From Desulfitibacter sp. BRH_c19 (lineage in GTDB: Bacteria; Bacillota; DSM-16504; Desulfitibacterales; Desulfitibacteraceae): a stretch of 64,000 bases of DNA. Below, in pieces: positions 1 to 64,000 of the stretch. How positions within the stretch are numbered: position 1 is the first letter of the stretch; each line of letters opens with the position of its first letter. The stretch is taken from contig LOER01000003.1 in assembly GCA_001515945.1 (NCBI GenBank), positions 62,001 to 126,000 of the forward strand, written 5' to 3'. The position numbers and the translations under genes were made by a program. Below the pieces are notes generated by a model. The model saw only the letters and a list, made by a program, of their open reading frames with translations. It was not told the DNA's origin and ran no database searches.

Positions 1-2
1 GT

Positions 3-1037
3 GTACCTACTCCCCTAAATATAAATCGGGATCCTGATATTTCATACGTAAAAAATGTTATAAAAGAATTAATACAATGGTTAAGACCTGGGCAAATGGT
101 TATCCTTGAAAGCACTACCTATCCAGGTACAACTGAGGAAATAGTACTGCCGCTTTTGGAATCAACTGGATTAAAAGTAGGGAAGGACTTTTTTTTAGTT
201 TATTCACCGGAAAGGGTTGACCCTGGTAACCAGAGGTATACTACAAAAAATACATCTAAAGTGGTAGGTGGAGTAACACCACTATGTCAGGAAGTTGGCT
301 GTTTTTTCTATGTTCAGACAATTACCAATGTGGTGCCTGTTTCATCACCTACTGTGGCTGAGATGACAAAGGTTTTTGAAAACACTTATCGGGCAGTAAA
401 TATTGCACTTGTTAATGAACTGATGATGCTTTGTGACAAAATGAAAATAAATATTTGGGAGATTATTGATGCCGCCAGCACTAAACCTTTTGGTATTCAG
501 GTCTTCTACCCTGGCCCCGGTGTAGGAGGGCACTGTATCCCCATAGACCCATTTTACTTAAGCTGGAAAGCTCGTCAATATGATTTCTCAACCCGCTTTA
601 TAGAGTTAGCGGGTGAAATTAATATTCTAGTTTCTCATTACGTTGTCAGTAAGGTTATCCAGGTACTAAATAGCAAGGGTATGTCTTTGAATGGAGCGAG
701 GATACTTATTTTGGGAGTGGCCTATAAAAAAGACGTAGATGATTACCGTGAGTCTCCTGCTATTAGAATAATTAAGCAATTAACAGATTTCGGTGCCCAG
801 GTCGTATTTTATGACCCATATATAAGATATATAGAAGGAGATGATAGTTTACTTTTAGATGTTAAATGGGTAAGTCTGACGGACAACGAGATTAAAAAAA
901 GTGACTGCATACTTATAGTTACAGATCATTCCATTATTAACTATGGAGAAATAGTGGCTCAAGCTAAAGTTGTAATAGATACTAGGAATGCAACAAAAGC
1001 CGTGCTGAATGACCGCGAAAAGATCATTCTTATCTAG
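3..1037 (+). CDS. wbpA: UDP-N-acetyl-D-glucosamine 6-dehydrogenase (WbpA/WecC family), 5'-partial
   Basis: Cytosolic NAD-dependent dehydrogenase that oxidises C6 of a UDP-HexNAc to the uronic acid, first step toward UDP-ManNAc3NAcA. The frame is open to the window edge: residues before the first ATG (96) read VPTPLNINRDPDISY, typical of this family, so the N-terminal Rossmann part is cut off at the left edge. Visible motifs are ESTTYPGTTEE, the central dimer helix region and VGGHCIPIDP with the catalytic Cys, followed by the C-terminal UDP-binding domain (GVAYKKDVDDYRESPA). The following wbpB-D-E-I type genes favour WbpA over UDP-glucose dehydrogenase. The substrate isomer (GlcNAc versus ManNAc) is inferred from this context. 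Confidence 0.9.
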   Translation, partial: VPTPLNINRDPDISYVKNVIKELIQWLRPGQMVILESTTYPGTTEEIVLPLLESTGLKVGKDFFLVYSPERVDPGNQRYTTKNTSKVVGGVTPLCQEVGCFFYVQTITNVVPVSSPTVAEMTKVFENTYRAVNIALVNELMMLCDKMKINIWEIIDAASTKPFGIQVFYPGPGVGGHCIPIDPFYLSWKARQYDFSTRFIELAGEINILVSHYVVSKVIQVLNSKGMSLNGARILILGVAYKKDVDDYRESPAIRIIKQLTDFGAQVVFYDPYIRYIEGDDSLLLDVKWVSLTDNEIKKSDCILIVTDHSIINYGEIVAQAKVVIDTRNATKAVLNDREKIILI

Positions 1038-1249
1038 ATAAGGTGGTTATAAGAGAATAATAAGTGCTCTATCAGACGAGATAGTAAACATAGGAATTCA
1101 GCGGGGGAAATCTGTAGTTGTTGGAAGTGGAACTAAATCCTAACTGAAGATGCTCAGGAAAATGTTTAACCGTTTGGAAGGTAGATTTATATTCCGGTAA
1201 AATGCTGTATGAAAAAATTAACCGATAATCTGAGCTTGGAGTGATGGTA

Positions 1250-2275
1250 ATGGTAAACTATGGTATTGTCGGCTGCGGACACATTTCTAATAAACATGCC
1301 CTTGGAATACAAGAAATTGAAGATGCCCGGTTAGTGGCAGTATGTGACAATGATATTACGCGTACTGACCCATTTATAGAAAAATACGAGGTAATCCCCT
1401 ATGAAAGGTATAGTGATTTTCTTGCCGATGCTAGGATTGATGCTGTAATTATCTGTACACCTAGCGGACTTCATGGTTCAATTGGAAAACAGGCGGTTCT
1501 TGCTGGCAAACATGTATTAGTAGAGAAGCCCTTTGTATTAGATATTGCTGAAGGAGAGGAATTAGTTGATCTCTGCCGGGTAAAGGGTCTTAAGCTTGGT
1601 GTAGTTCATCCCAACCGTTTCAAATCAGTAGTTAAAGTGCTAAATAATGCTATAGATGAGGGTTGGTTCGGTAAAGTTACCCATGCTAGTGCAGTACTTA
1701 GGTGGAATAGGAGCAACCGGTACTTTCAGGACGCATCTTGGAGGGGAACGCGGGAGCTTGACGGCGGTATTCTTTTCAATCAGGCTATTCATAATATTGA
1801 TTTATTTAACTGGTTAGTAGGGCCCGTTAAGGAGATATTTGCCTATGGTGCAAAAAGGCTTCACGAAATTGAATATGAGGATGTATGTGTTTCTGTTTTA
1901 AAGCTTTCAAGTGGAGCACTAGGTGTATTAGAAGCAGCTATAACTCTATATCCGGAAAACCTGGAGGAAAGTCTTGCTATCTTTGGAACCCAAGGGACAG
2001 CGGTATTAGGCGGCAAATCCTTGTCAAGAGTACTGGAGTGGAAATTTTCATGTTTATCGGAAGAGCAAAGAAAAGAGCAGATAGAAACCCTAAATAGCCA
2101 GGCTGAGTTGAGTGCCTTTGGGCATAGAGAGGTTATACGAGATTTTACGGAAGCAATTAGTGTAAACCAAGAACCGTTGGTTTCCGGTAAGGAAGCGCTC
2201 AATACACTATATCTTATAAAGGCAGTTTATCAATCCATAGAAAGCAAACAGCCAATTAAAATAACTAATTTTTAG
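1250..2275 (+). CDS. wbpB: UDP-GlcNAcA 3-dehydrogenase (WlbA/WbpB, Gfo/Idh/MocA family)
   Basis: Oxidises C3 of UDP-N-acetylglucosaminuronate to the 3-keto sugar, using bound NAD. The N-terminal Rossmann motif YGIVGCGHIS and the VEKPF (EKP) motif are clear. The segment WRGTRELDGGILFNQAIHNI is characteristic of WlbA/WbpB and holds the substrate-binding histidine. About 341 aa, normal for the family. Possible starts are GTG 1241, ATG 1244 and ATG 1250; the TTGGAG at 1235-1240 is best spaced for 1250. About 210 bp separate it from the dehydrogenase; this gap holds only a short open stretch without a recognisable product. The specific function rests on the motif match and on the neighbouring acetyltransferase, aminotransferase and epimerase. 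Confidence 0.9.
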   Translation: MVNYGIVGCGHISNKHALGIQEIEDARLVAVCDNDITRTDPFIEKYEVIPYERYSDFLADARIDAVIICTPSGLHGSIGKQAVLAGKHVLVEKPFVLDIAEGEELVDLCRVKGLKLGVVHPNRFKSVVKVLNNAIDEGWFGKVTHASAVLRWNRSNRYFQDASWRGTRELDGGILFNQAIHNIDLFNWLVGPVKEIFAYGAKRLHEIEYEDVCVSVLKLSSGALGVLEAAITLYPENLEESLAIFGTQGTAVLGGKSLSRVLEWKFSCLSEEQRKEQIETLNSQAELSAFGHREVIRDFTEAISVNQEPLVSGKEALNTLYLIKAVYQSIESKQPIKITNF

Positions 2276-2288
2276 AGAGGTAATGATA

Positions 2289-3035
2289 ATGCAATACATT
2301 AGTTCTAGTGCAAAGATAGGGGAAAATGTGAGTATAGGCTATTTTTCAGTAATTAGTGATAACGTAACAATTGGCTCCAATGTAACCATATTGAATGGGG
2401 TAACCATTTATCAGGGGACAACAATAGCTGAGAATGTTACTATCGAATCAAATGCCGTAATCGGACGTCAGCCAAGACCTGCAAAGACCAGCACTATAAG
2501 AATAACAAATACTCTAATGCCAACTCAAATAGGACTTGGGACTATCGTTGGTGCCGGTGCTGTTATTTATGCCGGTTCTATTACAGGTTCCTACTGTCTT
2601 ATTGGTGATAGGGCAGTAGTTCGTGAAAAATGTACAATAGGTGATTACGTAATAATAGGTACTGGTTCGATAGTAGAGAATGTGGTTGAAATAGGTCAAA
2701 AGACAAAAATCCAGAGTGGTTCTTATATTACCGCATATACCACCATAGGGGAAAGCTGTTTTATTGCACCTATGGTTACGACCCTCAATGATAATTTCAT
2801 GGGCCGTACTCAGGAACGATTTAAGTTTATTAAAGGCGCAGATATTCGAAATGGTGCTAGGGTAGGAGGGGGATCGATAGTACTTCCCGGGATTAAGATT
2901 GCTGAGGAGAGCTTTATTGCTGCAGGTGCAGTCGTAACAAAGGATACCTTGCCCGAGAAGGTTTATAAGGGCTTGCCTGCCCGTGAGTTTAGAGCTGTAC
3001 CAGTTCATGAATTGTTAGAGGGGGAAGGAAATTGA
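2289..3035 (+). CDS. wbpD: UDP-GlcNAc3NA N-acetyltransferase (WbpD/WlbB, left-handed beta-helix)
   Basis: Acetyl-CoA-dependent transferase that acetylates the 3-amino group of UDP-2-acetamido-3-amino-glucuronate. Almost the whole protein (about 248 aa) is built of hexapeptide repeats such as IGENVS, IGSNVT and IGDYVI, which form a left-handed parallel beta-helix trimer. The C-terminal VYKGLPAREFRAVP is usual for sugar N-acyltransferases. ATG 2283 and ATG 2289 are both possible; GAGAGG at 2275-2280 is better spaced for 2289. The gene follows wbpB by a few bases, and its stop overlaps the TTG start of the aminotransferase, so the three are very likely translated together. Exact substrate is inferred from the gene set. 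Confidence 0.85.
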   Translation: MQYISSSAKIGENVSIGYFSVISDNVTIGSNVTILNGVTIYQGTTIAENVTIESNAVIGRQPRPAKTSTIRITNTLMPTQIGLGTIVGAGAVIYAGSITGSYCLIGDRAVVREKCTIGDYVIIGTGSIVENVVEIGQKTKIQSGSYITAYTTIGESCFIAPMVTTLNDNFMGRTQERFKFIKGADIRNGARVGGGSIVLPGIKIAEESFIAAGAVVTKDTLPEKVYKGLPAREFRAVPVHELLEGEGN

Positions 3036-4135
3036 ATATACCTTTAATTAATTTAAAAGCACAATATCTATCAATAAAGGAGGAAATAGATAAGGCCATC
3101 GAAGATGTATTGGCAAGCGGGCAGTATATTCTAGGACCTAATGTTACAGATTTTGAAAGAGAAATAGCTGAATACTGTGGAACTAAGTTTGCAATTGGTG
3201 TAGCTAATGGAACCGATGCTCTGGTATTGTGCTTGGATGCCTACGGCATTGGGCCTGGAGATGAAGTAATAACAAGCCCGTACAGTTTTTTTGCAACAGC
3301 CGAGGCCATTTCCCGTGTGGGGGCAAAGCCAGTATTTGTAGATATTGATGAAGATTGCTATAACATTGATGTTGAAAAAATTAAAAATAAAATAACTAAA
3401 TCCACAAAGGCCATTTTACCTGTACACCTCTTTGGACAGCTTGCTTTAATGGATAAAATTATGGATATCGCAAATTGCAATGATCTTATAGTAATAGAAG
3501 ATGCCTGTCAAGCTATTGGTGCATCCTATAAAGGTCGTAAAGCTGGTTCTTGGGGAAACGCAGGCTGTTTCAGCTTTTTCCCCACAAAGAATTTAGGGGG
3601 GTACGGGGATGGTGGAATGATTACAACTAGTGATGAGGAGTTTGCTGATAGGGTGAAAATACTAAGAGCACACGGCAGCCGGACGAAATACTTTAACGAG
3701 GTTATTGGTTACAATAGCAGACTGGATGAACTGCAGGCTGCAATACTGAGGGTAAAGCTAAAGTATTTAGATGTTTGGAATGAGGCAAGAAAAAAAGGGG
3801 CACAACGTTACAATGATTTTCTAAGTGAATTAGACATTAAGCTTCCACAAGCTGTGAAAGAAGCTGATCACATATATCATCTTTACATTATAAGACATAA
3901 GGAAAGAGAGAAGATTACAAAATCTCTGAAAGAAAGGGGTATTGGTTGCGGTATTTATTATCCTGTGCCTCTGCACCAGCAGACTGCCTATCAAGGATGT
4001 TTTACTAAAGATTTTATGCCAGTAGTTGAAGCTGTTTCACGGGAGACTTTTGCAATACCACTTTTTCCTGAAATGAATGACGAACAGTTTACCTTTGTAG
4101 TAGAGCAGTTGTCCGAAATTCTAAAAAATGTCTAG
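3032..4135 (+). CDS. wbpE: UDP-3-keto-GlcNAcA aminotransferase (WbpE/WlbC, DegT/DnrJ/EryC1 family)
   Basis: PLP-dependent sugar aminotransferase that puts an amino group on C3 of the keto sugar made by the WbpB-type enzyme. The fold-type I signature is present: IEDACQAIGASY around the PLP-binding Asp, and FFPTKNLGGYGDGG containing the Schiff-base Lys. Length 367 aa is normal. The start is TTG at 3032, preceded by a strong GAGGGGGAAGG site (3018-3028) and overlapping the upstream stop (TTGA). No upstream ATG gives the conserved N-terminal IPLINLKAQYLSI. The cluster order makes the WbpE role likely, but DegT enzymes are broad and the amino donor cannot be read from the sequence. Confidence 0.88.
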   Translation: MNIPLINLKAQYLSIKEEIDKAIEDVLASGQYILGPNVTDFEREIAEYCGTKFAIGVANGTDALVLCLDAYGIGPGDEVITSPYSFFATAEAISRVGAKPVFVDIDEDCYNIDVEKIKNKITKSTKAILPVHLFGQLALMDKIMDIANCNDLIVIEDACQAIGASYKGRKAGSWGNAGCFSFFPTKNLGGYGDGGMITTSDEEFADRVKILRAHGSRTKYFNEVIGYNSRLDELQAAILRVKLKYLDVWNEARKKGAQRYNDFLSELDIKLPQAVKEADHIYHLYIIRHKEREKITKSLKERGIGCGIYYPVPLHQQTAYQGCFTKDFMPVVEAVSRETFAIPLFPEMNDEQFTFVVEQLSEILKNV

Positions 4136-4147
4136 TGAGGGTGTAAA

Positions 4148-4903
4148 GTGAAACAAAAGGATTATTCACTTGATATGTATGAGGAGATTTGTAAAGCTTT
4201 AAAGGTCCATAATGTTGTAACAGTTGAACAATATATTTCCAAAGGTACAAATAACCCCATTATCATTCTACGTCACGATGTAGACCGTGAGCATATGAAT
4301 GCACTAGCTATGGCAGAGCTTGAGCATTCATATGGAATTAATTCCACTTACTATTTCCGGTATCCACCAAATAGTAAAATTATATATGCAATAAATAAGC
4401 TGGGACATGAGATTGGCTATCACTATGAGGTCCTGGACAAAGCCAAAGGTGATTACGAGAAGGCCTTAAATATTTTTGAACAAGAGTTAGCTGATTTTCG
4501 AAAATACTCCTCGGTGAAAACAATTTGTATGCATGGCAATCCGCTTACCAATTGGGATGGTAGAGATTTATGGAAATATCATGACTACAAAAAATTTGAT
4601 TTACTTGGGGAAGCGTATCTCTCTTGCACAGATATCCCTATATATTTAACTGATACGGGGAGGAACTGGAAGGGCCAAAACAATGTTAAGGATAAATTCG
4701 GCACGGAAAATCGCAACCCAGGATTAAAAAAAACTGCAGAGCTAATTGACTACTTGAATAAAAATCTACAAGAAAGCTTATACATTAACTGCCACCCTGA
4801 GCGGTGGAGCCCGGGATTTTGGGCATGGCACAGGGCGCTGGTCAGGGACAATTTTTATAATTTCTGCAAGAGGGTACTGAGGAATCTAAATAATAAAATT
4901 TAG
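4148..4903 (+). CDS. NodB-like polysaccharide deacetylase-fold protein
   Basis: Probable carbohydrate deacetylase or relative, 251 aa, starting at GTG 4148. The first conserved block reads IILRHDVDRE (an HDVD variant of the catalytic Asp-Asp motif). A second block, HEIGYHYEV, could supply the metal-binding histidines, and MHGNP and NCHPERW are further conserved-looking histidine sites. There is no signal peptide or membrane segment, so it would act in the cytoplasm or on carrier-linked precursors. It sits directly after the aminotransferase in the same operon. The catalytic pattern differs from classical chitin or peptidoglycan deacetylases, so substrate and even activity are uncertain. Confidence 0.7.
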   Translation: MKQKDYSLDMYEEICKALKVHNVVTVEQYISKGTNNPIIILRHDVDREHMNALAMAELEHSYGINSTYYFRYPPNSKIIYAINKLGHEIGYHYEVLDKAKGDYEKALNIFEQELADFRKYSSVKTICMHGNPLTNWDGRDLWKYHDYKKFDLLGEAYLSCTDIPIYLTDTGRNWKGQNNVKDKFGTENRNPGLKKTAELIDYLNKNLQESLYINCHPERWSPGFWAWHRALVRDNFYNFCKRVLRNLNNKI

Positions 4904-5040
4904 GCAAAACCATAAAAAACCATTTTAATATTTTAGTTTCCGAGAGTTCGAAAAATTAATAATTATTACTCGGGTCAATCTACATGAATAGTCATAAGAT
5001 AAATAAGGTTAAGTTTTCGCCGAAAGGGGTCAAAATAAAG

Positions 5041-6240
5041 ATGGATTGGGATGTAATTATAGTTGGTGGCGGCCCTTCCGGTTGTTTTACCGCAAAGCTG
5101 ATTGCTGAATTAGGATTTAAGGTTGCTATTTTAGAAGAACACGAAAACGTAGGCCAGCCAGTACAATGTGCAGGGTTAATTTCACCAAGGGTCATGGAGT
5201 TAGTTGGGATTACTGAAAACATAATAATAAATAGCCTAACAGATTTAAGGGTCTTTTCACCCCTTGGTAGCAAACTATGTATAAGCAGCAGCTCAAATTA
5301 TGCCTGTGCAATTGACCGGGCTGCGTTCGATAGATGTTTAGCTGTTAAGGCAGAAAAGGCTGGAGCAAATCTGCTTACTGGTGCTAAGGTTTATGGACTT
5401 CAGAGGATAGCAGAAGGTTATAGGGTATCGGTACTTCTAAATAATACTGAAATGACAATGGATACTCGACTTATTGTAGGTGCTGATGGTAGCTTTTCTA
5501 AAGTAGCAAAGTGGCTGGCACTGAAGAATACTAACCCTAGAGCAGTAATGTATGCTGCCGATGTAAAACTCTACTGTCCTGATACCAGTCGTATAGATAT
5601 TTTCTTGGGTCGATCTTTGGCTCCTGGATGGTTTGGTTGGGTTATCCCCTTAGATAAAAATACATGCCGGGTGGGATCAGGCTATGCAATAAAAAGGCAA
5701 AATTGTTCTCCCCAATACTATTTCAAACAAATGGTAAATCAATACCCCCAATATTTTAGTGGTTTTAAGGTTTTAAGGTATACAGGTGGCTCAGTCCCTC
5801 TAGGTCTAATGTCTAAAATTTATACGCAGCATGCTATGTTGGTAGGGGATGCGGCATGTCAGAACAAGCCTATCTCAGGTGGTGGTATTTATTTAGGTCT
5901 GCGAGGAGCATTGTTATGCGCCAAAGTAGCAATAAAGGCGTTACTTGAGGGTGATCTTTCTGAGGAAAGGCTATCACTTTATCAGGTCTTTTGGGAAAAG
6001 GAAATGAAGGATGAAATAGTATGTGGGATGAAACACCGAGAAAGTTTTATGGATATGACCGATGAAGATATGGATTTTATTATAAAGTTTTCAAGGCAAC
6101 CAATTGTAAAAAACATTATTTTAAAGCACGGGGACATCGATTATCCTTCTAAGTTGTCACATAAGCTTTTAAGTTTTAAACCCTGGAATAAACGGTTCTT
6201 TAAGGTGGCTATGAAAGTTGCTGGTTATGACAAAATATAA
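5041..6240 (+). CDS. FAD-dependent oxidoreductase, geranylgeranyl-reductase family
   Basis: Flavoprotein of about 399 aa. It has an N-terminal dinucleotide-binding motif (VIIVGGGPSGCFTAKLI), the QPVQCAGLISPR segment common in geranylgeranyl reductases, and the second FAD motif LVGDAACQNKPISGGG. Family members hydrogenate isoprenoid chains or other lipids. ATG 5041 is chosen because AAAGGGG lies about 10 bases upstream and the Rossmann strand starts there; an in-frame ATG at 4984 has no ribosome site. The location inside a glycan locus, next to a dolichol-phosphate-mannose-synthase-like GT2, suggests a role on a polyprenyl carrier or lipid anchor, but that is speculation. About 80 bp of AT-rich sequence separates it from the deacetylase gene. 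Confidence 0.75.
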   Translation: MDWDVIIVGGGPSGCFTAKLIAELGFKVAILEEHENVGQPVQCAGLISPRVMELVGITENIIINSLTDLRVFSPLGSKLCISSSSNYACAIDRAAFDRCLAVKAEKAGANLLTGAKVYGLQRIAEGYRVSVLLNNTEMTMDTRLIVGADGSFSKVAKWLALKNTNPRAVMYAADVKLYCPDTSRIDIFLGRSLAPGWFGWVIPLDKNTCRVGSGYAIKRQNCSPQYYFKQMVNQYPQYFSGFKVLRYTGGSVPLGLMSKIYTQHAMLVGDAACQNKPISGGGIYLGLRGALLCAKVAIKALLEGDLSEERLSLYQVFWEKEMKDEIVCGMKHRESFMDMTDEDMDFIIKFSRQPIVKNIILKHGDIDYPSKLSHKLLSFKPWNKRFFKVAMKVAGYDKI

Positions 6241-6279
6241 TAAAAGCAGTTTATAAGGGGATAAGAGGAGAGACAGAAA

Positions 6280-7011
6280 ATGTATAAAGGCAAAACAATT
6301 GGGGTGGTAGTCCCTGCATATAACGAAGAATTACTTATTGGTAGAGTTATTGAAACAATGCCTGCCTATGTAGATATGATTTATATAGTGGACGATTGTT
6401 CCTTTGATAATACTGTGGAAACTGTCCAAAATTATATTGATCCCAAGGTAATTTTAATAAGACATTCTACAAATAAAGGTGTAGGCGCTGCAATAGTAAC
6501 AGGTTATAAACAGGCCCTAATTGATAATCTGGATCTAATTGCTGTAATGGCTGGTGACAATCAGATGGACCCAATGGAACTACCTAAGCTCCTTGGTCCC
6601 CTAGTGGAAGGTAAAGCTGATTATTGTAAAGGAGATAGACTGTCCAAGGCCCATTTAACAGTAGGAATGAGTAATTGGAGAAAATTTGGTAACTTCTTAC
6701 TGACAAGACTTACTCGTATTTCCTCAGGCTTCAGGAATCTGCAGGACCCGCAAAATGGTTATACGGTAATGTCACGGGAAAGCTTGCTTAAATTAGATTT
6801 AGATGATATTTACCCAAGGTATGGATACTGTAATGATATTTTAGTAAAGTTAAATGTTTTAGGATTAAGAGTTATGGATGTGCAAATACCTGCTCGATAT
6901 GGTAACGAAAAATCTAAAATAAAGTACGGCAGTTTCATCGGGAAAGTTTCGGTATTACTACTTAGAAACTTTATCTGGCGTATTAAAAAAAAGTACATTT
7001 CACAAGGCTAA
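6280..7011 (+). CDS. Family 2 glycosyltransferase, dolichol-phosphate-mannose-synthase-like
   Basis: Inverting GT-A glycosyltransferase, 243 aa, predicted to move a sugar from a nucleotide donor to a polyprenyl phosphate or growing glycan at the inner membrane face. Motifs: VVVPAYNEELLIGRVI at the N-terminus, IVDDCSFD (first acidic site), and MAGDNQMDP, where the DxD-like triad lies. QDPQNGYTVMS matches the conserved acceptor loop. There is no C-terminal pair of membrane helices, only a basic end. A strong GAGGAGAG site precedes ATG 6280. It stands between the flavoprotein and the epimerase. Donor and acceptor cannot be read from the sequence. Confidence 0.85.
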   Translation: MYKGKTIGVVVPAYNEELLIGRVIETMPAYVDMIYIVDDCSFDNTVETVQNYIDPKVILIRHSTNKGVGAAIVTGYKQALIDNLDLIAVMAGDNQMDPMELPKLLGPLVEGKADYCKGDRLSKAHLTVGMSNWRKFGNFLLTRLTRISSGFRNLQDPQNGYTVMSRESLLKLDLDDIYPRYGYCNDILVKLNVLGLRVMDVQIPARYGNEKSKIKYGSFIGKVSVLLLRNFIWRIKKKYISQG

Positions 7012-7042
7012 AGTTACTAATCACCTAGGGGGCTAAGGAAAA

Positions 7043-8188
7043 ATGAAAGTTATAACCATAGTTGGTGCAAGACCGCAGTTTATTAAGGTAGCCCCTGTAT
7101 CTTTAGAATTGCGGGCAAAGAACATTAAAAACATATTAGTACATACTGGGCAGCACTATGATATGAGAATGTCTGATATTTTCTTTAAGGAATTGAATAT
7201 TCCCGAGCCAGATTATCATCTAGGGGTAGGTTCGGGAAGCCATGGTACGCAAACCGGGAGGATGCTTCAGGCTATTGAGGTGATTCTTATGAAAGAAAAA
7301 CCTCACTGGGTTTTAGTTTATGGAGATACAAATTCTACACTGGCAGGAGCCCTAGCAGCGGTAAAATTGCGTATCCCGGTAGTCCATATAGAAGCAGGTT
7401 TAAGAAGCTATAACTTTAATGTGCCTGAAGAAATAAATCGGAGGCTTACAGACCACATGTCGAGATTATTACTGTGTCCTACAAAGCAGGCAGTAGATAA
7501 TCTCGACAAGGAAGGGTTTACGAATATTATTGATAATGGTGAATTAATTGACATAAAATCAATAGTCAAATTGCATACAGTGTCAGATCAGCCAGTAACA
7601 ATAAATGTTGGAGATGTTATGTATGACCTTTTAAGAAAAACTGACCATATTATTGATAAGAATAGCATCAAAATACTACATGAGTATAAAATTGAAAAAG
7701 GAGAATATATCCTAGCAACTATCCATCGTGCTGAAAATACTGATTATAAAGAACATCTCGAAAATATCATAAGGGTTCTCTCTTTCTTGGAGTATAGGGT
7801 AATATGGACTCTTCATCCACGGACCAAAAATCGGTTAGAAGAGTTTGATCTAATTAAAGATATTAGTCGCACAGTAAACATTCAAACTATTAATCCGGTA
7901 GGATATAAAGATATGATTTCGCTCCAGAAAAATGCTAAGTTTGTATTTACTGATTCGGGAGGGGTTCAGAAAGAAGCTTACCTATTGGGGGTTCCTTGTT
8001 TAACATGCCGAGATGAAACTGAGTGGACGGAAACTCTTGAATCAGGATGGAATCACCTAATTGGTATAGGGGCATCCCAGTTGAAAAAATGCTTCCCTTT
8101 TGGAACTCCTAGAAATATAAATCATAAAGTATATGGAGATGGATCTGCGGCAAAGCGGATTATTAAAATTTTAATTGAATATGCCTAA
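7043..8188 (+). CDS. wbpI: UDP-N-acetylglucosamine-type 2-epimerase (WbpI/WecB family)
   Basis: Non-hydrolysing 2-epimerase that would invert C2 of UDP-GlcNAc3NAcA to give UDP-ManNAc3NAcA, the last step of the pathway whose other genes lie at 3-4135. Signature motifs: VGARPQFIKVAP, HTGQHYD, GSGSHGTQTGRML, VYGDTNSTLAG, HIEAGLRSYNFNVPEEINRR and TDSGGVQKEAY. Length 381 aa. Oddity: between DNLDKEGF and NVGDVMYD there are roughly 20 more residues than I expect for the family, an AT-rich in-frame insertion near 7520-7605. The WbpI assignment over WecB is from the GSGSHG motif and gene context. Confidence 0.88.
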   Translation: MKVITIVGARPQFIKVAPVSLELRAKNIKNILVHTGQHYDMRMSDIFFKELNIPEPDYHLGVGSGSHGTQTGRMLQAIEVILMKEKPHWVLVYGDTNSTLAGALAAVKLRIPVVHIEAGLRSYNFNVPEEINRRLTDHMSRLLLCPTKQAVDNLDKEGFTNIIDNGELIDIKSIVKLHTVSDQPVTINVGDVMYDLLRKTDHIIDKNSIKILHEYKIEKGEYILATIHRAENTDYKEHLENIIRVLSFLEYRVIWTLHPRTKNRLEEFDLIKDISRTVNIQTINPVGYKDMISLQKNAKFVFTDSGGVQKEAYLLGVPCLTCRDETEWTETLESGWNHLIGIGASQLKKCFPFGTPRNINHKVYGDGSAAKRIIKILIEYA

Positions 8189-8219
8189 CTGGCTAAATTG
8201 TTCCGAAGGGGGCTGGTTT

Positions 8220-9218
8220 ATGCTAGATGATATGAAACTTTATGATAATTTTGTAGATGCTAGTCCGCAGGGTAGTTTATTTCATAAATCCTGGTGGTTA
8301 GATGCGGTAGCACCAGATAAGTATAAGATAGTTTATATAAAGGAAAAGGATAATATTCTAGCAGCATGGCCCCTTGTTCAAAGAAAAATAATGAAAATAA
8401 GCATGATACTAGAGCCGCAGCTTACTCCAATCCTAGGAATTATGTTCGCGCCAAGTTCTAAAAGTAAATATTCTGAAAGTTTATCCGAAGAGATAAGATT
8501 AATAACCAAACTTATTGATATCTTGCCAAAACATTCCTATTTTTATCAGCGCTTTCACAGAGAATTTACAAACTGGCTTCCTTTATACTGGGCTAATTTT
8601 AAACAAACAACAAGGTATACTTATTTAATAGACAATTTATCGAACCTAGATTTAGTATGGGAAAATATTAGATCTAATACGAAAAGGAAAATTAGAAAAG
8701 CTCTTCGGCAGGGCATTAAAGTAGTTACAAATGTAGCTCTAGAGGAGTTTCTTAAGATTAATGAAATGTCGTATAAAAGACAAGGGCTTGTAGTTCCCTA
8801 TTCAAAAGAATATGTAAAAGCAATAGACGCAGCCTGTCAAAAGAATAATGCACGGAAAATATTTTTTGCGATAGACTCTGAATATAAACTCCATGCGGCA
8901 GTTTATATTGTTTATGATAATAGGGTTTCCTATTATTTAATGGGTGGTGCTGATCCAGATTTACGTGCTAGCGATGCACATTATCTAGCATTATGGGAAG
9001 CCATTAAATTCGCTTCTACAGTATCACAAAGTTTTGACTTTGAAGGTTCAATGCATAGCAATATTGAACCAGTTTTTAGGGGGTTTGGGGGTGTGCAGGC
9101 GTCTTATATGGAAATAACACGAGGGAATTGTTTTCTCCATTCGACCTTTACTGCATTAAGATATGCCTGGAGTAGAGGAGGTATCCCCTCTCTAATTTGT
9201 AGCAAGCTCATTAATTAA
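8220..9218 (+). CDS. FemAB/GNAT-like acyl- or aminoacyl-transferase domain protein
   Basis: Protein of about 332 aa with the GNAT-fold arrangement of the FemAB-like acetyltransferase families: an N-terminal half opening with DASPQGSLFHKSWWLDAV, and a C-terminal half with a basic helix (RSNTKRKIRKALRQGIKV) and the YYLMGGADPDLR strand-turn. Such proteins in glycan loci usually add an acyl or amino-acid group to a sugar. The start at ATG 8220 is favoured by AAGGGGG at 8206-8212; an in-frame ATG at 8175 inside the epimerase end has no ribosome site. A second protein of the same general type lies at 11371. Substrate unknown. Confidence 0.7.
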   Translation: MLDDMKLYDNFVDASPQGSLFHKSWWLDAVAPDKYKIVYIKEKDNILAAWPLVQRKIMKISMILEPQLTPILGIMFAPSSKSKYSESLSEEIRLITKLIDILPKHSYFYQRFHREFTNWLPLYWANFKQTTRYTYLIDNLSNLDLVWENIRSNTKRKIRKALRQGIKVVTNVALEEFLKINEMSYKRQGLVVPYSKEYVKAIDAACQKNNARKIFFAIDSEYKLHAAVYIVYDNRVSYYLMGGADPDLRASDAHYLALWEAIKFASTVSQSFDFEGSMHSNIEPVFRGFGGVQASYMEITRGNCFLHSTFTALRYAWSRGGIPSLICSKLIN

Positions 9219-9262
9219 AATATTATTGTTTATGTAAAACTTTTTTGGAGATGAGGGTTTTG

Positions 9263-10297
9263 ATGATAATAGTTGACATAGGTCATCCATCACATGTGCA
9301 CTTTTTTAAAAATTTCATTTCTGAAATGGAGAAGAGGGCTCACAGAGTATTTATTACCGCAGCAGCAAAGGATGTCACCATAAAACTATTAGATACCTAT
9401 GGTTTTGATTTTATGGACTTAAGCTACTACGGTAATACCTTGTTCAAGAAAGTTGTAAAGATACCAATTTTGAACTTTAAGATGTACAAAGCAGTAAAAG
9501 AATTAAATCCTGATTTGTTCATAGGTTTCGGCTCAATTCGTGCAGCACATGTTTCCTGGTTAATAGGAAAACCCTGTATTATTTTTGATGATGATGAATA
9601 CTCCTACCCCTATTATCACTGGTTTGTCAAAACTGTATGTGGCTTTTCTGGATTTAAGTTATTAGGAGAAAAAATAATAAAAGTACCCGGTTTTAAAGAG
9701 CTTGCTTACTTACATCCCCATTGGTTTACACCGAAGCAATCCATTATCACAGAAGAACGAATTACTTTACTACGGTTTGTTTCTTGGACGGCGTTTCATG
9801 ATTTTGGGCGTAGTGGTTTTGACCTGGATTTTAAACGAAAACTGGTTAAAGAGCTTGAAAAGTATTCGAAAGTTTATATTTCATCAGAATCCTCGATGCC
9901 GGAAGATTTAGAACAATATAGGATAAATATCAAACCGGACCAAATTCACGATTTGCTTTCTAATGTTAAGCTCTTGGTTAGTGATTCCCAGACTATGACA
10001 ACGGAAGCTTCTATCTTGGGAACTCCTGCAGTAAGATGTAATTCTTTTGTAGGTGAGGATGACATGGGAAACTTCAAAGAACTAGAAGATAAATATCAAT
10101 TAATCTATAATTATCGAAATCCTGACCAAGCTTTAGAAAAAGCTGTTGAACTGGTAAAAAAAGATGGCCTTAAATCAGAGTGGAAAAAGAAAAAACAGCA
10201 TCTATTAAGAGATAAAATTGATGTAACAACATTTATGGTCTGGTTTGTAGAAAATTATCCAGATAGTTTTAATGAAATGAAAATTATTAAACCATAA
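9263..10297 (+). CDS. DUF354 protein (MurG/epimerase-like glycosyltransferase fold)
   Basis: About 344 aa. The opening VDIGHPSHVHFFKNF and the later SDSQTMTTEASILGTPAVRC are hallmarks of DUF354, whose fold resembles GT-B glycosyltransferases and UDP-GlcNAc epimerases. No DUF354 reaction is assumed here; within this locus it may transfer or modify a nucleotide-sugar-linked residue. Possible starts are TTG 9245, ATG 9251 and ATG 9263; GGAGATGAGGG (9247-9257) is best placed for ATG 9263, which also begins right at the conserved strand. No signal peptide, so probably cytoplasmic or peripheral. Confidence 0.75.
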   Translation: MIIVDIGHPSHVHFFKNFISEMEKRAHRVFITAAAKDVTIKLLDTYGFDFMDLSYYGNTLFKKVVKIPILNFKMYKAVKELNPDLFIGFGSIRAAHVSWLIGKPCIIFDDDEYSYPYYHWFVKTVCGFSGFKLLGEKIIKVPGFKELAYLHPHWFTPKQSIITEERITLLRFVSWTAFHDFGRSGFDLDFKRKLVKELEKYSKVYISSESSMPEDLEQYRINIKPDQIHDLLSNVKLLVSDSQTMTTEASILGTPAVRCNSFVGEDDMGNFKELEDKYQLIYNYRNPDQALEKAVELVKKDGLKSEWKKKKQHLLRDKIDVTTFMVWFVENYPDSFNEMKIIKP

Positions 10298-10340
10298 CAA
10301 GTTTTTTAATCTTCTTGTAACAAAACGGTGGTGGGTTTTA

Positions 10341-11393
10341 ATGAAGGATTTCCAGTTGGTTGCTCTAATCAAACAAGACCCAAATCTTTGGGACCAATTT
10401 ATTAATAAAGGGGATTACATGACAACCATTTCCCGGTATGAAGGTACTAAGAGCCGAGATGTTTTAATACCGAAGGTATCCGAGCATTTACTAAAGCATG
10501 GGTATAACTTCAGCTATCCAGAGGGGAAGAAATTTGCAATATGCTTGACCCATGATGTAGATGATATCTATCCCCCTTTAACCCACAAGGTGTTGGTTTG
10601 CCTTTATAGTCTCAAAAAACTTGATTGGAGTAGTATTAAGAAACACTTATTTTGGAAAACCGAAGGTAAACAATTCAGCCCCTATATAAATTTTAAAGAA
10701 ATAATTGATATAGAAAGGAAATATAAAGCTAAATCAAGCTTTTATTTTATAACAACAGCCAAGGACCCAAGAAGGTTCAGATATAATATTGAAGATATTA
10801 CTGAAGAACTATCAAGTATCGCTGAAAATGGCTGGGAGATTGGACTACATGGCGGATATTTTTCGTTTAACGATATTGAAGCAATCAGATTTGAAAAGCA
10901 TAGATTAGAAAAGGTAGTAGGCAAAGAAGTTATTGGCTATAGGAACCATTATTTAAGGCTCAAGGTTCCTGACACCTGGTCTATACTTGAAAGATGCGGC
11001 TTTAAGTATGATACAACATATGGATATACTAATATGGTTGGCTTCAGGAATGGAATGTGTCACGCATTTAGACCCTATAATATCTCTACTGGAAAGTTGA
11101 TGGATATTTACCAAATACCTTTACATCTCATGGATGGTACTTTATTTGATATTGCTAGTTCATTCGATAGAGCCTGGGATATTACAAAAAATCTCATCGA
11201 TACCGTTGAAAAATATCAAGGATTTCTAACTGTTTTATGGCATAACAATGTTTTTAGCTGCCCTTTTAGAAACGAATGGAAATTATTATATGAAAAAATC
11301 CTACAGTATGGTAGCCAAAAGAATGCCTGGATGACTTCTGCAGAGGAGATTTGGAGGTGGTGGCAAAACAATGGTTATCAAACTCATGGTTGA
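10341..11393 (+). CDS. Polysaccharide deacetylase family protein
   Basis: NodB-like protein of 350 aa. The catalytic block reads CLTHDVDDIYP (Asp-containing motif 1), SFYFITTA forms the next strand, GWEIGLHGGYFS carries the motif-2 histidine, and GYRNHYLRLKVPDTW is the usual third motif. An N-terminal region of about 60 residues precedes the domain. There is no signal peptide or membrane helix. GGTGGTGGG lies just upstream of ATG 10341. Its 3' end overlaps the next gene by 23 bp, so the two are likely co-translated. With the gene at 4148 it makes two deacetylase-fold proteins in one locus. The substrate is probably an N-acetylated sugar of the glycan, by inference. Confidence 0.78.
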   Translation: MKDFQLVALIKQDPNLWDQFINKGDYMTTISRYEGTKSRDVLIPKVSEHLLKHGYNFSYPEGKKFAICLTHDVDDIYPPLTHKVLVCLYSLKKLDWSSIKKHLFWKTEGKQFSPYINFKEIIDIERKYKAKSSFYFITTAKDPRRFRYNIEDITEELSSIAENGWEIGLHGGYFSFNDIEAIRFEKHRLEKVVGKEVIGYRNHYLRLKVPDTWSILERCGFKYDTTYGYTNMVGFRNGMCHAFRPYNISTGKLMDIYQIPLHLMDGTLFDIASSFDRAWDITKNLIDTVEKYQGFLTVLWHNNVFSCPFRNEWKLLYEKILQYGSQKNAWMTSAEEIWRWWQNNGYQTHG

Positions 11394-12366
11394 TAAAATT
11401 CAGTGGGATCAGTTTGTTGATCAGAGTCCATACGGATTACTATATCATAAATGGGATTTTCTTAAACTAATAGAAAAATATACTAATTATAAGCTTCTAC
11501 CTTATTCTATTTATAAGGGTGAGCAGTTAGCATGTATTTTTCCAATGTTTTACAAAAAAGTGCTTGGTTTAAAATTCTTATTCTCTCCTCCCCCGCAATC
11601 AGGTGTTCCCTACCTAGGTTATGTTCTAAGTAGAGAATATGATTGTTTAAAACAGACTGCAAAAGAAACAATACTAAATCTTCTAGCAGCAGAAATTAGT
11701 GATGAAATGAAAAAATTGGCACCAAATTACTTTTCAGCTTTCTTAGTTCCTGGACTTATGGATGTTAGACACTTTAAATGGCTTAATTTTGGGGTGAATA
11801 TTAGCTATACTTACAAGATTGATCTTAATCAGGAACTTAAGGATATATGGGCAAATTTTAATAGTAATTGTAGGCAGAATATTCGCAAAGGTGAGGATTT
11901 GAAATGTAAGGTGAAGATAAGTGAAGATACTTCTGTTTTAACAGATTTGCTAAAAGATAGGTATAATGAACAGGGCATGAATTATTTAATAAATCCAGAT
12001 TATCTAAAAGAGCTAATAAATACCTACCCGGATAATTTAGGGCTATACTGCTTATACGATAATAATAAAATTATCGGAGGCACTTTAAATCATAAATATA
12101 AATGGTATCTGGGTTGGATAGGATTAGTGAAGGCGAAAGATAAAAAATATAAATATGTGAATGAGTATATGATTTGGAAGTTTATTGAAGAAGCTAAAGA
12201 GCTTGGATTCAGTAAGTTTGAAATAAGCGGTGCAAACAAACAAAAACTTTGTCAGTATAGATCTAAATTTAATCCCAAGTTGGAAACTTGTCTTGAACTA
12301 TATAAAAACGATATCATTGGAAAAGCTGCCGAAGGTATATATCTTAATTTTTTTAAGAAAATATAA
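11371..12366 (+). CDS. FemAB/GNAT-like transferase, second copy
   Basis: Protein of 331 aa resembling the gene at 8220 in architecture: DQSPYGLLYHKWDFLKLI near the N-terminus, then NFNSNCRQNIRKGEDLKC with the basic helix, and YLGWIGLVKAKDKKYKYV in the C-terminal GNAT half. ATG 11371 overlaps the deacetylase stop; GGAGGTGG at 11351-11358 can serve it, and ATG 11386 is an alternative. It is probably a transferase that modifies the glycan built by this locus, for example by an acyl or aminoacyl group. The acceptor and donor are unknown. Confidence 0.7.
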   Translation: MVIKLMVDKIQWDQFVDQSPYGLLYHKWDFLKLIEKYTNYKLLPYSIYKGEQLACIFPMFYKKVLGLKFLFSPPPQSGVPYLGYVLSREYDCLKQTAKETILNLLAAEISDEMKKLAPNYFSAFLVPGLMDVRHFKWLNFGVNISYTYKIDLNQELKDIWANFNSNCRQNIRKGEDLKCKVKISEDTSVLTDLLKDRYNEQGMNYLINPDYLKELINTYPDNLGLYCLYDNNKIIGGTLNHKYKWYLGWIGLVKAKDKKYKYVNEYMIWKFIEEAKELGFSKFEISGANKQKLCQYRSKFNPKLETCLELYKNDIIGKAAEGIYLNFFKKI

Positions 12367-12390
12367 TGTATTTACTTAAGAGGAAATATA

Positions 12391-15300
12391 ATGCTAAACA
12401 TACCTATTAAACTCAAAAAATTATTAAATGGTTCTCTATATAGAAATTCGATGTTTCTAGTTTTAAGCAGAGTTCTGAATTTGACCTCTGGCTTTTTTTT
12501 CTGGATCATAGCAGGAAAGCTTTACCCTACTAAAGATGTTGGACTAGGAACTGCATTGATATCTATATTAGGTCTTATTATGCTTTCATCAAGATTTGGC
12601 TTTGACTTTTCTTTGATTCGTTTTATTAATAAATACGATAAAGCTAAGGTGTTTAATACAAGTTTATTTATTACTACAACGGCAGCACTAACTATTAGTT
12701 TTTTATATAAATTGATTGAAAAAATATTTGTTTTAGAGCCCATGTTAAACTTAGACTATACCATCCTATTCATTATTGTTGTATTAGCTAATTCGATCAC
12801 TTTAATAACAGGAAATATGTTTTGTGCCTTAAGAAAAGCCCACTTGTTTTTTATTCAAAACTTTATTTTATCTCTGAGAATTATATTATTATTTCCCTTA
12901 GTCATTTTTAATTGCTTTGGGATTTTTTTAGCCCTTGGTATAAGCTATTTTCTCTCCTCTGTTTTTGCCTTATGGATATTAGATAAAGAAACTCAAATAA
13001 ACTTATTGGACATTGACAGAAGTTTTGTTAATGAATCCTATAAATTTTCTGCAGGAAACTACTTCTCCAATATTTTATATGAAGCACCAGCATTAGTTTT
13101 ACCTATCATGGTTTTACATTTATTAGGTGAAGATCAAGCAGCCAAGTTTTATATGGCATTTATGCTCGGCAATATAACCATTATTGTACCAAGTGCTTTA
13201 AGCACCTCATTATTTGTTGAAGGTAGTAATGATAAACCATTGAAAGAGAATATACCAAAAGTCATTTTAGCTGTATTTGTTTACTTAATCCCACTAGTAA
13301 CAGCATTTTGTTTATTCGGTAAAGGTATGCTGGGATTTATCAACAAAGAGTATATGGATGCCATGAATCTATTAAGGTTAATTGTATTATCAAGTTTTTT
13401 TGCTGCACTACATTTGATTTTTATGACGGTTCAGAATGTTAGGATGAAGGTACATAATAACGTGATAATAAACCTAATTCGTTTTCTTCTGATAGTAGGG
13501 TTTAGTTATTTATTTATTATTAATTTCAAGTTAATAGGAGTTGGTATGGCTTGGATTATTAGTTATGCCCTGTTACTTCTAGTAATAATGTTAATAATTT
13601 ACCGGGATAAAACAATAAAGATTGATAGTCGGTGGCTACTAAATAGATTTAAATATCAGTATAAAACAGTCTATATGCATACTATATCTGCCTTCAGAAT
13701 ATTATTAAGTACTGTAGGTGCTTTCATTTTTCAAGGAGGTAAAACCAAGGTGCCCCATTTCTTTGGTGAAGATAATAGATTCAGGTTAACCGGGAGAATA
13801 ATTGCATACCTACTTATCTGCCTGGCCATTGGGGGAATATCATTTCCATTGTTCCTTGGGAAATACAATTTGTCTCTTTTAGGAGTTTATCTAGGTATAC
13901 CAATGATATGTGCGCCTATAGTCTGGTTAAAAATAAAAGAAAAACAGGAAAGTGGTTTTAGTCTAGATAAGAACATCATGTATTGCTTTGCAATATTATT
14001 TTTACTATGTTATTGCCTCTCAGTATACGTTTTGCATGCTTTTGCTGTCAGGACATTGGTCTATTACATTATAGTAACAATTATGGGCTTTTTAATACTA
14101 TGTCAAATAGTATTTTTTGATAATTTAGATAATAAGCAAAAAGTCGTAATATTAATGCAAATCTCAGGTTTATTATTAAATATTATCTGGGGTGTTAACT
14201 TAAAGTACTACTACTTCATTGGTAGAACAGACACATTGGTGCATTCCTGGCTTATACAAAATCTAATAAACCAAGGACAAGTCACAGAAATTTTCAATTT
14301 TTATCAAGCTTTTCCGTTATGGCACATTTTATGTACCATTATTTATAAGCTTTGTAATGTTACGCTAGCTCCCTATAAAGTAATGTTTATAACTAATGGT
14401 CTAATCTATAGTATGTTACCAATCATGGTCTATTTAGCAGCAGATAAAATAACAAACAATACAAAAATAGCATTTTTATCAGCTTTATTTATGTGTTTTA
14501 ATCCAGATGTAATTTTTTGTGGTATGTATTCTATCCCAAGGAGTGTTGTGGCTTGTATCGTGGTCCTTCTGATGCTTTTATTGCTACATAAAAAGAATTC
14601 AGTAAAATCATTATTATTAATCGTAGTAACTATTGCAACAGTAATGTACCATCCTGCTTCAATGCCATTTATATGGTTAATATTTTTGTTAATATATGTC
14701 TTTCAAAAAATTTATCAAGTAGATAAGGAAGACTATATTATTAGCTTTAATTATTTAATAACTGTTTTTTTCGTTACAATTACATATTGGATGTATTATG
14801 GAGAAAAAGTCTTTAATGCCATTGTTAAAAATTTTTATTCTAGTGGTCCTAGTGGGGTCTTAACCAAGTCTATCGTTAACACCCCGCTAAATGAACTGTT
14901 TAACTATCTTCAATATAGTCCACTATTATTTTTCCTTATATGTGGAGTTTTATGGGCTGTTATGTCAGAAAGAATTAAAAATGCAAACAAACTGTTTTTC
15001 ATACTGGCTTTGGTTTTAGTATTTGTTACTTTTCCTGGACCTGCTTTACTTATTAACAAATTTGCGAGAAATCTAAACTTGTTTAGATTTGGCGAATACT
15101 CGTATTTCTTTATTTCTCTAGCTGGTGCATCAGGATTTTATATTTTATTTTACAAGCTTAGAAAGCATTTTAGAGTTTGTGTAGTTTTTATATTCTTGAT
15201 CATGGCCTTTTTATCTGTCTCTAACGACTTTACTGCCTCGGATAACCCAGTGGTCAAAAGGCCTTTTTATACCTTTTACCTCAAAGAAAAAGAAATAATT

Positions 15301-15648
15301 TCCTTAAATCATTTAGCAGAAGTAGTTGAAGGTTATATCATGTCTGATTTTGCAGCTGTTCGGTATTTAGAAAACTCCAGTTACGCTCATAAGAGTCATA
15401 TACTTGAAATAGATAATGAAGGAAGCCGGATACTTACTAATGACAATAGTGATATCTTGGTCATTAGAAAAGAAGAGTTAGCCACGAGACCTTTAAGGCT
15501 GTTTAGCTCTTCCAATGGGGATTTTCAACTAGATCCCTCTTTTACATCGCACATAGATTACTATTACCATTATCTACCTGTCTGGGATACATTAGATTCC
15601 CTAAATATAATTTATGATTCAGGTGCTGTGGTGGGTTTAAAGTATTAA
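12391..15648 (+). CDS. Flippase (Wzx-like) fused to a polytopic GT-C/polymerase-like membrane protein
   Basis: 1085 aa. Residues 1 to about 430 look like an oligosaccharide flippase of the Wzx/MOP type (SRVLNLTSGFFFWIIAG, about 12 membrane segments). From about 460 a second hydrophobic unit follows with about 12 segments, and residues about 950-1085 form a soluble tail, an architecture like GT-C transferases or polymerases. GRTDTLVHSW (about residue 611) sits in an extracytoplasmic loop where GT-C enzymes keep acidic residues. The junction at about residue 446-454 contains a perfect ribosome site and an in-frame GTG (13750), so this may be two genes whose stop has been lost. Either way it should export and perhaps polymerise or transfer the glycan. 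I do not recognise the second half as a named family. Confidence 0.75.
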   Translation: MLNIPIKLKKLLNGSLYRNSMFLVLSRVLNLTSGFFFWIIAGKLYPTKDVGLGTALISILGLIMLSSRFGFDFSLIRFINKYDKAKVFNTSLFITTTAALTISFLYKLIEKIFVLEPMLNLDYTILFIIVVLANSITLITGNMFCALRKAHLFFIQNFILSLRIILLFPLVIFNCFGIFLALGISYFLSSVFALWILDKETQINLLDIDRSFVNESYKFSAGNYFSNILYEAPALVLPIMVLHLLGEDQAAKFYMAFMLGNITIIVPSALSTSLFVEGSNDKPLKENIPKVILAVFVYLIPLVTAFCLFGKGMLGFINKEYMDAMNLLRLIVLSSFFAALHLIFMTVQNVRMKVHNNVIINLIRFLLIVGFSYLFIINFKLIGVGMAWIISYALLLLVIMLIIYRDKTIKIDSRWLLNRFKYQYKTVYMHTISAFRILLSTVGAFIFQGGKTKVPHFFGEDNRFRLTGRIIAYLLICLAIGGISFPLFLGKYNLSLLGVYLGIPMICAPIVWLKIKEKQESGFSLDKNIMYCFAILFLLCYCLSVYVLHAFAVRTLVYYIIVTIMGFLILCQIVFFDNLDNKQKVVILMQISGLLLNIIWGVNLKYYYFIGRTDTLVHSWLIQNLINQGQVTEIFNFYQAFPLWHILCTIIYKLCNVTLAPYKVMFITNGLIYSMLPIMVYLAADKITNNTKIAFLSALFMCFNPDVIFCGMYSIPRSVVACIVVLLMLLLLHKKNSVKSLLLIVVTIATVMYHPASMPFIWLIFLLIYVFQKIYQVDKEDYIISFNYLITVFFVTITYWMYYGEKVFNAIVKNFYSSGPSGVLTKSIVNTPLNELFNYLQYSPLLFFLICGVLWAVMSERIKNANKLFFILALVLVFVTFPGPALLINKFARNLNLFRFGEYSYFFISLAGASGFYILFYKLRKHFRVCVVFIFLIMAFLSVSNDFTASDNPVVKRPFYTFYLKEKEIISLNHLAEVVEGYIMSDFAAVRYLENSSYAHKSHILEIDNEGSRILTNDNSDILVIRKEELATRPLRLFSSSNGDFQLDPSFTSHIDYYYHYLPVWDTLDSLNIIYDSGAVVGLKY
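13750..15648 (+). CDS. Possible internal start: stand-alone second membrane domain of the fusion
   Basis: Alternative or additional product of the fusion gene, not a separate locus. AAGGAGGT at 13733-13740 stands nine bases before an in-frame GTG at 13750, giving a 632-residue polytopic protein that begins just before its first membrane segment. The upstream flippase would then be about 453 aa, a normal Wzx size. Whether the internal start is used, or only a fossil of the pre-fusion gene, cannot be decided from sequence. Confidence 0.4.
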   Translation: MPHFFGEDNRFRLTGRIIAYLLICLAIGGISFPLFLGKYNLSLLGVYLGIPMICAPIVWLKIKEKQESGFSLDKNIMYCFAILFLLCYCLSVYVLHAFAVRTLVYYIIVTIMGFLILCQIVFFDNLDNKQKVVILMQISGLLLNIIWGVNLKYYYFIGRTDTLVHSWLIQNLINQGQVTEIFNFYQAFPLWHILCTIIYKLCNVTLAPYKVMFITNGLIYSMLPIMVYLAADKITNNTKIAFLSALFMCFNPDVIFCGMYSIPRSVVACIVVLLMLLLLHKKNSVKSLLLIVVTIATVMYHPASMPFIWLIFLLIYVFQKIYQVDKEDYIISFNYLITVFFVTITYWMYYGEKVFNAIVKNFYSSGPSGVLTKSIVNTPLNELFNYLQYSPLLFFLICGVLWAVMSERIKNANKLFFILALVLVFVTFPGPALLINKFARNLNLFRFGEYSYFFISLAGASGFYILFYKLRKHFRVCVVFIFLIMAFLSVSNDFTASDNPVVKRPFYTFYLKEKEIISLNHLAEVVEGYIMSDFAAVRYLENSSYAHKSHILEIDNEGSRILTNDNSDILVIRKEELATRPLRLFSSSNGDFQLDPSFTSHIDYYYHYLPVWDTLDSLNIIYDSGAVVGLKY

Positions 15649-15667
15649 ATATTAAGGAGTACGCTAA

Positions 15668-16681
15668 GTGAGAATAAAAGTAAAAAATGAATTTCCATTA
15701 ATTTTTATATATTCCTTGATTTTAATAATAACATTTACTGATTTTAGCATAATCCTTTTAGGTTTAGGATTGCCATTTGTATTGTTACTTCCGGGTTATT
15801 CATTATCAGTTGCTCTTTTTCCTTGTGCTTCTGATTTAGAAGGACTTTATAGATTAGCCTTAAGTTTTGGCTTAAGTATTGTAGTTGTACCTGTCATAGG
15901 GTTATTTCTAAACTATACTCCTTGGGGAATTATTCTTTTTCCGGTATTTGCTTCCATAATAATTTTCATTATGATAATGGCTCTGCTGGCTTGGTACAGG
16001 AGGAAGAAGCTTTCTGATGCGGACCGGTTCATGTTAAATTTTGATTTTAATTTTCAATGGTTAAAACAGTCTGCAGTAGTAGCGTGCTTACTTCTTATGG
16101 TAGTTACATTTGTTTATATACTGGCATCACCAAAAGCCGTGGACAGATTTACGGAATTTTATATTATTGGTCAGCAAGGAATTGCTGCTGATTATCCCCA
16201 AAAGTTAGAAGTTGGAAAATACGAAGAGCTTATTGTTGGTGTCATAAATAATGAACATCAGCGGGTTATCTATCAAATAGAAGTAAGGATGGACAGTCAA
16301 TTAGTTAAGACAGTATCTCCTATTGTATTAGAACATAGAGAAAAATGGGAGAACGTTGTAGCATTTAAAGCAGATAAACCTGGTGAAAATGTCAAATTAG
16401 AATTAATGCTTTTAAAAGAGAATAATTCCAATGAAATGCCTTACCGAAAGCTTCGGCTGTGGGTTAATATTAGCCAACCGGAACTAAAACAACTATCTAA
16501 TCTAATATATAAAGTGCAAAGTGGGGATTCATTAAACTTAATAGCTGATAAATTTGACATAGATTTAAATGAGTTATTTTTGATAAATCCTCAAATTGAA
16601 AACCCTAATAAAATACATCCTGGACAGGAAATTGTTCTACCAGTTAAAGTGAAAGGGGAATTGATTACTGTCCAACACTAA
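15668..16681 (+). CDS. DUF1616 membrane protein with C-terminal LysM domain
   Basis: 337 aa from GTG 15668, behind a TAAGGAGT site. The N-terminal half has four hydrophobic segments with the DUF1616-type LPFVLLLPGYSLSVALFP region. A further membrane segment (about residues 138-155) is followed by an extracytoplasmic domain that resembles the DUF1616 tail (SPKAVDRFTEFYIIG). Residues about 280-327 are a LysM repeat (YKVQSGDSLNLIADKFDIDL), which would bind peptidoglycan or another GlcNAc polymer. This pairing suggests a link between the glycan machinery and the wall. Directly downstream of the flippase fusion, same strand. Confidence 0.75.
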   Translation: MRIKVKNEFPLIFIYSLILIITFTDFSIILLGLGLPFVLLLPGYSLSVALFPCASDLEGLYRLALSFGLSIVVVPVIGLFLNYTPWGIILFPVFASIIIFIMIMALLAWYRRKKLSDADRFMLNFDFNFQWLKQSAVVACLLLMVVTFVYILASPKAVDRFTEFYIIGQQGIAADYPQKLEVGKYEELIVGVINNEHQRVIYQIEVRMDSQLVKTVSPIVLEHREKWENVVAFKADKPGENVKLELMLLKENNSNEMPYRKLRLWVNISQPELKQLSNLIYKVQSGDSLNLIADKFDIDLNELFLINPQIENPNKIHPGQEIVLPVKVKGELITVQH

Positions 16682-16714
16682 CACAAAATCCTTATTATGA
16701 AGTACAAAGGGGAG

Positions 16715-17459
16715 ATGCCCTATCTTATATTATTTATTTTGCGCTATCATTGCCATAAACGAACTCGTATTTACTTATTGGAGCCAAAAACTGGGTATAT
16801 TATTTCATATATTATTACTTGGTGCCCTTTTAGTACCATGTTATTTTATATCTGATAAAAGCAAACCTTGGTTATACATGGCTTTAGCACTTGCTCCGCT
16901 AATAAGAATATCCAGTATTTCATTACCCTTGGCGGAGATTACTTTTATCCTATGGTATCCTATTATAAGCGTACCATTACTTGTTGCAGCGTTTTTAATA
17001 AAGAGCCTAATGGGAATCAGCTTTCGTGAGATGGGGTATTCTTTCAGTAATTTCCAAGCCCAATTAATTATAGGAACGATTGGTATTCCTTTGGGGGTAA
17101 TTCATTATCAAATCTTAAAACCTGTGTATAGTGATTTAAACTTGGTTGCAAATGAACTATGGTTTACTGTTTTAGTACTTATAATCTGCACCGGGTTTCT
17201 AGAAGAGTTCATATTTCGAGGGATATTGTTTCGGGCATCAGTGGAAGTAGTAGGAAATAAAGCCTTATTATATGTAAGCTGTATTTATTCAGTGATGCAT
17301 ATTGCTCATGGCTCTTTAGTGAATGTTATATTTGTTTTTTTGGTAGCAATACTGTTTACAAAAATATTAATCTGGCAAAAAAATATCATTGGGATATCTC
17401 TAGCTCACGGCTTAATGACTGTTACTTTATACGTCATTTGTCCGGCTTTACTTTACTAG
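16715..17459 (+). CDS. CAAX/CPBP intramembrane protease, apparent frameshift near the 5' end
   Basis: Polytopic protease-like protein (CPBP/Abi family). Motif 1 EEFIFRG (EExxxR), motif 2 around MHIAHG and motif 3 LAHGLMT are present, so the catalytic part is intact. The simple ATG at 16878 gives 193 aa but has no ribosome site and lacks one membrane helix. The upstream frame is open from 16701 and encodes a good hydrophobic helix (CAIIAINELVFTYW). An ATG with a strong GGGGAG site lies at 16715 but one frame off; removing one T from the run at 16737-16740 joins them into about 247 aa. So either a +1 frameshift mutation, a sequencing error or slippage. Function in the glycan locus unknown. Confidence 0.7.
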
Positions 17460-17502
17460 GGAAAGATGCTATAACTCAATGCATATGAGGAGTGTATTGT
17501 AC

Positions 17503-17766
17503 ATGAGTACAATTGTTAACTTTACGACAATAGAAACTATATTATCCGATTTACCAATGGTATTAGAAATGGGTCAAATTGTTATATTTTCATTTATAAT
17601 ATTGTTAATTGTAAGAGAATTTTTATTATCATTGCCCAAACCCATTGACTTAAGCTACTCAAAAAATCCTTACTATTTAGGCCAAATAATAAATATCTAT
17701 GTAGCTTCTTTATTCTTTATATTTATTTATACTGTAGTCTATAGAATTTATCTTATTTTGGATTAA
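17503..17766 (+). CDS. Small membrane protein, unrecognised
   Basis: 87 aa with two predicted membrane helices: QIVIFSFIILLIVREFLLSL and, near the C-terminus, INIYVASLFFIFIYTVVYRI. ATG 17503 is preferred over 17479 or 17485 because GAGGAGT (17487-17493) is nine bases upstream. I do not recognise a family. It follows the CPBP gene by about 40 bases on the same strand and may be the last gene of the polysaccharide operon. Confidence 0.55.
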   Translation: MSTIVNFTTIETILSDLPMVLEMGQIVIFSFIILLIVREFLLSLPKPIDLSYSKNPYYLGQIINIYVASLFFIFIYTVVYRIYLILD

Positions 17767-18206
17767 AGTCAATTTCATCAATAGCCGATGCCTTTTTAGG
17801 AACCAAAATTGAAAGATAGTTATTTTAATAAGCAGCGTATCAACCGAAGATTGGTAATACAGGGTCTGGAGTTGGCCTTGGAATATCAAGAAAATATCAT
17901 AAACTCAAGTTATAATTCCAAAGCCTATATTATTTGCTTGCATTGATGAAAAAATACTGGATTTCATTCAATAAACAGTACGGTAAATTAATGAGTAAGC
18001 GATTAGAATTAGAATACAGTCATGATGGCTGTTTTCTTTGAAAGAATTCATGTTGAAATGATATGTGAAACTTTATTTGATAAATATTTTTAATTAATCA
18101 CACTAGACTGTGAAGTGAATATAAAGGAGCTCGTCATTATTTTATATAAAAAATATGGATTAAAAACTCTTAATATGAATAATAAAAAATAAAGGTAACC
18201 CTCGTT
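17767..18206. other. Intergenic region without a convincing gene
   Basis: About 440 bp of AT-rich sequence between the glycan locus and the DUF2200 gene. It holds several short open stretches (for example a roughly 30-codon one from 17946) with no ribosome site and no recognised product. It may be eroded coding sequence, but nothing can be assigned. Confidence 0.5.
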
Positions 18207-18235
18207 TTGGACCCGACTATTTTTCGTGATATAAT
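18207..18235 (+). promoter_or_regulatory. Sigma-A-type promoter of the DUF2200 gene
   Basis: TTGGAC at 18207-18212 and a perfect TATAAT at 18230-18235 are separated by exactly 17 bases, about 30 bases upstream of the ATG. The -35 box is imperfect, the -10 box and spacing are ideal. Confidence 0.7.
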
Positions 18236-18264
18236 AAAGAAAACCATATAAGCGAGGATGTATC

Positions 18265-18615
18265 ATGACCAAACATCATCTCTATACAATGAGTGTCGCA
18301 AGTGTCTATCCCCATTATGTTACGAAGGCGGAGAAAAAAGGACGGACGAAAACAGAAGTCGATGAAATCATCCGTTGGTTGACAGGATATAGCCAGGAAG
18401 AGTTAGAAGCGCAACTGGAAAAACAAACAGACTTTGAGACCTTCTTTGCGGAAGCTCCCCAACTGAATCCTTCGCGGGCTTTGATCAAAGGTGTGGTCTG
18501 CGGTGTCCGAGTGGAAGACATCGAAGAACCAACTATGCAGGAAATTCGCTATTTGGATAAGCTGATCGATGAGTTAGCAAAGGGAAAAGCGATGGATAAG
18601 ATTTTGCGGAAATAA
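18265..18615 (+). CDS. DUF2200 family protein
   Basis: 116 aa, cytoplasmic, matching DUF2200 over its full length ([20 protein letters not shown], then [14 protein letters not shown] and [20 protein letters not shown]). The family's biochemical role is not known to me; it is a short alpha-helical protein. The gene is a single-gene unit with its own promoter (18207) and terminator (18635). Its base composition is visibly richer in G+C than the surrounding DNA, which points to acquisition from another genome. Confidence 0.85.
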
Positions 18616-18634
18616 TAATTAATAACGAAAAAAT

Positions 18635-18673
18635 ACTGATTCCATAAAACATAAAAGAATCGGTGTTTTTTTT
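18635..18673 (+). terminator. Rho-independent terminator of the DUF2200 gene
   Basis: Stem ACTGATTC (18635-18642) pairs with GAATCGGT (18657-18664, one G-U), followed by eight T at 18666-18673. Confidence 0.8.
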
Positions 18674-18919
18674 GTTGAATCGACAATAATCTTGAAACTT
18701 CAGGCAAACGAGTCCAGTAATCCGATAAAATAAATTAGTAATATTATGAATCCACAGGGAATTAAATCAAAAGGCTAAGGAAGTTGTAAAAGAGAAGTTC
18801 CAAAAATATGGTGCTAAGATTATTGAAAAAGATAGAACTTTGGAATATGTTTTAATCTCATCTTAAAGAAGTATATGGATGCAAAGCAAAGCATTTAACT
18901 TGGCATAAGGAGGAAGACG

Positions 18920-19282
18920 ATGAATTTTATTGGTAATATTATCTGGATATTATTTGGCGGTATTATTGCCGCTATCTTATGGTCTATAGCTGGCCTGATT
19001 TTGTGTGTGACAGTTATTGGTATACCATTTGGTATTCAATGTTTTAAGATTGCAAAATTTGTATTATGGCCATTTGGGAAGGAAATAGAACTTGGCCATT
19101 TCGGAGCAGGAGGATTACTTTTAAATATTATCTGGCTTATCTTTTTGGGATGGGAGGTCGCCATAACTCATCTTGTAATAGGTGCAATTTTCTCTATAAC
19201 AATTATAGGCATACCATTTGGATTACAGCATTTTAAATTTGCTAAACTTGGACTCATACCATTTGGTGCGAAAATACGCTAA
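18920..19282 (+). CDS. YccF domain membrane protein
   Basis: 120 aa inner-membrane protein with two copies of the YccF motif, each ending in IGIPFG (VTVIGIPFGIQCFKIAKF and ITIIGIPFGLQHFKFAKL), and hydrophobic segments between. YccF proteins are widespread small membrane proteins with no firmly established reaction. An AAGGAGG site lies just before ATG 18920. Upstream, 18770-18866 contains a roughly 30-codon open fragment (KAKEVVKEKFQKYGAK) ending in a stop that may be a gene remnant. Confidence 0.85.
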   Translation: MNFIGNIIWILFGGIIAAILWSIAGLILCVTVIGIPFGIQCFKIAKFVLWPFGKEIELGHFGAGGLLLNIIWLIFLGWEVAITHLVIGAIFSITIIGIPFGLQHFKFAKLGLIPFGAKIR

Positions 19283-19383
19283 CAGCAGTATCTATATTAT
19301 AAGGTTTAACATAATCGTTGTACTCCTCTACTATATTTTTGTATCAGTTCGTTGAACGCTACTATTCTTAAATAGTCATAATA

Positions 19384-19392
19384 TGTTATAAT
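19384..19392 (+). promoter_or_regulatory. Extended -10 promoter of pcrA-ligA
   Basis: TGTTATAAT is an exact extended -10 element (TG, one base, TATAAT), 26 bases before the TTG start of pcrA. No good -35 box is present at 17 bases, as is common for extended -10 promoters. Confidence 0.6.
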
Positions 19393-19417
19393 ACCTCCGA
19401 AGAAGGGGGGATTTTTT

Positions 19418-23919
<4,502 letters not shown>

Positions 23920-23920
<1 letters not shown>

Positions 23921-24642
23921 TATTTTTTTCCCCCTTTAAAGAAAAATGTTCCTATAAATGCTCCTGTAATAGTTGCAAGTATTATGCTCCATCCAACAGA
24001 AAGATAATTGTATAGTACTATGTTAGTTAACCCTGCAATGATTGCAACAGAGGCTATTTTTATGGATTTTTTCATGCTAGGAATCAGCAGACCTATAAAC
24101 ATAGCGTAAAGTGCAATTCCCATACTAGACTGTAAGACAGGGGGCATACCTGCAGCAAGAATCACTCCAAGACCAGTACCTCCAACCCATGCTGCATAAG
24201 CTGTAAAATTAAGCCCTATCAGGAAAGGGCCACTTAATTGCCCGGGCTGTAGTGAAGCTAAGGAAAATGTTTCATCAGTTATTCCAAAACCCACTATTGC
24301 CAGTAGTCCATTTTTCATGGGAGCAAATTTTGTTACTAGAGAAGAACTCATTAGAAAGTGTCGAAAGTTTAATATAAAAGTGGTAACAACTATTTCTGCA
24401 AAGGGAACTCCCATGGCAATAAGGTTTATACCAACAAACTGACTAGCTCCAGCGAATACAAATAGAGACATGGATAAAGCTTGGAATAATGTCAATCCTG
24501 TTGCCTGGGCAAGAACTCCAAAGGTAATTGCAATTGGTATATAACCTATTGCAATGGGCAGAGAAGCAACAATACCATCCTTAAGTCCTCTCTGTTTAGA
24601 ACAGATATCTAGTTCACTTTGCTGTATACTTTTTACTGTCAT
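23920..24642 (-). CDS. azlC: Branched-chain amino-acid exporter large subunit AzlC
   Basis: 240 aa membrane protein. SLPIAIGYIPIAITFGVLA and the following SLFVFAGASQFVGINL are diagnostic of AzlC. About six or more helices. It forms the transporter with AzlD, encoded immediately downstream with a one-base overlap. A GGGGAAAGAG ribosome site precedes the ATG. The upstream rhomboid gene is separated by a terminator hairpin (24688-24713), so azlCD probably has its own promoter in the roughly 45 bases between. Confidence 0.92.
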
Positions 24643-24683
24643 TTCTCTTTCCCCGCTCTCACTTCAGTATTCTTCTATGATAC

Positions 24684-24713
24684 AACAAAACTACTACCCT
24701 TAGGTAGTAGTTT
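24684..24713 (-). terminator. Terminator of the rhomboid gene
   Basis: Perfect 11-bp stem AAACTACTACC (24688-24698) and GGTAGTAGTTT (24703-24713) with a CTTA loop. Read on the minus strand it ends in TTTTG just after the rhomboid stop. Confidence 0.8.
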
Positions 24714-24714
24714 A

Positions 24715-25404
24715 TTAGTTTTTTAAACTATTTCTCATAGATTCTGGTCTCAGGATAAACCAGAAAGTAGCCCCGCCTACAAAGCCACCTATGTGTGCCC
24801 ACCAGGCAACCATCTGTCCGGCTCCAAATGCAGTTAAGCCACTTAGCAGCTGTAAAACAAACCAAAGCACCAAGAATAAAAGTGCGGGAACTCTAGCAAT
24901 TGTAATGAAAAAGCCTATAGGTACTAGGGCTAGAACCTTTGCCTTGGGAAAGGCCAAAAAGTATGCTCCCAATACTCCTGCAATGGCACCACTAGCTCCT
25001 ATAGTAGGGACAGTAGAGGTAGGATTAGTGATTATATGAGCTAAATTCCCAATAAATCCTACTGAAAGGTAGAAGAAAATATACTTTAACTTACCTAATT
25101 TATCTTCAATATTGTCACCAAAAACCCACAAATAAAGCATATTCCCGATAATATGTAATGGACTGCCATGAAGGAACATTGAGGAAAACAAGGGTATTAC
25201 CCACAAGGGTTCATTAAGAAAAAGAGCTGGCAAAAAATTAGTTGTGTAAACCTGTGGGATTACTCCAAAGTTGTATATTAAAAGCGTTAGTTCCTCTTGT
25301 GGGAGACTTAACTGATAAAAAAATACTACTACGTTAATTAAGATCAAACTAACATTAACGATTGGAAAATTCTCAGCCTTTGTGCTATCTCGTAAAGGTA
25401 TAAT
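24715..25404 (-). CDS. Rhomboid family intramembrane serine protease, probable ATT start
   Basis: Six-helix membrane protease. Key residues: HGSPLHIIGNMLYLWVFG in the first core helix region, GASGAIAGVLGAY with the nucleophile Ser, and WWAHIGGFVGG with the catalytic His. The first usual start codon is TTG at 25347, but the frame stays open upstream and encodes IIPLRDSTKAENFPIVNVS, which matches the common rhomboid N-terminus (MIPLRD...). There is no ATG, GTG or TTG there; the codon where Met is expected is ATT at 25404-25402, a rare but real start codon. That would give about 229 aa. Target proteins are unknown. Confidence 0.88.
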   Translation of the reverse strand: MIPLRDSTKAENFPIVNVSLILINVVVFFYQLSLPQEELTLLIYNFGVIPQVYTTNFLPALFLNEPLWVIPLFSSMFLHGSPLHIIGNMLYLWVFGDNIEDKLGKLKYIFFYLSVGFIGNLAHIITNPTSTVPTIGASGAIAGVLGAYFLAFPKAKVLALVPIGFFITIARVPALLFLVLWFVLQLLSGLTAFGAGQMVAWWAHIGGFVGGATFWFILRPESMRNSLKN

Positions 25405-25519
25405 AATCTCACATCCAATTCTATTGTCTGATTCAAAGCTTCGTTACGCAACTATTTTACTATACTACTTATAGATGATACTAGTATTCCCAAAAAGTTC
25501 TCCTTAATGTTTCCCTTAG

Positions 25520-25548
25520 TTGCACCATAAAGCTTGTTTTGCTATAAT
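25520..25548 (+). promoter_or_regulatory. Sigma-A promoter of the gatCAB operon
   Basis: TTGCAC at 25520-25525 and TATAAT at 25543-25548 with 17-base spacing, about 50 bases before the gatC ATG. No T-box leader or terminator hairpin is visible between promoter and gene. Confidence 0.8.
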
Positions 25549-25598
25549 TAATTAGATATTTTGTCAAAAAATAGCACAACTCTAGAAGGGGTGAAATA

Positions 25599-25883
25599 AT
25601 GAGAATAAATAAAAAAGAAGTTGAACATGTTGCTTTATTAGCTAGACTTCAATTATCAAAGGCAGAAGCAGATAATTATACAGAACAGTTAAACTCCATA
25701 CTTGGATGGGTAGAAAAACTAAATCAGTTGGATATTTCCGAGGTAGAGCCTACATCCCATGTGCTTCCCATGTCAAATGTTTTTAGAGAAGATAAAGTTA
25801 CTACGTCATTTGGAATAGAAAAAGTGCTGGCAAATGCACCTGATTCTAAAGAAAACTTTTTTAGGGTCCCTAAGATTGTCTAA
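25599..25883 (+). CDS. gatC: Asp-tRNA(Asn)/Glu-tRNA(Gln) amidotransferase subunit C
   Basis: 94 aa linker subunit of the GatCAB complex, which converts Glu-tRNA(Gln) and Asp-tRNA(Asn) to the amidated forms in bacteria lacking the matching synthetases. KKEVEHVALLARLQLSKAEA and the central EVEPTSHVLPMSNVFREDKV are the family signatures. AGAAGGGG precedes ATG 25599. First gene of the gatCAB operon, 15 bases before gatA. Confidence 0.97.
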   Translation: MRINKKEVEHVALLARLQLSKAEADNYTEQLNSILGWVEKLNQLDISEVEPTSHVLPMSNVFREDKVTTSFGIEKVLANAPDSKENFFRVPKIV

Positions 25884-25898
25884 ATAGGAGGTATGGGT

Positions 25899-27362
25899 AT
25901 GGAGTTATATAATTATACCATCACAGAAATACAAGATAAATTAAAAAGTAATGAAATAAGCGTTACAGATGTTACAAAATCTGTTTTGAAAAGAATTGAA
26001 AAAAGTGATAGTAAGGTAAAAGCATATATAGAAGTTACTGGAGAAAAAGCACTTCAGGCAGCGAAAGAAATCGACGATGAAATACATAGTGAGAAGAAGC
26101 TATCTCCGCTAGCCGGTATTCCAATGGCTATAAAAGACAATATGTGTATAGATGGAATAAAAACCACATGTGGCTCCAAGATCCTTGAAAACTTTGTGTC
26201 TCCATATAATGCTACTGTTATAGAGAAACTTAACGCACAAAAAGCTATCCTTTTAGGTAAGCTGAATATGGATGAGTTTGCAATGGGTTCTTCTACAGAA
26301 AACTCAGCATTTTTCAAAACCTGCAACCCATGGGACTTAAAAAAGGTCCCGGGAGGTTCAAGTGGAGGTTCAGCTGCTAGTGTTGCATCTGATGAGGCTT
26401 TCTTTGCACTTGGTTCAGATACTGGTGGAAGTATTCGGCAGCCTGCTTCATTTTGCGGAGTTGTGGGACTTAAACCTACTTATGGCAGGGTATCGAGATA
26501 TGGATTGGTAGCTTATGCATCATCCCTAGATCAGATTGGACCAATTACAAAGAGTGTAGAAGATGCAGCTATTGTTTTAGAAACTATTGCTGGACAAGAT
26601 CCATTTGATTCTACTTCTGCTAATATTCCAGTTGACAATTATCGTAAAAATCTAAAAGAGGGTATCAAGGGTCTAAAAGTTGGCATACCCAAAGAATACT
26701 TTCCAGATGAACTTAACCCTCAGGTTAAGGATGTTGTGATGAAGGCTGCAGCAGATCTAGAGAGTATGGGTGCTTTAGTGGAGGAATGCAGTTTACCACA
26801 TACTGAGCATGCCCTAACTGCATATTACATAATAGCTCCAGCAGAGGCAAGTTCTAATCTTGCTAGATTTGATGGTGTTCGTTATGGGTATAGGACTCCT
26901 GTTGCAGATGATTTATTAACCATGTATCGCAAGACACGTCAAGAAGGCTTCGGTACTGAAGTTAAAAGAAGAATTATTATGGGAACCTACGTTTTAAGTT
27001 CTGGATACTATGATGCTTACTATTTACGTGCCCTTAAAGTAAGAACACTTGTTAAAAATGATTTAAATAAGGCTTTCCAAAAATATGACTGTTTACTAAC
27101 GCCAACATCCCCAACTGTTGCCTTTAATTTAGGTGAAAAGATTAATGATCCATTATCAATGTATCTAGCAGATTTATTTACAATACCTGCAAACATGGCA
27201 GGCATCCCAGCTATTTCGGTTCCGTGTGGTTTTAGCAATGGGTTACCTGTGGGACTACAGTTAATGGGTAAGCCATTTGATGAAAGTACAATTCTCAAGG
27301 CTGCTTATGCATATGAACAGAATAACAGTTGGTATAAAAGCAAGCCAAGTATAGAAGATTAA
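25899..27362 (+). CDS. gatA: Glu-tRNA(Gln) amidotransferase subunit A
   Basis: Glutamine amidase subunit, 487 aa, releasing ammonia for the GatB site. The amidase-signature catalytic triad is visible: Lys in MAIKDNMC, cis-Ser in [14 protein letters not shown], and the nucleophile Ser in [15 protein letters not shown]. Start ATG 25899 (MELYNYTI) is preferred to ATG 25893, which lies too close to the AGGAGGT site at 25886-25892. Confidence 0.97.
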
Positions 27363-27383
27363 TCAGGGTTGGGAGTGATGATA

Positions 27384-28826
27384 ATGTATGAAACTGTTAT
27401 AGGACTTGAGGTACATGTAGAATTAAAAACTAAAAGTAAGATATTTTGTGGTTGTAGTACTGAGTTTGGTGCCAAGGCTAATACTCAGGTATGTCCTGTT
27501 TGCCTAGGAATGCCTGGTGTATTGCCTGTCCTTAATAAAAAGGTGGTAGAATATGCGGTTTTAGCTGGTGTGAGCCTGAATTGTAAGATTGCAGGATATA
27601 GTAAGCTAGATAGGAAAAATTACTTTTATCCCGATCTACCAAAAGCTTATCAGATTAGTCAGTACGATTTGCCCCTTTGCCAGGATGGTTATTTAGAAAT
27701 TGAAACAGAGAATACAGTAAAGAGAATTGGAATTACCAGGATACATATTGAAGAGGATGCGAGTAAATTAACCCATGAAGGAGATACCATTTCCCAATCA
27801 GAAACTACATTGGTTGATTTTAATAGAGGTGGCGTTCCATTGATAGAAATAGTTTCTGAGCCTGACCTAAGGTCTCCAGAAGAAGCAGTAGAATATTTGG
27901 CCAATCTTAAAGCAATTCTGCAATATATAGATATATCTGATTGTAAAATGGAAGAAGGTTCTTTACGGTGTGATGGAAATATATCCATTAGACTTCGTGG
28001 GTCAGAAGATTATGGGACTAGAAGCGAGATAAAGAATATTAACTCCTTTAAAACCTTACAAAAAGCACTAGAGTATGAAATAGAAAGACAGAAAAATCTC
28101 TTAAATGCGGGAGAAAGAATAATACAGGAGACTAGAACCTGGGATGATGGGAGAGGTATAACACTTCCATTAAGAAGTAAAGAAGAGGCTCATGACTATA
28201 GGTACTTTCCGGAACCAGACTTGGTTTCTATAAAGGTTGATAATAAGTGGTTAGATAGGATTAAACTTTCTCTCCCCGAATTGCCAGAGGCGAAAAGGGC
28301 CCGATTTATAGAAACATTTGGGCTCCCTGTCTATGATGCTGAGGTCCTTACTAAGGATAAAGGATTGGCGCAATACTTTGAAGAAGGTCTTAAGACCTAT
28401 AATAACCCTAAAAAGCTTAGCAACTGGATAATGGCTGATTTTTTAAGGCTCCTCAATGTTGAACAAATGCCTGTTAGCAAAAGCTTAGTCAAACCAGAAC
28501 AAATGGCAGAGTTATTAAATATGATAGAAAAAGGAATTATTAGTGGAAAGATAGCTAAAGATGTTTTTGAAAATATGTTTAAAACCGGAAAAGATCCCTA
28601 TGAAATAGTAAAAGAGCAAGGGTTAGGTCAGATTAGTGATGAAAATAAATTAAAGGAAATAATAGATAAGGTAATTGTTAACAATCCGAAATCTGTTGAG
28701 GACTATTTTGCTGGAAAAGAAAAAGCATTGGGCTACATGGTGGGTCAGATAATGAAAGAAACTAAGGGTCAAGCAAATCCACAATTGGTTAATACCATTT
28801 TAAAAAGCAGTTTAAAAATTAACTAA
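27384..28826 (+). CDS. gatB: Glu-tRNA(Gln) amidotransferase subunit B
   Basis: Kinase/transamidase subunit, 480 aa, that phosphorylates and amidates the misacylated tRNA. Signatures: [20 protein letters not shown], a zinc site CGCSTEFG...[23 protein letters not shown], and a C-terminal YqeY-like helical tRNA-binding domain (from about 400). ATG 27384 is preferred: GGGAGTG at 27371-27377 is well spaced, though ATG 27378 also lies in frame. Last gene of the operon; no clear terminator follows before the glucan locus. Confidence 0.97.
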
Positions 28827-28915
28827 TAATATTTTTTCCTCTTATAATTATAGTGCAAATCAAAAATAATATTAACAGGATTTGCTTTTAAAAAATTATA
28901 GGAGGTTTTTCAAAG

Positions 28916-29284
28916 ATGGTTGATCATAGGAAGAGTAGCTTTGCAGCTACAGATGAGAGACTAAAAGGGATGCGAGATGCTGATTACTATGGTGGAGTCG
29001 TTGTAGATCCCATGCCTGTTACACCAGGTGAAGAAATAACATTTTTATATTATGGATTATTAGCAAATGATGGGGCAGATCAGGTCTATATGCATTGTGG
29101 ATACGGTAGCCCAAAAAACTGGAATCAAACTAAGGACATTAGATTGGAAAGGACCGCCAGAGGTTGGGCAAAGACTATTCCGGTAGAAGATAAAGATAGA
29201 TTCAATTTTTGCTTCAAAGATAGTGCAGACAACTGGGATAATAATAATGGATTAAACTGGACATTTGAAATTCATAATGGATAA
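28916..29284 (+). CDS. Starch/glycogen-binding module protein (CBM25/53-like)
   Basis: 122 aa. The domain from about residue 30 is a beta-sandwich carbohydrate-binding module: GEEITFLYYGLLANDGADQV, MHCGYGSPKNWNQTKDI and the aromatic-rich WDNNNGLNWTFEI are typical of starch-binding CBM25/CBM53 modules. No signal peptide, so it would bind intracellular alpha-glucan, probably recruiting the enzymes encoded downstream. It stands alone between a strong AGGAGG site and a terminator (29284). Confidence 0.8.
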   Translation: MVDHRKSSFAATDERLKGMRDADYYGGVVVDPMPVTPGEEITFLYYGLLANDGADQVYMHCGYGSPKNWNQTKDIRLERTARGWAKTIPVEDKDRFNFCFKDSADNWDNNNGLNWTFEIHNG

Positions 29285-29311
29285 AAGCGAGGGAAACTTC
29301 GCTTTTTTTTT
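29284..29311 (+). terminator. Terminator after the carbohydrate-binding gene
   Basis: AAAGCGA (29284-29290) pairs with TCGCTTT (29299-29305), followed by a run of T to 29311. Confidence 0.8.
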
Positions 29312-29390
29312 GCCAAAAAATAGGATTTGCCGGATAAAAAAACCTTCCTTCTCAAACAATATACTATACATGAGTTGGGAGGTTTGAGGA

Positions 29391-30671
29391 TTGAAAATTC
29401 TAATGTTGTCATGGGAATATCCACCTCAAAGTGTGGGTGGTCTTGCTAGACATGTTAAAGATTTATCTCTGGCACTCGCTAATAAAGGTAACGAAGTACA
29501 TATATTGACAAGGGGTGCTGAAGAAGCTCCATTTTATGAAGAAAATCAGGGAATCCATATTCACAGGGTATACTCACTTCCACTACAGACTCCAGATTTT
29601 ATGCATTGGGTAAACCAATTAAACTTTGCTCTTGTAGAAAAAGGAGTAGAAGTTTTAAATGAAGATGGTTTTGATATTATTCATGCTCATGATTGGCTTG
29701 TAGCATATGTTGCGAGAGTTTTAAAACATTCTTATAAACTTCCTTTGATTGCTACTATTCATGCTACAGAGGCAGGGCGGAACCAAGGTTTACACTCTCC
29801 ACTTCAGAATTTTATTCATAGTATTGAATGGTTTCTTAGTTACGAGTCATGGAAGCTAATAGTGTGTAGCAATCATATGGAAGGGGAAGTTAAAGGTTTA
29901 TTTGGTATACCCCAGGATAAAGTTGAAAAGATACCCAATGGTGTCTATGTGAAGCAGTTTGCTGAAATACATAGCCAAAACATTGAATTTAGTAAAACTG
30001 TTCAAAATATCGTAAATGAAAATGAAAAAATGATTTTTTTCGTAGGCAGACTTGTCCGGGAAAAAGGAGTTCATGTATTGATTGACTCCATTCCTCTAAT
30101 TATTCGTGAGGTACCAGATATTAAACTAGTTATAGCTGGATCTGGTCCCATGGAAGGGCAATTAAACCATCAAATTATAAGAATGGGCTTAGAAAAAAAT
30201 GTAAAGCTTACAGGCTATGTAGATGATGATTTGCTCAAGCAGTTCTACAGAAGAGCAGATGTCGCTATATTTCCAAGTCTTTATGAGCCGTTTGGGATAG
30301 TTGCGTTAGAAGCAATGGCTTCAGCAACCCCTGTAATTGTTTCAGATACTGGAGGTTTAAGTGAAATAGTCAAGCATGGTGAAAATGGATTAAAATTTAC
30401 TCCAGGGAATCCGAATTCCCTTGCAAATCAGGTAAAAGTAATATTAAGAGACGAGAAATTTGCACAAAAATTAGCAGGAACTGCAAGTGAAAATGTAATT
30501 AGCAAATATGACTGGTCATCAATTGCAGAAAAGACTCATGCAGTATATGAGAGTATAAAAGAAGAATATGAAAAGAGTGACTGGTACCTGGAAAAGAACC
30601 TACCAAAAAAATTAATTGTATCACCAACATTAAATGTATCAAGGAATACACCATCAAACTTACTAAATTAG
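29391..30671 (+). CDS. Family 4 glycosyltransferase (glycogen-synthase-like)
   Basis: Retaining GT-B enzyme of 426 aa. The N-terminal MLSWEYPPQSVGGLARHV is the nucleotide-sugar glycan-synthase loop, FDIIHAHDWL is typical of GT4/GT5 alpha-glucan enzymes, and the C-terminal PSLYEPFGIVALEAMA is the EX7E nucleotide-sugar motif. Start TTG 29391 follows GGGAGG. Together with the nucleotidyltransferase fusion and the GH57 branching enzyme it most likely extends an alpha-glucan, although a GDP-mannose or UDP-sugar donor cannot be excluded. The last 30 residues are a basic, low-complexity tail. Confidence 0.85.
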   Translation: MKILMLSWEYPPQSVGGLARHVKDLSLALANKGNEVHILTRGAEEAPFYEENQGIHIHRVYSLPLQTPDFMHWVNQLNFALVEKGVEVLNEDGFDIIHAHDWLVAYVARVLKHSYKLPLIATIHATEAGRNQGLHSPLQNFIHSIEWFLSYESWKLIVCSNHMEGEVKGLFGIPQDKVEKIPNGVYVKQFAEIHSQNIEFSKTVQNIVNENEKMIFFVGRLVREKGVHVLIDSIPLIIREVPDIKLVIAGSGPMEGQLNHQIIRMGLEKNVKLTGYVDDDLLKQFYRRADVAIFPSLYEPFGIVALEAMASATPVIVSDTGGLSEIVKHGENGLKFTPGNPNSLANQVKVILRDEKFAQKLAGTASENVISKYDWSSIAEKTHAVYESIKEEYEKSDWYLEKNLPKKLIVSPTLNVSRNTPSNLLN

Positions 30672-30683
30672 GAGGTAGCTATT

Positions 30684-33155
30684 TTGAAGGCAATTATCAT
30701 GGCAGGTGGTGAAGGGTCTAGGCTAAGACCATTAACCTGTGACAGACCCAAACCAATGGTTCCAGTAGGAAACAGGCCGGTAATGGAGTATGCAATAGAA
30801 TTGCTTAAAAAGCTTAATATTACAGAAATTGGAGTAACATTACAGTACTTACCACAGCATATTACAGACTACTTTGGAGATGGAAAACAGTGGGGTGTCA
30901 ACTTACACTACTTTATTGAAGATGTTCCTCTTGGTACAGCAGGTAGTGTAAAGAATGCAGGTTCATTTTTGGATGAGACGTTTTTAGTAGTTAGTGGAGA
31001 TGCTCTAACAGATTTAAACCTCCAAGAGGCAATAGTTTTTCATAGACAAAAGAAATCGCTTGCCACCATTGTACTGACAGCAGTAACTAATCCCCTTGAG
31101 TATGGGGTTGTCATTACAAATCCAGATGGAAGTATTGAACGGTTTCTTGAAAAACCAGGCTGGGGTGAAGTTTTTAGTGATTGGGTAAATACAGGTATTT
31201 ATGTTCTAGAACCAGAAGCACTTGATTATTTTGAAATGGGGCAGAAATTTGATTTTAGTAAAGATTTATTTCCTTTACTTTTAAAAAACAAGGAATCCAT
31301 GTTTGGATGTTTGTTAGAAGGCTACTGGTGTGATATAGGCAATCTGGAACAATATTTACAATCTCATAAAGATATTTTAGCTGGCAAGGTAGATGTCAAC
31401 CCCAAGGGCACCTTAATTAAAGGAACCCTAAATGGAGAAGTAGCAGCTAACAAAGCAAATTCTGTACGCATTAATGGGCCTGTGCTGATTGGTGATAACT
31501 GCAGGTTAGGAGCTGGTGTACGCCTTGAACCTTTTACTATATTAGGGGATAATGTGATAATTGAAGATGAAGTGACAATAAAGCGAACTGTAATTTGGAA
31601 CAATGTATATATTGGTAAGAAGACATCTCTAAGTGGAGCCTTAATTGGCAATAGGGTTACGATTAAAGATAATGTTACAATCCTACAGGATGCTGCCATA
31701 GGTGATGGAACAAATATAAACTCAAGGAGCACAATTAAGCCCGGGGTAAAAATATGGCCATTTAAGACAGTAAACACAGGAGCAATTGTGTCAGAAAGCT
31801 TGGTCTGGGGAGAAAAGGCTAATAGAAACTTATTTGGAATTGAAGGAATTCCAGGATTAACCAACTGGGACATAACCCCTGAGCTTGCTGCAAAGCTGGG
31901 AGCGTCCTACGGTAGTGTTCTCAAAAAGGAGCATCAGGTAGCTGTTAGCTGTGATGGCAAGCTGGTAACTAAAATGTTAAAAGGATCCTTTGTTTCTGGT
32001 CTCATGTCCACAGGAGTTAAGGTATCAGATCTAGGAGATTTAACAATGCCCATACATCGGTTTGCTGTTAGGGGAATTGGCGCCCAAGGCGGGGTGCATA
32101 TTAAGATTGATCACAATAGTCTAGATAAATGCTGGCTTCAGTTTGTAGACTGTAAGGGAATAAATATAAATAGAGATGTGGAAAGAAAAATTGAAGGAAC
32201 TTACATAAGAGAGGACTTTAGAAGAGTCCAGGAAGGGGAGATTGGAGAAACTGTACTAATGCAGCACTCTATTTCTTCATACCTTGACAATCTAATGAAT
32301 AGCATTGATTTTGATAAAATAGGGCAAAGAGATTTAAAACTGTTAGTAAATACCAGAGGAGCAGTAATGAAGAACCTCTTCCAGGAGTTGTCGAGCCGGC
32401 TAAAGTGTGATTTCCAATACGTTAATAATGATCATCTTGAAGATAAAAGCTTTAAAAAGCAGATATTAATGTCAGATGAAATGTCCAAGGAGATTACAGA
32501 TACAGGTATGGATTTTGGTATTATTCTTGATGCAAATGGCGAGAGAATAATACTCATTGATAACCACGGCAGGCGAATTGATGAACATTTGTTTACTGTA
32601 CTTATGGCTCTTGTGCTTTTTAAAGCAAATAAGGGGGGAACAGTAGTTGTTCCTGTAACAGCTTCGGAAACAATTGAGAAGATTGGAGAAGAATACAACG
32701 GTAAGGTTATTAGAACTAAAACGGCACCATGGGCAGTAATGAGTGAGCTCTTAAGAGAAGAGATCGCTAAATTACAAAAGCCCTATTCCCAATTTTTTAT
32801 GCAAAATGACTCTCTTTATGCAGCAGTTATGCTGATGGATTTTATAGTAAAGGAAAATATAAGCCTTGCAGATTTAATAAACGAAATTCCGGACTTTCAT
32901 TTAGAGGTGAAAACTGCTAATTGTCCATGGGAGCAAAAGGGCAGAATAATGAGGGCATTAATAAGTGAAGTCACGGAATATCCAGTTGAGCTAATTGATG
33001 GAGTAAAAATTAGACATGAAAAAGGCTGGGCGCTTGTACTACCCCATTGTGAAGAGCCGCAGTATAATATATACACAGAAGGCTTATCACAAGAGATAGC
33101 TGAAGAATTAGGTGTATTTTATCAGGATAAAATACAAAGAATGCTACAAACATAA
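30684..33155 (+). CDS. Sugar-phosphate nucleotidyltransferase fused to a degenerate phosphomannomutase-like domain
   Basis: 823 aa, start TTG 30684 after AGGAGGT. Residues 1-235 are an NTP-sugar pyrophosphorylase: [20 protein letters not shown] (the signature loop), [10 protein letters not shown] and [12 protein letters not shown] with the metal Asp. Residues about 250-380 are left-handed beta-helix repeats. Residues about 385-823 look like the phosphoglucomutase/phosphomannomutase superfamily, but the catalytic phosphoserine loop (normally TASHNP-like) reads [10 protein letters not shown], and the metal loop (normally DGDxDR) reads LDANGERI. The mutase part therefore looks inactive, perhaps regulatory. 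The nucleotide product is probably GDP-mannose or ADP/UDP-glucose; context points to glucan synthesis. Confidence 0.9.
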
Positions 33156-33175
33156 AATAAAACAAAAAATAAAAC

Positions 33176-33212
33176 AAAGGCTATGGATCTAATTGATTAA
33201 TCCATAGCCTTT
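33176..33212. terminator. Bidirectional terminator between convergent glucan genes
   Basis: Perfect 13-bp stem AAAGGCTATGGAT (33176-33188) and ATCCATAGCCTTT (33200-33212) between the convergent nucleotidyltransferase and branching-enzyme genes; A-rich on one side, TTTT on the other. Confidence 0.85.
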
Positions 33213-33242
33213 TAATATGTGAGAATAACAACAATCTATTAC

Positions 33243-34835
33243 TTAACTACAGTAGATTTGATAATCTATCTTTGGAAATATATCATTTTCCTTCTCTATA
33301 GTTTCCAGCCATTTGGTTTCAACATTCCCTTCTTTTAGAGAATGCAATAAGCGATTGAAATTATCTAAATGCAAGATAATTCTTCTTTTAGCATAATCTA
33401 CCATTGTACCTGTCTTCATTATAAAAGCCCAGTCTGAGCTTTGAGCTAGCAGGAGTTCCCTTGCTGCCTGATTGAGAATGCGTTTTTGTATACCTTGAGC
33501 ACCTTTAGCTTGCTTTGCCACATGTTCCATTTGTTTTCCGGCTTTATGTAACAGGCGGTATATCCAATCATTACTTCCCTCAAGCCATACATCGTTATAC
33601 CCTGAATTTCCCCAACTTGATGAACACGGTGTGCTAATTTGAATATTGTGATGTCTATCAAGATAATCACCAGGTGTTATTGTTTCAACAATATTTTGGT
33701 CATAATGTATTTTTTTAAGTAAGAATTCAAGCCACATGGGTCCTTCATACCACCAATGGCCAAATAACTCAGCATCGTAAGGACTTACTATAATAGGTGG
33801 AAGATCCATAACATGTGCATAGTGTTTAATTTGCTCCTGTCTATTAAACATAAAATTTCCAGCATGGATTGCTGCCTTTTCTTTTGCCCAATCGGGCTGG
33901 TAGCACTCTTTCCGATCTGTCTTACCGGTTATTCTATGGTACTTAAATCCTGTGTTAACCCTAATGCCGTCAGGATGAATATAGTTTTTAACGTAGTCAT
34001 GTTCTAAATCATATCCAATGTCTCTATAATATTCTCTATAGTCACAATCACCTGGGTAACCCTCACTTGAGCTCCAAACCTGCTTTGATGATTCGTAATC
34101 CCTGGCAAAAGCTGCCACTCCGGAATGGGTTTTTATTGGAGCCAATGTACCATACTTGGGACGCGGACTAGCAAAAACAATTCCATGACTATCAACAAAG
34201 AAGTATTTAACTCCAAGATTGGCTAATTCATAATCTAAACCGCTATAGTAACCACATTCTGGAAGCCACATACCCTTGGGATAATGGCCAAAGTTTTCAG
34301 CAAAAGCTTCAGCACCGACTTGCAATTGTACTTTTACAGATGGATTGTGTATGTTCAATAATGGCAAATATCCGTGAGTAGCTGCACAGGTTATTAGTTC
34401 TAATCCACCAGCATTCTCTAAGTCTTTATAAGCCTTAATAAGATTTCCTTGGTATTTATCGTGATAAACACTATAAGCTGTATCTAGATTTTTCTTGTAC
34501 ATCTGGGCTACATAGTGAAAATCTGGCTGACTTGCTGTTCTATCTAATTCCAAATTTGCTAATTCCCTTGATTTATTTAGGTGATTAATATATCTTTCCT
34601 GCAATAATGGACTATTAAACATGGAAAGTAGCGGAGGACTTAAAGAGAGGGTTACTCTATAATCGATATGCTCATTGTTCAAACTTTGGAAGGCCGTAAT
34701 GAGAGGAATATATGTCTCAGTAACAGCTTCGAAAAACCATCTTTCTTCCAGCATATTTTCTTGTAATGGATGATGTACATAAGGAAGATGGGCATGAAGT
34801 ACTAAAGCTAAATATCCTTTAGTCAATTTCAGCAT
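33243..34835 (-). CDS. GH57 1,4-alpha-glucan branching enzyme
   Basis: 530 aa cytosolic enzyme that cuts alpha-1,4 links and makes alpha-1,6 branches. The start GYLALVLHAHLPYV has the GH57 first histidine motif. Glu193 in GMWLPECGYYSG is the likely nucleophile, and Asp354 in SPYDAELFGHWWYEG the acid/base. The helical C-terminal domain has the aromatic-rich SSWGNSGYNDVWL segment that closes the active site. Length fits bacterial GH57 branching enzymes (about 520-560). Its 5' end overlaps the DUF4912 gene upstream on the minus strand by 17 bp. Confidence 0.93.
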   Translation of the reverse strand: MLKLTKGYLALVLHAHLPYVHHPLQENMLEERWFFEAVTETYIPLITAFQSLNNEHIDYRVTLSLSPPLLSMFNSPLLQERYINHLNKSRELANLELDRTASQPDFHYVAQMYKKNLDTAYSVYHDKYQGNLIKAYKDLENAGGLELITCAATHGYLPLLNIHNPSVKVQLQVGAEAFAENFGHYPKGMWLPECGYYSGLDYELANLGVKYFFVDSHGIVFASPRPKYGTLAPIKTHSGVAAFARDYESSKQVWSSSEGYPGDCDYREYYRDIGYDLEHDYVKNYIHPDGIRVNTGFKYHRITGKTDRKECYQPDWAKEKAAIHAGNFMFNRQEQIKHYAHVMDLPPIIVSPYDAELFGHWWYEGPMWLEFLLKKIHYDQNIVETITPGDYLDRHHNIQISTPCSSSWGNSGYNDVWLEGSNDWIYRLLHKAGKQMEHVAKQAKGAQGIQKRILNQAARELLLAQSSDWAFIMKTGTMVDYAKRRIILHLDNFNRLLHSLKEGNVETKWLETIEKENDIFPKIDYQIYCS

Positions 34836-35532
34836 CCTTTCTATTTTTAAGTAACTCTTCAGAATTAATTCCTGTCAAAAGATCTGTTATATAACCTTTA
34901 GCCAAAAGTTCCTTCCATAATTCATCAACTGGCTGCCAGTTAGGATCAATGATGGGAGATGGTTCAGCAGAGGGAGTTACTACTATATTGGACTCAGCAA
35001 ATATTTCCAATCCTTCTTCAGGAACCATTTTTCCTAGGTACACCTGCCATTGCGATTGTGGATCACCCACTTTAATATACCAACTATCGGCATAGTTATT
35101 GATGGGCAATAAATAGTCTTTATGAGTAGTCAAATTGACTAATTTTAAATATAAAGGAAAGTATTCCCAACTTCCTTCACCCCGCTTAGCCTTAAAATTC
35201 TTAATTGTATCTTGATGGATATGCCAATAGGTATAAAGGCAATAAGGGTTTCTCACTAGAAGTGTTATTTGCGTATGATCTTCTATATTAAATTCAATTG
35301 GACTAAATTCAATGGTTTCACTTCTTGCTGAAAGTTCTAAAGAAGCCTCAAAATCAGCCTGAGCATTGAAGGGAGATGTTCTGTTTATCATCTCTGAACT
35401 AGCTCTAAAACTGCTTTCTTCTTTGTCATCATCTTCAAATCTTCTACCCATGAAATTCTTTGCCTTATATGCTACATAGATAGTTAGAATTATAAGTAGC
35501 AGTACACTTATAATAGTCATAATATTTTCCAT
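34819..35532 (-). CDS. DUF4912 protein with N-terminal membrane anchor
   Basis: 237 aa. One membrane helix near the N-terminus (TIISVLLLIILTIYVAYKA), an acidic spacer (about 30-75), then a DUF4912 domain with the hallmark ITLLVRNPYCLYTYWHI and DSWYIKVGDPQSQW. Its role is not established to my knowledge. Here it overlaps the branching-enzyme gene (17 bp, same strand), so the two are likely co-translated. A membrane-tethered partner for glucan or cell-wall enzymes is a reasonable guess. Confidence 0.82.
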   Translation of the reverse strand: MENIMTIISVLLLIILTIYVAYKAKNFMGRRFEDDDKEESSFRASSEMINRTSPFNAQADFEASLELSARSETIEFSPIEFNIEDHTQITLLVRNPYCLYTYWHIHQDTIKNFKAKRGEGSWEYFPLYLKLVNLTTHKDYLLPINNYADSWYIKVGDPQSQWQVYLGKMVPEEGLEIFAESNIVVTPSAEPSPIIDPNWQPVDELWKELLAKGYITDLLTGINSEELLKNRKDAEID

Positions 35533-35816
35533 GCAAGATGCAGCTCCTTTGTATAATTTTTATTGGTACAATCTGTTACAGACTAATTGAAGTAACTAAA
35601 AATAGCGAAAATCTATAACTTAGTATGCCCTGATGACATTAGTTTATTTGTCTAAGCAAATAAACTAAATTGTAATTTTTTGCAAAGTAGAAACTAATCT
35701 CCATTAGCAAACATTAACTTCCATATTAACTTAAACGGTATATGTATCTTTTATAATCCAAATAAATACTATATACTATAATGTAGTTGTTTTCCCATAG
35801 GAAGGTGGCAGGTTGA
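35533..35816. other. Divergent intergenic region, DUF4912 and CPBP protease
   Basis: About 280 bp that must hold promoters for both directions. TATAAT occurs in the last 45 bases before the + strand gene, but no -35 box of good quality could be paired. No other feature seen. Confidence 0.4.
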
Positions 35817-36509
35817 ATGCATACTAAGGAAAAAAAAGGTAAGTGGGGTATTCTAGATATATTACTGGTATTGTGTTTTATTTTTATTTTAACGAATATT
35901 TTCACTTGGTTAACCGCTGGTCTTATAGAAACTTTGGTCATTACCCAAAAATACCTTATAAGTACTGTATTTCAAACAACTGCTGTTATTCTAGCTTTAA
36001 TTTATTTTAATATTATCAGAGGAGTTACCTGGAAGGAACTTGGTATAAGAGCTGAGGAGCCTGCCAGGATAATATTTTATGGTGTATTGGGTGGTTTCCT
36101 ACTTTTTGGCTTGGTCGTTTTTGCGGGAGTAATAATGGAATTAGTATTCCCCGTTAGCCCTACATTACAACCATTTGCTAGCCTTGTGCTTGAGGCAAAA
36201 GATTTTAAAGATTTAATTGTTTTACTCTTTATAGGTTCAGTTCTAGCTCCCATAGGAGAAGAAATCTTTTTTAGGGGTATGGTATATCCTGTATTTAAGG
36301 AAAAATGGGGTTTAAAAGCTGGAATGATTGTCTCAGGAATGTTTTTTGCTTTGTTGCACTTTGATGTACTAAGATTCTTTCCATTATTGCTAGGCGGAGT
36401 AGGGTTAGCTTATATTTATGAAAAATCTAGGTCCTTGTTTTCCTGTATGTTAGCCCATGGACTTTGGAATGGAGTTATGATTATACTTTTATATGTTTCA
36501 ACTACCTAA
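35817..36509 (+). CDS. CAAX/CPBP family intramembrane protease
   Basis: 230 aa membrane protein of the CPBP (CAAX protease/bacteriocin-processing) family. Motif 1 EEIFFRGMVYPVF (EExxxR), motif 2 FFALLHFD and motif 3 LAHGLWNGVM provide the expected Glu, Arg, His and His/Asn catalytic residues. Six to eight helices. AAGGTGGCAGG precedes ATG 35817. Next to two unrelated minus-strand genes; the convergent neighbour ends two bases away. Substrate unknown. Confidence 0.88.
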   Translation: MHTKEKKGKWGILDILLVLCFIFILTNIFTWLTAGLIETLVITQKYLISTVFQTTAVILALIYFNIIRGVTWKELGIRAEEPARIIFYGVLGGFLLFGLVVFAGVIMELVFPVSPTLQPFASLVLEAKDFKDLIVLLFIGSVLAPIGEEIFFRGMVYPVFKEKWGLKAGMIVSGMFFALLHFDVLRFFPLLLGGVGLAYIYEKSRSLFSCMLAHGLWNGVMIILLYVSTT

Positions 36510-36511
36510 AA

Positions 36512-37618
36512 CTACAGGACCTTAGCTTGTTCACTACATACTTGTATTTTTTGCCTTTTAAAGCCCTTATATGGTTCTTGTACAAAACAACGTTCATTTT
36601 TCCTACTAAAGAAAGTAAACACCTTTGCAAGATAAGGAAGATTACTTTCGTGGTTTAATAGCCTTATCTGTTTCTTTTCGATTTTATAAACAATATTTTG
36701 GTTTATAAAACATCTAGTATCTTTATTTGGCACAAAAAAACTGCCATCTCTCTGCATGTCATAGTTAAACTGGATAGGATTTTTTTCTCCTAAAGGAAAA
36801 ATGAGAAGAGACACAATTAAATGGTTATTAAGATCGTCCCAAAGAAGATAACCTAGTGTTATATTAATATTCCTCAAGATGGGAATAGGTTTTTTTGTAA
36901 TATTATCTGGAGCAAAAGTAAGGTCATGGTATCCATAGCCAACAAAATTTGTTTTTCTATCGTCGTAAATACTAATGTAGTAATAAAAATCGTCAAAAGA
37001 GAGTTCCTGCTTCAAAACCACTTTCCCTTTTATACTAGGATGATCTCTTTCAGAGGTCTTCCTTTCAATACTAATATTTAGTCTTGATTGCTTAAGCAAT
37101 GCTTTTACGGATATATTTACATAATTACTAAGATAAGAGATACTTCTAAGTTTTACTGGGGATGGAAGAATAGAATTAAACAATTGATTATCTAATGGAT
37201 TTATTGCATTAATCAATAGCTTGCGAAAAAACAATAAAATAAAAAAACAAAAAGTTAAAGGTAAAAGTAGTAACAAAGTAATAGATGTAATGGAGCCATT
37301 AATAGCAAATATTATGGATATAATCCACATGCTAAGGGTAATTACAATTGAGAAATCAATGTACCAGGTTATGGTATTGCTGGGACCATGGGGCAATATA
37401 TAATGCATTTGATAACGGTTTATTAACTGAAATATTTCAGATGTTAAGTTTTTTTCTTCGTTAAAGGAAAGGTTAATAAGGTCTTCAAAAATTTCCTGGA
37501 GCCTTTCTACTCTCCTTTGCACAATCAATGATACAAAAATACTTGTAGATCCTAATAAACCAAGTAAAGTACCACTAATGGTTAAAAGGATTAATATGTA
37601 AAAATTTGTGTCAAACAA
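36512..37618 (-). CDS. Unrecognised membrane protein
   Basis: 368 aa. One hydrophobic helix at the N-terminus (ILILLTISGTLLGLLGSTSIF), a charged loop, then two more helices (about residues 88-132), and a large C-terminal soluble part of about 230 residues rich in beta-type sequence with aromatic pairs (FDDFYYYISIYDDRK). No motif that I recognise. It follows the minus-strand gene at 37630 by 11 bases, so both probably form a two-gene unit. Translation starts at the ATG of MFDTNF. Confidence 0.6.
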   Translation of the reverse strand: MFDTNFYILILLTISGTLLGLLGSTSIFVSLIVQRRVERLQEIFEDLINLSFNEEKNLTSEIFQLINRYQMHYILPHGPSNTITWYIDFSIVITLSMWIISIIFAINGSITSITLLLLLPLTFCFFILLFFRKLLINAINPLDNQLFNSILPSPVKLRSISYLSNYVNISVKALLKQSRLNISIERKTSERDHPSIKGKVVLKQELSFDDFYYYISIYDDRKTNFVGYGYHDLTFAPDNITKKPIPILRNINITLGYLLWDDLNNHLIVSLLIFPLGEKNPIQFNYDMQRDGSFFVPNKDTRCFINQNIVYKIEKKQIRLLNHESNLPYLAKVFTFFSRKNERCFVQEPYKGFKRQKIQVCSEQAKVL

Positions 37619-37629
37619 TTAAATCTCTC

Positions 37630-38253
37630 CTATAATTCAAGATTGTGTCTATGGTTTTTTACATGGCCGGCTAGTTGATCAAGACCAATCTCCAGGGCTT
37701 TTGTTTCAGTCATTCTAAGATAATGCTGGAGCTTATCAGTCGGCAAACCCTCGCGGGCAGCTATTTTTCCCATTATTGCTATATAATCAGAAAATATGAG
37801 ACATGCTTCGGTTAACTGTTTTTCTAATAGATAAAATCCAACAGGCTGGATACACTTACATATATATTGCCAGAGCATATCTGTAAAAGGAAAAGATGGT
37901 AGAAGACTGTAAACAAAGACACAGTTAATCCTAATTAAAAAGAGATGGGTACATTTCTCTTGATTAGCTTTTTGGATTTTGCGTAAATAAAATTTAAGGA
38001 GTTCATTAATACCGATTTTTGTATTATCTAGACTATTTCTATTTAGCCCATTAACTATAAGAGCAAAAGCTTCTGATAATGGTTCAAAGGGTAGCTTCTC
38101 TGATCTACTCAAATCATCTTCTAAAAGCTTGTAGCACTCAGCCAAATCTAAATAAGCCGTCTTCATATTATCTTCACTATCAGGTGACACTTCTACTTGA
38201 GCTAGATATCGTTGCAACTTTTCCAGAAAAAACGAAATACTATTAACTACCAT
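37630..38253 (-). CDS. Unrecognised helical protein
   Basis: 207 aa, mainly predicted alpha-helical, without membrane segment or signal peptide. N-terminal half acidic (SPDSEDNMKTAYLDLAECYK), with regularly spaced leucines that could suggest TPR-like helical packing; the C-terminal half contains several cysteines. No family recognised. First gene of a minus-strand pair with the membrane protein at 36512; divergent from rlmD, with about 135 bp between. Confidence 0.55.
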   Translation of the reverse strand: MVVNSISFFLEKLQRYLAQVEVSPDSEDNMKTAYLDLAECYKLLEDDLSRSEKLPFEPLSEAFALIVNGLNRNSLDNTKIGINELLKFYLRKIQKANQEKCTHLFLIRINCVFVYSLLPSFPFTDMLWQYICKCIQPVGFYLLEKQLTEACLIFSDYIAIMGKIAAREGLPTDKLQHYLRMTETKALEIGLDQLAGHVKNHRHNLEL

Positions 38254-38388
38254 GCTATACCTCCAGAAGGGTGACAGGGGGACGTTTCGTTTGTCTTATA
38301 AACAACAATTTAATTATTACATTATTAACTTTCCCCTTATTTTTTTACTAATACATAGGTACAACTTCAACCAACAGGATGTGATGTT

Positions 38389-39726
38389 ATGGATAATTCT
38401 AGCATAAAGTTAAATATAACCGGCTTGACCCATGAAGGTAAAGGAGTAGGCAGGCATGATGGATTAGCTGTTTTTGTAAAAGATGCTTTACCGGGAGAAA
38501 TTGTAAGAGCCAGATTACATAAAGTTAAGAAAAATTACGCTGAAGCGATTCTAGAAGAAATTCTGGAGGTTTCTCCATTTCGTATTGATGGAAAATGCCT
38601 TAATCACAAAAAATGTGGCGGATGTCAATTGTTACATTTAAATTACCGAGAACAGCTTAAGGAAAAACAAAATATAGTTATTAATGCATTACAAAGGATA
38701 GGTGGTTTTAGTAAGGTTACAGTTAATGAGTGTTTAGGTATGGACGACCCCTGGGGATATAGAAATAAGATTATTTTTCAGGTGGGCCGAAAGGAAGACA
38801 AAGAGAAGGGGCTTAAGTTAGGATTTTATGAGGAGAATAGTAATGATTTTGTTCCAGGTAAGGGCTGTTTACTTGTATCTTTAGATGTTAGAAGATTAGC
38901 GGATAAAGTAGAGAAACTTATAAATGTATATAACTTAAAGCAATTAAAAAGAATTTTGATAAGGCAGTCAACTTTCAATAAAGAAATATTACTGGGGCTT
39001 ATATTTTCGGGAAAAACCCATGATAGATTTAAGCTAGAAAAAATGGTAGGAGAAATTAAAAATCATTCAGATAAACTTATTTCAATCATTGAATTTATAG
39101 TGGCAGACTCTAAGTTGCCTTGGAAAGCACAAAGTAAAGTTTTATACGGAAGAGATTATTTTATAGAAGAGCTTAATAGCAAACGTTTTATAATCTCAGC
39201 CAATTCCTTTTTTCAAGTGAATTCACTTCAGGCAGAAAAGTTATATGGGACTGTTGTTGAATTTGTAGGAACTGAAGATGCTAAAACTATTTTCGATTTA
39301 TATTGTGGAACGGGTACCATCGCTATACAACTAAGTGACATGGCAGAAAGGGTCTATGGAATCGAGACTTTAGAAGAGGCATTAGGGGATGCTAGAAGAA
39401 ATGCCGACCTAAACAAAACAACTAATGTAGAATTTTTATTAGGAAAAGCAGAAGTAAAAGCAAAGAAACTATTCGAAAAGGGTCTACAACCAGATGTAGT
39501 AGTGGTTGATCCCCCTAGGAAAGGCTGCCATCCTGACCTCCTAAATTCAATATTAACAGTTAATCCAAAAAAAGTTATCTATGTCTCATGCAATCCAGCA
39601 ACATTAGCACGAGACTTAACGATACTTTCCCAATCATATACAGCAAAAGAAGTACAACCTGTAGACATGTTCCCACATACGGCACATGTGGAGACGGTAG
39701 CATTGATGTCAAAGGTTGAAAAGTAA
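38389..39726 (+). CDS. rlmD: 23S rRNA (uracil-5-)-methyltransferase RlmD/RumA family
   Basis: SAM-dependent methyltransferase that makes 5-methyluridine in 23S rRNA; 445 aa. Domains: N-terminal TRAM (SIKLNITGLTHEGKGVGRHD), iron-sulfur cluster cysteines (CLNHKKCGGC plus a later Cys), Rossmann methyltransferase with DLYCGTGTIAIQL, and the catalytic Cys in YVSCNPATLARDL. The C-terminus ends DMFPHTAHVETVALMSKVEK. The last 65 bases of this gene recur downstream as half-copies (see the repeats at 43759, 49038, 49088 and 49151), so the 3' end appears to be an integration target; the present end may be one supplied by an element. RlmD versus RlmCD or TrmA-like paralogues cannot be told apart by eye. 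Confidence 0.93.
   Translation: MDNSSIKLNITGLTHEGKGVGRHDGLAVFVKDALPGEIVRARLHKVKKNYAEAILEEILEVSPFRIDGKCLNHKKCGGCQLLHLNYREQLKEKQNIVINALQRIGGFSKVTVNECLGMDDPWGYRNKIIFQVGRKEDKEKGLKLGFYEENSNDFVPGKGCLLVSLDVRRLADKVEKLINVYNLKQLKRILIRQSTFNKEILLGLIFSGKTHDRFKLEKMVGEIKNHSDKLISIIEFIVADSKLPWKAQSKVLYGRDYFIEELNSKRFIISANSFFQVNSLQAEKLYGTVVEFVGTEDAKTIFDLYCGTGTIAIQLSDMAERVYGIETLEEALGDARRNADLNKTTNVEFLLGKAEVKAKKLFEKGLQPDVVVVDPPRKGCHPDLLNSILTVNPKKVIYVSCNPATLARDLTILSQSYTAKEVQPVDMFPHTAHVETVALMSKVEK
39662..39701 (+). repeat. Putative attachment site in the 3' end of rlmD
   Basis: TAGACATGTTCCCACATACG followed by GCACATGTGGAGACGGTAGC. The region has dyad symmetry (CCACAT, seven bases, ATGTGG), as serine-recombinase sites often do. 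The left half recurs at 49038 and 49088, the right half at 43759 and 49151. Crossover is inferred right after CATACG, where the copies stop agreeing. Confidence 0.6.
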
Positions 39727-39744
39727 AAGGCTCGAAAGTGTAGA

Positions 39745-39801
39745 AAACAAGGGCATTTGACGTTTGAGAGTACTTGCAGAATTGCGTCAAATCGCTTGTT
39801 T
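39745..39801. repeat. Imperfect inverted repeat just after rlmD
   Basis: Left arm 39745-39762 (AAACAAGGGCATTTGACG) and right arm 39785-39801 (CGTCAAATCGCTTGTTT) pair over about 16 of 18 bases around a 22-base loop. It may be the rlmD terminator hairpin (no T run follows) or a recombinase or operator site at the island edge. Confidence 0.5.
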
Positions 39802-39833
39802 ACGGGAATAAATCCACTTATCAAAAAGCATAA

Positions 39834-39876
39834 GGTTGTGTAGACAGGATTGCTTTTAGGTAGGTTGTGTAGATAG
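39834..39876. repeat. Short direct repeat, 29-base period
   Basis: GGTTGTGTAGACAG (39834-39847) and GGTTGTGTAGATAG (39863-39876) differ at one position. Function unknown. Confidence 0.4.
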
Positions 39877-39919
39877 AAATGTTGTAAAAATAGGCTAATT
39901 AACATTTTTAAAATGTAGG

Positions 39920-40156
39920 TTAATGATAATTAGCCGAGCAACAATTATAGCCTGACGACCAGTGAATGTTATAGATGTCATCATTTTCTTTTATTTGCGT
40001 GTCTAAGGTATCAATTCTTATATACACAAGAGGGGTGCAGGAGTTTTCAGCTAGTCGCTTAGAATATGCTGATAATTTTTTGCGAAGTTCATTTTTGATT
40101 TGCGAACTGCCTTGATAATAAATTTATATATACAATATAGGTCTGATGTTATTCAT
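39920..40156 (-). pseudogene. Small gene interrupted by an in-frame stop
   Basis: 79-codon frame on the minus strand starting at ATG 40156 behind a strong AAAGGAGG site. It reads MNNIRPILYI, then TAA at 40126-40124, then continues in the same frame as IYYQGSSQIKNELRKKLSA and ends in WSSGYNCCSANYH. A single-base change (for example from GAA or CAA) would explain the stop. I do not recognise the product. Its ribosome site lies in one arm of a long inverted repeat (40156-40210). It lies in the accessory region after rlmD, where decay is common. Confidence 0.55.
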
Positions 40157-40210
40157 GATAATACCTCCTTTGGTAGTATCACATATTAACTCTAAAGGAC
40201 GGTATTATCA
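40156..40210 (-). promoter_or_regulatory. Inverted repeat that could mask the ribosome site
   Basis: On the minus strand TGATAATACCGTCCTTT (40210-40194) pairs with AAAGGAGGTATTATCA (40171-40156), 16 pairs with one bulged base, 22-base loop. The 3' arm contains the Shine-Dalgarno AAAGGAGG and the first base of the ATG of the small interrupted gene; the 5' arm contains the matching TCCTTT. In RNA this would hide the ribosome site. It could also be a protein-binding dyad or an element end. Confidence 0.5.
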
Positions 40211-40347
40211 AGTTGTAGAATGAACAATAAGTTTGAATTTGTCATACTTCTGATTATGCTCATATCCTGTATATGAATAACAAGACACATGCCTTTTATT
40301 AATTACTTCAATAAACTACATCGGGTCTAAATTAAGACAAAGGTGGA

Positions 40348-40986
40348 TCAGTTTTGATTGCTAGACGGCAAAGTTTGCATGAGGGCAAAGAAATGTTTAG
40401 GCTCACCGGTACTAAAATATTCATACCAAGATTCCAGTGTGTTTGATTGAAAAACACCTAAATGCTCAATAATTTGTTTGGCCCATAACAAAGCTCCGGT
40501 GGAACTTGCAGTAATAAGGTTGTTATCCGCTACAGATGGCTTGTCTATATAAAAACTTTGCCCTTTATAATCAGAAGAAACCATTTCAAGAAATCCCGGT
40601 CCATTACTGGTATGCGGACGGTTATTAAGTAGCCCAAAGTTGGCAAGCGCAGCGGTAGCTCCACAGATTGCACACACCATAGCGCCTAAAGAGAGAAATT
40701 CGCTTGCTTTTTCAATAATAGCGCTGTGCTTTGGGTCGTTCCATGTATCTGCGCCCGGTAATAGCAACGTGCTTGTTTGATCCACAACAATATCATCAAT
40801 CAAGCAATCAGGAATTATTGTCATCCCACCCATTGTATTGATTGGTTCTTTAGAATAACTAACCGTTTTAATTGATATACGCTGTGCCTCCTTTTTGAAA
40901 AATCGACCAGAATTCAACTCCGAAGTAACATATCCCAGTTCCCAGTCGGCTAAAGTATCAAGAACATAAACATAGATTGTAAACAT
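40348..40986 (-). CDS. DJ-1/PfpI family protein
   Basis: 212 aa of the class-I glutamine-amidotransferase-like fold. The nucleophile elbow AICGATAALA carries the conserved Cys, and TSTLLLPGADTW and TASSTGALLWAKQII are typical of the PfpI/ThiJ group. Members are proteases, chaperones, glyoxalases or cyanide hydratase relatives; which applies here is unknown. No signal peptide. Upstream on the same strand (40 bases) is an isochorismatase-fold hydrolase, and the divergent gene beyond it is a WYL regulator, so the three may form a small stress- or ligand-responsive module. Confidence 0.85.
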   Translation of the reverse strand: MFTIYVYVLDTLADWELGYVTSELNSGRFFKKEAQRISIKTVSYSKEPINTMGGMTIIPDCLIDDIVVDQTSTLLLPGADTWNDPKHSAIIEKASEFLSLGAMVCAICGATAALANFGLLNNRPHTSNGPGFLEMVSSDYKGQSFYIDKPSVADNNLITASSTGALLWAKQIIEHLGVFQSNTLESWYEYFSTGEPKHFFALMQTLPSSNQN

Positions 40987-41025
40987 AAATTTCCTCCATT
41001 TTCATTGTTTTTCCAATTATTGTTT

Positions 41026-41535
41026 TTATGCTTCAAAGATGTGATTAGGTAATAAGTCGTTTAAACTAATGACTTTACTGCCATTGCTTTCGTAATAGCG
41101 TAGCATTTCTTCAATTTTCCTTTTATCATAACTGGTAATGCAATTTGATAGTACATTAACGCCATAATTTGCTTTGCATAAGTTGTAACAGGTTGATTTA
41201 ACACACGCAACAGCATCTGCTCCTGCTATGTAGAAATCACATATTTCATTTTTACTAATAAAGTCTGCAAATTCTTCACTGGCTAATGCGTTTCCTTTGT
41301 ATTTTGTAAAAACATTTTTTGATACTATTTTCAAATCTGAAGCTAATTCAGCCCCATACGTATTGGGTTTAAAAGTTCTCGTGCCGGCTGATAAATTTTC
41401 ATGTCTTATATAAATAACATGAATATTATTATTGACTGCCCAATCAATGGCTCTATTGATATTTCCAATAATATCCTTGTAATTCTTTGTTATGTCATTT
41501 TGAATATCAATTATTACTAATGCTTTTTTCTGCAT
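41026..41535 (-). CDS. Isochorismatase-family cysteine hydrolase
   Basis: 169 aa. The catalytic triad of the family is visible: Asp in VIIDIQNDI, Lys in FTKYKGNAL, and Cys in AGADAVACVKSTC. Such enzymes hydrolyse amides or vinyl ethers (nicotinamidase, isochorismatase, N-carbamoyl hydrolases). The shortened loop and lack of a metal-site HxH pattern argue against a nicotinamidase, but the substrate is open. It reads away from the WYL regulator at 41653; the 117 bp between hold the promoter region of both. Confidence 0.87.
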   Translation of the reverse strand: MQKKALVIIDIQNDITKNYKDIIGNINRAIDWAVNNNIHVIYIRHENLSAGTRTFKPNTYGAELASDLKIVSKNVFTKYKGNALASEEFADFISKNEICDFYIAGADAVACVKSTCYNLCKANYGVNVLSNCITSYDKRKIEEMLRYYESNGSKVISLNDLLPNHIFEA

Positions 41536-41591
41536 AGTGTCTCCTCCTGATAAGTAGATTGATTTGTTTGCTTTTTTATTGTATCATGTAA

Positions 41592-41623
41592 TTGTTGACA
41601 TCAGTGTGGCAACAATATATAAC
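41592..41623 (+). promoter_or_regulatory. Promoter and possible operator of the WYL regulator
   Basis: TTGACA (41595-41600), 17 bases, TATAAC (41618-41623), about 30 bases before the regulator ATG. An inverted repeat TTGTTG (41592-41597) and CAACAA (41610-41615) overlaps the -35 box and spacer and could be an autoregulatory site. Confidence 0.65.
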
Positions 41624-41652
41624 AATAACAAAATTTTGAATGGAGCTATCAG

Positions 41653-42585
41653 ATGAAAGTTGACAGGCTTATTAGCATTATTATGATACTCCTTGATAAA
41701 GAGCGTATAGGTGCACAGGAATTAGCAGATATGTTTGAAGTTTCACCTCGCACAATCTACCGTGACATAGACACTATCAACATGGCGGGTATTCCTGTTC
41801 GCTCAATATCGGGAGTGGGTGGCGGCTTTGAAATTATGCCGAAATACAAAATTGATAATAAGTTTTTTTCAACTGCCGACCTTTCCGCTATATTGATGGG
41901 GCTTTCCGGTCTTTCAAACATGATACGAGGTGATGAACTGGCAAATGCTCTTGCGAAAATCAAGAGCTTTATCCCTGCCGACAGAGCGAAAGACATTGAA
42001 ATAAAAGTAAATCAAATATATATTGATTTAAGTCCGTGGATGGGCAACAGAAACATACAGCTGTACTTAGAAATTGTCAAAACAGCTTTGCAGGAAAGCA
42101 GGCTGCTTTCGTTTGAATATGCAGACCGCTACGGAAATAAAACCACACGAATAGCCGAACCGTATCAGCTTGTATTGAAAAATAGTCATTGGTATTTGCA
42201 AGGGTATTGCCATAAAAGAAGTGATTATCGCTTGTTCAAACTATCCCGCATATCAAACCTACAAATGCAAGAGGAAACTTTTACACCACGAGATTATCAA
42301 AAGCCGATTTTAGACTTTACGGAAATTCTGGAAACAATGCAAACAAAAATCAAAATTCGTATTCATAAATCCGTGATGGACAGGGTACTTGATTTTTGCT
42401 CTTGTGAGGACTTTTCTCCAGATGGCAATGAGCATTACATTGTTAGTTTTCCTTTCATAGAGAACGATTACTACTACAATATTCTTTTAAGTTTTGGAGA
42501 TAAATGCGAGTGTTTAGAGCCGTTATATATCCGCACAGAAATAAAGCGCAGAATACATGATATAGCTATCTTATACAAAAACTAA
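41653..42585 (+). CDS. HTH-WYL transcriptional regulator (YafY type)
   Basis: 310 aa. Residues 1-60 form a DeoR-type winged helix (QELADMFEVSPRTIYRDIDT is the recognition-helix region). Residues about 140-230 are the WYL domain, with HWYLQGYCHKRSDYRLFKLS giving the W-Y-L triplet and the Arg-rich ligand patch, and a WCX-type C-terminal extension follows. WYL domains sense nucleic-acid or small-molecule ligands. It is divergent from the isochorismatase-fold and PfpI genes, which it probably controls along with itself. Confidence 0.9.
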   Translation: MKVDRLISIIMILLDKERIGAQELADMFEVSPRTIYRDIDTINMAGIPVRSISGVGGGFEIMPKYKIDNKFFSTADLSAILMGLSGLSNMIRGDELANALAKIKSFIPADRAKDIEIKVNQIYIDLSPWMGNRNIQLYLEIVKTALQESRLLSFEYADRYGNKTTRIAEPYQLVLKNSHWYLQGYCHKRSDYRLFKLSRISNLQMQEETFTPRDYQKPILDFTEILETMQTKIKIRIHKSVMDRVLDFCSCEDFSPDGNEHYIVSFPFIENDYYYNILLSFGDKCECLEPLYIRTEIKRRIHDIAILYKN

Positions 42586-42727
42586 AACATGGATATTTTC
42601 ATAGCAAAATAGAAAGGTGGCTATTCTGAGTTGATTTTAGCATCGCTACTGCGTAGGAAATATAAATAATCTCTCTACAACTTCCAATTTGCCTTGGGTT
42701 AGAATCATATTATAAAGAAGGTGGAAT

Positions 42728-43648
42728 ATGTCTGGAAACTCTAAAATACATTTCATACCTGCTATGCCTAAAAGGGAGAAAAGAGTTGCTATTTATGCTA
42801 GGGTAAGTACAAACGATGCGGAGCAATTAAAAAGTCTTGCTGTACAAGTATCTGCATTTACACGATTGGTAGCCTCCACTCCACAATGGCTACTGGTTGA
42901 TGTTTACATGGATACAGCGTCTGGTAAATCTGGCACGGCAAGAAAAGAATTTGCCCGTATGCTTGAAGACTGTAAGGCACATAAAATAGAAATTATTCTT
43001 ACGAAAAATATCAGTCGCTTTGGGCGAGATACCGTTGAGATGTTGGAGGCTTTAAATCAGTTAAAGGTTCTCGGTGTTCGTGTAATATTTGAACAAGAAG
43101 ATTTGGATACTGCGAATACAGATAGTGACTTGATGATTTCTATTATAGAAGCAATTGCTCAATCAGAAAACGAATCAAGAAGTGAAAATATAAAATGGGG
43201 AATAAAACAACGAGCTGCCAATGGCAGTTCTAAACTTTACGATAGAAAGTGTTATGGCTATACACATGATTCTGATGGAAGCCTTATCACAGATGATATC
43301 GAGGCTAAAAATGTAAAAATGATTTTTAATCTTTATCTTCACGGCAAGAGCGTTCTTGGAATTCTTAAAGAGTTAGAACAGCGAGGGATCAAATCCCCTA
43401 CCGGAAAAGACAAATGGTGTAAGCGTACCATTGATGTGATGCTGAGTAACGAGAAATATACTGGTACAGTTCGGCTTTTGGATTCCGATAAACATGAAGT
43501 TCAGTATATATCTGAGAATAATAATCCGGCAATTATATCAAAAGAAACGTTCCAAGCAGTGCAGATTGAAAAGGTTCACCGGAGTAATGTGACGCAAGTC
43601 GATAATGAAAACCAAAGGAAAAGCAAGAAATATAGTTCCAAAAAGTAA
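42728..43648 (+). CDS. Serine recombinase (resolvase/integrase type), short form
   Basis: 306 aa. N-terminal catalytic domain: KRVAIYARVSTND with nucleophile Ser27, SGKSGTARKEFARMLEDCK, and TKNISRFGRDTVEMLEALN with the catalytic Arg cluster. A recombinase domain follows (about 165-260: KCYGYTHDSDGS ... KWCKRTIDVMLSNEKYTGT). The zinc-ribbon and coiled-coil parts of large serine integrases are absent; the protein ends in a basic tail (RKSKKYSSKK). It may be a naturally short integrase or a truncated one. It lies next to the rlmD half-sites and is the best candidate for the enzyme that made them. Confidence 0.88.
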   Translation: MSGNSKIHFIPAMPKREKRVAIYARVSTNDAEQLKSLAVQVSAFTRLVASTPQWLLVDVYMDTASGKSGTARKEFARMLEDCKAHKIEIILTKNISRFGRDTVEMLEALNQLKVLGVRVIFEQEDLDTANTDSDLMISIIEAIAQSENESRSENIKWGIKQRAANGSSKLYDRKCYGYTHDSDGSLITDDIEAKNVKMIFNLYLHGKSVLGILKELEQRGIKSPTGKDKWCKRTIDVMLSNEKYTGTVRLLDSDKHEVQYISENNNPAIISKETFQAVQIEKVHRSNVTQVDNENQRKSKKYSSKK

Positions 43649-43758
43649 AATAGCCTAATCGGGATTGATTAACTCGACATGACAGAAATACTATTAAAAC
43701 CGCTTAAGTACAGGGTTTTTACTGAAAAAAGTACAATGTGAAAAATAGCCTAAAAATT

Positions 43759-43795
43759 ACATGTTGAGACGGTCTGTTTACTGACAAGAAAGTAA
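43759..43795 (+). repeat. Right half-copy of the rlmD 3' end
   Basis: ACATGTTGAGACGGT matches the rlmD sequence ACATGTGGAGACGGT at 14 of 15 bases. In frame it reads HVETVCLLTRK followed by a stop, matching the rlmD C-terminus HVETVALMSK. Upstream sequence is unrelated, as expected for a right junction. Likely a displaced 3' end. Confidence 0.65.
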
Positions 43796-43871
43796 AGTAT
43801 GCGAAGGATTGAAAACACTACGTTTTAAGAGTTCGAAAATATAAAATTAATTCTGTCCACTCGACTTTAGC

Positions 43872-43911
43872 CCTCGATAGACGTTCATGGGAACATATCG
43901 AGGCTTTTTTT
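43872..43911 (+). terminator. Rho-independent terminator
   Basis: CCTCGATA (43872-43879) and TATCGAGG (43896-43903) with seven T at 43905-43911. It follows the displaced rlmD tail and may be the terminator of the original rlmD copy. Confidence 0.75.
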
Positions 43912-44074
43912 ATGGTGAAATTACAATTATAATTTGGCAGGGTAGAGTTGACAGACTAGATAATACCCATTTTTACATAGGTTAGGAGACAGGTTGGATA
44001 GAATACTCTAAGTTTGATCTAAATCCTTACCCTTCCAAACCTTGCGAAATATCAAAGAGAATTCCAATTAATAC

Positions 44075-44103
44075 TTGACAAATAATACCTTACACTATAT
44101 TAT
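44075..44103 (+). promoter_or_regulatory. Promoter of the tetR-oxidoreductase operon
   Basis: TTGACA at 44075-44080 and TATTAT at 44098-44103 with 17-base spacing, about 40 bases before the tetR ATG. The -10 box lies inside the palindrome at 44094-44127. Confidence 0.8.
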
Positions 44104-44127
44104 ATAACTAAAGTTATATAATATAGT
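44094..44127. promoter_or_regulatory. 34-bp perfect palindrome, likely TetR operator
   Basis: ACTATATTATATAACT (44094-44109), centre AA, AGTTATATAATATAGT (44112-44127): every base of the two 16-bp arms pairs. It covers the -10 box of the tetR promoter, so binding would block transcription, the usual autorepression design of TetR regulators. Confidence 0.75.
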
Positions 44128-44143
44128 TTAAGGGGAGATTAAC

Positions 44144-44719
44144 ATGCCGCCAAAAACAAAATTTGATAAAAACGCTATTGTAGATGCAGCTTTAGAGATC
44201 GCAAAAGAAGAAGGTTTTTCCGGAATCACTGCCCGCAGTGTGGCGAAACGGCTTAATAGTTCGGTTGCTCCTATCTATGTCAATTTTGCTACTGTTGATG
44301 ATTTAGTAGAGGCTGTGGTTCATCAGGTTTTTGCCATATCGGAAGAATTACTTGCAAAACAAAAAGGGCAAAGTATGTTTGAAAACATGGGGAAAGCCAG
44401 CCTGGCATTTGCCCGGGAGTATCCGATCTTGTTTCGGGAATTTTCAATACAGCCTAATCCATATATGGCTTCGTATGAAACCATAGAAAATGCCATGGTT
44501 GAGGCCCTGTCTGAAGATGAGGCTATGCGGGGTTGGACTCTTGAGGAACGTAAACGACTGCTTCTGAAATTGCGAGTTTTTCAAATGGGACTGTCGGTCA
44601 TGGTGGCCAACGGTCATGTGCCCTCATGGCTCGATAATCAAGAGCTTGACGAGTTGCTTATGGAAGTAGGAGATGACGTATTGCTAGCGCATCAAATAAA
44701 ACGAAAGGAGAATTTGTAA
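44144..44719 (+). CDS. TetR/AcrR family regulator
   Basis: 191 aa. Residues 1-50 are the TetR helix-turn-helix (DAALEIAKEEGFSGITARSV, then VAPIYVNFATVDDLVEAVV). The remainder is a helical ligand-binding domain of the TetR_C-type. It starts after a GGGGAG site and ends with a one-base overlap (TAATG) with the oxidoreductase gene, so both are co-translated. It probably represses its own promoter through the palindrome at 44094-44127. The ligand is unknown. The region is richer in G+C than the flanks, consistent with acquisition as a cassette. Confidence 0.92.
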   Translation: MPPKTKFDKNAIVDAALEIAKEEGFSGITARSVAKRLNSSVAPIYVNFATVDDLVEAVVHQVFAISEELLAKQKGQSMFENMGKASLAFAREYPILFREFSIQPNPYMASYETIENAMVEALSEDEAMRGWTLEERKRLLLKLRVFQMGLSVMVANGHVPSWLDNQELDELLMEVGDDVLLAHQIKRKENL

Positions 44720-46218
44720 TGAAAAAGATAGTTATTATTGGTGGAGGAGTCGCTGGATTAAGCGCAGGTATTTTTGCCCAAAAAAATGGTTTTGACAGCG
44801 TTATTCTGGAGAAACACCATACTTTAGGTGGAGAGTGTACCGGCTGGGATCGTCAGGGTTATCATATCGATGGCTGTATACATTGGCTAGTAGGCACAAA
44901 GGAAGGAACTCCTATCAAAAAGCTTTGGGAAACTGTAGGTGCTTTGGATGGAGTGGATATTTATGACCCCGAGAGCTTTATGGCTGTTGAACACGACGGC
45001 GTTACTGTACACTTCCATCGTGATATTGATAGAATCAAGTCGAGCTGGCTGGAGATATCACCGGAAGACAAAGACACCATAGAGGAGTTTTGCAAGGACA
45101 TCAAGCAGTTGCAATCCTTTTCCCTTCCAGTTGAAAAGCCAATGGATATGATGAATATAATTGAAAAGATAAAGTATATCCTTTCAATGAAGGATGTTGG
45201 CCCAATCATGCAAAAATATGATAAGATCAGTGTCCAGGAACTCTCCAAGAAGTTCAAGCACCCGGCGCTGAGAGAAGCCATATCTTCCTTTATGCCGGAA
45301 GGAGAATACAGTGCTTCCTCAGTTATTTTTCCTCTCGGGACCTTTACCGGGGGGCAGTCTTCCATTCCTATTGGGGGTTCTAAGGCCTTAGCCATGCGCA
45401 TGGTGGAAAGATATCTCTCCCTGGGTGGAACTGTCGAAGCCTCCAATGAAGTGGTGGATTTAGATATTGAAGGGGATACAGTACGGCGTATGAAATGTAA
45501 GAACGGCAAATCCTTCGATGCCGATTACGTTATTGTGGCCTGCGATGCCCAGGTGTTATATGAGCGGTTGCTAAAGGGACAATATCCTGATCCAGAGTTT
45601 CAGAAACGGTACAACAATCCCGAGGTTCATCCTTTGGCCTCAAATATCTATGTTGGAATTGGGTACGAGGGTACAATGGACGATATTCCCCGGACCCTTA
45701 AATTTCCTGTAGATTCACTGGATATCAACCAAAACCAGAAGCCAGTAGAGCATCTACAGATGACTCATTACGCTTACGAGCCAGGCTTTGCTCCAAAGGG
45801 ACATACCGTGATAACCTTTGCCATTAATCAGTTCCAGGCGGAATTAGATGCGTGGGAAGTCTTGGCAAAAGACAGGGAAGCTTACACCTGGGAAAAAACC
45901 CGGATAGGTGAAGTAGTAATCCAGGCAATGGAAACTCGTTTTCCACATATGACTGGGAAGCTCAAATTACTTGATGTGGCCACCCCGCAAACCTACGAAC
46001 GGTATTGCAACGCTTACCGCGGTGCCTTCATGGGCTTTTGGCCTACCATTCCCGGGAAGTCATTGGCTCACACCGGCTACATAAAGGGTCTAAGTAACAT
46101 AGTCTTAAGTGGGCAGTGGTTGCAGCCACCAGGAGGGCTTCCCATAGCGTTGATTACTGGAAAAGACACAATTATGCGACTTTGTAAGAAAGTAAAACAG
46201 CCTTTTATTTGTGCTTAA
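44719..46218 (+). CDS. FAD-dependent oxidoreductase, phytoene-desaturase/CrtI-like
   Basis: 499 aa. N-terminal VIIGGGVAGLSAGIFAQKNG binds FAD, with the following LEKHHTLGGECTGWDRQGY typical of the phytoene desaturase/carotenoid isomerase superfamily; the C-terminal GLSNIVLSGQWLQPPGGLP is the second FAD-contact motif. Such enzymes desaturate, isomerise or oxidise hydrophobic substrates. It has no carotenoid neighbours here, so a different lipid-like or xenobiotic substrate is probable. Expression is very likely controlled by the TetR protein in the same operon. Confidence 0.82.
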   Translation: MKKIVIIGGGVAGLSAGIFAQKNGFDSVILEKHHTLGGECTGWDRQGYHIDGCIHWLVGTKEGTPIKKLWETVGALDGVDIYDPESFMAVEHDGVTVHFHRDIDRIKSSWLEISPEDKDTIEEFCKDIKQLQSFSLPVEKPMDMMNIIEKIKYILSMKDVGPIMQKYDKISVQELSKKFKHPALREAISSFMPEGEYSASSVIFPLGTFTGGQSSIPIGGSKALAMRMVERYLSLGGTVEASNEVVDLDIEGDTVRRMKCKNGKSFDADYVIVACDAQVLYERLLKGQYPDPEFQKRYNNPEVHPLASNIYVGIGYEGTMDDIPRTLKFPVDSLDINQNQKPVEHLQMTHYAYEPGFAPKGHTVITFAINQFQAELDAWEVLAKDREAYTWEKTRIGEVVIQAMETRFPHMTGKLKLLDVATPQTYERYCNAYRGAFMGFWPTIPGKSLAHTGYIKGLSNIVLSGQWLQPPGGLPIALITGKDTIMRLCKKVKQPFICA

Positions 46219-46263
46219 ATATACTTATCTTAAAATGATATAGAAACCAAGGAGTGATTATTG

Positions 46264-46983
46264 ATGAGAAACTTACTATTAACGTTAGTGTTGTGCGTGG
46301 TGTTAGTCCTGGTTGGGGCGGTAAACGTCGCTGCGCAAAATCAAGTTACGCAGGGAGATAACACACAGACGAATGACCTAGAGAATTCCTCAGAGGCAAT
46401 TATCGAAGATTTTTTCTCTAACATTACCCAATCTGTCGATGGTGCTATTCATGAGATTACGTCTATTTCAGGTAATGAGCTGTTTTTTTACCTGGGACGC
46501 CCCTTCATACCATTTATTAACTGGTACTGGTTCCTGGCAGCAAATTTTTTCTTTATGGTGATTTTTTTAGCCCTGGCCGTCCTAAATATTACTTTTTTCC
46601 CACGTAACGTCAAATTAGTGGGGCAGGCTATAACGACGGATCTTGGCCTGGTGTTAGGAAGGGGGCTTTTAGCTGCTATTCTGATGGGTCCCGCAATGCT
46701 ACTTCTCGCAATTACAATTATAGGTATTCCTGCGGTAATGCTGCTCTTTGGGGCTGCTAGCATCATGGGTTATACTGCCATCGCTTGGATTATAGGTGAA
46801 AAGATGCTGAGAGGTAGCAACTCTATCGTCGCTACAGCAGTGGGAGTGCTACTTGTGGGAGTATTGACCATCGTTCCAGTACTAGGTTGGCTCCTTGCCT
46901 TGGTTCTTCTTATTGTTGCTCTGGGAGCAGTTGTGACCACCCGCTTTGGAACGGTTTCACCTAAGGGCAAAAAATGTGGTTGA
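46264..46983 (+). CDS. Secreted/membrane protein of polytopic type
   Basis: 239 aa. N-terminal signal-like helix (LLLTLVLCVVLVLVGAVNVAAQ, split by charge after residue 3), a polar Gln/Asn-rich segment, then four hydrophobic stretches from about residue 85. FFPRNVKLVGQAIT and ITIIGIPAVMLL resemble the membrane proteins often found beside bactofilins, but I cannot name a family with certainty. ATG 46264 follows AAGGAG; TTG 46261 is in frame as well. About 45 bases after the oxidoreductase, possibly the third gene of its operon. Confidence 0.65.
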   Translation: MRNLLLTLVLCVVLVLVGAVNVAAQNQVTQGDNTQTNDLENSSEAIIEDFFSNITQSVDGAIHEITSISGNELFFYLGRPFIPFINWYWFLAANFFFMVIFLALAVLNITFFPRNVKLVGQAITTDLGLVLGRGLLAAILMGPAMLLLAITIIGIPAVMLLFGAASIMGYTAIAWIIGEKMLRGSNSIVATAVGVLLVGVLTIVPVLGWLLALVLLIVALGAVVTTRFGTVSPKGKKCG

Positions 46984-47054
46984 GAATCTCAGTTAAGCAG
47001 ATTTTGACATAATGCATCTACGGGTAATATGCCTGCCCACCCACAGCAGCCAAA

Positions 47055-47393
47055 TTATATGGCTAGTGTGGGAAAATTGTTTACTTCAACAATTATCGGC
47101 ATGGTATCTTTTGTCACTATTTGATATGTCACCAAAGCTTTCATGAATTTTAACAAGTCTTGGGTAGTAGCCACTACTCCACCACCGGAATAGTCAAGGC
47201 CGGCATACCCTTTAATATCATTTAATCTGGTTTCTTTAATAAAAAAATCAGCAGTAGGAAACTGGGGTTTTTCCGTTGGCTCGGAATAGTGATACATATA
47301 TGAGTGCCTCATATCAAGAGATTCAAAAATGTATTTTGTTAATGCAGCATGAAATGGTTCACCGGTAATGCTTTCGATTATCAAACCCAACAT
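47055..47393 (-). pseudogene. Beta-lactamase/serine-hydrolase fragment
   Basis: 112 codons that match the middle of class-C beta-lactamase-like hydrolases (LGLIIESITGEPFHAALTKY, YIFESLDMRHSYM and the YSGGGVVATTQDLLKFMKAL segment). The N-terminal part with the catalytic SxxK is absent, and the end is not family-like. It is read on the minus strand and abuts the 5' end of the S41 peptidase fragment on the + strand, so both genes were cut by one rearrangement. Not expected to be functional. Confidence 0.75.
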
Positions 47394-47394
47394 C

Positions 47395-48296
47395 CCCGGG
47401 TTGGAAAAAGGTGCAGTTATTAAGCGGATAGATGGTATGGATATTGAATTATATATAAAAGAGATGCCTCCTTGGCTGCGATCAGGGTCAACAGCTAGAC
47501 AACAACGGTATAGAGCATTTACTCATCTTTTAACTGTCACTTTAGAGGAAGAGAAAGTAGTTACCTTAAAGGCATTAGATGGAGAAATATATGAAATTGT
47601 TCTAAATGAAGAGCTTATTCATATTATTAATCCCGAAACAGCAAAAAGGGATGCAGTATCTCAATACACTCATAATATTAAAGGAGAAAGGCTTTCTTCA
47701 GGTATTGGCTTAATTGAAATCCCTACATTTCAAGGGGATAGAAGTAAGATGATCAAGGAGCTTGATGATGCATTAGGTAACCTTTTGGATGCTCCCGGAA
47801 TTATAATAGATCTCAGGGGTAACGGTGGTGGTAGTACTTTTATAGCTCACCCAATAGCCGGGCGTTTTTTTGCGGAACCTTTTATTTATGGTGTAGAGTA
47901 TTATAAAAATCGGTTGCCATTAAGAGGATGGGCAAAGGAGTATGAATTTGGAGTAAGGCCCCGGGGAGATACTTATGAAGGAGCCATAGCTGTTTTAGTA
48001 GACACAAGTAACATGAGTACGGCAGAAAACTTCATTGCTGCCATGAAAGATTCTGGGCGAGCTACAATTATAGGACGCCCTACCGCTGGCTCTAGTGGTA
48101 ACCCTGTAACCTAGGTGGTCAAGCACGGTTTTCCACCGGAGATCTTCACAGGATAGATGGCCCTAGAATAGAGGGCGTAGGCTTTAAACCCTATATTTTG
48201 GTGGATTGGCAGATTGAAGATATTATTAAAGAAAGAGATCCTGATGTCAAGACAGCTGAGGACCACTTGTTGCAAAAGCTTTTTTCTACATTTTGA
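47395..48296 (+). pseudogene. S41 family C-terminal-processing peptidase, truncated and frameshifted
   Basis: The readable part begins in mid-PDZ (GLEKGAVIKRIDGMDIELY), lacks the signal peptide and N-terminus, and continues through IDLRGNGGGSTFIAHPI and VDTSNMSTAENFIAAMK with the nucleophile Ser, to PTAGSSGNPVT and a stop at 48112. Another frame then continues GGQARFSTGDLHRIDGPRIE to FSTF (stop 48294-48296). The two pieces fit one S41 peptidase after loss of a few codons plus a frameshift near 48110-48118. So the gene is broken at both ends. In its original form it would be a wall-associated protease. Confidence 0.8.
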
Positions 48297-48510
48297 AAAG
48301 GATCAGAAGATATAACAAGCTTAAATAATATCTACTGTGTAATAAAAGACGGCGGTATTATTGTGCTCCGCCATCTTCATGGTAGCTTGGATTCAGTAAA
48401 ATCTCTGTCAGTAGGTCTGGTTTAGTGTAATATACAAGAACATAAAGCAGATGTTTATATGTTAAAAAAGACACTTTTCCGGAAACTTTAATGGTATTGG
48501 AGGTATAAAA
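48297..48510. other. Short intergenic region
   Basis: About 210 bp. GACGGCGG and CCGCCATC (48348-48375) can form a hairpin with one mismatch and no T run. A GGAGG ribosome site precedes the next gene. Nothing else seen. Confidence 0.4.
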
Positions 48511-48918
48511 ATGTTGAATAAAATTGAGGATGTTGAACTGAATAATTTTATAAAAGAATATGATAAGTGCTTTCTAGAAAGAAATATAGAAAAATTGAAA
48601 TTATTTTATCCTGACGATAGTAGTGAATTAGTATATTTTGATAATCATAAAAATAATGATACATATTCGGTAGATGAGCATTTAAAATTATTAAATGATT
48701 TTTTTCAAAAAGGAAAAGAAACAGAATCAGGAGCAGTTGAAGAGCTGACAATGGAAAATGTTCATTATTTTAAGACAGAAAGTGCTGCTTGTATGTGTTT
48801 TTACGCTAGGTATAAGAGTTTTCCAAAACCAGCAGTAAGAACAACAATGTATTTAGAGAAAAATGGATGGAAATGGAAGATAAAGCATGTACATTGTTCA
48901 TTTGAACCAGAAAAGTAG
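48511..48918 (+). CDS. SnoaL/NTF2-like small protein
   Basis: 135 aa with the cone-like layout of NTF2-fold proteins: NNFIKEYDKCFLERNIEKL forms the N-terminal helices, VYFDNHKNNDTYS a loop, and the strands TMENVHYFKTESAACMCFYA and TTMYLEKNGWKWKIKHVH end the sheet. Function unknown; such proteins bind small ligands or act as stress enzymes. TTGGAGG precedes ATG 48511. Codon use is very AT-rich, unlike the TetR cassette upstream. Confidence 0.65.
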   Translation: MLNKIEDVELNNFIKEYDKCFLERNIEKLKLFYPDDSSELVYFDNHKNNDTYSVDEHLKLLNDFFQKGKETESGAVEELTMENVHYFKTESAACMCFYARYKSFPKPAVRTTMYLEKNGWKWKIKHVHCSFEPEK

Positions 48919-49037
48919 GTGAGCAAAATTAGGGCTTTGTTTGACTTACCGATATTGCAATATTACATTAATTGAGACTATGCCTGATTAGCTAGATACA
49001 GGATAGTTAAGTGTTGGATAGGCTACACTTAAATTGA

Positions 49038-49057
49038 TTGACATGTTCCCTCATACG
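49038..49057 (+). repeat. Left half-copy of the rlmD 3' end (1)
   Basis: TTGACATGTTCCCTCATACG matches the rlmD sequence at 39662-39681 at 18 of 20 positions and reads DMFPHT in frame. Sequence after CATACG is unrelated to rlmD. Confidence 0.65.
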
Positions 49058-49087
49058 ACGGTTTCTCTAAAAACAGCAAAAAACCGG

Positions 49088-49107
49088 TTGATATGTTTCC
49101 TCATACG
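49088..49107 (+). repeat. Left half-copy of the rlmD 3' end (2)
   Basis: TTGATATGTTTCCTCATACG, 18 of 20 identical to the copy at 49038, again encodes VDMFPHT (with the preceding GTT) and diverges directly after CATACG. The two left halves start 50 bases apart. Confidence 0.65.
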
Positions 49108-49150
49108 CCGGGTATAAAAATCACCCTCTGACATCAATGCCATCAACTCG

Positions 49151-49189
49151 AGCCACGTTGAGACGGTCGTACTGCTGGAGAGAAAATAG
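49151..49189 (+). repeat. Right half-copy of the rlmD 3' end (2)
   Basis: AGCCACGTTGAGACGGTCGT and the following bases read SHVETVVLLERK and a stop, matching the rlmD C-terminus HVETVALMSK. The bases upstream are not rlmD-like, as expected for a displaced end. Confidence 0.65.
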
Positions 49190-49416
49190 CTTGAGAAATC
49201 AAGGGTTTCAGGGGATTATCATAAAGACAGTTTCATTTGCTTATAAAAGGATGTACATTGGCATTGGGTTATCGTTTAAGGTTTACTTCTTTAAAAATTG
49301 AATTATCTCCACTTTAATTATAAAATATAAAAAATTGTAAAAATAGACTATTTGTTCCCAGTTGCTACTGCTAAAATGCAATAGCACGTTATGCGATTTG
49401 TTGGAGGGGCATTATT

Positions 49417-52159
<2,743 letters not shown>

Positions 52160-52213
52160 TGGGGAAGATGTTGTCTTCCTCCTGAGGAGTAAAATAAAAG
52201 ATGAAAGCTAGGA

Positions 52214-52240
52214 AGGCGGCCCAATCAGGGTCGCTTTCTC
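52214..52240 (+). terminator. Likely terminator of rph
   Basis: GCGGCCC, loop AATCA, GGGTCGC (one G-U) followed by TTTCT, about 60 bases after the rph stop. Confidence 0.6.
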
Positions 52241-52575
52241 AGAAGGAAAAAAGTAATTACATGAGCAAATTCATTATGTTGTCAATAGCTAAAGATTAGT
52301 CCCCCAGAATTTCACATAACTTTGTTGAAAATTCAAGCAGCAATACGTTTAGATTTGTTCAATCGGTCTACGGCCAATTTACAAAGAGTACACTTAGGGT
52401 ATGCGATACCATTTTGGCGGAAACTAATTTATAGCTTCTGAAGTATTTATTTTACTAAGTCGTATTGATAGAGAGGAAATAGGTTGATATAAGGGCATTG
52501 AAGAATTTTAAGTTAATATTGAATAGTATTTTCATGTTCTCTCTAACTTATGGTTTGGGGGAATTGTTCTTTTAT

Positions 52576-52661
52576 GGGGTCGTACTTTTACGCATAAAAC
52601 AAATAAGCGAAAAGAATAAGCTTTTTGTGTACTGTTTATAGTAATAAAGGAAAACGACCCC
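52576..52661. repeat. Spaced inverted repeat
   Basis: GGGGTCGT (52576-52583) and ACGACCCC (52654-52661), with looser matching outward (TTTTAT... and ...TTATAAG), enclose 70 bases. Could be a small mobile-element footprint or a folded RNA; nothing inside is recognisable. Confidence 0.35.
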
Positions 52662-52814
52662 CTTATAAGAAAAAATTTGTTAGGCTCACTACTTTATTCT
52701 GTTAAGTTGTTGTATACTAATGGTATTTATAAAAATGATTTCTCGTTTTGTTAAGTATGTTTTGTCTTAACATAAGAGTTTTTTTATACTTTATATTTAA
52801 TTGGAGTGATTATG

Positions 52815-53207
52815 ATGAATTGGTTAAGGAAGTTTATGGTTGGGAGATATGGAGGGGATCAGCTCTCTATTTTTTTATTTGTGTTATCAATAGTTTTAAC
52901 ATTGATAGGTCAACTTGCTGAAATACCAATATTAATGACAATAAGTTATATTCCTTTATTTGTGGCTATCTACAGAATCCTTTCAAACGACGTGCAAAAG
53001 CGCAGAATGGAGAATTATAAGTTTGCCATGCTTGTAAGTCCTATTTACTCTAAGTTAAAAAAAGCCCAAAATCGTATTAAAGGCTCAAAGACACATAAAT
53101 ATTTTAAGTGTGCCAAGTGTAAGACGATTCTGCGGGTTCCAAAAGGCAAAGGAAAAATCTTGGTTACATGCCCCAAATGTAAAACAAAGTTTACTACAAA
53201 GAAATAA
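52815..53207 (+). CDS. Membrane protein with C-terminal zinc ribbon
   Basis: 130 aa. Two membrane helices (about residues 18-53: SIFLFVLSIVLTLIGQL and MTISYIPLFVAIYRIL), a basic linker, then a cytoplasmic zinc ribbon with two Cys pairs (FKCAKCKTILRVPKGKG and VTCPKCKTKFTTKK). Such ribbons bind zinc and often nucleic acid or protein partners. ATG 52815 is preferred over GTG 52806 or ATG 52812: TTGGAG is at 52801-52806. It is followed after 50 bases by a J-domain membrane protein. Confidence 0.72.
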   Translation: MNWLRKFMVGRYGGDQLSIFLFVLSIVLTLIGQLAEIPILMTISYIPLFVAIYRILSNDVQKRRMENYKFAMLVSPIYSKLKKAQNRIKGSKTHKYFKCAKCKTILRVPKGKGKILVTCPKCKTKFTTKK

Positions 53208-53258
53208 GAAAAATAGTGTTTAGCAAAACTTAATGCAATAGGGAGAGGTTAGCTGTAG

Positions 53259-54053
53259 ATGAGACTAATTAAGAAGTTATCAGGGAAAATTTTATATGCA
53301 ATAGCTAGGACATTATCTATAATAATGGAAATTTTAATACAGCTAATAGAAACTGTAGTGTTATTTGTAAGAAGTGTATTTAAAGGTTGTGTAGCTTTAA
53401 TAAGTATGGGTGGTTGTTTATTGTTTTTCTTGATTGTTGGTCCTTTGGGTTTTAGGATATTAATGGATCCTGTTACGCTATATACTATATTGTTCTTATT
53501 AATATTGTCAACAATTGGTGTTAAATTTGTATATTATTTGAAGTATCTAAAATTTATTACAACCGGATTTCTATTTAATCTTGCCAATTACCTTATGGAT
53601 GGGATGAATTATCAATATAAATCTTTAAGTGAATACAAAGTGGCTTACAAAAAAGCAGAAGAGGAAAGGAAAAGAAGAGAACAACAACGTTATTATGAGC
53701 AGCAAAGACAATGGGGAGAACGAATTAAACAACAATGGCATCAACAAAATTCCCAAAGATGGCAAGGTAGCAACGGTGATTATGGTGGCCAGGGTAGTTT
53801 CCAGTATGGTTATTTAAATCCGAGTGCTGAGTTTAAAAATAAGTATGAAAGAAGTTCTGATGTTTTAGGTGTGTCATATGATGTAGATAAAAATCAAATT
53901 AAATTGGCATATAGAAGAAAGGCAAAAGAGTATCATCCAGATCTGAACAAAGTTCCAGGTGCAACAAAGATGTTTCAAGAAATCAATGATGCATATGAGT
54001 TTTTGAATGATGATAATATACAAAGGTATAAAAATGTTCAAAAGAATGAATAA
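53259..54053 (+). CDS. Membrane-anchored J-domain (DnaJ-like) protein
   Basis: 264 aa. Two or three hydrophobic segments (about residues 42-110), a basic Gln/Arg-rich coiled stretch (about 130-175), then a C-terminal J domain with the essential HPD in KEYHPDLNKVPGATKMFQEI. Orphan J-proteins of this kind recruit DnaK to a membrane site. No DnaK or GrpE gene is nearby. Translation from ATG 53259, after GGGAGAGG. Probably in one unit with the zinc-ribbon gene; a terminator follows at 54067. Confidence 0.8.
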   Translation: MRLIKKLSGKILYAIARTLSIIMEILIQLIETVVLFVRSVFKGCVALISMGGCLLFFLIVGPLGFRILMDPVTLYTILFLLILSTIGVKFVYYLKYLKFITTGFLFNLANYLMDGMNYQYKSLSEYKVAYKKAEEERKRREQQRYYEQQRQWGERIKQQWHQQNSQRWQGSNGDYGGQGSFQYGYLNPSAEFKNKYERSSDVLGVSYDVDKNQIKLAYRRKAKEYHPDLNKVPGATKMFQEINDAYEFLNDDNIQRYKNVQKNE

Positions 54054-54066
54054 ACGGAAAATTTGG

Positions 54067-54099
54067 CGGTTGGGGTGATTCACCTTAACCGGTTTTTTT
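54067..54099 (+). terminator. Terminator after the J-domain gene
   Basis: CGGTTGGGGTG (54067-54077) and CACCTTAACCG (54081-54091) pair, with two G-U, around ATT; T run 54093-54099. Confidence 0.8.
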
Positions 54100-54322
54100 A
54101 TAATAGTTATATTTGTTGTGATGTTGCAATTAACGGTAAACAATCAAGAGGTATTAAAGGGGTATGTTTGTTATTAAAGAGTATCTTGTCGAAGATAGTG
54201 ATAAATCGAAGGGGAGAAGAAGGAGAATCAAAAACTACAAAGAATATAGGATATGCAAGATAATGGAAAATGTGAATAAGATAGACTAAAAAGTAGTTTT
54301 AATTTTTAGGAGTGATTATACA

Positions 54323-55348
54323 ATGAAGGCCTTAGTAAAAAAATATTCAAAGCCTGGTCTTTGGTTGGATGAAGTAGAAATACCTAAGGTTGGTAAAAAT
54401 GATGTATTGGTAAAAATAAAGAAAACAGCAATCTGTGGGACAGATGTTCATATTTATCAATGGGATGAGTGGTCACAAAAAACTATACCAGTACCAATGA
54501 TCATAGGCCATGAATTTGTGGGTGAAGTAGTGGACTTTGGGGAAAATGTACATGATGTAGAAATCGGTGAAATTGTATCAGGTGAAGGACATGTGGTTTG
54601 TGGACAATGTCGTAATTGTTTGGCTGGCAGACGCCATCTCTGTAATAAAACTAGTGGGATAGGTGTCAATCGCCCTGGTGCATTTGCAGAATACCTGTCC
54701 ATACCAGTAACCAACATATGGCGCTGTGATCCAAAAATTCCTCTAGATGTGCTGGCTTGTTTTGATCCATTTGGTAATGCAGTACATACTGCCCTTAGCT
54801 TTGATGTTCTAGGTGAGGATGTTTTAATAACAGGTGCTGGACCCATTGGAATTATGGCAGTAGCAGTAGCCAAACATGCTGGTGCACGATACATCGTGGT
54901 TACAGATGTGAATGAATATCGTTTGGATTTGGCTAGAAAAATGGGAGCCACCAGAACTATCAATATCAAGGAAAGTAGTATTGAACAAGCCTTTAAAGAT
55001 TTAGGTATGAAAGAAGGTTATGATGTTGGTATGGAAATGTCGGGCAACGCCTCAGCTTTTCAAAATCTTATCCAAAATATGTGCCATGGGGGTAAAATTG
55101 CAGTCCTAGGGATTCAACAACCAGACACCATTATTGACTGGAACACCTTGGTATTTAATGGCTTGACAATTAAAGGGATTTACGGACGTGAAATGTATGA
55201 AACTTGGTACAAAATGACATCTATGATTCAATCCGGTTTAGATATTACTCCAGTCATTACACATCATTTTCATTATACGGATTATCAAAAGGCATTTGAA
55301 ACAATGGCTTCTGGACAGTCAGGAAAAGTTATTCTTGAGTGGAGTTAG
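54323..55348 (+). CDS. tdh: L-threonine 3-dehydrogenase
   Basis: Zinc- and NAD-dependent medium-chain dehydrogenase, 341 aa, that makes 2-amino-3-oxobutanoate from threonine. Motifs: catalytic zinc ligands in [12 protein letters not shown] and the following GHEFVGEVV; a structural zinc cysteine cluster ([19 protein letters not shown]); the Rossmann motif [29 protein letters not shown] upstream of ATG. The kbl gene begins 40 bases later; the pair forms the classical threonine-to-glycine route. Confidence 0.95.
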
Positions 55349-55389
55349 TATTAGAAAAGAATGATTGCTATATAGGAGGTATAAACAAA

Positions 55390-56571
55390 ATGAATGAAAC
55401 CTTAAACAAGGTGTTAGGAGAAAAAATTGCAGACTTACAGGAACAAAAATTATTTAGAGACCTTAAGGTGATAGAGAGTGCTCAGGGACCTAGAGTGATC
55501 ATTGCCGGAAAAGAAGTAATTAATCTCTCATCAAATAATTATCTAGGACTGGCAACTCACCCAAAAATGGTTGAAAAAGCAGTAGAAGCAACCAAGGAGT
55601 TAGGTGTAGGTTCGGGTGCAGTTAGAACAATAGCTGGAACATTAAAAATCCATCAGGAGCTAGAAGAAAAGCTTGCAAAATTTAAGCATACAGAGGCAGC
55701 CTTAGTTTTCCAATCTGGCTTTACATGTAATATGGGAGTGATTGAGCCTCTACTTTCAAAAGAAGATGTTATTATAAGCGACGAATTCAATCATGCTAGT
55801 ATCATAGATGGTATTAGACTAAGTAAAGCTGCTCGTAAAATATTCAAACATAGTGACATGGAGTCTTTGGAAGAACAACTCAAAGCATCAAACAGTTATA
55901 GGTTGAAATTAATTATCACAGATGGAGTATTCAGTATGGATGGTGATATAGCTAAACTACCAGAAATTGTAGACTTAGCTGAAAAATATGATGCTTTTGT
56001 AATGGTAGATGATGCACATTCAAGTGGAGTTTTAGGATCTAATGGCAGGGGTAGTGTAGACCATTTTAAACTTAATGGAAGAGTAGATATCCAGGTAGGC
56101 ACTTTATCTAAGGCAGTAGGGGTATTAGGTGGTTATATTGCAGGAAGTAGAAGGCTAATAGATTTCCTAAGACATAAGGGGCGTCCATTTCTTTTTAGTA
56201 CTTCTCATCCACCAGGAGTAGTGGCAGCTAATATTGCAGCTATCGATGTACTTTTGGAGGAACCAGAATTGATTGATAAGCTATGGGAGAATACTAGATA
56301 TTTTAAGAATGCATTAGATCAGTTTGGATTTAATACTGGGAAAAGTGAAACTCCTATAATCCCAATTATTGTTGGTGAGGGTGCCTTAGCTATGTCATTA
56401 AGTGATGCTTTATTAGAGGAGGGGGTGTTTTGTACAGGAATTGGCTTTCCTACTGTCCCACAAGACAAATCACGAGTACGTACGATTGTAACTGCTACTC
56501 ATACAAAAGCTGATCTAGATAGAGCAGTAGAGGCTTTTGCTAAGGTAGGTAGAAAGCTTGAATTATTTTAA
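55390..56571 (+). CDS. kbl: Glycine C-acetyltransferase (2-amino-3-ketobutyrate CoA ligase)
   Basis: PLP enzyme of the alpha-oxoamine synthase group, 393 aa, that splits 2-amino-3-oxobutanoate with CoA to glycine and acetyl-CoA. Markers: [39 protein letters not shown], and the Schiff-base Lys in [16 protein letters not shown]. Start ATG 55390 has AGGAGGT nine bases upstream; the open frame extends back into tdh without a better start. Coupled with tdh. Confidence 0.95.
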
Positions 56572-56614
56572 ACTAGCAGCTTAAATTAATAGTATGAGTA
56601 TTTTGAAAAAAGTA

Positions 56615-56643
56615 TTGTTAGATTATGGAATGTGCATTATAAT
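56615..56643 (+). promoter_or_regulatory. Promoter of the liv operon
   Basis: TTGTTA (56615-56620), 17 bases, TATAAT (56638-56643), about 75 bases before the TTG start of the binding protein. Confidence 0.7.
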
Positions 56644-56720
56644 TGGAAATATATAGTTATATATTTATATCCTGAAGTAATAAGTACATAATGTTCTAAA
56701 AAAATGAGGGGGTTTTCTAT

Positions 56721-57902
56721 TTGAAAAAGTATTTATTGATTTTAATGGTAATGCTTCTAGTCTTATCATTAGGACTTGGCGGATGTGGTAGTCCAGCAGA
56801 AGAAAATGAGGGAGAAGAAGCACCAGAAGTAGTAGAGGAGGATGTAATTAAAATTGGAGTATTCCAACCTTTAACTGGTGCCAACGCTGCCGGTGGTGAA
56901 CTTGAGGTAGAAGGTGTTGAGTTAGCAAACGAGTTATACCCAGAGGTATTAGGTAAAAAGGTTGAACTTGTTGTTGTTGACAACAGATCTGATGTTCAAG
57001 AAGCTGCTAGTGCTGCAAACAGATTGATAGAAAGAGATCAGGTTACTGCAATTATAGGAAGTTGGGGTAGTGGTTTTTCTATGGCAGCAGGAGATTCTGT
57101 TAGAGATAATCAAATACCAGCAGTAGCGGCATCTGCTACAAATCCTTTAGTAACAGCAGGGAACGACTATTATTTCAGAGTATGCTTTATCGATCCTTTC
57201 CAAGGAGTAGTTATGGCTAATTATGCATATAACAATCTTGGTGCTAGAAAAGCTGCTATTGTTCGAGAGATTTCTAATGACTATGCAGTTGGACTAGGAA
57301 AATTCTTTGAAGATGCTTTTATTGAGTTAACTGGAGATCCTGATTCAATAGTGGCAATCGCTGATTATCAAACAGGTGACCAAGATTTTACTTCACAATT
57401 ATTGAATGTAAATGCTCAAAATCCAGATGTCATCTTTGCACCAGGGAACTTTACTGAGTCTGCATTAGTTGTTCGTCAAGCCAAAGAACAGGGGATTGAT
57501 GTTCCGTTTATCGGTGGAGATACCTGGGAAACACCTGAATTTATTGATATCGGTCAAGAGCATGTTGAAGGAGTTGTATTCTCAACCTTCTTTACATCAG
57601 AAGTACCGATTACTGCAGAATCAGAAACATTCTTAGCAGAATATAGAAGCAGATACGATAAAGAGCCTGCTGCTGTTACAGCACTTGGATATGATGCTTA
57701 TATATTAATCCTTGATGCTATTGAGAGAGCTGGCGAAGTAGATCCTGTAAAAATTAGGGATGAGATTGCTAAGACATCTGGTTTTGAAGGTGCGGCAGGA
57801 ATCATTACCTTGGATGAAAATGGAGATGCTGTAAAGAGTGCTGTTATCAAAACAGTTAAAGATGGTAATTTTGTTTACATGGATACCGTTGAACCATTTT
57901 AG
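56721..57902 (+). CDS. livJ: Amino-acid ABC transporter substrate-binding lipoprotein (LivJ-like)
   Basis: 393 aa. N-terminal lipoprotein signal with lipobox LGLGGC (Cys22), then an acidic spacer and a type I periplasmic-binding fold (Leu/Ile/Val-binding family: VIKIGVFQPLTGANAAGGEL, IIGSWGSGFSMAAGDSV and VTALGYDAYILILDAIERAG). Anchored outside the membrane, it delivers the ligand to LivHM. Start is TTG 56721 after GAGGGGG. Ligand not provable; near tdh-kbl, threonine, glycine or branched-chain amino acids are plausible. Two strong hairpins separate it from livH. Confidence 0.9.
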   Translation: MKKYLLILMVMLLVLSLGLGGCGSPAEENEGEEAPEVVEEDVIKIGVFQPLTGANAAGGELEVEGVELANELYPEVLGKKVELVVVDNRSDVQEAASAANRLIERDQVTAIIGSWGSGFSMAAGDSVRDNQIPAVAASATNPLVTAGNDYYFRVCFIDPFQGVVMANYAYNNLGARKAAIVREISNDYAVGLGKFFEDAFIELTGDPDSIVAIADYQTGDQDFTSQLLNVNAQNPDVIFAPGNFTESALVVRQAKEQGIDVPFIGGDTWETPEFIDIGQEHVEGVVFSTFFTSEVPITAESETFLAEYRSRYDKEPAAVTALGYDAYILILDAIERAGEVDPVKIRDEIAKTSGFEGAAGIITLDENGDAVKSAVIKTVKDGNFVYMDTVEPF

Positions 57903-57916
57903 TATAACAAATGATG

Positions 57917-58009
57917 TTGTGCTTCTCTTCAATTAGGTGGGGAAGCACAATGATCTTCAATATATTGCTAAGACTCCCACTTTACCAAAAGTGCGGGTCT
58001 TAGCAATAT
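57917..58009 (+). promoter_or_regulatory. Two hairpins between livJ and livH
   Basis: Hairpin 1: TTGTGCTTC (57917-57925) with GAAGCACAA (57942-57950). Hairpin 2: a 22-base stem (57962-57983 with 57988-58009), one G-U and one mismatch, four-base loop ACCA. No T run follows. They probably protect the livJ message or allow partial termination, so that the binding protein is made in excess over the permease. Confidence 0.65.
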
Positions 58010-58120
58010 GTCTTTGATAAAGTAAAACTTTTAACAGATAAACGTAATTAAAGTCAGTTGAAGTAAAATCCCCCTAAACTAAGTCTCATTTTATGCAAAT
58101 TAAAACTAGGTGGTGGACTT

Positions 58121-59014
58121 ATGACTTTTGATTTATTTCTGCAATATTTAACAAATGGAATTTCATTAGGAAGTTTGTATGCACTTATCGCCATCGGCTA
58201 TACCATGGTTTACGGCATACTTAAGTTAATTAACTTTGCCCATGGTGAAATATTCATGATGTCAGTGTACTTTGCTTTTTATGGAGTTGCAGTTTTTAGC
58301 ATGCCTTGGTATGTATCTGCTATTGTTGCCATCGCCATAACGGCACTTTTAGGTATGGGGATGGAGAGAGCCGCATATAAACCTCTTAGAGAATCTCCAA
58401 GAATTACTATTATGGTATCAGCTATTGGAGCATCCTTTTTTTTGCAAAACCTCGCTGTTGTTTTATTTGGTGGTAGACCAAAAGCTTTTCCAGATATAAG
58501 CCTTTTGACAGATATTATGCATGTGGGTGCTGTAACCTTTCAAAGGCTAACCGTAATTATACCAGTTGTAACAACTATTTTATTATTTATGTTGCTTTAT
58601 TTAGTAAATAACACAAAAACAGGTATGGCTATGAGGGCGGTATCAAGGGATTATGAGACAGCTAGACTTATGGGTGTAGATGTCAATAGAACCATAACTA
58701 TAACATTTGGAATAGGTTCTATACTCGCTGCCATAGGAGGAATTATGTGGGGAGCAAAATTTCCGCAAGTTGCACCTTTTATGGGAGTAATGCCAGGGCT
58801 TAAATGCTTTATCGCTGCAGTTGTAGGTGGGATAGGCAATATTACAGGTGCAATAATAGGTGGGTTAATTTTAGGTATTGGTGAAATTATGCTAATTGCT
58901 TTTATACCCGATTTGACTGGCTATCGTGATGCCTTTGCATTTATTTTGTTAATTGGAATTTTATTATTCAGACCTACTGGCATCATGGGCGAAAAAATAT
59001 CGGAGAAGGTGTAG
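58121..59014 (+). CDS. livH: Branched-chain amino-acid ABC permease LivH
   Basis: 297 aa, about eight membrane helices. FLQYLTNGISLGSLYALIAI and MVYGILKLINFAHGEIFMMS are the LivH signatures; AVVGGIGNITGAIIGGLILG contains the permease loop that contacts the ATPase. AGGTGGTGG precedes ATG 58121. Followed by livM three bases later. Confidence 0.95.
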   Translation: MTFDLFLQYLTNGISLGSLYALIAIGYTMVYGILKLINFAHGEIFMMSVYFAFYGVAVFSMPWYVSAIVAIAITALLGMGMERAAYKPLRESPRITIMVSAIGASFFLQNLAVVLFGGRPKAFPDISLLTDIMHVGAVTFQRLTVIIPVVTTILLFMLLYLVNNTKTGMAMRAVSRDYETARLMGVDVNRTITITFGIGSILAAIGGIMWGAKFPQVAPFMGVMPGLKCFIAAVVGGIGNITGAIIGGLILGIGEIMLIAFIPDLTGYRDAFAFILLIGILLFRPTGIMGEKISEKV

Positions 59015-59017
59015 ACT

Positions 59018-60076
59018 ATGAAAAAGAGGGATACTATCTTAACCGTCCTATTTATTGCTTTGTTAGCGGTATTTCTTTGGCAAGCTGGGAACCATCTTGA
59101 TTCCTATAAGATAAGAATATTGAATTTATGTGCTATATATGCAATTTTGGCGCTGAGTCTAAACTTAATAAATGGATTTACTGGACTTTTATCCTTAGGA
59201 CATGCTGGATTTATGGCGGTAGGAGCATATACAACTGCGCTACTTACTATGTCTGAAGCTACAAAAGAACAGAATTTTTTCCTTGTGCCTATAGTGGAAC
59301 CATTAGCCTCAATTACACTTCCATTTCTTTCAGCTTTAATAATAGGAGGATTATTATCTGCTTTTGTAGCCTTTTTAATAGGTGCTCCAACTTTGAGACT
59401 CCGAGGGGATTATTTAGCTATTGCGACATTAGGTTTTTCTGAAATTATAAGAATTATATTTACAAATACACAAAGCATAACCAATGGACCCTTGGGATTA
59501 AAATCTATTCCGAATAATACGAATCTTTGGTGGACCTTTGGACTAGCACTTGCTACTTTTATTTTGATAAAGGCATTAATAGATAGCAGCTACGGTAAAG
59601 CACTTAAAGCTATACGGGAAGATGAAGTTGCAGCTGAAAGTATGGGTATCAGTCTCTTTAAACATAAGATGATTGCCTTTATGATAGCTGCTTTTTTTGC
59701 TGCCGTAGGTGGTGGGTTATTAGGAAGCTTAATTGGTGCTATTAATCCGATTATGTTTAGGTTTATATTAACCTTTAATGTATTGCTGATAGTTGTAATG
59801 GGTGGCATGGGTAGCATGACCGGATCTGTTATTTCTGCCTTTGTTGTAACGTCAGGGTTGGAGTATTTAAGGGTATTAGATGAAAACATCAATCTAGGAT
59901 TTATCAAACTAGCTGGTATTCCAGGACTTAGAATGGTTGTATTTGCAGGACTACTTATGATTGTAGTTATATTCTTTAAAAATGGATTAATGGGAACTAG
60001 GGAATTTACTTGGAATAAACTCATTAACTTCTTTACTATTAAAAAGAAGTTTAGAAAGAAGGAGGTGGGACAATAA
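59018..60076 (+). CDS. livM: Branched-chain amino-acid ABC permease LivM
   Basis: 352 aa. About nine helices; LSLNLINGFTGLLSLGHAGF and GAPTLRLRGDYLAIATLGFSE are typical LivM motifs, with VVMGGMGSMTGSVISA as the ATPase contact loop. It forms the membrane core with LivH. ATG overlaps nothing, but the next gene starts in its stop codon (TAATG). Confidence 0.95.
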   Translation: MKKRDTILTVLFIALLAVFLWQAGNHLDSYKIRILNLCAIYAILALSLNLINGFTGLLSLGHAGFMAVGAYTTALLTMSEATKEQNFFLVPIVEPLASITLPFLSALIIGGLLSAFVAFLIGAPTLRLRGDYLAIATLGFSEIIRIIFTNTQSITNGPLGLKSIPNNTNLWWTFGLALATFILIKALIDSSYGKALKAIREDEVAAESMGISLFKHKMIAFMIAAFFAAVGGGLLGSLIGAINPIMFRFILTFNVLLIVVMGGMGSMTGSVISAFVVTSGLEYLRVLDENINLGFIKLAGIPGLRMVVFAGLLMIVVIFFKNGLMGTREFTWNKLINFFTIKKKFRKKEVGQ

Positions 60077-60879
60077 TGGCAATATTAAAAACCGATGCAA
60101 TAACCATGCGGTTCGGCGGACTAGTTGCTGTAAATGAGTTTAGCTTGAATATTGAGAAAGGTGAAATAGTTGCTGTTATTGGTCCTAACGGTGCTGGAAA
60201 AACTACTGCCTTTAATATGATAACAGGAGTATATTGTCCTACACAGGGAGATATATACTTTGATGGGAAAAAAATAACTGGGTTGAAACCCCATACCATT
60301 ACAAAATATGGCATGGCTAGGACGTTTCAAAACATTCGACTCTTTAAGGAACTAAGTGTGTTGGATAATGTAGTTATTGCAAATCATCTTCATTTAAAAG
60401 CAAATTTACTACAATCTATTTTAGGTAACACCTATCCCGACATTTTAGATAGGTTTTGGCAGCCTAAATACAAAAAGGAAGAAAAAAGGATTTTGGAAAA
60501 ATCTCATATGCTTTTGGAAAAGGTAGGCTTAATTAATTTTATTGATGAAAAAGCTGATAGTTTGCCCTATGGTCTCCAGAGAAAGCTGGAAGTAGCTAGA
60601 GCCTTAGCTACCAATCCAAAGCTATTATTATTAGACGAACCTGCAGCTGGGATGAATCCAAAAGAGACTAGTGATTTAACAAGCTTTATAAGACAAATAA
60701 GAGATGATTTTGATCTAACAATCATTTTGATAGAACATCATATGCAGGTTGTTATGGATATCTCTGATAGGATATATGTTTTAGACTATGGAATTAATAT
60801 AGCTGAAGGCAATCCCTATGATATACAAAACAATGAAAAGGTAATACAAGCTTATTTGGGGGTGGCTGACGATGCTTAA
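60076..60879 (+). CDS. livG: Branched-chain amino-acid ABC ATPase LivG
   Basis: 267 aa ATP-binding subunit. Walker A GPNGAGKTTAFNMITG, signature LPYGLQRKLEVARAL (the usual LivG variant of the LSGGQ motif), Walker B LLLLDEPAAGMNP, and a switch His in LIEHHMQVV. Starts within the livM stop; its end overlaps livF by 8 bases. Works as a dimer with LivF. Confidence 0.96.
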   Translation: MAILKTDAITMRFGGLVAVNEFSLNIEKGEIVAVIGPNGAGKTTAFNMITGVYCPTQGDIYFDGKKITGLKPHTITKYGMARTFQNIRLFKELSVLDNVVIANHLHLKANLLQSILGNTYPDILDRFWQPKYKKEEKRILEKSHMLLEKVGLINFIDEKADSLPYGLQRKLEVARALATNPKLLLLDEPAAGMNPKETSDLTSFIRQIRDDFDLTIILIEHHMQVVMDISDRIYVLDYGINIAEGNPYDIQNNEKVIQAYLGVADDA

Positions 60880-61588
60880 AATAGAAGATTTAAGGGTTGC
60901 TTATGGAGGTATTCAAGCTTTAAAGGGCATAAGCCTTGAGGTGGAGGAGGGGAAAATTGTTGCCCTAATTGGTGCCAATGGTGCTGGTAAAAGCACTACC
61001 CTTCGTTCTATTGTAGGTTTAGTAAAACCTCAAAGCGGTAACATAATCTATCGTGGTGAAAACCTATCTAAGGTAGAGGCGAAGGATATGGTGAAGAGGG
61101 GTATTACTTTAGTGCCAGAGGGCAGAAGGGTTTTTGGTAACTTAACAGTACTGGAAAACCTAAAAATAGGTGCTTACTATAGAACAGATGAAGCAAATAT
61201 TAAACAAGACTTAGAATGGATTCATTCCTTGTTTCCAATATTAAAGGAGAGATCATGGCAACAGGCTGGAACCTTGTCTGGGGGAGAACAACAGATGCTA
61301 GCGGTAGGTAGAGCCTTAATGTCGAGACCCAAGCTATTAATGATGGATGAACCATCCCTAGGATTGGCACCATTAATTGTTAAAGAGATTTTTAATATTA
61401 TACAAAAAATTCATAAAGAAGGAGTTACTATTCTTCTAATTGAACAAAATGCTAATATTGCCTTGAAAATTGCAGATACGGCATATGTTATGGAAACTGG
61501 AAAGATTACCATACAAGGAAACGGTAAGGATCTTTTAACAAATGAGGATGTGAAAAAGGCTTACCTTGGAGAAAGTGTACACAGTTAA
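60872..61588 (+). CDS. livF: Branched-chain amino-acid ABC ATPase LivF
   Basis: 238 aa. Walker A GANGAGKSTTLRSIVG, signature LSGGEQQMLAVGRALM, Walker B LLMMDEPSLGLAP and H-loop replaced by LLIEQNANIAL, as in other LivF proteins. Last gene of the operon; GGGGGTGG lies before the ATG, inside livG. A terminator follows at 61595. Confidence 0.96.
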   Translation: MLKIEDLRVAYGGIQALKGISLEVEEGKIVALIGANGAGKSTTLRSIVGLVKPQSGNIIYRGENLSKVEAKDMVKRGITLVPEGRRVFGNLTVLENLKIGAYYRTDEANIKQDLEWIHSLFPILKERSWQQAGTLSGGEQQMLAVGRALMSRPKLLMMDEPSLGLAPLIVKEIFNIIQKIHKEGVTILLIEQNANIALKIADTAYVMETGKITIQGNGKDLLTNEDVKKAYLGESVHS

Positions 61589-61594
61589 GAAAAG

Positions 61595-61632
61595 AATCTC
61601 TAAATTCTCTGTTGAGAGTTTAGAGATTTTTT
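61595..61632 (+). terminator. Terminator of the liv operon
   Basis: AATCTCTAAA (61595-61604) with TTTAGAGATT (61619-61628), inner TCTC/GAGA pairing, T run to 61632. Confidence 0.9.
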
Positions 61633-61746
61633 AATCAATGCAATTTAGAAAGAATTTTTTCCTTCTAAAAGTCCGACATTTTATCTTGACTATTAGGTTA
61701 AAGTATAAAAGGAAATACTTATACAAGAAAATAGGGTGGTATATTT

Positions 61747-62700
61747 ATGAGAGTTAGGCTCGGTTACGTTGCAATTGCTTTAGGACTTCCTAGAGTTACT
61801 TCATCTAGTAATGTGACATATACATACTATCAAAAATTAAATACCGAAGGAAAAATAAATAAACTTAAGCAAGTTTCAAACTCTAATATTGTAGCCTTAA
61901 AAAAGATACTGGAATATAATATTAAAAACAATGTTCATTTTTATAGAATAACCTCCTCTCTTATTCCGCTTGCAACTCATCCAGGCGTAAACTGGGATTA
62001 TAGAACTATATTTAATGTGGATTTTAAGCTCCTTGGCGATATTATAAGAGATAACAATATGAGAGTAGATACCCATCCAGATCAATTCAATGTAATAAAC
62101 AGCGTAGACCATAAGGTAGTAGAAAATACTAAGAAGAATTTATGGTTCCATGCTAATCTATTTAAAGATATGGGATATTCCATTGGTAAGATGGTACTTC
62201 ATTTGGGAAGTGCTGCAGGAGGTAAAGATGCAGCACTTAAGAGATTTGAGGATAATTTCAAGAACTATCCGGATGAAATTACATCTAAACTGATTCTAGA
62301 AAATGATGATAAAACATTTACTGCCAAAGAAACTCTTCAGTTATGCAAAAACTTAGGCATTCCTATGGTATTAGATGTTCATCATCACAAATGCAATAAT
62401 GGTGGTGATAATGTTGTAGAAATATTGCCTGATATTTTTGATACATGGAATGGTGAAGTACTTCCGCCGAAGCTTCATTTTTCAAGTCCTAAAGATAGTC
62501 CTAAAGATCGACAGCATACAGATTTCATTGATGGACATAACTTTGTGGAATTTATAGAGTGCTGTAAACCGTTCAATAAGGATATAGACATAATGATCGA
62601 AGCAAAAAAGAAAGATTTTGCTTTATATGATCTTGTACATTCGATAAAGAATTTAAGGAAGGATTGGAAATGGATAGATTCTTCTACATTTGAACTTTAA
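61747..62700 (+). CDS. uvsE: UV DNA damage endonuclease UvsE (UVDE family)
   Basis: 317 aa TIM-barrel endonuclease that nicks DNA 5' of UV photoproducts and other lesions, using metal ions. RLGYVAIALGLPRVTSSSNV, FYRITSSLIPLATHP, RVDTHPDQFNVINS, VLHLGSAAGGKDAA, ENDDKTF and VLDVHHHKCNN are the metal-binding and family motifs. AGGGTGG precedes the ATG. Single gene with a terminator before it; arsM follows after 117 bases. Confidence 0.94.
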   Translation: MRVRLGYVAIALGLPRVTSSSNVTYTYYQKLNTEGKINKLKQVSNSNIVALKKILEYNIKNNVHFYRITSSLIPLATHPGVNWDYRTIFNVDFKLLGDIIRDNNMRVDTHPDQFNVINSVDHKVVENTKKNLWFHANLFKDMGYSIGKMVLHLGSAAGGKDAALKRFEDNFKNYPDEITSKLILENDDKTFTAKETLQLCKNLGIPMVLDVHHHKCNNGGDNVVEILPDIFDTWNGEVLPPKLHFSSPKDSPKDRQHTDFIDGHNFVEFIECCKPFNKDIDIMIEAKKKDFALYDLVHSIKNLRKDWKWIDSSTFEL

Positions 62701-62817
62701 AATTATTTAGTGCTGGAGGATTTCAAACTAGGATATCCTTCCTACTGATGATTGTCCTTTAGTCTAAACCTTTATAGATGAAATATTGAAAAAATTAAGA
62801 GGAGGATATATAGATAT

Positions 62818-63675
62818 ATGACGAACAGTAAAGAAGATATTAGAGATTTTATAAGAAAAAACTATGCTGAAATAGCACAGAAAGGCTCTGAAGGAGGCTG
62901 CTGTAGCGGAGGATGCACTTGTAGTGGTGCTCCTGTGGATATCAATGCAACATCTATTAAGATTGGTTATACAGAAGGGGACCTTTCAAATGTACCGACT
63001 GAAGCTAATATGGGATTAGGATGTGGGAATCCCATCTCTATAGCAAGTCTTAAAGAAGGAGAAGTGGTTCTTGACCTTGGAAGCGGAGGTGGTTTTGATT
63101 GTTTCCTTGCCAGAAAGCAGGTGGGTGAAACAGGGCAAGTGATAGGGGTTGATATGACACCTGATATGATTAAACTAGCGAGGAAAAACGCTGAGCAAAG
63201 TGCGTATACCAATATAGAATTTAGATTGGGAGAAATTGAACACTTGCCTGTAGCAAACTCTTCAGTAGATGTTATCATATCAAATTGCGTAATCAACCTT
63301 TCTCTAGACAAAAAGAAGGTATTTAAAGAAGCTTTCAGGGTGCTTAAGCCAGGTGGGAGGCTATCAATATCGGATGTTGTTGCAACAGCACAATTACCTC
63401 AAAACATTAAACAGGACTTGGCATTGATTGCAAGCTGTATTGGTGGAGCCGAATATGTTGAAGATATCAAAACAATGCTACAGAATGTTGGTTTTAAAGA
63501 TATCCAAATGACACCAAAAGATAACAGCAGAGAAATTGTAAAGTCATGGGCACCAGATAAAAATATTGAAGATTTTGTTGCTTCATATATAATAGAGGCA
63601 GTAAAGGAAGATGGCAAGGTGAAGCTTAATAAATCCTGCTGTACATCTTCTAGTTCAAAAGGCACATGCTGCTAA
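62818..63675 (+). CDS. arsM: Arsenite S-adenosylmethionine methyltransferase ArsM
   Basis: 285 aa SAM-dependent enzyme that methylates arsenite. The methyltransferase motif VVLDLGSGGGFDCFLA and VIGVDMTPDMI are present. Three arsenic-binding cysteines lie in the expected places (Cys69 in GLGCGNP, Cys157 in IISNCVINL, Cys207 in IASCIGGA). Extra Cys-rich ends (GGCCSGGCTCSG near residue 30, CCTSSSSKGTCC at the C-terminus) are common in bacterial ArsM. No arsR or ars transporter gene is seen nearby. AAGAGGAGG precedes the ATG. Confidence 0.94.
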   Translation: MTNSKEDIRDFIRKNYAEIAQKGSEGGCCSGGCTCSGAPVDINATSIKIGYTEGDLSNVPTEANMGLGCGNPISIASLKEGEVVLDLGSGGGFDCFLARKQVGETGQVIGVDMTPDMIKLARKNAEQSAYTNIEFRLGEIEHLPVANSSVDVIISNCVINLSLDKKKVFKEAFRVLKPGGRLSISDVVATAQLPQNIKQDLALIASCIGGAEYVEDIKTMLQNVGFKDIQMTPKDNSREIVKSWAPDKNIEDFVASYIIEAVKEDGKVKLNKSCCTSSSSKGTCC

Positions 63676-63721
63676 TTAAGCAAAAAGAAATAATTCCATT
63701 TAAATTGCTATGGACACTTTA

Positions 63722-63753
63722 CGACTCCCTTAAAAATTTGGGGGTCTATTTTA
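63722..63753 (+). terminator. Possible terminator after arsM
   Basis: GACTCCC and GGGGGTC (one G-U) around an A/T-rich loop, followed by TATTTT, about 50 bases after the arsM stop. Confidence 0.65.
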
Positions 63754-64000
63754 TGTAAATCAATATTTATGCATTTCATCCTAAACAATAGCTTTGGCGT
63801 AAACTAAGTTTTGTTAGCTGAACCCATCCAAGGCTAGCGGTGATAGTCATCGGATAAATCTATATTTAATGTAGGGGATGTATATTCAGTTTACTCAATA
63901 CACAGGTAGCTAGCCTGTGTATTTTTATTTCAAAATTAGATAGAAGCATTCCTGTAATAAATTAAAATGAGTATTGAAAAAAAGATATCTCACTCTTATA
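63754..64000. other. Intergenic right edge with a lone terminator
   Basis: No gene recognised up to the window edge. At 63898-63922 ATACACAGG and CCTGTGTAT form a perfect 9-bp stem around TAGCTAG, followed by TTTTATTT. As no gene lies between it and the previous terminator, it may end a small RNA or serve a minus-strand gene beyond the edge. Confidence 0.5.
63898..63930. terminator. Perfect hairpin terminator near the right edge
   Basis: 9-bp stem ATACACAGG/CCTGTGTAT, loop TAGCTAG, then TTTTATTT. It terminates + strand transcripts best. Confidence 0.75.

Follow-up and report, generated by a model that had tools for sequence, protein, structure and literature searches.

Wzx-type flippases of the MOP superfamily (e.g., WzxE) and the GT-C oligosaccharyltransferases STT3, PglB, and AglB are the described proteins to which the two parts of the gene reported here come closest. 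In the window, i.e., the whole 64-kb stretch of DNA that was analyzed, a flippase that is like the Wzx/MOP flippases in its Pfam profile (Polysacc_synt) and in its fold differs from them in being fused C-terminally to a second polytopic membrane protein. To our knowledge, it is not settled whether Wzx-type flippases hand over lipid-linked sugars directly to the next enzyme, and a phrase search of open papers found no description, within that literature and those phrases, of a Wzx-type flippase naturally fused to a polymerase. A related arrangement is known from the bifunctional lipid synthase and flippase MprF, whose single polypeptide contains, as separable domains, a flippase and an enzyme acting in the same lipid pathway (PMC2774229, PMC8131360), whereas the families involved are unrelated to those of the window gene and the substrate is another one. 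The window gene very probably originated from a lineage-specific fusion of two adjacent, co-directional surface-glycan genes in which the start of the second gene was retained, and it represents a clear case of an operon-gene fusion of this kind.

Architecture of the fused gene

The features of the locus are listed in Table 1. In the one assembly of this genome, the fused ORF is a single uninterrupted frame. By profile and fold, its first part is a Wzx-type flippase, for which translocation of a lipid-linked glycan is predicted. Specifically, residues 17 to 263 match Polysacc_synt (PF01943) with 38.8 bits, the cut-off being 28.2 bits, and the fold, which is predicted confidently for approximately residues 19 to 406, has the lipid III flippase WzxE as its best PDB match (9g9n; E value, 3.2e-7; TM-score, 0.80 on the target), followed by MATE and MurJ. 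Both the homology to the separate flippases of relatives and the confident fold stop at about residues 406 to 412. The sequence-only reading had given the flippase a length of 453 aa, described as a standard size; this was wrong, as the flippase accounts for about 406 to 412 aa and the remainder up to residue 453 is linker.

Table 1. Features of the fused gene, its internal start site, and the adjacent gene (window coordinates)
Feature	Positions	Strand	Basis
Fused ORF, 1,085 aa, MOP-superfamily (Wzx-like) flippase and large polytopic membrane protein	12391-15648	+	ORF list; PF01943; partners separate in relatives
Flippase part, residues 1 to about 412	12391-13626	+	Fold; end of homology to separate flippases
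Linker, 41 codons (123 nt), probably former intergenic DNA	13627-13749	+	No counterpart in separate flippases; low pLDDT
Shine-Dalgarno (SD) sequence AAGGAGGT	13733-13740	+	Read directly from the bases
Spacer of 9 nt between AAGGAGGT and GTG	13741-13749	+	Read directly
In-frame GTG	13750-13752	+	Relatives' separate second genes have their start codons at the aligned position
Second part, 632 aa, unclassified family, proposed GT-C-type lipid-linked-sugar transferase/polymerase	13750-15648	+	Weak fold matches; relatives
DUF1616 protein, next gene	15668-16681	+	PF07760, E value 1.6e-61

For the second part, sequence searches of Pfam, NCBIfam, and PDB returned no match. When known GT-C family profiles were considered, there was no Pfam match at or near the cut-off in any of 12 members and no NCBIfam match in the two that were tested. 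The eight best fold matches all belong to STT3, PglB, or AglB, none of them being significant (best E value, 0.05) and all being derived from a poor model (pLDDT, 51). Like these oligosaccharyltransferases, the second part consists of numerous membrane helices and, C-terminal to them, a soluble part, and it contains a conserved FIGRTD...H motif in a loop; unlike for established members of this group, the relationship lacks any Pfam, NCBIfam, or PDB sequence match, and the fold comparison stays at E values of 0.05 or worse. We consider it reasonably likely that the second part is a GT-C-type enzyme, which would use the lipid-linked sugar delivered by the flippase. An assignment of active-site residues from the predicted structure was discarded, the model being too poor for this purpose.

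The linker between the two parts has pLDDT values mostly between 26 and 37 in the predicted structure and is without counterpart in the separate flippases of relatives. Its length resembles that of the gaps between the flippase gene and the second gene in relatives with separate genes (about 50 to 175 nt), and it is probably former intergenic DNA that is now read through in frame. By the inferred topology, the linker would connect two cytoplasmic protein ends. An additional membrane span at about residues 430 to 450 was considered and rejected, with a hydropathy peak of 1.34 lying below the usual value of 1.6 and with a topology that such a span would break.

The frame of the linker is the only one of the three that is free of stops, and a linker of 41 codons was open by chance in 1.2% of dinucleotide shuffles, which makes a single miscalled stop unlikely. 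These results bear on an assembly or base-calling artifact, according to which the two genes are in truth separate and their stop was removed by one miscalled base or indel. Such an error would agree with the separate genes of the nearest relatives, with the broken frames at several related draft loci (L004/L019, L013, and L005/L016), and with the existence of a single assembly, in which one former stop could be a base error. It is opposed by the linker, open throughout and in one frame only, and by the isolate genome L014, in which these two genes became fused separately (see below), and we judge it very unlikely.

A translation start within the reading frame

The junction reads, in order, TTC AAGGAGGT AAAACCAAG GTG, and the bases thereby confirm the earlier observation of AAGGAGGT nine bases ahead of an in-frame GTG in the 1,085-residue ORF; 453 codons separate the ATG at position 12391 from this GTG, i.e., (13750 - 12391)/3. 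The strength of the site was compared with that of in-frame ATG, GTG, and TTG codons located well within 152 ORFs with a minimum length of 200 aa, which were taken from the 64-kb window and approximately 175 kb of further genome sequence (about 239 kb in total). Duplexes were scored with the universal 16S anti-SD sequence, which may differ from the host's own 16S tail. With -12.5 kcal/mol, the duplex at GTG 13750 ranks first among 1,508 internal in-frame start sites (runner-up, -11.6 kcal/mol), and only 2.6% of the ordinary starts in the same genome scan match its SD strength. The distance from the end of GGAGG to the GTG is 10 nt, the spacing observed in this genome ranging from 3 to 13 nt with a mode of 7 to 8 nt, and GTG is the start codon in 6 of 72 ordinary SD-led starts. 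The mRNA fold around GTG 13750 is more stable than at 83% of ordinary starts, and a local RNA fold near it is able to pair the SD sequence. An internal promoter or terminator was sought at the junction, and nothing above chance was found there.

A chance origin, in which two Gly codons of an ordinary fused protein merely resemble an SD sequence and have nothing to do with a start, would be compatible with the frequency of AAGGAGGT, an 8-mer that is not rare in the window (4 occurrences versus 2.5 expected). We regard this as extremely improbable, given that the site is the strongest of the 1,508 internal ones and coincides with the homologous position at which the separate genes described below begin.

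Relatives with separate genes

Homologues were searched for in 398 genomes of the phylum and, with a three-row alignment as the query, in one genome of each species. A scan of genome contigs with the single protein as the query gave nothing, and the three-row alignment found 12 loci instead. Overall, about eleven distinct loci were found, with roughly 45 to 55% identity to the second part. The viral contigs that were scanned contained no homologues, and both examined genomes of the same genus are without the flippase part and the second part.

In at least five distinct relatives (L009, L010, L011/L012, L017, and L019), a flippase gene and a second gene are separate, adjacent, and on the same strand; L009 equals L002, L017 equals L003, L019 equals L004, and L011 and L012 are nearly identical. 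Most of the separate second genes are preceded by a good SD sequence of their own (-9.3 to -12.2 kcal/mol; a weaker one, -5.9 kcal/mol, is found in L013), and their starts align with GTG 13750. For L019 this alignment is ungapped, with VPHFFGEDNRF from GTG 13750 facing MKAFLKDNNRF at the L019 start. Because the separate second genes of the relatives begin at the aligned position, the segment from 13733 to 13752 is, on the strength of this alignment, the retained translation start of a once-separate second gene. A more distant homologue, 28.6% identical, is encoded in the archaeon Natronorubrum bangense by a stand-alone gene, with a flippase gene alongside on the opposite strand and a DUF1616 gene near. 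Separate genes are likely the ancestral state, since those of the relatives are adjacent but separate and the archaeal gene stands alone.

The comparison with relatives that had been suggested along with the first description of the site thus revealed separate genes, rather than a conserved fused protein lacking a site at the junction in all of them. The suggestion of two once-separate genes whose stop codon was lost holds for the two genes, as indicated by their separate, adjacent occurrence and their aligned starts, but not for stop loss as the exact event, for which an indel or a deletion is equally possible. The alternative offered there, a system producing the fusion as well as a free second domain, may apply in addition and is taken up below.

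The family of the second part occurs in Bacillota and archaea (L018 and the N. bangense plasmid, L042), and its genes frequently have flippase and DUF1616 genes as neighbors. The separate flippase of L010 is extended at its C terminus by about 138 residues that match no Pfam family (L010:3515-3931) and end just before the second gene. Several loci show damage: L013 combines a broken flippase (L013:2562-3863) with an intact second gene; in L019, the second gene is frameshifted (L019:3986-5933); and in L016 (L016:1-1801, contig of L005), a deletion joins the middle of the flippase to the second gene. The last was not counted as a fusion, the join being due to a deletion and the frame being broken. 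On account of these three cases, the locus either decays often or is often misassembled in draft genomes.

A second, probably independent fusion of the two genes

Among other Clostridia-like bacteria, the isolate genome of Lachnoclostridium phytofermentans KNHs2131 (L014) also has both parts in one ORF, which comprises 1,064 codons and is located within a contig of 585 kb; a comparable fusion in an Anaerocolumna MAG (L020) runs up to the contig end. A third candidate, a 1,005-aa "fused" ORF (L015), was not counted, as about 100 consecutive N occupy its junction. The fusions in L014 and L020 resemble the window gene in combining the same partners, likewise with the flippase first, in one ORF, but differ from it in their separate origin in the tree, in a shorter linker without clear homology, and in the decay of the old internal start, the start codon being gone in L014 and an ATG being kept in L020 with a weak SD sequence of -4.9 kcal/mol. 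Trees were built from the second part, from the flippase, and from both joined. L014 and L020 group with the separate-gene locus L010 at 99 to 100% support, with the window gene outside, and a single clade of all fused rows is rejected (AU test, P = 5.6e-43; P = 1.6e-50 with L015 included); the fewest changes on the tree are two. As the tree sets L014 and L020 apart from the window gene, the fusion of flippase and second protein most likely arose twice, independently. One ancient fusion that was split later in several lineages could account for fused forms at two places in the tree, but it needs at least three changes versus two, and every split must have created a stop, an SD sequence, and a start at the same place. 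The stand-alone gene of the archaeal relative and the linkers of the two fused groups, which have no clear homology, argue in the same direction, leaving this scenario highly improbable.

Between L014 and L020, the dN/dS of the linker is 1.9, calculated from few sites, versus 0.27 to 0.29 in their two domains, from which it follows that the linker sequence seems to drift freely while its frame stays open, a pattern that a free tether would be expected to show. Lys and Arg are abundant in the L014 linker, consistent with a cytoplasmic placement.

Proposed origin and products of the window gene

In the ancestor, a Wzx-like flippase gene and a gene for a multi-span membrane enzyme would have been adjacent and co-directional in a surface-glycan cluster. 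Once the stop between them was lost, by stop loss, indel, or deletion, the flippase frame came to continue through the former intergenic stretch and on into the second gene. The main product would then most likely be the 1,085-residue fusion, in which the flippase delivering lipid-linked sugars may be tethered to the sugar-using enzyme via the cytoplasmic linker. Some free 632-residue second protein might also be made from GTG 13750, given an intact and very strong start site; judging from the sequence, some internal initiation at this codon is plausible. Bacterial N-terminal proteoforms from internal starts are established (PMC11005335).

Going further, selection might keep the internal start so that the fusion and the free 632-residue protein are made in a set ratio, a possibility to be taken seriously that we nevertheless favor less than its contrary. 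It is suggested by an SD sequence and an in-frame start codon at the domain boundary, by an SD strength that beats about 97% of ordinary starts at normal spacing, by the ancestral position of the start codon, and by the decay of the site in the other fused lineage (L014 and L020), so that persistence is not obligatory. Persistence of the site, however, is predicted equally well by a young fusion, and close relatives for a conservation comparison are lacking; in addition, local folding of the RNA is able to mask the SD sequence, and GGA GGT also just codes for Gly-Gly.

As a lineage-specific fusion with a retained start, the window gene would offer a caught-in-the-act view of operon genes fusing. 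If a flippase has indeed been fused in nature twice, independently, to the membrane enzyme encoded next to it, this would be evidence for physical coupling and would supply ready-made constructs for examining it. A broader idea, that the repeated, independent fusion of a Wzx-type flippase with the enzyme consuming its product reflects joint action of the two as one complex and that the retained start sets the ratio of tethered to free enzyme here, is speculative and in our view rather unlikely.

Gene neighborhood

The neighbors of the fused gene comprise two FemAB/GNAT-like proteins, a MurG-like glycosyltransferase (weak), a polysaccharide deacetylase-like protein, the DUF1616 protein, a CPBP protease, and a putative WecB-like epimerase, judged from its sequence; these surroundings fit a glycan cluster. 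A DUF1616 homologue is also present 3' of the second gene in several relatives. The DUF1616 protein of the window has a C-terminal LysM domain (residues 281 to 325), which is absent from the 278- to 282-aa DUF1616 proteins of relatives, and by this comparison the cluster apparently contains another lineage-specific fusion, DUF1616-LysM. Near the DUF1616 gene, positions 16878 to 17459 encode the CPBP-family intramembrane protease, which shows a weak likeness to the archaeomyxosortase MrtA (E value, 2e-4, far below the cut-off) and may serve the glycan cluster as a sorting partner.
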